Origin: Clostridiales bacterium
Lineage (GTDB): Bacteria > Bacillota > Clostridia > Lachnospirales > JAISER01
Assembly (NCBI GenBank): GCA_031263985.1
Contig: JAISER010000011.1
Coordinates: forward strand, 1-35,634
DNA length: 35,634 bases
Direction: 5' to 3'
A program made the position numbers and the translations under genes. Position 1 is the stretch's first letter. The number at the start of each line of letters is the position of its first letter. This document shows, in pieces, positions 1 to 35,634 of the stretch. The notes under the pieces were generated by a model. That model was not told the origin of the DNA. It saw nothing but the letters and a program-made list of their open reading frames with translations, and made no database searches.

Positions 1-23
1 AGCTTTAACACATTGCCTTCCAT
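1..23 (-). CDS. Start of an unidentified gene running off the left edge
   Basis: Reading leftward on the minus strand, an ATG at 21-23 opens the frame M-E-G-N-V-L-K before the window ends. A GGAGGA ribosome site (30-35) lies six bases upstream, which makes the start convincing although only seven codons are visible. It follows the acyl carrier protein gene in the same direction, with a stem-loop between them, so it may be the next gene of that cluster, perhaps expressed through an attenuator-like terminator. The product cannot be named from seven residues. Confidence 0.55.
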
Positions 24-29
24 ATATAA

Positions 30-35
30 TCCTCC
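30..35 (-). promoter_or_regulatory. Ribosome binding site of the left-edge gene
   Basis: GGAGGA on the minus strand, six bases before the ATG at 23. It is the main evidence that a gene begins at the edge of the window. Confidence 0.6.
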
Positions 36-42
36 ATCTATA

Positions 43-87
43 TTAAAGAAAGAAGACATAGATACTGTAAGATGTCTTCTTTCTTAA
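43..87 (-). terminator. Stem-loop after the acyl carrier protein gene
   Basis: Nearly perfect inverted repeat: TTAAAGAAAGAAGACAT at 43-59 pairs with ATGTCTTCTTTCTTAA at 72-87, with a loop of 12 bases. On the minus strand the 3' arm is T-rich and ends in TTTCTTTAATAT, so it fits a Rho-independent terminator or attenuator between the carrier protein gene and the gene starting at 23. Both arms are A/T-rich, so it could act in both directions. Confidence 0.6.
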
Positions 88-105
88 TAATATTAATTAT
101 AAAAT

Positions 106-375
106 TCACTGCTGTTGACTTAGTTTATGTTGGACCAAATTCATGATAACTTCAATTGTTCTGAAATTTTCCGGTTTAAATTCTTCGTCTGTAATTTTAA
201 TTTTGTACTCATCTTCCAAATGAGCCATCAATTCGGTAAACCCTAGAGAATCAACGCCAATATCATTGCCAAGACTCGCTTGTTCTGAAATGTCCGCTGG
301 AGACAGATCAATCAGCAACTCATCCACAAGAAAATCCTTCAATTCCTTAGCAATTTGCTCATTTGTAACTTTCAT
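106..375 (-). CDS. Acyl carrier protein (phosphopantetheine carrier)
   Basis: Small acidic four-helix carrier of 89 residues that holds an acyl or aminoacyl group on a 4'-phosphopantetheine arm. The attachment motif G-V-D-S-L-G is intact, with the serine at residue 43. I place the start at 375 rather than the upstream ATG at 381: GAGGAG (384-389) is 8 bases from the ATG at 375 but only 2 from the one at 381. It lies 24 bases downstream of the metallo-hydrolase gene and is followed by a stem-loop. Because it sits with an MFS exporter and a YrdC-like protein rather than with fab genes, I infer a dedicated carrier for a small specialised pathway rather than the housekeeping AcpP. The ligase or synthase it would serve is not in view. 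Confidence 0.85.
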   Translation of the reverse strand: MKVTNEQIAKELKDFLVDELLIDLSPADISEQASLGNDIGVDSLGFTELMAHLEDEYKIKITDEEFKPENFRTIEVIMNLVQHKLSQQQ

Positions 376-399
376 ATACATTTCTCCTCTTCTTTAATT

Positions 400-1086
400 T
401 TAAAATCTAAAAACATCTTCATATTGCATAACTGTCGCATTTAGGCCAGCGTCTGACATCCTCTTTTTCCATACTTCTACGTCTTGCTTTATAATGTCAA
501 ATGTATTATAGTGTATCGGTATATAATTTTTTGCTTTTAATAGTTTTGCGGCAACTATAGAATCACTAATATCCATAGTAAAATTTCCACCTATCGGTAA
601 CGCCACAAAATCGAAGTCATACATATTTCCGAACATCTCCATATCGCCAAAAAGACCGGTATCACCGGGATGATAAATTAATTTATCCTCGATATTTATT
701 ATAAAACCTACTGGCATGCTATAACTGAGGACTTCATTCATTTCAACGCCTATTCCATGCAACGCTTGGGTCATTTTAACTTTGCCCCAATCAAATTGAT
801 AAGAGCCGCCTATACTCATTGGATGAATTTTAACCGTCTTATCTTTACTCATAAAGTGTTTACCTAATTCATCAATTACTATAATCGGGCATTTACTTCT
901 AGTAGCGATCTCAAGCGCATCACCCACATGATCCATATGCCCATGTGTAACTAGGACAGCGCTCACATGAATATCCGCGACTTTTATCTTGTTTTGCGGG
1001 TTAGAACTTAGAAATGGGTCAATAATTACGCTATTGTCACTTGATTCAATAAGTAAACATGAATGACCTAAATACTTGATTATCAT
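400..1086 (-). CDS. UPF0173-type metal-dependent hydrolase (metallo-beta-lactamase fold)
   Basis: 228 residues, the usual length for the UPF0173/UlaG-like group of single-domain metallo-beta-lactamase-fold hydrolases. The metal motif is complete: T-H-G-H-M-D-H (His48, His50, Asp52, His53), then His110, H-P-G-D-T-G (His139, Asp142) and P-I-H-Y (His192). The strong site GAGGAGG lies a few bases before the ATG. The substrate cannot be told from sequence; relatives include lactonases and uncharacterised hydrolases. It is the gene before the acyl carrier protein, so a thioester, lactone or ester product of that pathway is a reasonable guess. It is separated from the MFS gene upstream by the inverted-repeat element at 1126-1290. 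Confidence 0.85.
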   Translation of the reverse strand: MIIKYLGHSCLLIESSDNSVIIDPFLSSNPQNKIKVADIHVSAVLVTHGHMDHVGDALEIATRSKCPIIVIDELGKHFMSKDKTVKIHPMSIGGSYQFDWGKVKMTQALHGIGVEMNEVLSYSMPVGFIINIEDKLIYHPGDTGLFGDMEMFGNMYDFDFVALPIGGNFTMDISDSIVAAKLLKAKNYIPIHYNTFDIIKQDVEVWKKRMSDAGLNATVMQYEDVFRF

Positions 1087-1125
1087 TTAAATTCCTCCTC
1101 GTCGATTATGATAATTAATAGCCTA

Positions 1126-1290
1126 AGAGCCTGTTCAAGATCTCGCTTTTAGCGGATTTTTGTGATGATTTTTCGCCAAACGCGGAAGCGCGAACGCCGC
1201 GTATTCGAAGAATATACGCAAGTGAACGCTGACAAAGTGTGGCGGAAAATGAGCCGAAAAGACGCAAAATGGAGATCTTGAACAGACTCT
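1126..1290. mobile_element. MITE-like element, copy A (full length, 165 bp)
   Basis: Both ends carry a 19-base inverted repeat, AGAGCCTGTTCAAGATCTC at 1126-1144 and its complement with one mismatch at 1272-1290. There is no open reading frame. The interior has a palindromic core (CGTATTCGAAGAATATACG). The same sequence recurs at 5206, 31246, 31867 and 33060, in both orientations. It sits between two genes of one operon. Its right end provides two bases of the TAG stop of the MFS gene. No clear target duplication is visible. A non-autonomous transposable element is the best reading; a folded mRNA-processing element cannot be excluded. Confidence 0.75.
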
Positions 1291-2488
1291 AATTGCTCAA
1301 ATTGCTTAAATCTTTTGGCATTTGCAATTTGAAACTCTTTTTGTAGAAAAGCAAAATTAGAATTAAGTACATTAATACGAAACTAACCATCAATGTCTTA
1401 AATCCAAAAAATGTTAGTATTAACCCTCCTGACAATAACAAAAGAGCATTCCAAAACCCATAATTTTGTTCCATCGACGACAATATTTTGGTTCTTTGAA
1501 AGTTATTCATTTCTTTTTTATTTATGTTTGCCATCGTGATGGGTCTGACTCCACCAGACGCAAGTCCTAATAGGCTTATATTAATTACGCTTATTAGCAG
1601 GTTGTTTGAGAAGCAAAACACCATTAAACCTACTATTAGAAGACAAGATGTAACAACCGTTAGTTTCTTATAGCCCCATGATTTTTCTAGCTTTACAATA
1701 ACTCTTGATGAGAGAAATCCAAATAAGTTGAATAAGCTTAAAATAGCGCTAAAATAATATAGGTTCACATCAACAACGATAAAAAAATAATATGGCAAAA
1801 ACCCTACGAATGTCGCTAATGTGAACGCCCTTGATAGCGCATAATAATTTTTCCAAAAGAATATTGTCTTATCATTAACAAGTCGCTCTTCGTCGGAAAC
1901 AGTTTCTATAACCGTCGCTATTTTGGTTTCTGTAATTTCAGAGGTGTCATTGATTAATCTTGCGCTAATTAACGATAGCATATTAGCGAATATGGAAAGT
2001 AAAAATACTAACCTTGGGTCTATTTTAAAAATGACGCTACCTAATACGCCCGCAACTAAAAAAGATATAAACATGTAACTGTTAGATTTTGCTTCCACTG
2101 CTTTATACTCGTATTTATCTTCTTCATATGTATCAGACAGCTTCCTTAACAAGCTAGAATCGGTTCCTGCCGTCAAGCTATAACCCAATCCTGATAATAT
2201 TTGCCCTATTGCCAAAATCCAAACATCTTTCGTCACAACAAAACAAATTAACCCAAACGCTTTTATCATTTCTCCTACAATTAGCGTTATTTGTTGTTTG
2301 TTCTGATTTTTAAATTTCTTTGTAAATTTAGGAGCAAAGATTAGCGTAATGCCATAAACAGCCAGTAAAAGTTCTATTTCCCAAACAGACAACCCTACAG
2401 TATAGAAATATACGAATAACATGGGTACGTGAAAATACATCCTTGAAAATATCCGGTATAAATAAAAGAATACAATTTTTTTCCTCAT
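1289..2488 (-). CDS. MFS transporter
   Basis: 399 residues, strongly hydrophobic throughout, with a pattern of about twelve membrane segments and a central cytoplasmic loop near residues 180-205 (rich in E, T and K), as expected for a Major Facilitator Superfamily permease. A positively charged G-x-x-x-x-K/R-x stretch between helices 2 and 3 (F-A-P-K-F-T-K-K-F-K) is consistent with the family's loop signature. AAGGAG lies about 11 bases before the ATG. It starts 24 bases after the YrdC-like gene, so the two are probably cotranscribed. The substrate is unknown; a drug- or metabolite-exporter role is inferred from the operon. The TAG stop is formed at the junction with the repeat element: without it the frame would read three more residues (L-G-Y) to a TAA. 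Confidence 0.8.
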   Translation of the reverse strand: MRKKIVFFYLYRIFSRMYFHVPMLFVYFYTVGLSVWEIELLLAVYGITLIFAPKFTKKFKNQNKQQITLIVGEMIKAFGLICFVVTKDVWILAIGQILSGLGYSLTAGTDSSLLRKLSDTYEEDKYEYKAVEAKSNSYMFISFLVAGVLGSVIFKIDPRLVFLLSIFANMLSLISARLINDTSEITETKIATVIETVSDEERLVNDKTIFFWKNYYALSRAFTLATFVGFLPYYFFIVVDVNLYYFSAILSLFNLFGFLSSRVIVKLEKSWGYKKLTVVTSCLLIVGLMVFCFSNNLLISVINISLLGLASGGVRPITMANINKKEMNNFQRTKILSSMEQNYGFWNALLLLSGGLILTFFGFKTLMVSFVLMYLILILLFYKKSFKLQMPKDLSNLSN

Positions 2489-2512
2489 AAATATCGCAAC
2501 TCCTTGTATAAC

Positions 2513-3169
2513 TTAATTCCCTATTTTACATTCCCTGTTAATAACGTCTTCTATCTCTTTTTTAGAAATATCGCCCAGTCTTAGTATTGTAGGCTCATCA
2601 GTTAAATCAATGATTGTACTTGAAATTGTAGTGCCCGTTGATTCTCCTCTCAATATATAATCAACTTTTTCTCCAACTTGTTCTACCGCTAAATCAAAGT
2701 TAACTAACCTTCCATTCGCTTTACCAGACAAATTGGCGGAGGTCATCGCAACAGGCATTTTTAATTTTTCCATAAAGCCTCGCCACACAGGGTTTTTTAA
2801 ACAACCCATTGCAATCGTATCTCCACCGCATACCAAGGCATCAGAAACAGTGTCTTTTTTCCTTAAAATAATATTGAATGGCCCTGGCCAAAAAGCGTTT
2901 ATTAGAAGTTGGACGCTTTTTTTATCATCGCTTGTCGCATAGTCCACCCATAAATTGGTTTCGTAAAAGAAAAGCGTTAGCGGAGATGTAGCCGGCCTAT
3001 TCTTTATCTCAAAAGTTCTTTTAATAGCTTCATCATCCCAAGGATTTAGCGTTAGCGCTATATTCGTGTCGCTAGGGGCAATGATAACGCCTCCATTCCT
3101 AACGCACTCCGCCGCTATCTGGAAATTTTTTTCTGTCGGTTGAATAATTTTTTTTGAGATATCATTCAT
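2513..3169 (-). CDS. YrdC/Sua5-family protein, divergent
   Basis: 218 residues with the YrdC/Sua5 fold signature: P-S-D-T at 32-35, E-I-K-N-R-P at 54-59, and M-T-S-A-N-L-S-G in the second half. Family members make threonylcarbamoyl-AMP for the t6A modification of tRNA; related domains supply carbamoyl-adenylate in antibiotic carbamoylation. Here the canonical P-T-D-T-x-Y-G-L motif reads P-S-D-T-N-I-A-L, so the substrate pocket is altered, and there is no C-terminal Sua5 domain. With an acyl carrier protein, hydrolase and exporter downstream, a specialised paralogue is more likely than the housekeeping tRNA enzyme. It is the first gene of the operon. The start at 3169 lies 15 bases from the AAGGAG site, while a five-codon frame begins at the better-spaced ATG (3179). 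Confidence 0.75.
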   Translation of the reverse strand: MNDISKKIIQPTEKNFQIAAECVRNGGVIIAPSDTNIALTLNPWDDEAIKRTFEIKNRPATSPLTLFFYETNLWVDYATSDDKKSVQLLINAFWPGPFNIILRKKDTVSDALVCGGDTIAMGCLKNPVWRGFMEKLKMPVAMTSANLSGKANGRLVNFDLAVEQVGEKVDYILRGESTGTTISSTIIDLTDEPTILRLGDISKKEIEDVINRECKIGN

Positions 3170-3179
3170 ATTTATTCAT
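3162..3179 (-). promoter_or_regulatory. Five-codon upstream frame overlapping the YrdC-like start
   Basis: ATG at 3177-3179 is five bases from AAGGAG (3185-3190), reads M-N-K-Y-E and stops at TGA (3162-3164), which overlaps the ATGAATGA start of the YrdC-like gene. A ten-base tandem duplication (AATATGAATA / AATATGAATG) appears to have produced the two ATGs. It could couple or reduce translation of the operon's first gene; this is inference. Confidence 0.35.
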
Positions 3180-3214
3180 ATTAACTCCTTCCACAATATT
3201 TTAATATGAGATCC

Positions 3215-3243
3215 ATTATACCAAGTTTTTCTATATAACCAAA
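3215..3243 (-). promoter_or_regulatory. Promoter of the YrdC-MFS-hydrolase-ACP operon
   Basis: On the minus strand a perfect TATAAT (3215-3220) is preceded by TGG, giving an extended -10 box. A weak -35 (TTTGGT, 3238-3243) is 17 bases upstream. It lies about 45 bases before the first start codon. Confidence 0.5.
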
Positions 3244-3397
3244 ATGCATACTTAATATATCTGTCATTCCAATCATGAATATCTATCTAAACCTGTGATA
3301 ATAAAATTATATTAGCTTGGATAGCGGTTACGTATAGATATACTGTATAAAGTGAAGCGTAATCTATAGATTTATAAATAAAGTTTTTGAAAAAATG

Positions 3398-3690
3398 TGG
3401 ATACGGGGCTTGCAGCAATACGATGAAGTAAAAGGCATACAATGGGAATGGCAAAGTATGATGGAAGCAATGTAAAAGCGCCGTTAGCGCAAGAGGCTGT
3501 TAGAGCAAATCCGACTGAACGTGGGTAAAAACGGAAGTGAAAGACACCACATTCTGGTCGATGGAGCGAGCGTTCCCTTATCACTTGTACTAACAGGAGC
3601 TAACCGGCGCGATGTTACACAACTTTTTCATGGCTCAATCGCTTTCGAAAAATTCTTGTCAGATATGAAAAATATGACTATTCTTATTTA
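3398..3690 (+). pseudogene. IS5-type transposase fragment, frameshifted
   Basis: Read in shifting frames, the plus strand gives Y-D-E-V-K-G-I-x-W-E-W-Q-S, then K-A-P-L-A-Q-E-A-V-R-A-N-P-T-E-R-G, then G-S-E-R-H-x-I-L-V-D-G and V-P-L-S-L-V-L-T-G-A-N-R-R-D. This is the central part of IS5-family DDE transposases, including the L-V-D-G-x-x-x-P-L segment. At least two frameshifts and a TAA interrupt it, and both ends are missing, so it is dead. It lies between the ACP operon promoter and the LysR gene. Confidence 0.8.
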
Positions 3691-3799
3691 GGCTTACTCC
3701 AAATTACTTGTGTTTTTGTCACTTTTAGACATATTAACGTTATTCAGGGATAAGCTCTTAATTTATTTAATATTTATTTAATTATATTAAAAAATATAG

Positions 3800-3805
3800 T
3801 ATAAT
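3800..3805 (+). promoter_or_regulatory. -10 box of the LysR gene
   Basis: A perfect TATAAT about 45 bases before the LysR start, in very AT-rich DNA. No good -35 is visible at the expected distance, which would suit an activator-dependent or autoregulated promoter. Confidence 0.4.
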
Positions 3806-3851
3806 GATAATTCATATATAATATGATTAATATTCTATAGGGGAATATAAT

Positions 3852-4763
3852 ATGGTCGATATCAATCTTTATAAAATATTTTATACTGTTGCGACAACAG
3901 GTAATATTTCAAAAGCTTCCGAAATATTATTTACAGGTCAACCCTCTGTCAGTAAATCAATAAAAAAACTTGAAAGTGAACTAAAAGTGAATCTATTTAC
4001 TAGAAACTCAAGAGGGGTGCGTCTTACAGAAGAAGGTAAAATATTATTTGAACACATTGCAAGCGCTATGGATACGATTAATACTGGTGAACTTGCTATT
4101 AAAAAAGTAGTTGATAAAGATTCCGGACAAATCAAGATAGGTATAAGCGCTACATTGTATAAGTATTTCTTATTGCCCTATATAAAACAATTTCTTACAG
4201 AATTCAAAAACTTTAGCGTTGAAATCATCGATAACAGTACCTCTTATATTACACTAGACCTTATTACAGAAGAAAAAGTTGATATCGGGATAGTCAGTAA
4301 ACCTTTTACATTGCAAGATGTAGAATTTGTCTCAATAGGGCTTATCGAAGAAATATTCATTGCAGAAAAAAATTTTATTTGCGCTTATGATAACTTTGAC
4401 AACCTTCAGGATTTTTTTAATCAAAATACATTTATTTTTCTTGAGAAAGGAAATATCACAAGGGATTATAATGAGCGATTTCTTAAACAAATTGGCATTA
4501 CCGTTAAGCCTGATATAGTAACAAGTAATATGGATTTTATAATTGATTTAGTAAAAGTAGGGGTAGGGTTTGGGATAGTATTTAAAGAAGTAGTTAAAGA
4601 AGATCTCGAATCGAAAAAGTTAATTGAATTGGATTTTATTCAACCTATCCCTAAAAGAGAAATAGGCATTGTCTGCAAAAAAAACAAACAAAAATCAATT
4701 GCCCTTCAAGAATTTATTAACTACTATAAAAATATATATGATTATCGACATAACATACGTTAA
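3852..4763 (+). CDS. LysR-family transcriptional regulator
   Basis: 303 residues, the standard LysR length. The N-terminal winged helix-turn-helix (residues 1-60) carries the family pattern S-K-A-S-E-I-L-F-x-x-Q-P-S-V-S-K followed by L-E-S-E-L and L-F-x-R. The rest (about 90-295) is the two-lobed ligand-binding domain. GGGGAA precedes the ATG by about six bases. It is transcribed away from the ACP operon, the usual layout for a LysR regulator of a divergent operon, but an IS5-type wreck of about 300 bases now lies between them, so the link is only suggestive. The effector is unknown. Its low-GC codon use matches the island genes to its left. Confidence 0.88.
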   Translation: MVDINLYKIFYTVATTGNISKASEILFTGQPSVSKSIKKLESELKVNLFTRNSRGVRLTEEGKILFEHIASAMDTINTGELAIKKVVDKDSGQIKIGISATLYKYFLLPYIKQFLTEFKNFSVEIIDNSTSYITLDLITEEKVDIGIVSKPFTLQDVEFVSIGLIEEIFIAEKNFICAYDNFDNLQDFFNQNTFIFLEKGNITRDYNERFLKQIGITVKPDIVTSNMDFIIDLVKVGVGFGIVFKEVVKEDLESKKLIELDFIQPIPKREIGIVCKKNKQKSIALQEFINYYKNIYDYRHNIR

Positions 4764-4821
4764 TAATCCGCCCTACTAATGTCATCTACATTATAACACG
4801 AGCAATATAAAAAGGCGGTTG

Positions 4822-4864
4822 ACAAATAGCTTCCCAATCAAGCGAATATTGGGAAGCTATTTGT
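4822..4864 (+). terminator. Long stem-loop after the LysR gene
   Basis: A perfect 17-base inverted repeat (4822-4838 with 4848-4864, arm ACAAATAGCTTCCCAAT) and a nine-base loop, 58 bases after the LysR stop. There is no run of T after it, so it may terminate weakly. Alternatively it could be the end of a lost insertion sequence. Confidence 0.5.
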
Positions 4865-4904
4865 GATATTTAAGTATAGTCAAGGCTAATTGAAAGCGTG
4901 AAAC

Positions 4905-5152
4905 CGGGTATTCCAAAAAGTGTCAAACTGATGCATATGTAGTCGTAATCTACGCTTGACATTCGCCCAAAATTTTTCAATGGGATTTAAATCGGAAGAA
5001 TAGGGCGAGAGAATATTGCCCTAAATTCATATTCATCAGCTATATCATAATTTGCGTTTTTTCGGTGACAGGACGCGTTATCAATAATGAGTACGCTTTT
5101 TGATGGGTTTTTGAGCGCTGGAACAAAAACATACTCCAGCCAACCTTCAAAA
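4905..5152 (-). pseudogene. IS630-type transposase fragment
   Basis: The minus strand encodes E-G-W-L-E-Y-V-F-V-P-A-L, then S-V-L-I-I-D-N-A-S-C-H-R-K, then after a frameshift L-S-P-Y-S-S-D-L-N-P-I-E-K-F-W-A-N-V-K. These are the second-Asp (I-D-N-A) and third-Glu (N-P-I-E-K-F-W) regions of IS630/Tc1-like DDE transposases. The N-terminal half is missing and the frame is broken near 5020, so the element is dead. Confidence 0.85.
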
Positions 5153-5156
5153 AAAG

Positions 5157-5598
5157 ATGAAACGTTACGAAGAGCGAGACGCTAAAAAAGTCGCCGAATA
5201 TTTAAAGCCTGTTCAAAATCTCGCTTTTAGCGGATTTTTTGTGATGATTTTTCGCCAAACGCGGAAGCGCTAACGCTGGCGGAAGGACCGGAGTTGAAGT
5301 TCTTTATTATGCGGGAGATTATGTCGCCGCCACTCTTGCCGCAAAAGTTTCGATGGCTATCGCCTCCGCCTACAGCTTGCGCGACAGAGGCGCCAAAGGC
5401 CGGACGGACTTGGGCTTTTTAAACGGGATCATGGCAAGGGCTTTACTAATCGAATGAGGTTTTATAGACGCGCAAAACAATTCGGACGTTCCAAAAATAA
5501 TATCAAGCCTCAGCGCCGGAGTGAGCGCGGCGATTAAAGCCTTGGAAGAATTTATGGGCTTTGCGCCGCCATTAGAGACTGAAAACACGTGGAATTAG
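5157..5598 (+). pseudogene. N-acetylmuramoyl-L-alanine amidase (Amidase_3), broken
   Basis: From 5281 the frame reads G-V-E-V-L-Y-Y-A-G-D-Y, S-L-R-D-R-G-A-K, F-L-N-G-I-M-A-R-A-L-L-I-E, stop, G-F-I-D-A-Q-N-N. This is the C-terminal half of Amidase_3 cell-wall hydrolases, as in phage endolysins. The TGA at 5455-5457 falls right after the Glu of the L-I-E-x-G-F-I motif, where relatives usually have Trp (TGG) or Val, so it looks like a point nonsense mutation. A start-like segment at 5157-5207 (E-E-R-D-A-K-K-V-A-E-Y-L-K) resembles the first helix of the same family, but the middle, including the first metal ligands, is replaced by the repeat element at 5206-5280 and the frame shifts across it. 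Probably a prophage or cell-wall gene remnant. Confidence 0.75.
5206..5280. mobile_element. MITE-like element, copy B (left half only)
   Basis: About 70 bases match the left half of copy A almost base for base (AGCCTGTTCAAAATCTCGC, then the GTGATGATTTTTCGCC stretch and CGGAAGCG). The right half and right inverted repeat are absent. It separates the two recognisable parts of the amidase wreck, so insertion followed by deletion may have destroyed that gene. Confidence 0.7.
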
Positions 5599-5763
5599 GC
5601 TAAAGATACGCGGATTTGCGACGGAACCATGCCCAAATCTTCCCCTTACGCGTAAAGAAGCTATAACGCCGCTTTACCTCCTTAAACAGACATTTACTTA
5701 ATTTTTTTGACAACATTTTGACTGCCTGACAACAATTTTGCAACGCAAAAAATGAGCGCAAAC

Positions 5764-5806
5764 ATCAAAAAAATAAACCCCCGTAAACGTTGGTCTGCGG
5801 GGGTTT
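5764..5806 (-). terminator. Rho-independent terminator of tRNA-Lys
   Basis: Stem AAACCCCCG / CGGGGGTTT (5775-5783 with 5798-5806), followed on the minus strand by TTTATTTTTTT. It starts eight bases beyond the tRNA 3' end. Confidence 0.85.
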
Positions 5807-5813
5807 CCTGCAC

Positions 5814-5886
5814 TACGCCTTCAGGGGATCGAACCCTGGACCCACTGATTAAGAGTCAGTTGCTCTGCCGGCTGAGCTAAAGGCGC
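5814..5886 (-). tRNA. tRNA-Lys (anticodon CUU)
   Basis: The 73-base minus-strand transcript folds into a full cloverleaf: acceptor GCGCCTT with AAGGCGT (one G-U pair), D arm GCTC/GAGC, anticodon stem ACTGA/TCAGT around loop CTCTTAA with anticodon CTT, and T arm CAGGG-TTCGATC-CCCTG. The discriminator is A. CCA is not encoded, so it would be added after transcription. It has its own promoter and terminator and borders the AT-rich island to its left; tRNA genes are common island boundaries, but I see no attachment repeat or integrase here. Confidence 0.95.
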
Positions 5887-5913
5887 TTATCATTTATCGC
5901 TGTCGCGTTAATC

Positions 5914-5943
5914 ATTATATATTATGCTTAGAGCCCTTGTCAA
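5914..5943 (-). promoter_or_regulatory. Promoter of tRNA-Lys
   Basis: Perfect TTGACA (5938-5943) and TATAAT (5914-5919) on the minus strand, 18 bases apart, with the -10 box 27 bases before the tRNA. Confidence 0.85.
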
Positions 5944-6338
5944 GCGCCGTCGTTTTTATAAAGCGCCACGGCGGCGTCTATCTATGATACTAAATGTAAA
6001 GGACTATGCCATTGTATTGACAAAGCGGCGATCTCATAATCCCTTAATAGACGACAAAATCCATTTAGCCAAGCGAACTTCGTTTTGAAATATCTATGCC
6101 TCCGCCAAATTCCTCCGCCCTGAAAGTTTTGCATACCCTTCGTCGGCGCGGATTTTTTTATGGTCGGATTGATTCGTAAAATTCAACGCTCTTTTCGGGA
6201 AGAAAACCTTCGGCGGAAACTTTTATCCAAAACTAATGCTGAACCCAATCAGCCGCCACCCACAAATGCATATAGGCGCGTTTGCGCACATCTTTTTTTC
6301 AGAAAATGGCGGGCTTAGGCGGCGCTTACGGTTTATAG
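5944..6338. other. Intergenic stretch without a recognisable gene
   Basis: Between the tRNA promoter and the ATPase promoter I see no open frame with a ribosome site, no RNA fold I can name and no repeat shared with the rest of the window. Confidence 0.5.
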
Positions 6339-6367
6339 TTGACACGGGCAAAACATTAATATAATAT
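6339..6367 (+). promoter_or_regulatory. Promoter of the Ca2+-ATPase gene
   Basis: TTGACA at 6339-6344, then overlapping -10 candidates TATAAT (6360-6365, spacing 15) and TAATAT (6362-6367, spacing 17). It is about 55 bases before the start codon. Confidence 0.6.
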
Positions 6368-6422
6368 TCTATGAAAGCGTCAACACAAAAACTATCCAAT
6401 TTATGAAGGAGGATAACGCCAA

Positions 6423-9080
6423 TTGAAGGAATATTACAGTATTACGCGTGAGGACGCCTTGAAGCGGCTTGACACGGACGCTAAAAACGGCCTAACTTTA
6501 GAAGAGGGAAAAAAAAGACTTAATGAATTTGGAGAAAACAAACTGTTAGGCAAAACTGAAAAATCTCTATTTATGTTGTTTTTAGAGCAGATGAAAGAGT
6601 TTTTAGTGATAATACTCATATTAGCGTCCATAGCCTCAATTGCTTTGGGCGAAACCGTAGATGGCGTAGCAATTATATCCATTGTGCTGTTGAACGGAAT
6701 TCTGGGCGTATATCAGGAAAATAAAGCCAGTAACGCTCTTAAAGCGCTTAAAGAAATGGCTAGCCCTTTTTCGAAAGTCCTGCGCGAAACCGTGTGGCGC
6801 GAAATTAATTCCGCGGAACTTGTCCCCGGCGACATAATACAGCTTGACGCCGGCGATAATGTCCCGGCCGACGTAAGACTCATCGAAAGCATGACAATGA
6901 AGATAGACGAATCCGCGCTTACGGGAGAATCCGTGCCTGTGGAAAAAAAAGCGGCGGCGGTGCTGGCGGAAGATACAAGTCTTGGCGACCGCGCGAATTG
7001 CGCCTTTATGGGTTCGGTCGTAACGTACGGACGCGGCAAGGCGCTTGTCACAGGAACCGCTATGAATACCGAAATGGGCAAAATCGCTAAAATGCTAAAC
7101 GAGACGGAAGAAGGCGAAACCCCGCTTCAAACAAAACTTAACGCTCTTGGAAAATTACTCGGTATCGCGTGTCTCGCCATATGCGCCGTAATATTTGGGT
7201 TAGGAATGCTGCAAAAAGATCCGCCGCTGGAACTGTTCATGACAGCCGTATCTCTGGCCGTAGCCGCCGTTCCGGAGGGGTTGACCGTTGTCGTTACCGT
7301 AATCCTCGCTTTAGGTATGCAGCGCATGGTAAAATCCAACGCCATAATAAAAAAACTGTCAGCATGTGAAACGCTCGGCAGCACAACTGTCATTTGCAGC
7401 GATAAAACCGGAACGCTTACTCAAAACAAGATGACCGTCGTAAGCGTTTATGATAATTCAAGATTATATAACGTGACAGGCTCAGGGTATTCATACGAGG
7501 GGGAAATAACAAGCGAGGACGACGAACCAGTAGGAGTCGGCGTCGAAAAGACGCTGACTTGCGCCGCGCTTTGCAACGACGCGTCATATAACGAATCTGA
7601 AAACTTGATAATAGGAGACCCCACCGAAGGCTCCCTTCTGGTGGCCGCTCGTAAAATCGGGCTATCCAAGCTTACGCTTGAAAAAAACATGCGACGAATC
7701 GGCGAAATCCCGTTCGACTCCGATAGAAAGCTTATGAGTACGTTCCACAAATTGCCTGACGGCGGAACGCTTATGTTTACAAAAGGCGCGCCCGATGAAA
7801 TTTTACGCCGGGCGACTTTCATCTACGTCGATGGCGAAACAAGACCCATAACTCAAGAGGAAAAAAGACGCATCGCTCACGCCAACGCCGACTATGCGAA
7901 AAACGCGCTGCGCGTCTTGGGCATGGCGTGCCGTGAGGTTGACGAACCAAGCGAAAGCGTGGAAATCGAAAATGACTTGATAATACTCGGTCTTGTAGGT
8001 ATGATCGACCCGCCGCGCGACGAAGCGAAAGACGCCGTGGCCGTCTGCAAACGCGCAGGAATCGAAGTGAAGATGATTACGGGCGACCATAAAATAACCG
8101 CTTCCGCCATAGGACGCGAACTGGGAATCATAGACGACGACATAAGCCAGTCGGCGGAAGGACGCGAATTAGACAGTCTTTCGGACGAAGCGCTCCGTGA
8201 AAAGGTTAAATCGACCAACGTGTTCGCCAGAGTATCGCCCGAGCATAAAGTACGCATAATCACCGCTATAAAAGACAACGGCGAAATAGCCGCTATGACC
8301 GGCGACGGCGTAAACGACGCTCCCTCGTTGAAAAAGGCTGACATAGGCGTAGCGATGGGTATAACTGGCACGGACGTTTCCAAAGAAGCGGCCGATATGA
8401 TACTCACTGACGACAATTTCGCCAGCATCGTGCTCGCCGTCTCGGAAGGCCGCACGATATACAATAATATACGCAAAGTGGTCAGCTTCTTACTTTCATG
8501 CAATATAGGCGAAATTTTGCTAATATTTACAGCGATGCTGCTAAACCTGCCCGTACCGCTTGCGCCCATACAACTCCTGATGATCAATCTTATAACGGAT
8601 GCGTTCCCGGCTTTCGCGCTAGGCATGGAAGCCGCTGAAAAAGACGTGATGGACGCGGCTCCGCGTGATCCTAACGAACCGGTCGTAAACAAAAAAATGG
8701 CTGTCGCCATATGTATCCAGAGCGTATTTTTAGCCGCCTCTACCCTGGCTTCATTCATAATAGCTCGGAGGCATTACGGCGATGAAATCGCTTCTACAGT
8801 GTGCTTTTTAACTCTAGTGCTTGGCGAACTGTTCCGCGCGTACTCTTCGCGTTCAGAACACCAAACTATATTTAAAATGCCCATAGCTTCAAACGCTTAT
8901 TTGAACAAGACAGTCATAATATCGACGCTTTTCGTTTTCGCGACAATATATATCCCGTTTCTGCACCCTATATTTAACACGTCCTTTCTCCCCATCGCCG
9001 CTATAGGTTTATGCGCGCTGTGCGCGTCGTTGCCTTTAGTCGGCGGCGAAGCGGCGAAGTTGATCACCAAGCGCATATAA
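6423..9080 (+). CDS. P-type Ca2+-transporting ATPase (type IIA-like)
   Basis: 885 residues, the normal length for bacterial SERCA-like pumps. In order: cation-ATPase N domain (1-70), actuator with T-G-E-S (167-170), M4 motif P-E-G-L (284-287), phosphorylation site D-K-T-G-T (Asp327), nucleotide-domain K-G-A-P-D (454-458), M-I-T-G-D-H, and the hinge T-G-D-G-V-N-D-A-P (626-634), then C-terminal helices M5-M10. Residues matching both SERCA calcium sites are present: Glu285 in M4, N-x-x-E in M5 (N-I-G-E-I), N-x-x-T-D in M6 (N-L-I-T-D) and a Glu in M8 (G-E-L-F-R-A-Y). Two bound Ca2+ per cycle is therefore plausible, though Mn2+ or other cations cannot be excluded. It starts with TTG, ten bases after AAGGAGG. 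It is a single-gene unit with its own promoter and terminator. Confidence 0.93.
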   Translation: MKEYYSITREDALKRLDTDAKNGLTLEEGKKRLNEFGENKLLGKTEKSLFMLFLEQMKEFLVIILILASIASIALGETVDGVAIISIVLLNGILGVYQENKASNALKALKEMASPFSKVLRETVWREINSAELVPGDIIQLDAGDNVPADVRLIESMTMKIDESALTGESVPVEKKAAAVLAEDTSLGDRANCAFMGSVVTYGRGKALVTGTAMNTEMGKIAKMLNETEEGETPLQTKLNALGKLLGIACLAICAVIFGLGMLQKDPPLELFMTAVSLAVAAVPEGLTVVVTVILALGMQRMVKSNAIIKKLSACETLGSTTVICSDKTGTLTQNKMTVVSVYDNSRLYNVTGSGYSYEGEITSEDDEPVGVGVEKTLTCAALCNDASYNESENLIIGDPTEGSLLVAARKIGLSKLTLEKNMRRIGEIPFDSDRKLMSTFHKLPDGGTLMFTKGAPDEILRRATFIYVDGETRPITQEEKRRIAHANADYAKNALRVLGMACREVDEPSESVEIENDLIILGLVGMIDPPRDEAKDAVAVCKRAGIEVKMITGDHKITASAIGRELGIIDDDISQSAEGRELDSLSDEALREKVKSTNVFARVSPEHKVRIITAIKDNGEIAAMTGDGVNDAPSLKKADIGVAMGITGTDVSKEAADMILTDDNFASIVLAVSEGRTIYNNIRKVVSFLLSCNIGEILLIFTAMLLNLPVPLAPIQLLMINLITDAFPAFALGMEAAEKDVMDAAPRDPNEPVVNKKMAVAICIQSVFLAASTLASFIIARRHYGDEIASTVCFLTLVLGELFRAYSSRSEHQTIFKMPIASNAYLNKTVIISTLFVFATIYIPFLHPIFNTSFLPIAAIGLCALCASLPLVGGEAAKLITKRI

Positions 9081-9089
9081 ATATAAATA

Positions 9090-9127
9090 AAAAGGGAGCG
9101 GCGCCACAAGCCTTCCCTTTTTTCTTG
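9090..9127 (+). terminator. Terminator of the Ca2+-ATPase gene
   Basis: Stem AAAAGGGA (9090-9097) with TCCCTTTT (9114-9121), then a T-rich tail, 10 bases after the stop codon. Confidence 0.7.
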
Positions 9128-9165
9128 CCTTTTTTCCTTACTTAAACAAAAAACGGCCCTGAAAC

Positions 9166-9195
9166 GCAAAAAACCTTGCCTTAAAAGCAAGGTTC
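9166..9195 (-). terminator. Minus-strand terminator after the gene remnant
   Basis: On the minus strand AACCTTGC, a seven-base loop, GCAAGGTT, then TTTTGCG. It lies about 30 bases beyond the stop codon of the open frame at 9225-9416, which supports that frame being the end of a former gene. Confidence 0.6.
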
Positions 9196-9224
9196 AGCGT
9201 TAACAATCGTCTCTCCCGCCAGTT

Positions 9225-9416
9225 TTATTTAACAACTTGAAAGCTTGGCTTCAACCCATTCGCTTTTATATCAACTGGCGATTTAAGGTCAAATTCAACT
9301 ACGTTTTCTTTTTTTAAGGAAAGAAACGCGTAGCGCCAACTTTCATTGTTCTTAAAACCAGCGGGAGAGTTCTCTCTGTATCTGCCGTTCACGTCTTGCA
9401 GCGTCTGATCTGGACG
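9225..9416 (-). pseudogene. 3' end of an unidentified decayed gene
   Basis: A 63-codon open stretch ends in TAA at 9225, just before a minus-strand terminator. Its peptide looks like real protein (L-Q-D-V-N-G-R-Y-R-E-N, F-K-N-N-E-S-W-R-Y-A-F-L-S-L and V-V-E-F-D-L-K-S-P-V-D-I-K-A-N-G). A TGA at 9417-9419 closes it upstream. The only internal start, a GTG at 9392, has no ribosome site. I do not recognise the family. Being on the same strand as the giant surface protein and downstream of it, it may be the tail of another secreted protein that has otherwise eroded away. Confidence 0.45.
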
Positions 9417-9419
9417 TCA

Positions 9420-10160
9420 TTTTCGTAAGACGTTTAAAACGCATATATTACACTCTGATCTTTCATTCCTTTTAATATCCGTTTCATCTGTTCGTCCGTT
9501 TTTCAAACTTAACCTAGACTACCCGGCGATTAAACGTTTAAACTAAGTAAATAAATGTCATTAATCAGGCGTATAGTTATTATAGTCTCTGATGTTATTA
9601 ATAAATTTACATAGCCCAACCGCAATCGCTTTCTTAGTAGCATAAACGCCAACTAATAAATTCACTTCGTTCTTCAATCCAAACCATCTTATCTAGATGT
9701 TCTTTTGGTTGACAATCAAATTTTATTAATTTAACGTTTAATTCCGTCTACCCTCATATTATATCATAAAATCAACAAATACGCAACTATTTGACGTTTG
9801 AAAATAAAACCATTCACTAAGATAATTTCTAACAAGGCGCAACTTAAGCGTATTGGTCCAACATGTCAGTAAGTTTTTTCATTCAGACTTTTCAGCATTC
9901 TATCTCGCAATCTAGTTCCCCGATACGCCGTAAGCGCCTTTGGATTACCCAATTAACCAGTAGTACTGAGCAAGTACGAATTAAAATAGCCTTATTAAAC
10001 CATCTGTCTCAAATTTATTCTAATCCAAAATCGCGTTTTTATTCAGAAGAAGTTTAAAAATATCTCGCCTCACCCGACAATATCCACAACGATTGTATTT
10101 TCCATCTTTAAAAATAAATTCCATAAAATCTTAACAAAACACATTTAAAGATCTTACGTG
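9420..10160. other. AT-rich decayed spacer
   Basis: No convincing gene. Short minus-strand stretches look protein-like (for example, near 9600-9670, K-K-A-I-A-V-G-L-C-K-F-I-N-N-I) but are broken by stops, so this is probably the eroded body of the gene whose tail is at 9225-9416. The only longer open frame, at 9863 on the plus strand, has no ribosome site and an unnatural composition. Confidence 0.4.
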
Positions 10161-10163
10161 TCA

Positions 10164-10348
10164 TTATATTGTAATTATTTTACAATCCCCAAAATTATTT
10201 TCGTATATTAACGTTTTAATTCGTTTAATCCAAAAATATTGACGACTGATGTTCCGCAAACTAGCAAAACTTCTAATATCTTTAAAAACGTTAACCACGC
10301 GCTTCATTACGTTAACCACGTAGATATCTTATCAACCGCGTAAATCAT
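10164..10348 (-). pseudogene. Broken small gene start after the giant surface protein
   Basis: AGGAGG at 10353-10358 is four bases before ATG (10346-10348), opening M-I-Y-A-V-D-K-I-S-T-W-L-T and then a stop. The stop overlaps a second ATG (TAATG, 10305-10309) that opens a 47-codon frame, M-K-R-V-V-N-V-F-K-D-I to a TAA at 10164. A direct repeat of CGTGGTTAACGT with a period of 21 bases spans the junction and could mark the frame break. I do not recognise either peptide. Both could be translated in coupled fashion, but a frameshifted gene remnant is equally likely. Confidence 0.3.
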
Positions 10349-10410
10349 TTGCCCTCCTGTAACGCAAACAATCACATTCTTATGATTTCCCAATAAAATC
10401 TCAACCGTCT

Positions 10411-13400
10411 TTATAACAACGCGGCCACTAAATCGACAAAATTATCATAATCTTCAAGAGAGTCAACTGACTCGTTTTCAACAGGTTCTCCAACCGGCGA
10501 TCCGTTTTGTTCCGTTATCAGCCCGTCAACTTCCTCCGCTGTCTGGATATTAGCTTCAGCGGCTCTCGCTAATTCAATTCTTCTGGCTTCTTCATATGTT
10601 TCAATATCTTCATAATTCGTCGAAGCTTCCATTATGTCCTGATACGCCCAGTGAGTCCTGTTAATATCCGTATATAAACTGGCCGCTCGGTCAACGCCCT
10701 CACTGTCGATAGAACGATTAAGCACTTTATTTATTATAGATATGACCTGAGCGCGGCTTACAAATTCATTCGAACCAAACGTTCCGTCTTCCGTCATGTC
10801 AAACCATCCGTTAGCGACAGCGGCGTTCACATAAATTGATTCCCAGCTGTTCTCAGTTATGTCCGCAAACGAAGCGTCTTCATAATCGTCATTAATCTCT
10901 CCGAATGAAACCGCCACTTTAGTAATTTCGGCTTTCGTCACCGGTTGGTCCGGTCTGAACGTGCCGTCTTCATAACCGTTAAGTATTCCGTGCGCTTTCA
11001 AATATGTCACCGCGTCGTGGTACCATACGCTCGAGTCTACGTCAGTAAACTGATTGCTGTACCGCTCGTTTTTATCTGTGCTTATTACAAGACTGTAAAA
11101 TACGCTCGCCACTTCCGCTCGCGTTATAGTATCGTCAGCCTTTATCGTGCTGTCCGGATATCCATATACAAACCTAACGCGTTTACCTGTCAGAATCGGC
11201 GGGCTTAACGGTATCTCTTCGTTCGCTAAATTTACTCCATAATTCTTCGGCCCGCCGTAAGACGGCGCATTATTCACTTTCTTAAAATAGAAATCAATAG
11301 GATCGTTATCCATCTGCAACGTTATAACGCGTAATATCGGTCGTCCTTTGTTCAATGCCGCGTCATAAGACCATCCGTCGCTATTAAAACCGATCGAATC
11401 CGGGCTTACTTCTATCGTTTCTCCCACACGTCCCGTAAGAAGCCCGTAGGCAAGCTTTGTAGACTGTCTGCCGTCAACGCCTATTACCGTCACCATAACA
11501 TACGTGGTATCTGGCTCTATATATAAGAATTCTTCTACCTTACCCTCGCCATACGTAAAATTAATAACCCTTCGGCTAGGATCTTTAAGCGTCAATCCAG
11601 CCTGTTCCATCTTATCGTTATTATTGTTGTAATTGACGACTATCGAACCCGCGGTTCCATATTCGCCAAGCAACTTCTCGGAGTAAGACGGAGCTTCGCC
11701 TTCCTTGGTCCAGTTGACTGTCATTCCAGGTCTGTCCGAGTCAAACTCATAAATAAACTTAACGCTGCCAGCCGAGCCAATCGTCGTGTTTACCGTCGCG
11801 GCGCTTGTCAGTTTATAGCCTACGGCTATCAACAGATCTTCATAAATCTCCAATGTATCGGGGTTTTGAAAATTGCTGTTAATAGTCAACGGACTGTCTT
11901 TCTGTCCTTCAAACGTATAGCTGTAACGAACCGTTTCAACGCCTGACAGGTTTTTAACGACCCATTCAGCCCTTTTCACGTCGTCCTCTCTCACATAAAC
12001 AAAGTCTTCAACTATGCCGTCACCGTACGTGAAATCAATCGTCGTTTTCGACGGATCTTTGGGCACCCATCCTTGCGCTCTCAAATCAGTATCATGGTTA
12101 TTATAATTAATCGCTACCGAAGCCGGCAAACCGTTCTCGCCGTAAAAAGGCTCATCATACTCTATCGGACTCGGGTCGCCTTCTTTAATCCAGCGAATCC
12201 TCTTGAGCGTCTTTGGAGAAGTCGTATCAAGCTCATAAATAAACTTAGCGTTCTCACGCAAGCCAATCTCAATCTCCATCGGAGACGCGCTTGTCAACTC
12301 ATAACCTTTACTCTTTAACTCATCATCATAATTTAACCCCGTAGCCGGATCTATGTCATTGTGCACAACATCTATCTTTTTTCCTTTTAAATCCGTATAT
12401 GTGCGAACAAAACGCGGATTTTCCTCTACAACGCCTTTAAGGTCTTTCACATACCAGCCTACTATTCTTTGGTTATCCGGGTCCGCTATGTCGATTTCAT
12501 ACACAAACTCAATACGCTGCGTTCCATCGCCGTAAATAAACGTTACATTCGGCTGCGTAGTAGCCTTAGGTATCCATCCTGCCGCTTTCAACAACACGTC
12601 ATGACCGCCATCAGTGATGTTTACCGTTTGGGACGTTCCGTTTACACCTGTCAGCGTTTCTTCCGCATAAAGAGGTACTGGATCGCCTTCCTTCACCCAG
12701 GCAACCGTTACGGTCTCCTGGCGCACATACACAAACTCGCCAACCACGCCGTCACCGTAAGTAAACTGTATCTCTGTCAGCGTAGGGTCTTTAGGCGTCC
12801 ACCCCAAAGCTCGCAATTCCGTATCATACCCAAAATCATCAATCCCTACTGTCCCGGCCGTTCCATGCTCACCTACCAGCGTTTCCGTATAAGCTGTTCC
12901 AACGCCTTCCTTAACCCAGCGAATCTCTTTTTTGTTCCCGTCCACATCACGCAACTCATAGACAAATTCCACTTCAAAGTCTGTACCGTACGTACCCGTC
13001 ACCGAAGCCGGGGAAGTCAGCTCCCAATAGTCTTTATCAATGACTGCGTCACCGTTTTCGTAATCTTCGTTAATCGTGAATGGAAGGCCAGCGACGCCGC
13101 TATCTGTCTTTCTATTGACTTCAATTTTCACGCCATTGATTTGTTTGAACCATCTTACTATCACGTCCGCGTAGTCGGCCCTGCGCCATATTGAATACAC
13201 AATAGTATGTGTCATTATTTGCGCGCCTTCATTAGGTGAATATGATTGCCCCATAGCATTTGGAAACACTGGCGCTTCGGCATCATCCCAGGCCGTATTC
13301 CAACTGTGAAATACCCAGACAGGTTGAATTGCCGGCAGCGTATCTCCTGATCTAAGAGCAACATCCGTGTACTCCTTAAAATAGTATGACCCAGTAGCAG

Positions 13401-16400
13401 GGTCATGCATATCCGGCAAAGACATAACATAGTCATACTTATCGTCCGGATTCACAACCACATAATAGACATTACGTTCCGATGGCGGAGGACCTGAATC
13501 ACGTACGAACTTAGCCTCCACAGTCAATCCTATGCTACCTTCTGGCGTCAGTTCTCTAAGCGTCTTTCCACTCGGTCCTTCATCATATACGGTTCTAGTA
13601 CCATACATTCGCCATCCATCAAATTTATACCCTGGCGGTAGAGAAAATCCCGTATCCGTAAAATCCAAAAAAGTGTAAGGCTCATCCTTATCCTTTGTGT
13701 CGGTTACAAATACCGTTTGTTCACTATTATCCCAGGGCCATCTAATATATAACGCCTGTATGTCATTCGAAATTACTGTCCCTTTAAATTGCGGATAAAG
13801 AATCATTGAATGTTCCGCCGTTATATCAGAGCCAGGCGCATATTGTTCTCCCGTACCCGCTATATTTTCCGTCCAATAAGCCAATATAGCGTTCGCGGGA
13901 ACATTTACGCCAGTGGCGTCAGCCCCACGTATTGTATACGTGGAGCCGATCGCTACGGCATTGTCGGTAACATCTGGGTTGTCATTAAGATTATCATACG
14001 AAATACTAACTGTCGTAGGGGCGCCGAACGTTATGCCGGATTTAAGCGCGCTCATAAACTGAGAGGCTGAAAACGCAAGCTGCGGCGCTCCATATTTAAG
14101 CTCAAATATCGCGTATAGGTCAATTTTTTTATCTACCTTTATTACATCTCCCGGCTCATAGACTATAGCTTCTACATTGGTAAAGTCTTTAGCCATATCT
14201 TCATCAGTAGCCCATCCCGCTAATATATAAGTCATAAACATATAAGAAGGAGTTTTAAACCCTACATCATCTAAACCAAGAATAGTATATTCGCTGCCTT
14301 CTTCGACTCTGTCACTGAATGTGTCCTCGCTTTCATACTTACTAAGATACGTAACATCCAGTGACCCCTTTGCGTAAATATTAAAATTAGGAACCAATGT
14401 CATCCCGTCGTAAAACTCTGCTGTACTCACCATGTCTCCAAATTTGTAAATCTTTCCGTTTGACGCTTCCCATCCTGTAGCTTCCCTAACTCCATCCATA
14501 ATTTTCGTTTTAAACATTTCCTCATCAGAGGGAATCTTGTAATAAACATCCTTATATACACCATCAATTATTCCTTGAAAACCCGATACGCCACCATATT
14601 CTATATATATCCTACTACCGCCAACGTGGCCTGTTTTTATATTAAATGCAATGTCTCCATATTGATCAAACAACGATTGCTCTAAGCGTTTTCCAGGCAC
14701 AAACCAAAGCGTCTCGCCATCATCATCAAGAACTTTTGAATATTTTATTCCACTGTCCTCAATTAACTCAATTCCATTTGGGTCTTCCTTATATAAGTAC
14801 CAACCCTCAAAAGAATTATCTTCAAAATCTTTCGCGACCAAGACTTCGTCCGTAATATTTCTTGTATAATAGCCTGGTATTACCCCTACATCAGCATATT
14901 GTTTATCGTTATCACTATCATAATATGTTACAGTATATCTCGGCCCTGAATACGGCTGCCATATCGAATAAAGCGTAATATCCTCGTGACGCATGTAGAT
15001 TGTGTCCTTTTCCTTAAGAATCTCCTCAGGGTACTCTTCCGTTCTCCACCCAAGGAAGGTCTCGCCGGTTCTCGGTACCATACTGCCCTGTCCTAACACC
15101 GTTATGGGCTTACTGACAAAATAGTTGTTGTCGTCAACGGGAGCTTCTCCTCTTTCATGGTTTTGCGCGACATATATGACCTTATGCGTTTCGCTCGGGT
15201 CAGGAATATCGCCCCATGACGCGTAAAGCTTCACTTGAACCGGATTGACAGCCGGGTCATTAAGCGTCTTGTCGTCAATTATGATTACTTCGCCGACCGC
15301 TAAAACGTCGCCTTCGTTCGGTTTAAGAGTCCATCCTTTAAAGTCATATTCTGGATTTCCAAATTTCAACCCGCCGAGTAACGTGGCCGTTTCGCCATAT
15401 GCAAAAGTCTTTTCCGTCCCATCCGGATTTTCATGCTTCGGAGCTTCTCCTTCGCCGCCGTTCAAGTCATATACGACTTTGTAGGTTTCACCCTCGACTG
15501 AGTCCCAGACAGCGTACAATATTACCGTTCTGTTTACAGTAATCTCAGTTAAGGCGGGAAGAGCGTCTTCCACAGCGGTCTCCGCCATATAGCCCCATCC
15601 CACGAACTTATGACCTACCCATCTCATCCTGCTGTCGCCTACGTTATCCTTCAGCGGCGCTTTTTGTCCGACGCTATACAAGTTCGGATCTTCCGGAGCT
15701 TCACCAATGACATCGTAGCCGTTCTTACGGTATATAACGCTGTACAGATTCGTGTCGCGCCGCCATACGGCGTACAGCGTAGCCGTTCTATTTTCTGTGT
15801 TGCTGTCATTTATGTGGAACTCATCGCCCTCGATGTAAGACGCGATAACAGCGTTTTCGTCAAAGCTCCATCCCTCAAACACATGCTCATCCATGATTAA
15901 ATTGGCGCTTTTCACGATAACCTTGTCGTTGTAATTATATTGCGTTATGTCATACGGGAAATCTCCCTCAAACGTAACTGCTTTACCCTTTCCGTTCAGG
16001 TCATAGACTACGTTAAATTTTGTTTCGTAGTCAAATTTCCACACTGCGTACAGGTTGAAATTGTCTTCGATGTATATTGAATCATTTTCAACGTAATCCG
16101 GAACGGTCGCCGCCGAGTTTCTGGCCCATCCGAGGAAGCGATACATGTAGACCCACATAGTGCCCTGACCGGGAGCTTCTATTGCAGCGCCATACAAGCG
16201 GCTCTGCGCCGCAGGGGCGTCTCCACCATGGTCGTCATCTGAAATATTCTCCGGGATGTTCGGCAAGAACGTCACCGTGTAGTTTTCGTCAACCTTTTCC
16301 CAAGCGGAGAAAAGAACGAGATTTTTGGTCATTTTAACTGGTTCACCGGCCAGGTATACTTTCTGCCCAGGTATCGGCAGATCTGTCCAGCCTGTGAACT

Positions 16401-19400
16401 TGTAGCCCTCGCGATGTAAGGTTTCCCCGCCCAAAAGCGTAGCTCTTTCGTTGTGGCGATACAGCTTCGAATCCACCGGAAGAGCGCCTTTCACATCACT
16501 TACCGCGTTGAAGTAGTACACACTATAAGTATCAGTCTTTTCTTGCCATACCGCGTAGAACGTTATGTCATGCGTTACTCGTATTTTCTGAGTCGGGAAG
16601 TATTCCGGGAATAGCGCATCCGGATCTTCGCTCCATCCCCAAACCTCATACCCGATTTTCTCAAGGTCTCCATAGCCTTCAACCGTATAGGACTCGTTAT
16701 ACAAGATGCCCGTCTTTTCTTCCGGAACCGTTCCGTCTCCGCCATTGGCGTCATATCTGACGGTATAAGGCCCGTTGTCATCGACTACCCATTGCGCTAC
16801 AAGCGTGTCATTATCTTTTATTATAAATTCGCTGTTTAGGCCGTACGTGGAACCGTCCGAAGCAGCGCGCCAGTTCACGAACTTATGACCTTCATTCACA
16901 AGGTTTACAGGCTCTGCGACGGTAAAATTGTCACCCGCGACACCCGTATGCGGTGGCGGAGGGGTCCCCTTTACATCTCCGGCTCCGGGGGCGTAGCTCA
17001 CGGTGTAGAGCGCGTCGTCACGCTCCCAAACGGCGTACAACACAAGGTCAGCGTCTTCTATCCGAGCCTGGTCTCCCGCCACATATTCTTGAACATCGGC
17101 GGAGGGATCTTTCGCCCATCCAAGGAACTTGTGTCTTGGGTTGTGGATATACTTGCCGTCAAGCACTGTAACGAGAGCGAAGTTTTTATAAAGCGTGGCG
17201 TCATACGGAGGAATTCCGATTCCGCCGTTCAAACGGTAAAGGACTGAATATTTATTTGTATCAACTTCCCAAACGGATACAAAATTGACGTCCGCTCCGT
17301 CGATAAAAGATCTATCGCCTTCGCTGTAAACCTTTCCGTCAGCCATGTCTTTCCATCCGGCGAATTTATAGCCGTCGGATTCATAGTCGTCGTATTTATA
17401 CAAAGTCCCTCTGCCCGCGATTACAAATCCTTCTCCGTTTTGCAATCCTTGAAGGCTGGCAGGAGGAGTTCCATCGGCTCCCGCAGCGCTGTAATTTACT
17501 GAGTAACGCGTCGGGTCCAGGATCCACACTGCGTATAAGTTTACGCTGCGCGTAATCGGCTTCAACGCGTCGCCTTCTTGATAGTCCGCTAATACAGCGC
17601 TTCTGGCCGTAGCCCATCCGCCAAATTTATTCCCTTCGAGGATCATCGTACCTTTGCCTAAAACGACAGGCTCGTCGCCTACAGCGTAAAGGTTGTCGTC
17701 TACCGGAACCGCGCCTCCTGAAAGAATGACGCCCGCGTTATACTTGACAACGTACTGCGGCGGGTTCGGTTCCCATACGGGATACAGAGTAATAGGGTTC
17801 GGGCTGTCCTCGTAAATCGTAAACACCGCGCCAGCCGGAAGTAATTCGAAGTTTTCGGTTCCCGGATCTTCCGTCACATACTCCTGGTCTCTGCTCCATC
17901 CCTTAAATAGATAACCGCCCTGCCTGAACAACGAAGCCGGTTGCACCGTCACTTTGTCGTAAACGCTGTATTGCTTCGAATCCGTCGGAACATCTCCGGC
18001 CGTCTTGCTTCCTCCGTCATAAACCACTGTATAAACATCGGAAGACAGCTCCCAAGTAGCGAAAAGCACGGTGTTTTCTCTGATGCGGAACGTTTCGCCC
18101 AAATTTATGTCGGCCACGACATTCGTCGAATCGTAACTCCAACCCAACAAGATATGGCCTGGTCTATTAAAATCCTTTCTATCCGGATTCGGCGTCGTTA
18201 TAAGAGCGTTATAAATGCCTCTTCCTGACGGAACGTTTCCAACGCCGCCGTTAGCGTCATAAGTTACGATATATTCCTTCGGGTCCGCTTGCCATATCGG
18301 AACAAACGTCTTATCTTCCTTAATAGGGAATGTCGATCCTACGCTGTAAGGGGTTCCGGTCGCGCTATCTTGCCAACCGACATGCCTGGAACCGACTTTT
18401 ACGTACGGATCAGTTGGATTGTTCTCTAAAACAGTAACGATCTCATTGTATTTATATGGGTTGTTCGGGTCCACCGGAGGCGATCCTACTCCCGGTTCAG
18501 CGTCCGGACCTCTGTCGTAAGCGACATTGTAGGCTGAAGGGTCATCCATCCAAACGGCGTACAGTTCTTTATCCTCGTTAACTTTACGCTTATCTCCCGC
18601 TTTATAAGAAGCGGTCGTCGCATTCTGGTCTTCATCCCATCCTTCAAATGTCTTTCCTGGGTTTATCATCAAGTCGCCATCGTTACCTTTAACAGTAATT
18701 TCAGTGTGTTTATCCAAATTAACGTGCGGCTCGGGAACTGTTCCCGTCGCTCCGTTCAAATGATAATACACGTTAACTTTTCCGGCGGTTTGCCACAACG
18801 GATACAGCGTGACGTTAACCGTAACCCTCTTGCTTGGGTCTACCGGCGTCGATCCTCCCTCTGTTTCCGTCCATCCGCCAAAATCATGTCCCTCTCTTTG
18901 CAGATTTCCCGTATTGCTTGGAAGAGGTATGAAATCGTTGTATTTGACCGTTGCCGACGCCGGCGCGGTTCCCGAAGTCGAGCCTGAACTCGAATATGTT
19001 ACCGTCACGTCCGCGACCACGTTCCATTTAGCGTAAACTGTAGTCGGATCGCTTTCTACATATATATAATCTCCAACCGCTTTTAACGGTCCCGTAACGG
19101 AGCCAACCGTCCATCCTCCGAACTGGCTGCCTTCTTTTATCAGCGTGTTCTCGTTTTTCAAAACCGCTTTTTCCGAATAACTGTAAGCTTCGTCCGGATG
19201 CGGCGTTCCGATCTCAGCTCCATTTCCGTCGTATTTCAAAGTATAGGCGCCCGGCTTGTTAAGATGGTTCCACTGAGCGTTTAAAACCTTATCGGACTGT
19301 ATATAGAACTTATCGCCGGCGGCGTACTCTTCGGTCCCCGACTTCCATCCGGAAAACTCGTTATCAATTTTCCTTAATTTTTCAGGAACTCCGTCATTAT

Positions 19401-21225
19401 CGCGTACAGTGACTTCTTCATCATAGGCGTATGTTTTCGCGTCCGCCGGAGGAGAGCCATAATCGGCGCCATTCCCGCCATACGTCACCTTAAATCCGTC
19501 GCCAGTCCTATCCAACCACACCGGATACAGATTCAACGGCTTGTCGATAGCCTTATCGTATCCTATAGCGTAATATCCTGAACTTTCCGGATGCGGACGC
19601 GTGATGGCGATTTCTCCTCCTACGGTCTCCGTCCATCCTATCAGTTCGTAACCTTTTTTCACCAATCTGCCGACATGGTCGTTAGCCGCCGGACTAAACG
19701 GATTCGTCGTATTTATGACTTCACTGTCGGGAGGAACGCCAGAATCCGCGCCATCTCCGTAATAAACGACGTCAACGTCATCATATTCCCACTGCGCCTT
19801 CATATACGTAACATAGTAATATTTACCATCACCAGTAGGCCCTAGGTGCACCAGAGGCGTTTCTCCCTCGCCGGGCTTAAACAAATGACCGCTATACAAT
19901 TCCACTAAACTGCCGTCTATATCCACATATAACTTCCAACCCAAAAACCTCTTACCAACTGGCGACACGGTATCCGGGGTCAAATATTCAAAACCATCGC
20001 TCGGCCTGAAAGTAAAGCCGTAGTCGTTAATCAATCCTTTCACGTCAACAGTTGGTATCGACCCTATAGTTTCAGGAAACATCTTCAAAGTATTATGGAC
20101 TATAAACCGATACTTGTCGGTCTCGTATTCATCCACAGCGAATACAATTCTTGGTTTACCGAAGACCTCGTTCGGACGTTTCCATTGAGCGTAAAGAATT
20201 ACGTTCGATTGCAAATTTATTATATCTCCCGGCTGAATTAACTTGTCAGGGTTCTCCTCATATTCATCATAAGCCCATCCAACAAAGTCATATGGCTTGC
20301 CGCTCAACGTCGAAACCTTAAATTGAAAATCGTCAGGAGATTGAACAAGGTAATCTCCCTCTTCCAACCGCTGAATCATAGGCCAATTTTTATCGTTGTC
20401 GTCAAGCATTAGCTTCGAACCGTACGTCACGGAATATGTAGTCGGCCCGGTACCTCTATACTGGGCGTACAATATTAAAGTAGTTGGCGAAGTCATGTCA
20501 AACGTTATCTCGTCTCCTGGATAATAACGCTTGTTATCATTCCTGCCTTCTATATCCTCCAACGTTGTGCTCCAGTGAACAAACTTGTAATCCGGCGGAG
20601 CCGTCCACCCAAACTCGGTAAAAGATTTAATGATTCTCGTTTCATTTTGCTTGATGCCAGCTACGCGGTACTGTTCGTCGCCTACTCCGATCAGATAGAA
20701 CATCGTATGATTGCCAGAAGGAGCTCCAAAACTTAGCGCTGTCGGCGTCGGGTCAAATTCCCACTGCGCGTAAAGCTGCATATTTGAATCAAGCGTAATC
20801 GTTTCACCGGGCAGATATTGATTCCCTTGCCCGTCCTGGCTGTCGCTCCACCATGTTAGTTTTAAAAACTTACGTTCAATTCCAATCTCCTTTGTGTCTT
20901 TTATTACATAATACCCGTCTTCACCTTCCGCAAAATCCAGCGTTTCTTCCGCTCCGTCGTTAGTATTGTAATATACGCCATACAAAGACGGTCTGTCCAC
21001 ATGTACAAGTTCCTCGTCGGCAGCCTGAACTTCTCCGGGTCCAGCAACAGCATTCTCCACTTCATATCCCGAAACATTTTCGACAGATTTAACGGATTTC
21101 ACAACCGAATTTAACGCCCCATTATCCGCTTCGCTTGCAAACGTAACGTTAACGCAACCTAACGTCGTCACAACCGCCAAAATCATCGAAATCAGTCTGT
21201 CAATAAATTTCTTTGTGATTCTCAT
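10411..21225 (-). CDS. Giant secreted SLH-anchored surface protein (3604 residues)
   Basis: A signal peptide (K-K-F-I-D-R then a hydrophobic core, likely cleavage after T-F-A near residue 30) is followed by about 28 repeats of 60-100 residues, roughly residues 55-2680. Each ends like F-x-G-W...Y-x-x-G-D-x...L-Y-A-V-W, the InlB B-repeat/Flg_new (Listeria-Bacteroides) type. Then come about eight MucBP-like modules (2685-3325) of two alternating kinds, one opening W-V-K-E-G and the other W-x-V-K-x-L. Last are SLH domains (about 3350-3540: R-A-E-V-A-S-V-F-Y, G-Y-E-D-G-T-F-R-P-D, W-A-Y-Q-D-I) and an acidic tail. SLH domains bind pyruvylated wall polymer, so the protein should coat the cell and project repeats for adhesion or scaffolding. 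AGGAGG precedes the ATG by five bases. The repeats have diverged at DNA level, so they are old. No catalytic domain is visible. Confidence 0.9.
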   Translation of the reverse strand: MRITKKFIDRLISMILAVVTTLGCVNVTFASEADNGALNSVVKSVKSVENVSGYEVENAVAGPGEVQAADEELVHVDRPSLYGVYYNTNDGAEETLDFAEGEDGYYVIKDTKEIGIERKFLKLTWWSDSQDGQGNQYLPGETITLDSNMQLYAQWEFDPTPTALSFGAPSGNHTMFYLIGVGDEQYRVAGIKQNETRIIKSFTEFGWTAPPDYKFVHWSTTLEDIEGRNDNKRYYPGDEITFDMTSPTTLILYAQYRGTGPTTYSVTYGSKLMLDDNDKNWPMIQRLEEGDYLVQSPDDFQFKVSTLSGKPYDFVGWAYDEYEENPDKLIQPGDIINLQSNVILYAQWKRPNEVFGKPRIVFAVDEYETDKYRFIVHNTLKMFPETIGSIPTVDVKGLINDYGFTFRPSDGFEYLTPDTVSPVGKRFLGWKLYVDIDGSLVELYSGHLFKPGEGETPLVHLGPTGDGKYYYVTYMKAQWEYDDVDVVYYGDGADSGVPPDSEVINTTNPFSPAANDHVGRLVKKGYELIGWTETVGGEIAITRPHPESSGYYAIGYDKAIDKPLNLYPVWLDRTGDGFKVTYGGNGADYGSPPADAKTYAYDEEVTVRDNDGVPEKLRKIDNEFSGWKSGTEEYAAGDKFYIQSDKVLNAQWNHLNKPGAYTLKYDGNGAEIGTPHPDEAYSYSEKAVLKNENTLIKEGSQFGGWTVGSVTGPLKAVGDYIYVESDPTTVYAKWNVVADVTVTYSSSGSTSGTAPASATVKYNDFIPLPSNTGNLQREGHDFGGWTETEGGSTPVDPSKRVTVNVTLYPLWQTAGKVNVYYHLNGATGTVPEPHVNLDKHTEITVKGNDGDLMINPGKTFEGWDEDQNATTASYKAGDKRKVNEDKELYAVWMDDPSAYNVAYDRGPDAEPGVGSPPVDPNNPYKYNEIVTVLENNPTDPYVKVGSRHVGWQDSATGTPYSVGSTFPIKEDKTFVPIWQADPKEYIVTYDANGGVGNVPSGRGIYNALITTPNPDRKDFNRPGHILLGWSYDSTNVVADINLGETFRIRENTVLFATWELSSDVYTVVYDGGSKTAGDVPTDSKQYSVYDKVTVQPASLFRQGGYLFKGWSRDQEYVTEDPGTENFELLPAGAVFTIYEDSPNPITLYPVWEPNPPQYVVKYNAGVILSGGAVPVDDNLYAVGDEPVVLGKGTMILEGNKFGGWATARSAVLADYQEGDALKPITRSVNLYAVWILDPTRYSVNYSAAGADGTPPASLQGLQNGEGFVIAGRGTLYKYDDYESDGYKFAGWKDMADGKVYSEGDRSFIDGADVNFVSVWEVDTNKYSVLYRLNGGIGIPPYDATLYKNFALVTVLDGKYIHNPRHKFLGWAKDPSADVQEYVAGDQARIEDADLVLYAVWERDDALYTVSYAPGAGDVKGTPPPPHTGVAGDNFTVAEPVNLVNEGHKFVNWRAASDGSTYGLNSEFIIKDNDTLVAQWVVDDNGPYTVRYDANGGDGTVPEEKTGILYNESYTVEGYGDLEKIGYEVWGWSEDPDALFPEYFPTQKIRVTHDITFYAVWQEKTDTYSVYYFNAVSDVKGALPVDSKLYRHNERATLLGGETLHREGYKFTGWTDLPIPGQKVYLAGEPVKMTKNLVLFSAWEKVDENYTVTFLPNIPENISDDDHGGDAPAAQSRLYGAAIEAPGQGTMWVYMYRFLGWARNSAATVPDYVENDSIYIEDNFNLYAVWKFDYETKFNVVYDLNGKGKAVTFEGDFPYDITQYNYNDKVIVKSANLIMDEHVFEGWSFDENAVIASYIEGDEFHINDSNTENRTATLYAVWRRDTNLYSVIYRKNGYDVIGEAPEDPNLYSVGQKAPLKDNVGDSRMRWVGHKFVGWGYMAETAVEDALPALTEITVNRTVILYAVWDSVEGETYKVVYDLNGGEGEAPKHENPDGTEKTFAYGETATLLGGLKFGNPEYDFKGWTLKPNEGDVLAVGEVIIIDDKTLNDPAVNPVQVKLYASWGDIPDPSETHKVIYVAQNHERGEAPVDDNNYFVSKPITVLGQGSMVPRTGETFLGWRTEEYPEEILKEKDTIYMRHEDITLYSIWQPYSGPRYTVTYYDSDNDKQYADVGVIPGYYTRNITDEVLVAKDFEDNSFEGWYLYKEDPNGIELIEDSGIKYSKVLDDDGETLWFVPGKRLEQSLFDQYGDIAFNIKTGHVGGSRIYIEYGGVSGFQGIIDGVYKDVYYKIPSDEEMFKTKIMDGVREATGWEASNGKIYKFGDMVSTAEFYDGMTLVPNFNIYAKGSLDVTYLSKYESEDTFSDRVEEGSEYTILGLDDVGFKTPSYMFMTYILAGWATDEDMAKDFTNVEAIVYEPGDVIKVDKKIDLYAIFELKYGAPQLAFSASQFMSALKSGITFGAPTTVSISYDNLNDNPDVTDNAVAIGSTYTIRGADATGVNVPANAILAYWTENIAGTGEQYAPGSDITAEHSMILYPQFKGTVISNDIQALYIRWPWDNSEQTVFVTDTKDKDEPYTFLDFTDTGFSLPPGYKFDGWRMYGTRTVYDEGPSGKTLRELTPEGSIGLTVEAKFVRDSGPPPSERNVYYVVVNPDDKYDYVMSLPDMHDPATGSYYFKEYTDVALRSGDTLPAIQPVWVFHSWNTAWDDAEAPVFPNAMGQSYSPNEGAQIMTHTIVYSIWRRADYADVIVRWFKQINGVKIEVNRKTDSGVAGLPFTINEDYENGDAVIDKDYWELTSPASVTGTYGTDFEVEFVYELRDVDGNKKEIRWVKEGVGTAYTETLVGEHGTAGTVGIDDFGYDTELRALGWTPKDPTLTEIQFTYGDGVVGEFVYVRQETVTVAWVKEGDPVPLYAEETLTGVNGTSQTVNITDGGHDVLLKAAGWIPKATTQPNVTFIYGDGTQRIEFVYEIDIADPDNQRIVGWYVKDLKGVVEENPRFVRTYTDLKGKKIDVVHNDIDPATGLNYDDELKSKGYELTSASPMEIEIGLRENAKFIYELDTTSPKTLKRIRWIKEGDPSPIEYDEPFYGENGLPASVAINYNNHDTDLRAQGWVPKDPSKTTIDFTYGDGIVEDFVYVREDDVKRAEWVVKNLSGVETVRYSYTFEGQKDSPLTINSNFQNPDTLEIYEDLLIAVGYKLTSAATVNTTIGSAGSVKFIYEFDSDRPGMTVNWTKEGEAPSYSEKLLGEYGTAGSIVVNYNNNNDKMEQAGLTLKDPSRRVINFTYGEGKVEEFLYIEPDTTYVMVTVIGVDGRQSTKLAYGLLTGRVGETIEVSPDSIGFNSDGWSYDAALNKGRPILRVITLQMDNDPIDFYFKKVNNAPSYGGPKNYGVNLANEEIPLSPPILTGKRVRFVYGYPDSTIKADDTITRAEVASVFYSLVISTDKNERYSNQFTDVDSSVWYHDAVTYLKAHGILNGYEDGTFRPDQPVTKAEITKVAVSFGEINDDYEDASFADITENSWESIYVNAAVANGWFDMTEDGTFGSNEFVSRAQVISIINKVLNRSIDSEGVDRAASLYTDINRTHWAYQDIMEASTNYEDIETYEEARRIELARAAEANIQTAEEVDGLITEQNGSPVGEPVENESVDSLEDYDNFVDLVAALL

Positions 21226-21290
21226 TGCTACCTCCTATACAAAAAATACGGCTGTTGAATGAAAACCGCTATATAAAACTAGTCTTTATT

Positions 21291-21320
21291 TTTATATTAA
21301 CTATAGACAGTCGGTTTCAA
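21291..21320 (-). promoter_or_regulatory. Possible promoter of the giant surface protein gene
   Basis: Minus strand TTGAAA (21315-21320) and TATAAA (21291-21296), 18 bases apart, about 65 bases before the start codon. The spacer contains GACTGTCTATAGT (21300-21312), which recurs inverted upstream of the second surface-protein gene. Confidence 0.4.
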
Positions 21321-21429
21321 ACAACTTTTCCCATATGAGTAAAATGTCACAATTCAAAAGTCGGAAAAGCGCCGATATATCGCGCGCCGCCTGACCAAAT
21401 CGTCAATTGTCCAGGACGCTCGAATTCTT

Positions 21430-23240
21430 TAACGCCTATACGATGCTCCACACGGGAACATAAGAGGCGTTATTATCCGGGTAAATTTTATTCCCCGGCT
21501 TATAAACGGGCTTGCTTAGATCATACGACAACGTTCTGGGAATAACCTCCGACATCCTTCAAAAGTCGTCATCTCACTGTAATAATCATGGAAACCGGCG
21601 CTGCGTTCACATGCAAACCGTTCCTTGGGATCTATATTGTTTGTAAACGCTAACATAACGGTAACCCAGATTACCTGCGCATTGACAACAGATCTAAATT
21701 GATTAGTCATATTCCCTTTAAAAACAAATAAATATCTCGGAGCGTACTCAAATCCTTTATATCCCCAAGCTTTAAAGTCCGGAATACCAAACTCAATGGC
21801 ATCCGTAGCTAGCGATATAAAGCGAACACGTCAACGTCGGTTTTCCACTAATCATATAAAACTTTATCCAGAATCATCTAGAATGTCAGACAAATTCACC
21901 GCATCGCTCGGCTTATAACCCACGTAACCAGGGTCGAACGCATTAACCGATATGCTCCATTCCTCAATGGAGACATCCCCTGCCCAACGGTCCGAAATCC
22001 ATGTCCGCGTTATGAAGTAGCCGCAACTATCGAACGTTGGAATCGTAATCGTCGTTTGACCGTTCACCATCTCCTGATACGTAATCCAATCATAATTATT
22101 GTGAAAATGCATTCTTTCTAACGTCGGCTTTCCGTTTAAGCTGAATGCCTGTGGTCCTCATAAAAGCGAACGCGCTTTTTGATAATTTTTGCTGAACGTT
22201 GCAAGCGAGCCGTCAGAATAAAAAACTCTCCGTTCGAGTTCACCTGACGCTAGCATGCCGTAATCTCTATTTTCCCTTCTCCGCCACCATCATAACGCAA
22301 ATATAAGTCGTCTCACTCTTTGACAAGCACTTATTTTAGCTCTGGAAGTTCCGTCCGTGCCTATATGACAAGAGACTTCCTTTGCTAGCTCAAAATATTC
22401 AGAGTTTTTAGCTATATAGAAAGCTCTATGACTGTTGTACGTAAAATTTGAGTTTTCACCAAAATAGGTATCGCGTTTTGTAGGTGAACCTAATAAAACC
22501 TAAATTTTTCGAATATTCCTGAGAATCGTTCACGACAACCACGTTCGCTCTTGGAGCGACCGCAGTCGCGCTTTTACCCATTGCCATCACGAAAACGTCG
22601 TTTAGGCGCCGTCAATACTATCGGCTTTATGTATACTAACGTCGCCTTCTAAAATATATATGGGCGGTCGAAGCGACTTTAGCGGCGACATAACTACCTT
22701 TAGCGCAGACTACATCCACCGACAAGTTCCTTAAAAGCAACCGTTCCTCTTAAGTTCATAATGGCCTCCGACTCAACATAATTAACGCGGTCCAACACAA
22801 CATCCACATTCTTTACGTTGCTCACCACATATAACGTTCCGTCCCACTATATCTATATTCATAAGCGTAATACGCGCCACGTTTCCGCCTGCCTTGGCAA
22901 TGCGTATAGGCGCGCCAGTCGAAAAAGGTCGGCTGAAGATAATCCATCAACGTGTGTCCGCCACCATATATCGTCAAATCGGTATACACACGGCTTTGAC
23001 ACATTTTAAAATTTTTTCTTCTAGGTTATTAACTGACATAACGCGCCTTATCTTTTGATTCCTTAAAACTTGGTACAATCCCGCGTCGTCGATCACCATA
23101 GCCTCATAAGTTCCGTTATAAGTTATCGACAGAGCCTCTGAAACCGTATCAGCGCTTGATAGAACCATAATAACTGACAAATGCAATAGGCGCTATCGTT
23201 TTAAGCGCTCTTCTAATCACAAGTTCTTCTTGTTAACCTC
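21430..23240 (-). pseudogene. Eroded paralogue of the 753-residue surface protein
   Basis: Fragments in several minus-strand frames match the intact gene at 23472-25733 in the same order. Near the 5' end, S-I-T-Y-N-G-T-Y-E-A-M-V and G-L-Y-Q-V-L-R-N-Q correspond to S-I-T-Y-N-G-N-Y-E-A-I-V and G-L-Y-A-A-L-R-N-Q. Then S-R-V-Y-T-D-L-T-I matches S-R-L-Y-S-D-L-T-I, and the DNA at 22400-22680 resembles that at 24890-25170. The 3' end gives Y-K-P-G-N-K-I, matching Y-K-P-G-D-E-I. The CGGGAGGT ribosome site also recurs. Many stops and frameshifts and a lost signal peptide make it dead. It is about 0.45 kb shorter than its model. A tandem duplication followed by decay is the simplest explanation. Confidence 0.85.
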
Positions 23241-23471
23241 CCGATATAATTTTTTATGTCCCTACACACTAGCATTACATTGGGACGGGCCAAACTGTTA
23301 AGTCAGTAAGCGTAAATCTACGTAAAAACGCCTATTGCAAATTCATTTTTTCAGACATGGCGCCTAAGCCACGCCAAACACTTTCGGCATCATCGTTTGC
23401 TATTTCTCTTTAAGGAATATCCAAACGACTCGTAGCAACAAGACTCTGCCATTAACCGAAAATTTTCTCAG

Positions 23472-25733
23472 TTAACTCCATATCAACCAATAAACAGCCA
23501 TTCTATCAGTAATAGTAATTTCATCTCCCGGTTTGTATATCTGTTCTCCAGGAGTCGGACTGTCGTCATCCCCTTTTTGATATCCGGCAAATGGCAGTAT
23601 CGTATGAGGCTGGAAGTTATAAACGTCATAATTCTCAAAAATAACTTTATCTCCTATGTAGCCTTTTATATCGTATGTTTGAGAAGTTAATGCGTTATAA
23701 AGCGTAATAGTGGCGTCAGTTTGTTGAGGCGTTCCTCCATCCGCCGTAAATACATACGTATAAGGAGGTTGCTCATCGAAAGAAAATCCATCCCCAATCT
23801 GATGCCGCGTTTCTTTACCTAAACTATCCGTATATTTCCATTCTTTAACACCAGCTATTCCGACGTTCGCACCGTCCGGAAGAATGTACAAATCGCGCCT
23901 TGGCGCCTGAAGGGTCAGCGTCGTATTCCCATTGGAGTCCCTAAATTCTACTGTCGTGTAATAAGTAACGTCAAGATCCCATTCCGCATACAGTGTGTAA
24001 TCCGCATTAAGATCATTCACGTCAACTTTATCGCCAGGCTTATAATTTCTATAATTCGGATGACTTTGGTCATATTCTGTGCCCCATCCTGTAAACTCAT
24101 AATCCGCACGCGGTTTAAAGTTCGGCTCCAGGGCTAAAATTTCCTGCAAACTATACGCCATAAACTCGCTTTGACCCGCAGGTAAAGTCATCGTATGATC
24201 AATATATTCGCCATTGCTGTATACAACATAGTTAATAGTAGGCGGCAAAAAGGTTCCGCCAATTCTTACGCCTTTCACGCCTATAAACGCGAAATTGGCT
24301 TTTGTCAGTTCACTGTCAGCCCCACTGGATGACAAGGTAACGAACTCGCCGTGCGTGTCCCCTGTAGACACCGTGCCCTCAATCGAAATGGCTCCGCTGG
24401 CGGACGACCAACTTCTTGTGGCCCTTCCGGCGGCAAGATCATATTTGCCGTCAGCGTCCGGGCCGACTATACCGTCCGTACCCCAAAGACCAATTTCACT
24501 TACGCCTTTTATATGTATCTTAGCTCTCGACGTTCCGTCGGTTCCCAATGCTCTTGCAAGCTTGTTCGTCGCTCGCGCGCTTGTAGCCACAAGGAAATTC
24601 GCCGGTGAATCAACCTCGAAATCAGCGTTGTTAATGGTGGTGACAAGAGGCCTGACCGTAGAAGAGTTATTGTTTAAAGACACCACCCGGAAATCTGACT
24701 GCGGTCCCGCGTAAAAGAGCCTTTTAGCGGACAAAGCCGAATACCTAAGATTCCCGTCCGTTACGAAATTAAAGGACGCTCCGTCGTTTACCCTGAACGA
24801 CGCGTCGGTCATTATTAATGGATTAGACGCAAACTTTCTGTCAGCGGACTCGCTCAAATTTATGCGTACGTCCGCGCCCCTGCCAACTTCAAAATATTCA
24901 GGATTTTTATGATTATAAAACGCTCTGTAACCAGTATAAGAAAACGTCGAATTCGCTCCAAAATCAATGTCATGCCTGACATCCGCCGTTACGTACCCGG
25001 AAAGCTGGGAATACGTGAGACTATCGTTCGTAATCGTTACGTTAGATCCAGGCCGCGTCGCCACTACGCTTTTAGCCAGCGTCGTCGCGAAAACCCCGTT
25101 CGCGTCTCCGTCGATATCGTCAGCTTTGTGAATATTGATGTCTCCGTCTAAGAAAATATCTTTGGCCGTCGCGACTTCCGCCGCGAAGTACGAGCCGGAA
25201 GCGGTCGTTATGTTTATGTCGCTGTCTTGCAAAGTCACGGTTCCTCTTGTGTTGGTAACGAGCTTCGGCCCTTCATAAGTCACATTGTCAATAACGACGT
25301 CCACATTTCTCACATTACTCGCCACATACAAGGTTCCATATCCGTTTTGCCCCACTACGTTCACGTCAGTCAAGGTAATGGTCTTTACATTGCCGCCGGA
25401 TTTTACCAAGCGTATGGGCGTGCCCGTTGAAAGAGTCTTCTGGGGGAAATCCGTTAAAGCGTGTCCTTCTCCATCTATAGTCAAATCCGAATACAAACGG
25501 CTTTGATGTATTTCCAAGTCTTTTCTGTTTATTTGTATGTCATCCGCCAGTCTGATTAACCTTACGCTCTGATTCCTCAACGCCGCGTACAATCCCGAGT
25601 CATTACCCACTATCGCTTCATAATTTCCGTTATACGTTATAGACGGCGCGGCCGTCGCGATATAAGCGTTAGCTAGCGCCATAGAAACGGACAGCGTCAA
25701 AACGACCGCCTTTTTTAATATATTTTTTAACAT
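23472..25733 (-). CDS. Secreted beta-helix-like surface protein with Flg_new repeats
   Basis: 753 residues. A signal peptide (K-K-A-V-V-L-T-L-S-V-S-M-A-L-A, likely cut after T-A-A near residue 29) leads into residues 30-500, rich in Val, Asn, Asp and Thr with repeated patterns such as I-T-L-T-D-V-N-V and V-T-L-Q-D-S-D-I-N-I. These suggest a right-handed parallel beta-helix, as in pectate-lyase-like adhesins. The C-terminal part (about 500-753) has InlB-B/Flg_new-type repeats (F-T-G-W-G-T, Y-K-P-G-D-K-V, L-Y-A-E-W), the same module as in the giant protein downstream. No SLH, LPXTG or transmembrane anchor is visible, so it is either released or held by partners. A GGGAGG site is 14 bases from the ATG, longer than ideal. 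It lies upstream of the eroded copy, same strand. I see no catalytic residues. Confidence 0.82.
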   Translation of the reverse strand: MLKNILKKAVVLTLSVSMALANAYIATAAPSITYNGNYEAIVGNDSGLYAALRNQSVRLIRLADDIQINRKDLEIHQSRLYSDLTIDGEGHALTDFPQKTLSTGTPIRLVKSGGNVKTITLTDVNVVGQNGYGTLYVASNVRNVDVVIDNVTYEGPKLVTNTRGTVTLQDSDINITTASGSYFAAEVATAKDIFLDGDINIHKADDIDGDANGVFATTLAKSVVATRPGSNVTITNDSLTYSQLSGYVTADVRHDIDFGANSTFSYTGYRAFYNHKNPEYFEVGRGADVRINLSESADRKFASNPLIMTDASFRVNDGASFNFVTDGNLRYSALSAKRLFYAGPQSDFRVVSLNNNSSTVRPLVTTINNADFEVDSPANFLVATSARATNKLARALGTDGTSRAKIHIKGVSEIGLWGTDGIVGPDADGKYDLAAGRATRSWSSASGAISIEGTVSTGDTHGEFVTLSSSGADSELTKANFAFIGVKGVRIGGTFLPPTINYVVYSNGEYIDHTMTLPAGQSEFMAYSLQEILALEPNFKPRADYEFTGWGTEYDQSHPNYRNYKPGDKVDVNDLNADYTLYAEWDLDVTYYTTVEFRDSNGNTTLTLQAPRRDLYILPDGANVGIAGVKEWKYTDSLGKETRHQIGDGFSFDEQPPYTYVFTADGGTPQQTDATITLYNALTSQTYDIKGYIGDKVIFENYDVYNFQPHTILPFAGYQKGDDDSPTPGEQIYKPGDEITITDRMAVYWLIWS

Positions 25734-25859
25734 AGTCTCTTTTTAGACCTCCCGAATATTTTCACTCCCAAATTAAATAATGCTGGGTTCTATTCATTAG
25801 TAAATATCATACGCTTCCATTAAAATACCTTATAAATTTTTATAATATATAATAATAAT

Positions 25860-25883
25860 GACTGTATATAGTTGGTGTCAATT
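25860..25883 (-). promoter_or_regulatory. Possible promoter/operator of the 753-residue protein gene
   Basis: The minus strand has TTGACA followed by ACTATATACAGTC (25860-25872) and AT-rich -10 candidates such as TTATTA. The 13-base motif differs by one base from the inverted form at 21300-21312 upstream of the giant gene. A shared regulator-binding site is possible. Confidence 0.3.
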
Positions 25884-26472
25884 GATTTCCCTTATCGCCC
25901 CTTTACTGCCAAACATGGACAACCTATGCGAAAACGCCAAAAAATACAGCTATCCTCTACCGTTTCTTAATTTAAATCAAAATAAGAAATAGCGCCAACC
26001 CGTTAATAAAACCACATATTAAAAATAAAATTTTTATGTACCCAATTTTGCAAGAAAACCTTGATACTTGATAATCTAACTTAGTAAAATCCTATCGTAA
26101 ACATGCGAAACGCGAAATAAGATTGTTTAAAATCTTTTCTTAAACCAACAAAACAAAACCATAATTCAAACGTAACGACAATTTCGGGCGCATACGCCTT
26201 TAAACTTCAAATCGCGCTACCCAATATGAGTTTCGGCCAGTCGTATCTAACAACTAATCGAATCCTTACATTCAATTGTCGCAACTTAAAATTTATGGCG
26301 TTTATCTAGCTCGTCTCCAAAAAAAGTTCTTGCCATTCCTCTTAAAACTTGAACTTCAAAGCTATGTCCGGAACTTTTCTCCTTACATTTTTGATAAAAA
26401 TCCATCTTTTTACACATTATTAACGGCGATCTTTAGAGCGTCGCGTCATTCGATTTTCCATTCAAATAATAG

Positions 26473-26580
26473 CTAAAACGAACGTCCGACGTCAGACGAA
26501 CCCGTTCCGCCCGAATTTCCATCACAATATGGATAAGCCGAGCCGTTGTTTACACGGTCATCAAAACATGTCTTCTTCAA
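26473..26580 (-). CDS. Possible 35-residue peptide gene
   Basis: TTG at 26578-26580, eight bases after GGGAGG (26589-26594), opens M-K-K-T-C-F-D-D-R-V-N-N-G and ends in a Gly/Ser-rich tail (G-N-S-G-G-T-G-S-S) at TAG. It has two cysteines and an overall polar composition. It is the only frame with a good ribosome site in 2 kb. No family is recognised. It could be a small secreted or processed peptide, or the remnant of a larger gene; the rare start codon and decayed surroundings argue for caution. Confidence 0.25.
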   Translation of the reverse strand: MKKTCFDDRVNNGSAYPYCDGNSGGTGSSDVGRSF

Positions 26581-26950
26581 AATAATCGCCTCCCGCATCA
26601 CCCCCTTAAAATATTGTAAACAAGAGACGCCAAAACCGCCCGCGTTTTTCGCTAACGAATAATCGCCAATTTTGGATTGTATATAGTCAAATAAAATTCT
26701 AAGAGCCTTAACCGCCACTTGGCATAATTAAGAAAACGCATAAGCATCGCAACATATCCGCGCAGTTCTATAATATAAATTCAGTAAGTCAGTAAGAATT
26801 AAGAAACGCCGATCCGCCATGCTCAGAGCCAATCACACCCGACGCGTCACAGCCATGAAAAATTAAGATCATATTCTATTCAATATAAGATTATTTATAA
26901 GTTTATAAGAGCGTCAAATTAGCTATAAAATCTCACAAAATGCAAAATTA

Positions 26951-27385
26951 CGCAAACTTAAAATACGCAACGTTAATTACGACTGTCATTTTCTTTTTTA
27001 AAAAATCGCGTTGAACTAATCACACACTATAATTTCCACTTGTAAAATTCATAATCATAAAAATATCGGTTACATCGAATTAAGACATGGAATTACATGA
27101 ATCGCTAGTATGAAGAAGGAATAGCGTTATCGCGCCTATCCTTCACATAAGGTCAAATCGCTTCAAATTAAACTCCGTTACTCCCACACATCGACAAAAC
27201 AAACTTACATAATCACGCGAATTTAAGATGTGCGGCGTTAATCGCGCCTGCATACCTGAATTATTATATAGCGCCGTGACTATGTGCTTCACAAAATTAT
27301 AAAACAACATCTAACGGTTGCGAAACGCGCCTATCCTATAACGCGTCCCTAAGCGCAGCGTTAATCGCGCCTGCCCTTCGGAAAC
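26951..27385. repeat. Degenerate repeats with a GCGTTAATCGCGCC core
   Basis: Near-identical cores occur at about 27234 and 27357 (GCGTTAATCGCGCCTGC). A third is at 27123 (GCGTTATCGCGCCTATCC), part of one at 27326, and a more diverged copy is at 26951-26989 (CGCAAACTTAAAATACGC...), which matches 27216-27254. The spacing of the better copies is about 110-125 bases. This suggests a decayed tandem array. Confidence 0.4.
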
Positions 27386-27909
27386 ATATAAAACATCGCG
27401 TCAATTTAATTTCGTTAAACGACATCCATCACAACAAATTCCCGTCAAAACGTTCCAGCATCCGCAACAAATATATCAATTACGTAAAAACCCAGAGACA
27501 CAACGTTAATATACATTGTCTCCATAACATTCAACGTCAAAATCTTCAGCGTTCGCAAACGCCTCGCCAACATACATTGTCAGTCCAAAAACTCCCGCCA
27601 TCCGTCAGTCTCCAAATTTTCACGCAAAATCTAATTAGCCTTACAGGTAACCCCAACAATAGCTTCCGATTACTCCAACATAACTTAAAAACACGCCTTC
27701 GCTACAAAAAAACGCTTCACCGCGCCAGTTTTTATCTAAAACATAGGCGCGTCCTTAACTTTTTTTCAGCCTTTAATTTAATCATTTTCATACCTAACGC
27801 GCTATGCGGTTTATCCGATTAATACGTTATTTTTCTCGTATTATAACACATCATATTAATTATGTCTATTACAAAGTATTGAAAAGTTTCCATAAAAAGT
27901 TATAAATAA

Positions 27910-27944
27910 GCGTTAAATTTTTACATAGCGAAAAAATTTAATGC
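27910..27944 (-). terminator. AT-rich stem-loop after the flagellar genes
   Basis: Inverted repeat GCGTTAAATTTTT (27910-27922) with AAAAAATTTAATGC (27931-27944), three bases beyond the last stop codon of the minus-strand pair. The T-run is within the stem, so termination strength is uncertain. Confidence 0.4.
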
Positions 27945-27946
27945 GT

Positions 27947-28321
27947 TCACCTTCGCTTGTCCACAACGGCTTCCTCCGCGCCTTTATAACGTAAAACCGC
28001 GCTTTTCGAGCGTCTAAAGTCTTTCATCTCAGCCCTGAATTCTTCCGTCGCCAAGTCGCGCGAGACGTTAAGCCCGCGTTCCGCGAGCAATATAGCGCAT
28101 ATAAGAGCGTCTGTCTCCGCCGCCGCCTCATCCGGCGCGCCAGCGGCTTTTTCGTTAAGATCCAATATCTCGTTCAAAATCACTCTTCGTCTCTTTAAAA
28201 ATTCGGCGTATCTTTCAGCGTCTTCCGCCGAGTTTTTTTCATTTTCAGTCATACAAAGCATTTTGCGCAATTTTTGATTTTTTAGTCTGGAAATCTTCTC
28301 CATCCCAAGCTCATCTCGCAT
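27947..28321 (-). CDS. Small protein in the FliT position behind fliD
   Basis: 124 residues, highly charged, almost entirely helix-forming (E-N-E-K-N-S-A-E-D-A-E-R-Y-A-E-F-L-K-R-R). There is no signal peptide or membrane segment. Its ATG overlaps the fliD stop (TAATG), with GGAG seven bases upstream inside fliD, so translation is coupled. In Bacillota, fliD is commonly followed by fliS and by a small helical export chaperone such as FliT or FlgN; the size, helix content and coupling fit such a chaperone for the cap protein. I see no clear sequence signature, so the assignment rests on position. A typical fliS is absent from the window. Confidence 0.6.
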   Translation of the reverse strand: MRDELGMEKISRLKNQKLRKMLCMTENEKNSAEDAERYAEFLKRRRVILNEILDLNEKAAGAPDEAAAETDALICAILLAERGLNVSRDLATEEFRAEMKDFRRSKSAVLRYKGAEEAVVDKRR

Positions 28322-30522
28322 TATTTAGCTCCTCCCGCCGCGACGCCACCTAGCATGGACTGCAACGCCGCCATCTGCGAGTCCGCTTCCGCCACAGCTT
28401 TTTCCATAACTGAAAATTTGCGGTAATACTCCTCTTCTTTTTTCGCCAATCGTTCGCTCATACTCGCTAATCTTTCATCAATTTCGCTTATATTGTTATA
28501 AATCTCGCTGCCGCGGGCCACAGAGCCGTAACCGGTTTTTTTAGAGATAGCGCCATTCACGGAAATCGCCCCGTTTATCAAATCATTCAGCCGCTCAGCG
28601 ACGCCTTCTTTTTTTATATCCTTCACAACGTTTTTTTCTCTCTCTCCATATTCAGGATGCAACGTAAAAAGTTCCGCCACTTCTTCCGGAATATCATGAA
28701 GCGCTTTTCTAAGCTTTTCCTCATCAATTACAAGTTTCCACCCTTCGCGATAATCTCGCGACGGCGAAACCCCTATGTCGTAAAGAGCTAGTCTTTTACC
28801 GCTTGCAAGCGTCATAGAGGCGTACATCCGCGTCCTTGAGTCATTCAGAAAACCGTTCAATACCTCATCCCGGTAAAGCAACCCTTTTTTAGCTTCCTCT
28901 TCCCATCTTTCAATGTCTTTCTCGGACATCGCATCTCTCTCGTCGTCCGTAAGAGGTTCATAATAACCATATTCTCCGAACTTAGTCCTATTAGTCATAT
29001 ATTTCTCACGTACATTTTCAATTACATCGTTATAAGCGCTTACAAACTCCCTAATCGCCTCCAACGGCTTTTCAACGTCTTTCTCCACCGTTATTATAAC
29101 AGACTTTTCCGTCGTCGCGTTAAGCTTTATATTTACGCCGTAAATCGAAAACTCATTTTCAGGCGTTGACACAACATCTCCGTTAACGAACAAACGCGCG
29201 TCGAGCGGTTCTTTAGAAAGCTCAAGTCCAAGCCCTTCCAAAAACCTCTCACCGCCTTCGCCGAACTTTATCGCTCCCGCCGCGCCCTCCGACAACGATT
29301 TAAACTCCAAAACCCCTTTAAACTCGTCGTATTCGAGCCTGACGCCGGCGTCAGCCTTATTTACGGATTCAAACAGCTCCCCGACCGTTCCCGTCGAATC
29401 GATATTCACCGATTTTCCATTTATGACCACTTTACCGACTCTCAGCCCGCCGAACGTTTCCATTACCGTCCTGTCTAAATCCACCTCGCTCCTCTTTCCT
29501 GGAAAAACGCCAAAATCACGCAGCGCTCCTCCGCTTTTCACCGACATCTCTCCCATACCCGTCAGTTCTTCTATGACGCCTCCTTCAAAAGCGGCGTCCT
29601 CTTTCGCCCCTACAATCTCCAGCTTGACCTTGCCCGCGTCAGCTCCATCTTTTATCACCGAAAACGTCATCTTCGACTCAAAACCTGACGCCGCGACCGC
29701 CTCGTTCAATTTGCGCGTAACATCATCCGCGCCGTCGCCCGACGACACGTTAATATTAATCTCCTTAACCTCATCGCCCACCGTCACTTTTACGCGTTTT
29801 CCTCCCGGGCTAATTACGCCCGGCGCCTGTTCCGCGACCTTTAAGCCATTTCTCAGTTCCCCTTCCGAGAACTCTATAAAATGGCCTTGAGCGGTCTCGA
29901 TAATCAGCCTTCCGTTTTCCGACCGGGACTTTACTCTCATCTGACCGTTTTCCTGGCCAAAAACCGCCATTTTAGCGTTTAAAACGTCGCTCACCGTTTT
30001 CGCCGAACCGTCGTTTCTTAATAGTTCCGCTTCCTCTTCGCTGAAAATAATATCTTTGGGTTCCCCGCCGTCCAGCGACGCTTTAAAACCATCCCCAGCC
30101 TTCATCCTTGAAAAATCCATTTTGTTCGCTTCCGCCGTTACAACCCTCGAAATAGCGGTCTTACTCGCAAACGTATGCGCCGACGCCAGTCTCAACGCGT
30201 CTATCTTATAAACGCCTTCTCTCGCGTCGGAAAGCGCGCTCGCGGACACGCCCTCTCCACTGACCGAAACGCTTTTACCCGTATACGTTGACGCCAGTCT
30301 CATATTTGAGTCCGTATTCGCCATATCCATAAACTTCATTTGAAAATCTTTCAAAGTCGCGCCCACATCATTATAAGCCTCGCGCTTCCACTCCAACTTC
30401 ATTTTGTCCTTCTTCACCGCGTCATATCGCGCGCTTTCAGCTTTCATGGCGCGCGTGACGAGCGACTCGACGTCCACTCCTGACATGCCCGTTATCCTTG
30501 AAGTCGTTGTGTACAAACCCAT
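28321..30522 (-). CDS. fliD: Flagellar filament cap protein FliD
   Basis: 733 residues. The N-terminal domain has the FliD opening I-T-G-M-S-G-V-D-V-E-S-L-V followed by M-K-A-E and L-E-W-K-R-E-A-Y (about residues 10-55). The long middle is variable. The C-terminal domain (about 470-733) ends in a coiled coil (I-D-E-R-L-A-S-M-S-E-R-L-A-K-K-E-E-E-Y-Y), then a hydrophobic tail (M-A-A-L-Q-S-M-L-G-G), as in FliD_C. Five to ten copies cap the growing filament and help flagellin fold; it also can act as an adhesin. It is longer than the enteric protein, with extra mass in the outer domains. AGAGG sits just before the ATG, closely spaced. No other filament genes are near. Confidence 0.9.
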   Translation of the reverse strand: MGLYTTTSRITGMSGVDVESLVTRAMKAESARYDAVKKDKMKLEWKREAYNDVGATLKDFQMKFMDMANTDSNMRLASTYTGKSVSVSGEGVSASALSDAREGVYKIDALRLASAHTFASKTAISRVVTAEANKMDFSRMKAGDGFKASLDGGEPKDIIFSEEEAELLRNDGSAKTVSDVLNAKMAVFGQENGQMRVKSRSENGRLIIETAQGHFIEFSEGELRNGLKVAEQAPGVISPGGKRVKVTVGDEVKEININVSSGDGADDVTRKLNEAVAASGFESKMTFSVIKDGADAGKVKLEIVGAKEDAAFEGGVIEELTGMGEMSVKSGGALRDFGVFPGKRSEVDLDRTVMETFGGLRVGKVVINGKSVNIDSTGTVGELFESVNKADAGVRLEYDEFKGVLEFKSLSEGAAGAIKFGEGGERFLEGLGLELSKEPLDARLFVNGDVVSTPENEFSIYGVNIKLNATTEKSVIITVEKDVEKPLEAIREFVSAYNDVIENVREKYMTNRTKFGEYGYYEPLTDDERDAMSEKDIERWEEEAKKGLLYRDEVLNGFLNDSRTRMYASMTLASGKRLALYDIGVSPSRDYREGWKLVIDEEKLRKALHDIPEEVAELFTLHPEYGEREKNVVKDIKKEGVAERLNDLINGAISVNGAISKKTGYGSVARGSEIYNNISEIDERLASMSERLAKKEEEYYRKFSVMEKAVAEADSQMAALQSMLGGVAAGGAK

Positions 30523-30645
30523 CGCCTCTTTTATTTAAGTTTTTAAAACTATGACAAGTTAAAGCCTCACAAATTCACCGTCATTATAATATCCTATTAA
30601 ATAAATCCATTGACCGAAAAAAACCATGAAGGAGCGTCACTTTTT

Positions 30646-31245
30646 ATGGAAATAACGCCGAAAAAGTTTCCCTATGATATGTCCGCAATATCAAAAGACC
30701 AATTTGATAGCCACATAAAGCTTTACAACGGCTACGTAGATAAAGTTAACGAGATAACGAAAGATCTCTTCGATCTTACGCCGCCATTTCAGGCGAACGC
30801 TACCTACAGTAAGTACCGCGGTCTTAAAAAAGGCGAGACATACGCCCTGGACGGCGTAATACTTCATGAAGCGTATTTTTCAAACATGACCTCCGCGAAA
30901 ACATCGCCCGACGAATGCCTGCACAGGGTTTTCGACCAGTGTTTCGGCGGCTATGAAGGATGGGTCAACGACTTCGCAAGCTGCGCCGCAGCCGCCCGAG
31001 GCTGGTGCGTATTCTGCTATGACCAGCGCACGCGCTCATTCAGAAACATTCTTATGGACTCTCACGACGACGGCATGACATGTTTAGCTTATCCTATAAT
31101 CGTTCTGGATATGTACGAACACGCCTACTTCATAGACTACAAAACGGATAAAGCCGAGTATATTAAACGATTCATCGATGGCATATGCTGGCGCGCCGCC
31201 GGAAAAAGACTGAACAAGCTTGGCCGCGAAACGTCGATCGCCTAA
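30646..31245 (+). CDS. Fe/Mn-family superoxide dismutase
   Basis: 199 residues, the usual SOD length. Converts superoxide to oxygen and peroxide in the cytoplasm. The C-terminal signature L-D-M-Y-E-H-A-Y-F (153-161) supplies ligands Asp155 and His159; His74 (L-H-E-A-Y-F) is the second histidine. The N-terminal helix reads S-H-I-K-L-Y-N-G-Y-V instead of the classical H-H-x-x-H-H-x-x-Y-V, so the first ligand would be His23, one position off a gap-free alignment; the protein belongs to a divergent H-E-x-Y-F branch. I chose the ATG at 30646 because AAGGAG (30629-30634) is 11 bases upstream, whereas an in-frame TTG at 30610 has no site. It is divergent from fliD. Repeat element C begins immediately after the stop. 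Confidence 0.85.
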   Translation: MEITPKKFPYDMSAISKDQFDSHIKLYNGYVDKVNEITKDLFDLTPPFQANATYSKYRGLKKGETYALDGVILHEAYFSNMTSAKTSPDECLHRVFDQCFGGYEGWVNDFASCAAAARGWCVFCYDQRTRSFRNILMDSHDDGMTCLAYPIIVLDMYEHAYFIDYKTDKAEYIKRFIDGICWRAAGKRLNKLGRETSIA

Positions 31246-31345
31246 AGGCCTGTTCAAGATCTCCGCTTTGTCAGCGCCCTTTACGTACATTCTTCGAATA
31301 CGCGGCGTTCGCGCTTCCGCGTTTGGCTATGTTTCAAACTGAGTT
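31246..31345. mobile_element. MITE-like element, copy C (internally deleted)
   Basis: It begins right after the SOD stop codon with AGGCCTGTTCAAGATCTCC and continues through TTCTTCGAATACGCGGCGTTCGCGCTTCCGCG, matching copy A read in the opposite orientation with a deletion. The far inverted repeat is replaced by TTTGGCTATGTTTCAAACTGAG, which is the end of the second repeat family at 33119 and 33290. It is thus a truncated or chimeric copy. Confidence 0.65.
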
Positions 31346-31419
31346 CCGTATAAAATTGACCGACACAGGCCGTCTTATAATTATAGCGGTCAGGCTGTAA
31401 CCGTTTGGCCAACTTCCTC

Positions 31420-31428
31420 ATAATATAT
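31420..31428 (+). promoter_or_regulatory. Possible late-sporulation type -10 box
   Basis: CATAATATA fits the CATAnnnTA pattern of sigma-K -10 elements, with AC at 31401-31402 about 17 bases upstream, before the Gly/Cys-rich gene. The motif is short and AT-rich DNA gives chance matches. Confidence 0.2.
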
Positions 31429-31477
31429 CACATGGGAATATTTTCCTTAATCTTATCAACCATGAGGAGGAAACGTC

Positions 31478-31807
31478 ATGGATCATTGGATTACCAGCTT
31501 AACCGAAAGTATGCTTCGCTATATCGGTCAAACCGTTACAATATTCACCACAAGCGGCGGACTGTCGGGAAGCGGCTTCACGGGCGTTTTAATTTCCGTT
31601 GACTGTAATGTCGTAAGACTTTTATGCGATATCGGCGCTGCGCCGGCCTGCCCGATAGGCAGCGGATGCACAGGGCCTGTTGGCGACTACGGATTCGGCG
31701 GCTGCGGCGGCTACGGCGGCGGCTACGGCGGAGTCAACCCGCTTGGCGCCATATGCGTCATACCCACTTGCGCTGTAGCGGCGTTCACGCACAACGCTAT
31801 CGGTTAA
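31478..31807 (+). CDS. Small Gly/Cys-rich protein with a beta-rich N-terminal half
   Basis: 109 residues. The first half (M-L-R-Y-I-G-Q-T-V-T-I-F-T-T, S-G-F-T-G-V-L-I-S-V, V-V-R-L-L) has alternating hydrophobic residues that suggest a small beta-barrel, perhaps Sm-like. The second half is rich in Gly, Tyr and Cys (G-G-C-G-G-Y-G-G-G-Y-G-G), ending C-A-V-A-A-F-T-H-N-A-I-G. Six cysteines are present. There is no signal peptide. AGGAGG lies seven bases from the ATG, and a terminator follows. I recall similar uncharacterised clostridial proteins but no known function. The Gly-Tyr-Cys tail would suit a cross-linked structural layer such as a spore coat; this is inference. The neighbouring genes do not add evidence. 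Confidence 0.8.
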   Translation: MDHWITSLTESMLRYIGQTVTIFTTSGGLSGSGFTGVLISVDCNVVRLLCDIGAAPACPIGSGCTGPVGDYGFGGCGGYGGGYGGVNPLGAICVIPTCAVAAFTHNAIG

Positions 31808-31818
31808 AAGAATTTGAA

Positions 31819-31848
31819 AATTAGGCGGATGTAATGTCCGCCTTTACA
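31819..31848 (+). terminator. Terminator after the Gly/Cys-rich gene
   Basis: AGGCGGA (31823-31829) pairs with TCCGCCT (31837-31843), loop of seven bases, then TTACAT. The A-rich 5' side allows further pairing. It begins about 12 bases after the stop codon. Confidence 0.65.
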
Positions 31849-31866
31849 TATTCAAGCGCGTTCCAT

Positions 31867-32010
31867 GAACTTGTTCAAGATCTCCGTTTCGCGTCTTTCC
31901 GTCTCATTTTGTCAGCGCTCTTCGCCTATATTCTTTGAATACGCGGCCTTCGCGTTTGGCAAAAAAACGAGCGCGGAAATCCGCCAAAAGCGAGATCTTG
32001 AACAGGCTCT
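31867..32010. mobile_element. MITE-like element, copy D (near full length)
   Basis: The left end has CTTGTTCAAGATCTC (31870-31884) and the right end GAGATCTTGAACAGGCTCT (31992-32010), an inverted pair matching copy A in reverse orientation. The interior shares TCCGTCTCATTTTGTCAGCGC and a run through ATTCTTTGAATACGCGGC. It is 144 bases, about 20 shorter than copy A. The small open frames across it are artefacts of the element. Confidence 0.75.
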
Positions 32011-32048
32011 AAAAGTTGGCGTTTGTTTTTTCCGAAGGGCGGCGAATT

Positions 32049-33041
32049 ATGAAATTAAAGTGTAATGCCGTTTTCAGCGGCGGAGGCGTAAAAGGCGTGG
32101 GATTCGCGGGCGCCGTTACCGCTTTTGAAAACGCCGGATACTCGTTTCAAAGCGTGGCGGGCGTATCGGTCGGCGCCATAGTGGCCTCGCTTATAGCCGC
32201 CGGATATAGCGCCGACGAACTTAATAAAGAAGTGCAAAAGATCGAATATACAAAATTTTTGCGAAAAGGTTTTTTCAGCGGTTTCGGTAAAATAGGCAAG
32301 CTGATCAACAGCTCCATTTTCTACGGTTTATATAAATCCGACTACTTCGAGCATTGGCTGACCAAGCTTTTAGACGCGAAAGGCAAGCGGACCTTCGGCG
32401 ACATAAAAATCCCCTACCCCACGGACAACGTGAAATATAAGTTTCAAGCGATCGCTATGGACATAACCGATGAAAATATGCTCATCTTACCTGACGACAT
32501 CTCGAAATTCGGCGTTGACCCTGACTCTTTTCCCATAGCTAAAGCCGTGAGAATGAGCATGAGCCTTCCGCTTTACTTTGAGCCGTATACGCTAAAGCTT
32601 AATTCTCATACTCACGTCATAGTGGACGGCGGTCTTCTAAGCTCATACCCGATATGGCTTTTCGACTCATGCCAGGCGCCTTCCATACCAACGTTCGGAT
32701 TCAAAGTTTCCGACTTCACGTCGCCTGAGGCCAAACATCTTGAAGGCCAGCCGAAACCCGGCAACTTTATTAAATACAGCGAAGCGATAATATCCACGCT
32801 AGCGCGAGCGCATGACAAGCGTTATATTTCAGAGTCTCCCGGCGACGCTCAGCGCTCTATTGTAATACCGACCACGGTTAAGACTTCTTCCGGCGTCAAA
32901 AAGATAACGACGACTTATTTTAAAATAACGAGCGAGGAGAGCCTCGCGCTTTATAACAACGGTAAAAAGGCGGCCGAAACGTTTTTATCCCAATGGAATT
33001 TTGACAACTGGAAAAACGCTTATTACCCGAACAGGTTATAA
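32049..33041 (+). CDS. Patatin-like phospholipase
   Basis: 330 residues. The patatin catalytic core is complete: oxyanion-hole motif G-G-G-V-K-G (11-16), nucleophile elbow G-V-S-V-G with Ser40, and the dyad aspartate in V-D-G-G (Asp193). Such enzymes cleave acyl chains from phospholipids or other lipids by a Ser-Asp dyad. No signal peptide or membrane helix is seen, so it should act in the cytoplasm or be delivered by other means. I place the start at the ATG at 32049; an in-frame TTG at 32016 lies at the edge of repeat copy D and has no ribosome site. AAGGG lies about nine bases before the ATG. It is a single gene between repeat copies D and E and is followed by a strong terminator. The substrate is unknown. 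Confidence 0.9.
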   Translation: MKLKCNAVFSGGGVKGVGFAGAVTAFENAGYSFQSVAGVSVGAIVASLIAAGYSADELNKEVQKIEYTKFLRKGFFSGFGKIGKLINSSIFYGLYKSDYFEHWLTKLLDAKGKRTFGDIKIPYPTDNVKYKFQAIAMDITDENMLILPDDISKFGVDPDSFPIAKAVRMSMSLPLYFEPYTLKLNSHTHVIVDGGLLSSYPIWLFDSCQAPSIPTFGFKVSDFTSPEAKHLEGQPKPGNFIKYSEAIISTLARAHDKRYISESPGDAQRSIVIPTTVKTSSGVKKITTTYFKITSEESLALYNNGKKAAETFLSQWNFDNWKNAYYPNRL

Positions 33042-33057
33042 ACGTATAAAACGCGCT

Positions 33058-33082
33058 TAGAGCAAGATCTTAAACAGGCTCT
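33058..33082. mobile_element. MITE-like element, copy E (end remnant)
   Basis: AGAGCAAGATCTTAAACAGGCTCT at the 3' side of the patatin gene keeps one inverted-repeat end of the family (compare GAGATCTTGAACAGGCTCT in copy D). The rest is absent. Confidence 0.45.
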
Positions 33083-33118
33083 TATCTTAAGTCTTCAACG
33101 GCGCTTAACGCTGAACTA

Positions 33119-33196
33119 AGCCTAAGCCATAACCATCCAAGCGGTCTTTTCCACGCCCTGTTCGGCCATGTTTCAAACTGAATTTAATACAATTTT
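33119..33196. repeat. Second small repeat family, copy 1
   Basis: Begins AGCCTAAGCCATAACCATCC, then GTCTTTTCCACG, and ends TTCGGCCATGTTTCAAACTGAATTTA. It matches 33290-33390 along its length, with a gap, and its end matches the tail of copy C at 31321-31343. Confidence 0.65.
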
Positions 33197-33200
33197 ATGA

Positions 33201-33228
33201 CGCGGGCGGATCCCGCGATTTTTTTTTA
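33201..33228 (+). terminator. Rho-independent terminator before rnhB
   Basis: CGCGGG (33201-33206), loop CGGAT, CCCGCG (33212-33217), then A and a run of ten T. It would stop transcription from the patatin gene and isolate the rnhB operon. Confidence 0.85.
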
Positions 33229-33289
33229 TAGTTCCTAATTTCATATCGACATCAGCTTTTGCGTTATGTATAATATTTATACCAGACTC

Positions 33290-33390
33290 AGCCTAAACCA
33301 TAATCATCCGAACAGCCTTTTTCACGTTGCGCTTTTTCGCGAAGCCTCGCCCGATTTGGCTATGTTTCAAACTGAATTTAGCATAGAATA
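33290..33390. repeat. Second small repeat family, copy 2
   Basis: AGCCTAAACCATAATCATCC, then CTTTTTCACG, a stretch with CGCTTTTTCGCGAAGCCTCGC absent from copy 1, and TTTGGCTATGTTTCAAACTGAATTTA. It ends about 45 bases before the rnhB start, so it may carry or displace that operon's promoter. Confidence 0.65.
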
Positions 33391-33435
33391 CGGTTTGCGC
33401 CGCTGGATCGCAAATTGCCGGAGAGGAACCGCGCG

Positions 33436-34086
33436 ATGGATAAATCCGAATATGAAAGACTGGAACGAATGTACGTTTACGAGCGCGGACTGTTCGAAGA
33501 AGGCTGCGCGTCGATAGCTGGCGTCGATGAGGTGGGCCGAGGCTCTCTCGCGGGACCCGTCGTGGCGTGCGCCGTAATATTGCCAAAAGACTGTTTTATA
33601 GAAAACGTTAATGATTCTAAGAAGCTCTCATCTAAAAAACGCGTGGATCTGACGTCGTTAATAAAAGAGCGAGCCGCCGATATAGCTTTCGGTATGGTTA
33701 TGCCCGCCGAAATAGACGCGATTAATATTTTAAACGCCTCGCTTAAAGCTATGGAAATGGCTGTGGACAGCCTAAAAATGAAGCCCGACGCCGTGTTAGC
33801 GGACGGAAACCGCGGTTTGACGTTTAACGGTCGAAACCTCTCTATTGTAAAAGGCGACCAAAAAAGTCTTTCAATAGCGTCCGCCAGCATAATCGCTAAA
33901 GTCTTTAGAGACTCGCTTATGCGCGCTTATGACAAACTCTTTCCCGGCTACGACCTTTCCCAAAATAAAGGTTACGGCGTGAAGAAGCATATTGAAGCGA
34001 TCAAAGCTATAGGTCATTGCCCCATACATAGGATGTCTTTTCTTAAAAACATCCTCAATAAAAATGAGAACGGAAACGACGAATGA
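33436..34086 (+). CDS. rnhB: Ribonuclease HII
   Basis: 216 residues. Cleaves the RNA strand of RNA-DNA hybrids and removes single ribonucleotides misinserted in DNA. The catalytic set is complete: G-V-D-E-V-G-R-G (Asp31, Glu32), L-A-D-G (Asp123) and K-G-D-Q-K-S (Asp141), followed by S-A-S-I-I-A-K-V-F-R-D. I place the start at the ATG at 33436, nine bases after GAGAGG; an in-frame TTG at 33415 lacks a ribosome site. Its TGA overlaps the ATG of the next gene (ATGA), so translation is coupled. The order rnhB - DUF512 radical SAM - der places this as a core chromosomal block. Confidence 0.93.
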   Translation: MDKSEYERLERMYVYERGLFEEGCASIAGVDEVGRGSLAGPVVACAVILPKDCFIENVNDSKKLSSKKRVDLTSLIKERAADIAFGMVMPAEIDAINILNASLKAMEMAVDSLKMKPDAVLADGNRGLTFNGRNLSIVKGDQKSLSIASASIIAKVFRDSLMRAYDKLFPGYDLSQNKGYGVKKHIEAIKAIGHCPIHRMSFLKNILNKNENGNDE

Positions 34087-35408
34087 AAAATCACATTATA
34101 GAAGACGTGGAATCCGAAAGCATAGCGGAAGAATTAGGCATAACCAAAGGCGACGCGCTTGTATCCGTTAACGGACGCCCTATCGCCGACGTATTTGACT
34201 ATCGATATTTTTTACAGGAGTCCTACGTCGAACTGCTTGTTGAAAAATCCGGCGGGGAACAACTTCTGTATGAAATTGAAAAAGACGAATATGAGGACAT
34301 AGGGCTTACATTTCAAAAGGGCCTTATGAGCGAAGTGAAACGATGCTCCAACAGATGCTTGTTTTGCTTCGTGGACCAACTCCCTAAAAACATGAGAAGC
34401 CCGCTCTATTTTAAAGACGACGACGCGCGGCTTTCTTTTTTACGCGGAAATTACGTCACGCTTACCAATATGTCGGAGCGTGATTTTTCACGTCTGCTTT
34501 TTTATCGCCTTTCGCCTCTGAATATATCCGTTCACGCCATAGATCCGGATTTGCGCCGTTTCATGCTCGGCAACAAAAAAGCGGGCGAATTGGAAAATTA
34601 TTTACGGCGCGTAAGCGACGCGGGCATTGACATGAACTTTCAAGTCGTGCTGTGCAAAGGCGTAAACGACGGAAAGAACCTTGACAAAACGATAGAAGTC
34701 TTAAGCCGGTATATGCCTAACGCGAACAGCTTATCCATAGTCCCTGTCGGCCTTACGCGATGGCGCGGCGAATTATTTCCGCTTGAACCGTTTACAAAAA
34801 GAGATTGTTTCTATATAATCGAACAGATAAACGGATGGCGGAAAATCTTTTTGGAAAAATTCGGCTCCGCTTTCGTTTTCGCGGCCGACGAATTTTACGT
34901 AAAGACTCAAACGCCTATTCCTCCGTATGAGTATTATGGAGACTTTCCGCAAATTGAAAACGGCGTGGGCATGATGGCCTCGTTCGCGCGGGAGCTTGAC
35001 GACGCGCTAAAAAAATCAAAGCCTTCGCGCAAGGCTAAACATGTATCCTTAGTCACGGGAATGGCCGCGTTTGACTTCATAGCCAGCCAATGCGATAAGA
35101 TCGTTAAGAAATACCCAGCCGTTAAAATAAGCCCATACGCCGTTGAAAACCATGTTTTCGGCAAAGAAATAACCGTCTCGGGTCTTTTGACGGCCAGAGA
35201 CATAACGCGCCGCCTGGCGGGCGAAGACATTGGCGAAGTCACTTTGCTTCCGCGCAACGCCATGCGCGAAAGCGACCTCACGTTTCTTGACGACGTTACG
35301 CTGGACGAACTAAGCGCGTCCATAAAATCGCGCGCTGTCGCCGTCGATGTAAATGGCGCCGAATTCTTGCGCGCCATTATTAAAGATGACTATACAAACA
35401 AATCATAA
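34083..35408 (+). CDS. PDZ-like / radical SAM DUF512 protein
   Basis: 441 residues. The N-terminal 60 residues form a PDZ-like module (G-I-T-K-G-D-A-L-V-S-V-N-G). Then come three cysteines, C-S-N-R-C-L-F-C (Cys88, Cys92, Cys95), spaced C-x3-C-x2-C as for a radical SAM 4Fe-4S cluster, and the C-terminal DUF512 domain (G-V-G-M-M-A-S-F through V-T-L-L-P-R-N-A). This conserved clostridial family commonly sits directly before der; its reaction is not established, and a role in ribosome or tRNA maturation is only a guess from the company it keeps. It overlaps rnhB by four bases. Confidence 0.9.
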   Translation: MKNHIIEDVESESIAEELGITKGDALVSVNGRPIADVFDYRYFLQESYVELLVEKSGGEQLLYEIEKDEYEDIGLTFQKGLMSEVKRCSNRCLFCFVDQLPKNMRSPLYFKDDDARLSFLRGNYVTLTNMSERDFSRLLFYRLSPLNISVHAIDPDLRRFMLGNKKAGELENYLRRVSDAGIDMNFQVVLCKGVNDGKNLDKTIEVLSRYMPNANSLSIVPVGLTRWRGELFPLEPFTKRDCFYIIEQINGWRKIFLEKFGSAFVFAADEFYVKTQTPIPPYEYYGDFPQIENGVGMMASFARELDDALKKSKPSRKAKHVSLVTGMAAFDFIASQCDKIVKKYPAVKISPYAVENHVFGKEITVSGLLTARDITRRLAGEDIGEVTLLPRNAMRESDLTFLDDVTLDELSASIKSRAVAVDVNGAEFLRAIIKDDYTNKS

Positions 35409-35413
35409 AGACC

Positions 35414-35480
35414 TTGGGGCTCCGCCCCAAACCCCGCCGGGGTCTTCGACCCCGGACCCCGCGCCGCGCATTTGCGCGGC
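35414..35480 (+). repeat. Triple GC-rich hairpin between DUF512 gene and der
   Basis: Three perfect stem-loops in a row: TTGGGGC-TCC-GCCCCAA (35414-35430), CCGGGGT-CTTCG-ACCCCGG (35437-35455) and GCCGCGC-ATTT-GCGCGGC (35463-35480). The composition is far more GC-rich than the flanks. GGGGCTCCGCCCC modules of this kind recur as dispersed elements in many bacterial genomes. There is no T-run, so it is more likely a repeat that stabilises or attenuates mRNA than a standard terminator. Confidence 0.65.
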
Positions 35481-35562
35481 TTCATGAAGCGATTGAATAG
35501 TCATATTATTAAATAAACTCTCTCTAATCCATAATTATTTTTTATTCTTGTAGGAGGCTAAC

Positions 35563-35634
35563 ATGCCTAAACCAGTAGTCGCGATAGTAGGGCGTACCAA
35601 TGTCGGCAAAAGCGCCCTTTTTAATAAAATCTCC
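35563..35634 (+). CDS. der: GTPase Der (EngA), 5' end only
   Basis: The first 24 codons are visible: M-P-K-P-V-V-A-I-V-G-R-T-N-V-G-K-S-A-L-F-N-K-I-S. G-R-T-N-V-G-K-S is the G1/P-loop of the first GTPase domain of Der, a double-GTPase needed for 50S ribosome assembly; most family members have Pro where this one has Thr. AGGAGG (35552-35557) lies five bases before the ATG. Its place after the DUF512 gene is the usual one. The gene continues past the right edge. Confidence 0.85.
   Translation, partial: MPKPVVAIVGRTNVGKSALFNKIS

What the first reader, a model, noticed from the sequence alone, without database searches (positions are those of the whole stretch)
1..3243. Compact operon of YrdC-like, MFS, metallo-hydrolase and lone acyl carrier protein
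A carrier protein outside a fatty-acid locus, next to an exporter, a UPF0173 hydrolase and a divergent YrdC protein with an altered threonine-pocket motif (P-S-D-T-N-I-A-L), is an unusual set. YrdC domains make carbamoyl-adenylates, which in antibiotic pathways feed carbamoylation. The set could build, modify and export a small acylated or carbamoylated metabolite. The next gene, at the left edge, may be the ligase or synthase.
Basis: partly seen in the sequence, partly recalled or inferred. Interest (0 to 1): 0.55.

Follow-up and report, generated by a model that had tools for sequence, protein, structure and literature searches.

The report
Metabolite cluster with spare tRNA-modification enzyme
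This is the end of a gene cluster for an unknown small molecule that carries an altered extra copy of a universal tRNA-modification enzyme next to an exporter, a pairing that recurs in distant bacteria and may protect the producer from its own product.

Summary
The four genes are real and exactly placed. The ACP is of the AmcB/Cfa1 type (cispentacin/coronafacate-like type II PKS), so the unassembled left flank probably holds the rest of such a PKS. The YrdC is not the housekeeping copy: a full Sua5 lies elsewhere. It belongs to a separate TsaC branch that has lost an Arg invariant in 26 of 26 other copies and gained Asn36, yet keeps the ATP site. A search with the MFS alone found 19 loci in several phyla; 18 of 19 carry this YrdC in the same cluster, with AmcB-type PKS, aconitase-like LeuC/LeuD, homocitrate-synthase-like or dioxygenase genes. 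Paenibacillus curdlanolyticus has PKS, YrdC, MFS and MBL; two relatives lack the PKS gene tested but keep YrdC, MFS and MBL at the same site, one beside a decayed cluster regulator. Best reading: YrdC, MFS and MBL form a self-protection and export module of a biosynthetic cluster. Rival: YrdC is a biosynthetic adenylating enzyme. The product and the action of YrdC are not shown.

The parts
1..23 (-). start of the next gene (M-E-G-N-V-L-K...), cut by the contig end; probably the next PKS gene
   Evidence: RBS and ATG read directly; the window is the whole contig
22..105 (-). intergenic hairpin after the ACP stop; weak terminator or attenuator
   Evidence: -19.4 kcal/mol, z -2.64, 3 of 200 shuffles as good
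106..381 (-). acyl carrier protein of AmcB/Cfa1 type (motif GVDSLGFTELMAHLEDEY)
   Evidence: NF058660 84.3 bits, cut-off 80; only one of 392 order genomes and one of 391 class genomes over cut-off, both times the own genome; 53% to the Skermanella cluster ACP, 44% to Cfa1; alignment
400..1086 (-). UPF0173 metallo-beta-lactamase-fold hydrolase (MBL)
   Evidence: NF001911 247.4 bits, cut-off 144; the same gene follows this MFS in L076-L079, 44-48% identity
1126..1290 (.). palindromic MITE-like insertion between the hydrolase and MFS genes
   Evidence: 40 near-full copies including itself, all 40 scored of 315 first-look candidates
1289..2488 (-). MFS exporter of the YrdC-linked subfamily
   Evidence: PF07690 43.1 bits; tblastn in plasmids finds 2 records only; 1 of 398 genomes of the phylum, the own one, at E<=1e-40
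2513..3169 (-). variant TsaC/YrdC (PSDTN motif, lost invariant Arg)
   Evidence: PF01300 127.4 bits, TIGR00057 137.2 bits; tree, site table and model
3852..4763 (+). divergent LysR-type regulator, possible regulator of the operon
   Evidence: Pfam HTH_1 and LysR_substrate; a divergent LysR also flanks the S. aureus and Lachnospiraceae YrdC-MFS operons

Best explanation
The window begins inside a biosynthetic cluster whose core is an AmcB-type non-canonical type II PKS; the ACP is its carrier and the rest lies in the unassembled left flank (shown for the ACP, inferred for the flank). YrdC, MFS and MBL are its self-protection and export module: the MFS pumps the product out, the MBL perhaps hydrolyses it, and the variant YrdC, which keeps the ATP site and most threonine-site residues but has an altered pocket, stands in for or shields the cell's own TsaC/Sua5 against a product that resembles a TsaC substrate or intermediate (inferred). 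Within 'protection', an insensitive spare TsaC is slightly preferred over an enzyme that modifies the product.
For: ACP of AmcB type. The window YrdC's best plasmid hit by far (54.6%; next 39%) is in the same Skermanella cluster that gives the best ACP hit. P. curdlanolyticus: YrdC, LeuD, LeuC, a second MFS and the PKS genes to ACP, then PaaX, MFS and MBL. Its relatives L077 and L079 lack the one PKS gene searched genome-wide (3 of 21 hit) but keep YrdC at one border and MFS+MBL at the other; L077 still holds a decayed PaaX, so loss is likelier than gain there. YrdC is conserved between producer and L077 (dN/dS 0.029 against 0.084 for MFS and 0.092 for MBL). All 19 host genomes carry at least two PF01300 copies, and 18 of 19 have a copy on the canonical branch. 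ATP residues K56 and R58 are kept in 23 of 23, S143 in 22, N145 in 23; threonine-site R195 in 23, S181 in 18, T33 as T or S in 22 (roles from PMC10321239 passages).
Against: The Arg present in 26 of 26 other TsaC/Sua5/YciO copies is lost in 23 of 23 cluster copies; a spare TsaC that must still make TC-AMP would hardly give up an invariant residue, which speaks for a changed substrate. HypF, which makes a different carbamoyl-adenylate, also lacks it (0 of 3). Seven loci hold a second divergent YrdC, more like catalysis. In S. aureus and L085 the pair sits with a synthase gene. Only one PKS gene was searched genome-wide in L077 and L079; LeuC/LeuD and the other PKS genes were checked only in the fetched flanks. 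dS is near saturation. Own assembly: no orthologue of the cluster KS (best 34-38%) or of the oxidoreductase, so the PKS is either unassembled or gone.
Confidence: 0.45

Rival explanations
1. The variant YrdC is a biosynthetic enzyme: it adenylates a product precursor (an amine carbamate, or a carboxylate shaped like N-carboxy-threonine), and the MFS exports the product.
For: It lies in clusters with several different cores in several phyla; its pocket changed in a fixed way (Arg lost, V36 to N, one change each on a tree built without those columns); second YrdC paralogues occur in seven loci; the ATP site is intact.
Against: YrdC+MFS+MBL persist in two Paenibacillus genomes without the PKS gene tested; Halobellus has a YrdC of the branch without MFS or visible biosynthetic genes.
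Confidence: 0.32
2. One reading: YrdC makes carbamoyl-adenylate for carbamoylation of the metabolite.
For: YrdC-like domains do this in TobZ, GdmN and HypF; HypF and the variant share the lost Arg.
Against: No Kae1-like acceptor enzyme in the clusters read; PF02543 gives no full match in the own genome, the S. mucosa plasmid, P. curdlanolyticus or S. stibiiresistens; fold closest to Sua5/TsaC2; R195 kept in 23 of 23.
Confidence: 0.06
3. The own genome carries only a remnant: the protection genes plus a stranded ACP, with no working PKS to the left. (This concerns the state of this copy, and can be true together with the best explanation.)
For: The oxidoreductase and an orthologous KS are not in the 2.1 Mb assembly; the L077 and L079 precedent; a MITE sits inside the operon.
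Against: Assembly about 90% complete; the contig ends inside a new same-strand gene with a good RBS, and the ACP is intact.
Confidence: 0.2
4. Ordinary chance neighbours: a housekeeping YrdC, a drug pump, a UPF0173 hydrolase and an ACP.
For: Each family is common on its own.
Against: Sua5 elsewhere; separate branch; 18 of 19 loci.
Confidence: 0.02

Closest known systems
Cispentacin / coronafacic acid type II PKS-like clusters (amcB-H, cfa1-5; PMC10698177)
   Same: AmcB-type ACP in the window; the Skermanella relative has AmcF-like KS (322.4 bits, cut-off 325), AmcG-like (36.7, cut-off 80) and AmcH-like (241.3, cut-off 370) proteins.
   Different: No aminotransferase (AmcC role) among the annotated Skermanella cluster genes; AmcE model only 19.9 bits (cut-off 140); adds SDR, FabI-like, oxidoreductase, LeuC/LeuD, YrdC and MFS. 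A find in that paper gave 0 occurrences of 'transporter' and 'resistance'.
TsaC / Sua5 threonylcarbamoyl-AMP synthases
   Same: Fold (TM up to 0.89 to Sua5), ATP residues, R195, TsaC-type Thr at 138.
   Different: Invariant Arg lost, V36 to N, no SUA5 domain, extra to the housekeeping copy.
S. aureus LysR (SAOUHSC_00913) locus with leuA2-like, YrdC, MFS and YbhB genes
   Same: Divergent LysR, variant YrdC and the same MFS subfamily.
   Different: No ACP or PKS; has a 2-isopropylmalate/homocitrate-synthase-like gene and YbhB. Only the LysR has been studied in what I read (PMC7448277, one section).
Self-resistance by a duplicated insensitive target in biosynthetic clusters (general principle, recalled)
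   Same: Extra, divergent copy of a universal enzyme beside an exporter, kept where the cluster gene tested is absent.
   Different: TsaC as the target is not described in the titles and abstracts that my searches returned.

Membership tests
Canonical TsaC/Sua5 | ATP-site KxR / SxN | tested here: met
   K56, R58, S144, N146 in the window; 23/23, 23/23, 22/23, 23/23 in cluster copies
Canonical TsaC/Sua5 | threonine-site T33 / S181 / R195 | tested here: met
   window S33 (T or S in 22 of 23), S184, R197 (roles)
Canonical TsaC/Sua5 | invariant Arg of the VAVRMP strand, and V36 | tested here: not met
   Arg 26/26 in canonical plus YciO-like copies, 0/23 in cluster copies; N36 in 22/23
Canonical TsaC/Sua5 | makes TC-AMP | not testable with these tools
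   needs an enzyme assay
YciO | KxR/SxN lost | tested here: not met
   window keeps all four; YciO-like rows lack R58 and N145 in 7 of 7
TobZ/HypF-type carbamoyltransferase | Kae1-like transferase domain fused or nearby | tested here: not met
   218-aa single domain; own genome only a 58-position partial PF02543 match
AmcB-type ACP | NF058660 above cut-off | tested here: met
   84.3 against 80; Skermanella 87.6
Cispentacin-type cluster | amcB-H set | tested here: inconclusive
   window cut after the ACP; in Skermanella only AmcB passes its cut-off and AmcF misses by 2.6 bits
UPF0173 hydrolase | NF001911 above cut-off | tested here: met
   247.4 against 144
Self-resistance gene | kept without the biosynthetic genes | tested here: met
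   L077 and L079, limited to one PKS gene genome-wide plus the flanks
Self-resistance gene | confers resistance | not testable with these tools
   needs product and strain

The most novel reading that the evidence does not exclude
These clusters make dicarboxylates of succinate type that are carbon isosteres of N-carboxy-L-threonine, the enzyme-bound TsaC intermediate, and so poison the universal t6A tRNA modification; the linked variant TsaC is the insensitive copy (or turns the isostere into a stable TC-AMP mimic). The different cores would converge on one shape: AmcFG-like PKS (cyclopentene-1,2-dicarboxylate) and homocitrate/isopropylmalate-synthase plus LeuCD chemistry (3-isopropylmalate has the same heavy-atom skeleton as N-carboxythreonine).
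Probability: 0.13. Interest if true: 0.92.

Novelty: new variant of a known kind. Interest (0 to 1): 0.6.

Why it matters
If YrdC is a protective copy, clusters in Firmicutes, Proteobacteria, Actinobacteria and cyanobacteria, and an operon in S. aureus, point to natural products aimed at t6A synthesis, a universal pathway for which none of the titles and abstracts my searches returned names a natural inhibitor. If instead it is biosynthetic, it is a new use of the TsaC fold as a stand-alone adenylating enzyme. Either answer is directly testable with laboratory strains, and the YrdC-MFS pair is a simple handle for finding such clusters.

Tried and rejected
Housekeeping YrdC: rejected. YciO: rejected. 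Carbamoylation: weak. PKS on own contigs C60, C66 or C113: their KS are only 22-38% identical to the cluster and Cfa KS, so not the missing genes. Finding the neighbouring contig by overlap: window 1-105 matches itself, its own inverted repeat and short stretches only. ACP scan of genome contigs and YrdC and MFS scans of viral contigs: no relatives. More copies in the order, class or phylum: none besides the own genome over cut-off or at E<=1e-40. Other plasmid YrdC hits opened (Priestia, three Streptomyces): no MFS neighbour of this kind. L088: no YrdC seen in its fetched DNA, though the same genome has another YrdC-MFS pair (L129). L090: MFS 27%, YrdC off-type and on a long branch; counted among the 18 but doubtful. 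Papers: searches returned no title or abstract describing a YrdC-MFS cluster; they cover open-licence PMC only. PMC9290621 lists yciO among duplicated core genes of one Streptomyces (passage).
Full report
What is there. The window is the whole of contig C10 of a 2.14 Mb, 124-contig genome about 90% complete. The left edge cuts a further minus-strand gene that starts at position 23 behind a GGAGG site; a hairpin (z -2.64) lies between it and the ACP. A MITE-like element, of which all 40 scored candidates in the genome are near-full copies, sits between the hydrolase and MFS genes.

The ACP. It passes the NCBIfam model of AmcB, the cispentacin ACP (84.3 bits, cut-off 80). Of 392 genomes of the order and 391 of the class, only the own one has a match over that cut-off (the two sets share some genomes). 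Among plasmids its best match is an ACP of Skermanella mucosa (53%), then Cfa1 of Pseudomonas syringae (44%). The motif VDSLGFTELMAHLED is shared with the Skermanella and Paenibacillus cluster ACPs but not with the two other own ACPs aligned, from C50 and C60.

The Skermanella cluster reads ACP, thioesterase, KS, oxidoreductase, FabA/Z-like, SDR, FabI-like, unknown, KS-like, adenylate-forming ligase, YrdC, HlyD, MFS. Against the cispentacin models (cut-off in brackets) it scores AmcB 87.6 (80), AmcF 322.4 (325), AmcG 36.7 (80), AmcH 241.3 (370) and AmcE 19.9 (140). So it is related to, but not, a cispentacin cluster. In the paper on cispentacin, clusters with only amcB, F, G, H homologues are called minimal type and are expected to go through the ACP-bound cyclopentene dicarboxylate (PMC10698177, section 9 and parts 1-2 of the text).

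The YrdC-MFS pair. The window YrdC is 54.6% identical to the Skermanella cluster YrdC; the next plasmid hits are 39% (Halobellus) and 35% (S. aureus). The MFS matches only 2 of 72,556 plasmid records, Skermanella and S. aureus, and both have the YrdC beside it or one gene away. A scan of genome contigs with the three MFS proteins gave 46 pattern matches and 19 loci. Of these 19, 14 have the variant YrdC within about 1.5 kb of the MFS and 3 within 7 kb; in P. curdlanolyticus (L076) it lies about 12.5 kb away at the other end of the cluster; L088 shows none in its fetched DNA. One of the 14, L090, is off-type.

Partners differ. In one search, 14 loci have LeuC/LeuD-like genes (a 15th, L076), 10 YbhB, 6 homocitrate/isopropylmalate-synthase-like genes, 7 HlyD, 5 the UPF0173 hydrolase (the window included), and 3 besides the window the AmcB-type ACP with PKS (L059, L076, L081; counts over the window, the 19 loci and the plasmid loci clustered there). 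A TauD-like dioxygenase was found by Pfam in 5 of the 6 loci tested (L084 was the miss). A second divergent YrdC occurs in 7 loci, and three of these also have a haem-oxygenase-like protein.

Not the housekeeping enzyme. The own genome has a 349-aa Sua5 on C3. All 19 host genomes have at least two PF01300 matches (some are HypF or YciO). In the tree 20 of 21 cluster copies form one branch (support 82/73, so modest), apart from 19 canonical and 7 YciO-like rows; three HypF rows were left out, not every copy was put in, and 18 of the 19 host genomes are represented on the canonical branch. Site table: the ATP residues are kept, R195 is kept in 23 of 23, S181 in 18 of 23; V36 is Asn in 22 of 23; the Arg that is present in 26 of 26 canonical and YciO-like rows is absent in 23 of 23. 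On a tree built without these columns each change needs a single step. Residue roles are from passages of PMC10321239; the role of the lost Arg I did not find. The AlphaFold model (17 rows, mean pLDDT 94) matches Sua5 and TsaC2 structures best (TM 0.87-0.89), HypF 0.69, TobZ/GdmN about 0.5.

Loss of the cluster, survival of the pair. In P. curdlanolyticus the order is YrdC, LeuD, LeuC, MFS2, ligase, KS-like and the other PKS genes to KS, thioesterase, ACP (all minus), PaaX (minus), then MFS and MBL (plus). Paenibacillus sp. MMS18-CY102 (L077) and P. kobensis (L079) have the same flanking genes but only YrdC (minus), then MFS and MBL (plus). A cluster oxidoreductase is found in 3 of 21 genomes or records searched and not in these two. 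In L077 the space between YrdC and MFS holds a decayed, internally deleted PaaX. So in that lineage the cluster was probably lost while its two outer borders stayed. YrdC between producer and L077: dN 0.029, dS 1.02; the other YrdC pairs are saturated at synonymous sites (pN/pS 0.14-0.15); dN/dS of MFS and MBL for the same pair 0.084 and 0.092; of the neighbours DisA and RadA 0.010 and 0.003. This is the main ground for reading YrdC+MFS+MBL as protection. It is not proof: only one PKS gene was sought genome-wide.

Mechanism. A protective YrdC could be an insensitive spare TsaC, or could modify the product. The lost invariant Arg argues that the ligand differs, which fits modification or a biosynthetic role at least as well; hence confidence 0.45 for protection and 0.32 for biosynthesis. 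The chemical idea in the section on the most novel reading is inference: PDB entries 9dsv and 9d3h are titled as TsaC2 with N-carboxy-L-threonine, and the cores of these clusters are of families that make 1,2-dicarboxylates or act on their kin.

S. aureus. The same pair with a leuA2-like gene and YbhB lies next to a LysR gene (the record is labelled a plasmid but holds clpB, fabH and fabF, so I take it to be chromosomal; that this LysR is SAOUHSC_00913 rests on recalled gene order, and agrees with the clpB neighbour named in PMC7448277). Work on that LysR (PMC7448277, one section read; PMC8510525, passages) does not name a product in what I read.

Limits.

Noticed in passing
window 1126-1290: Palindromic MITE-like element; all 40 scored of 315 candidates in the own genome are near-full copies, 86-100% identical.
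   Followed up: partly
window 3470-3670: Fragment resembling an IS5-type transposase (my reading of the sequence, motif recalled) between the YrdC operon and the LysR gene.
   Followed up: no
L030 (own contig C60) 1921-18579: Another type II PKS-like cluster: several KS, FabH-like, FabG, FabZ-like, ACP and 2-hydroxyacyl-CoA-dehydratase-like subunits with an activator (names by eye; KS and ACP).
   Followed up: no
L032 (own contig C66, contig coordinates 23834-26272): 812-aa protein with two ketosynthase domains in one frame, near an ACP, FabG-, FabZ- and FabD-like genes and ABC transporters (some names by eye).
   Followed up: no
own contig C26 14660-21052 (L035, L036): 3134-aa frame with three PP-binding domains, probably an NRPS.
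   Followed up: no
window 10411-21225: 3604-aa secreted-type protein made of many repeats, with S-layer-homology-like repeats at the C-terminus (by eye).
   Followed up: no
L078 2602-11918: Bacillales cluster with two different YrdC-like proteins, haem-oxygenase-like protein, homocitrate-synthase-like, citrate synthase, amidohydrolase, LeuC/LeuD, MFS and UPF0173.
   Followed up: partly
L070 12001-12639: Archaeal (Halobellus) plasmid YrdC with the PSDTN motif, without MFS, beside glmM/glmS and a VapC toxin gene.
   Followed up: no
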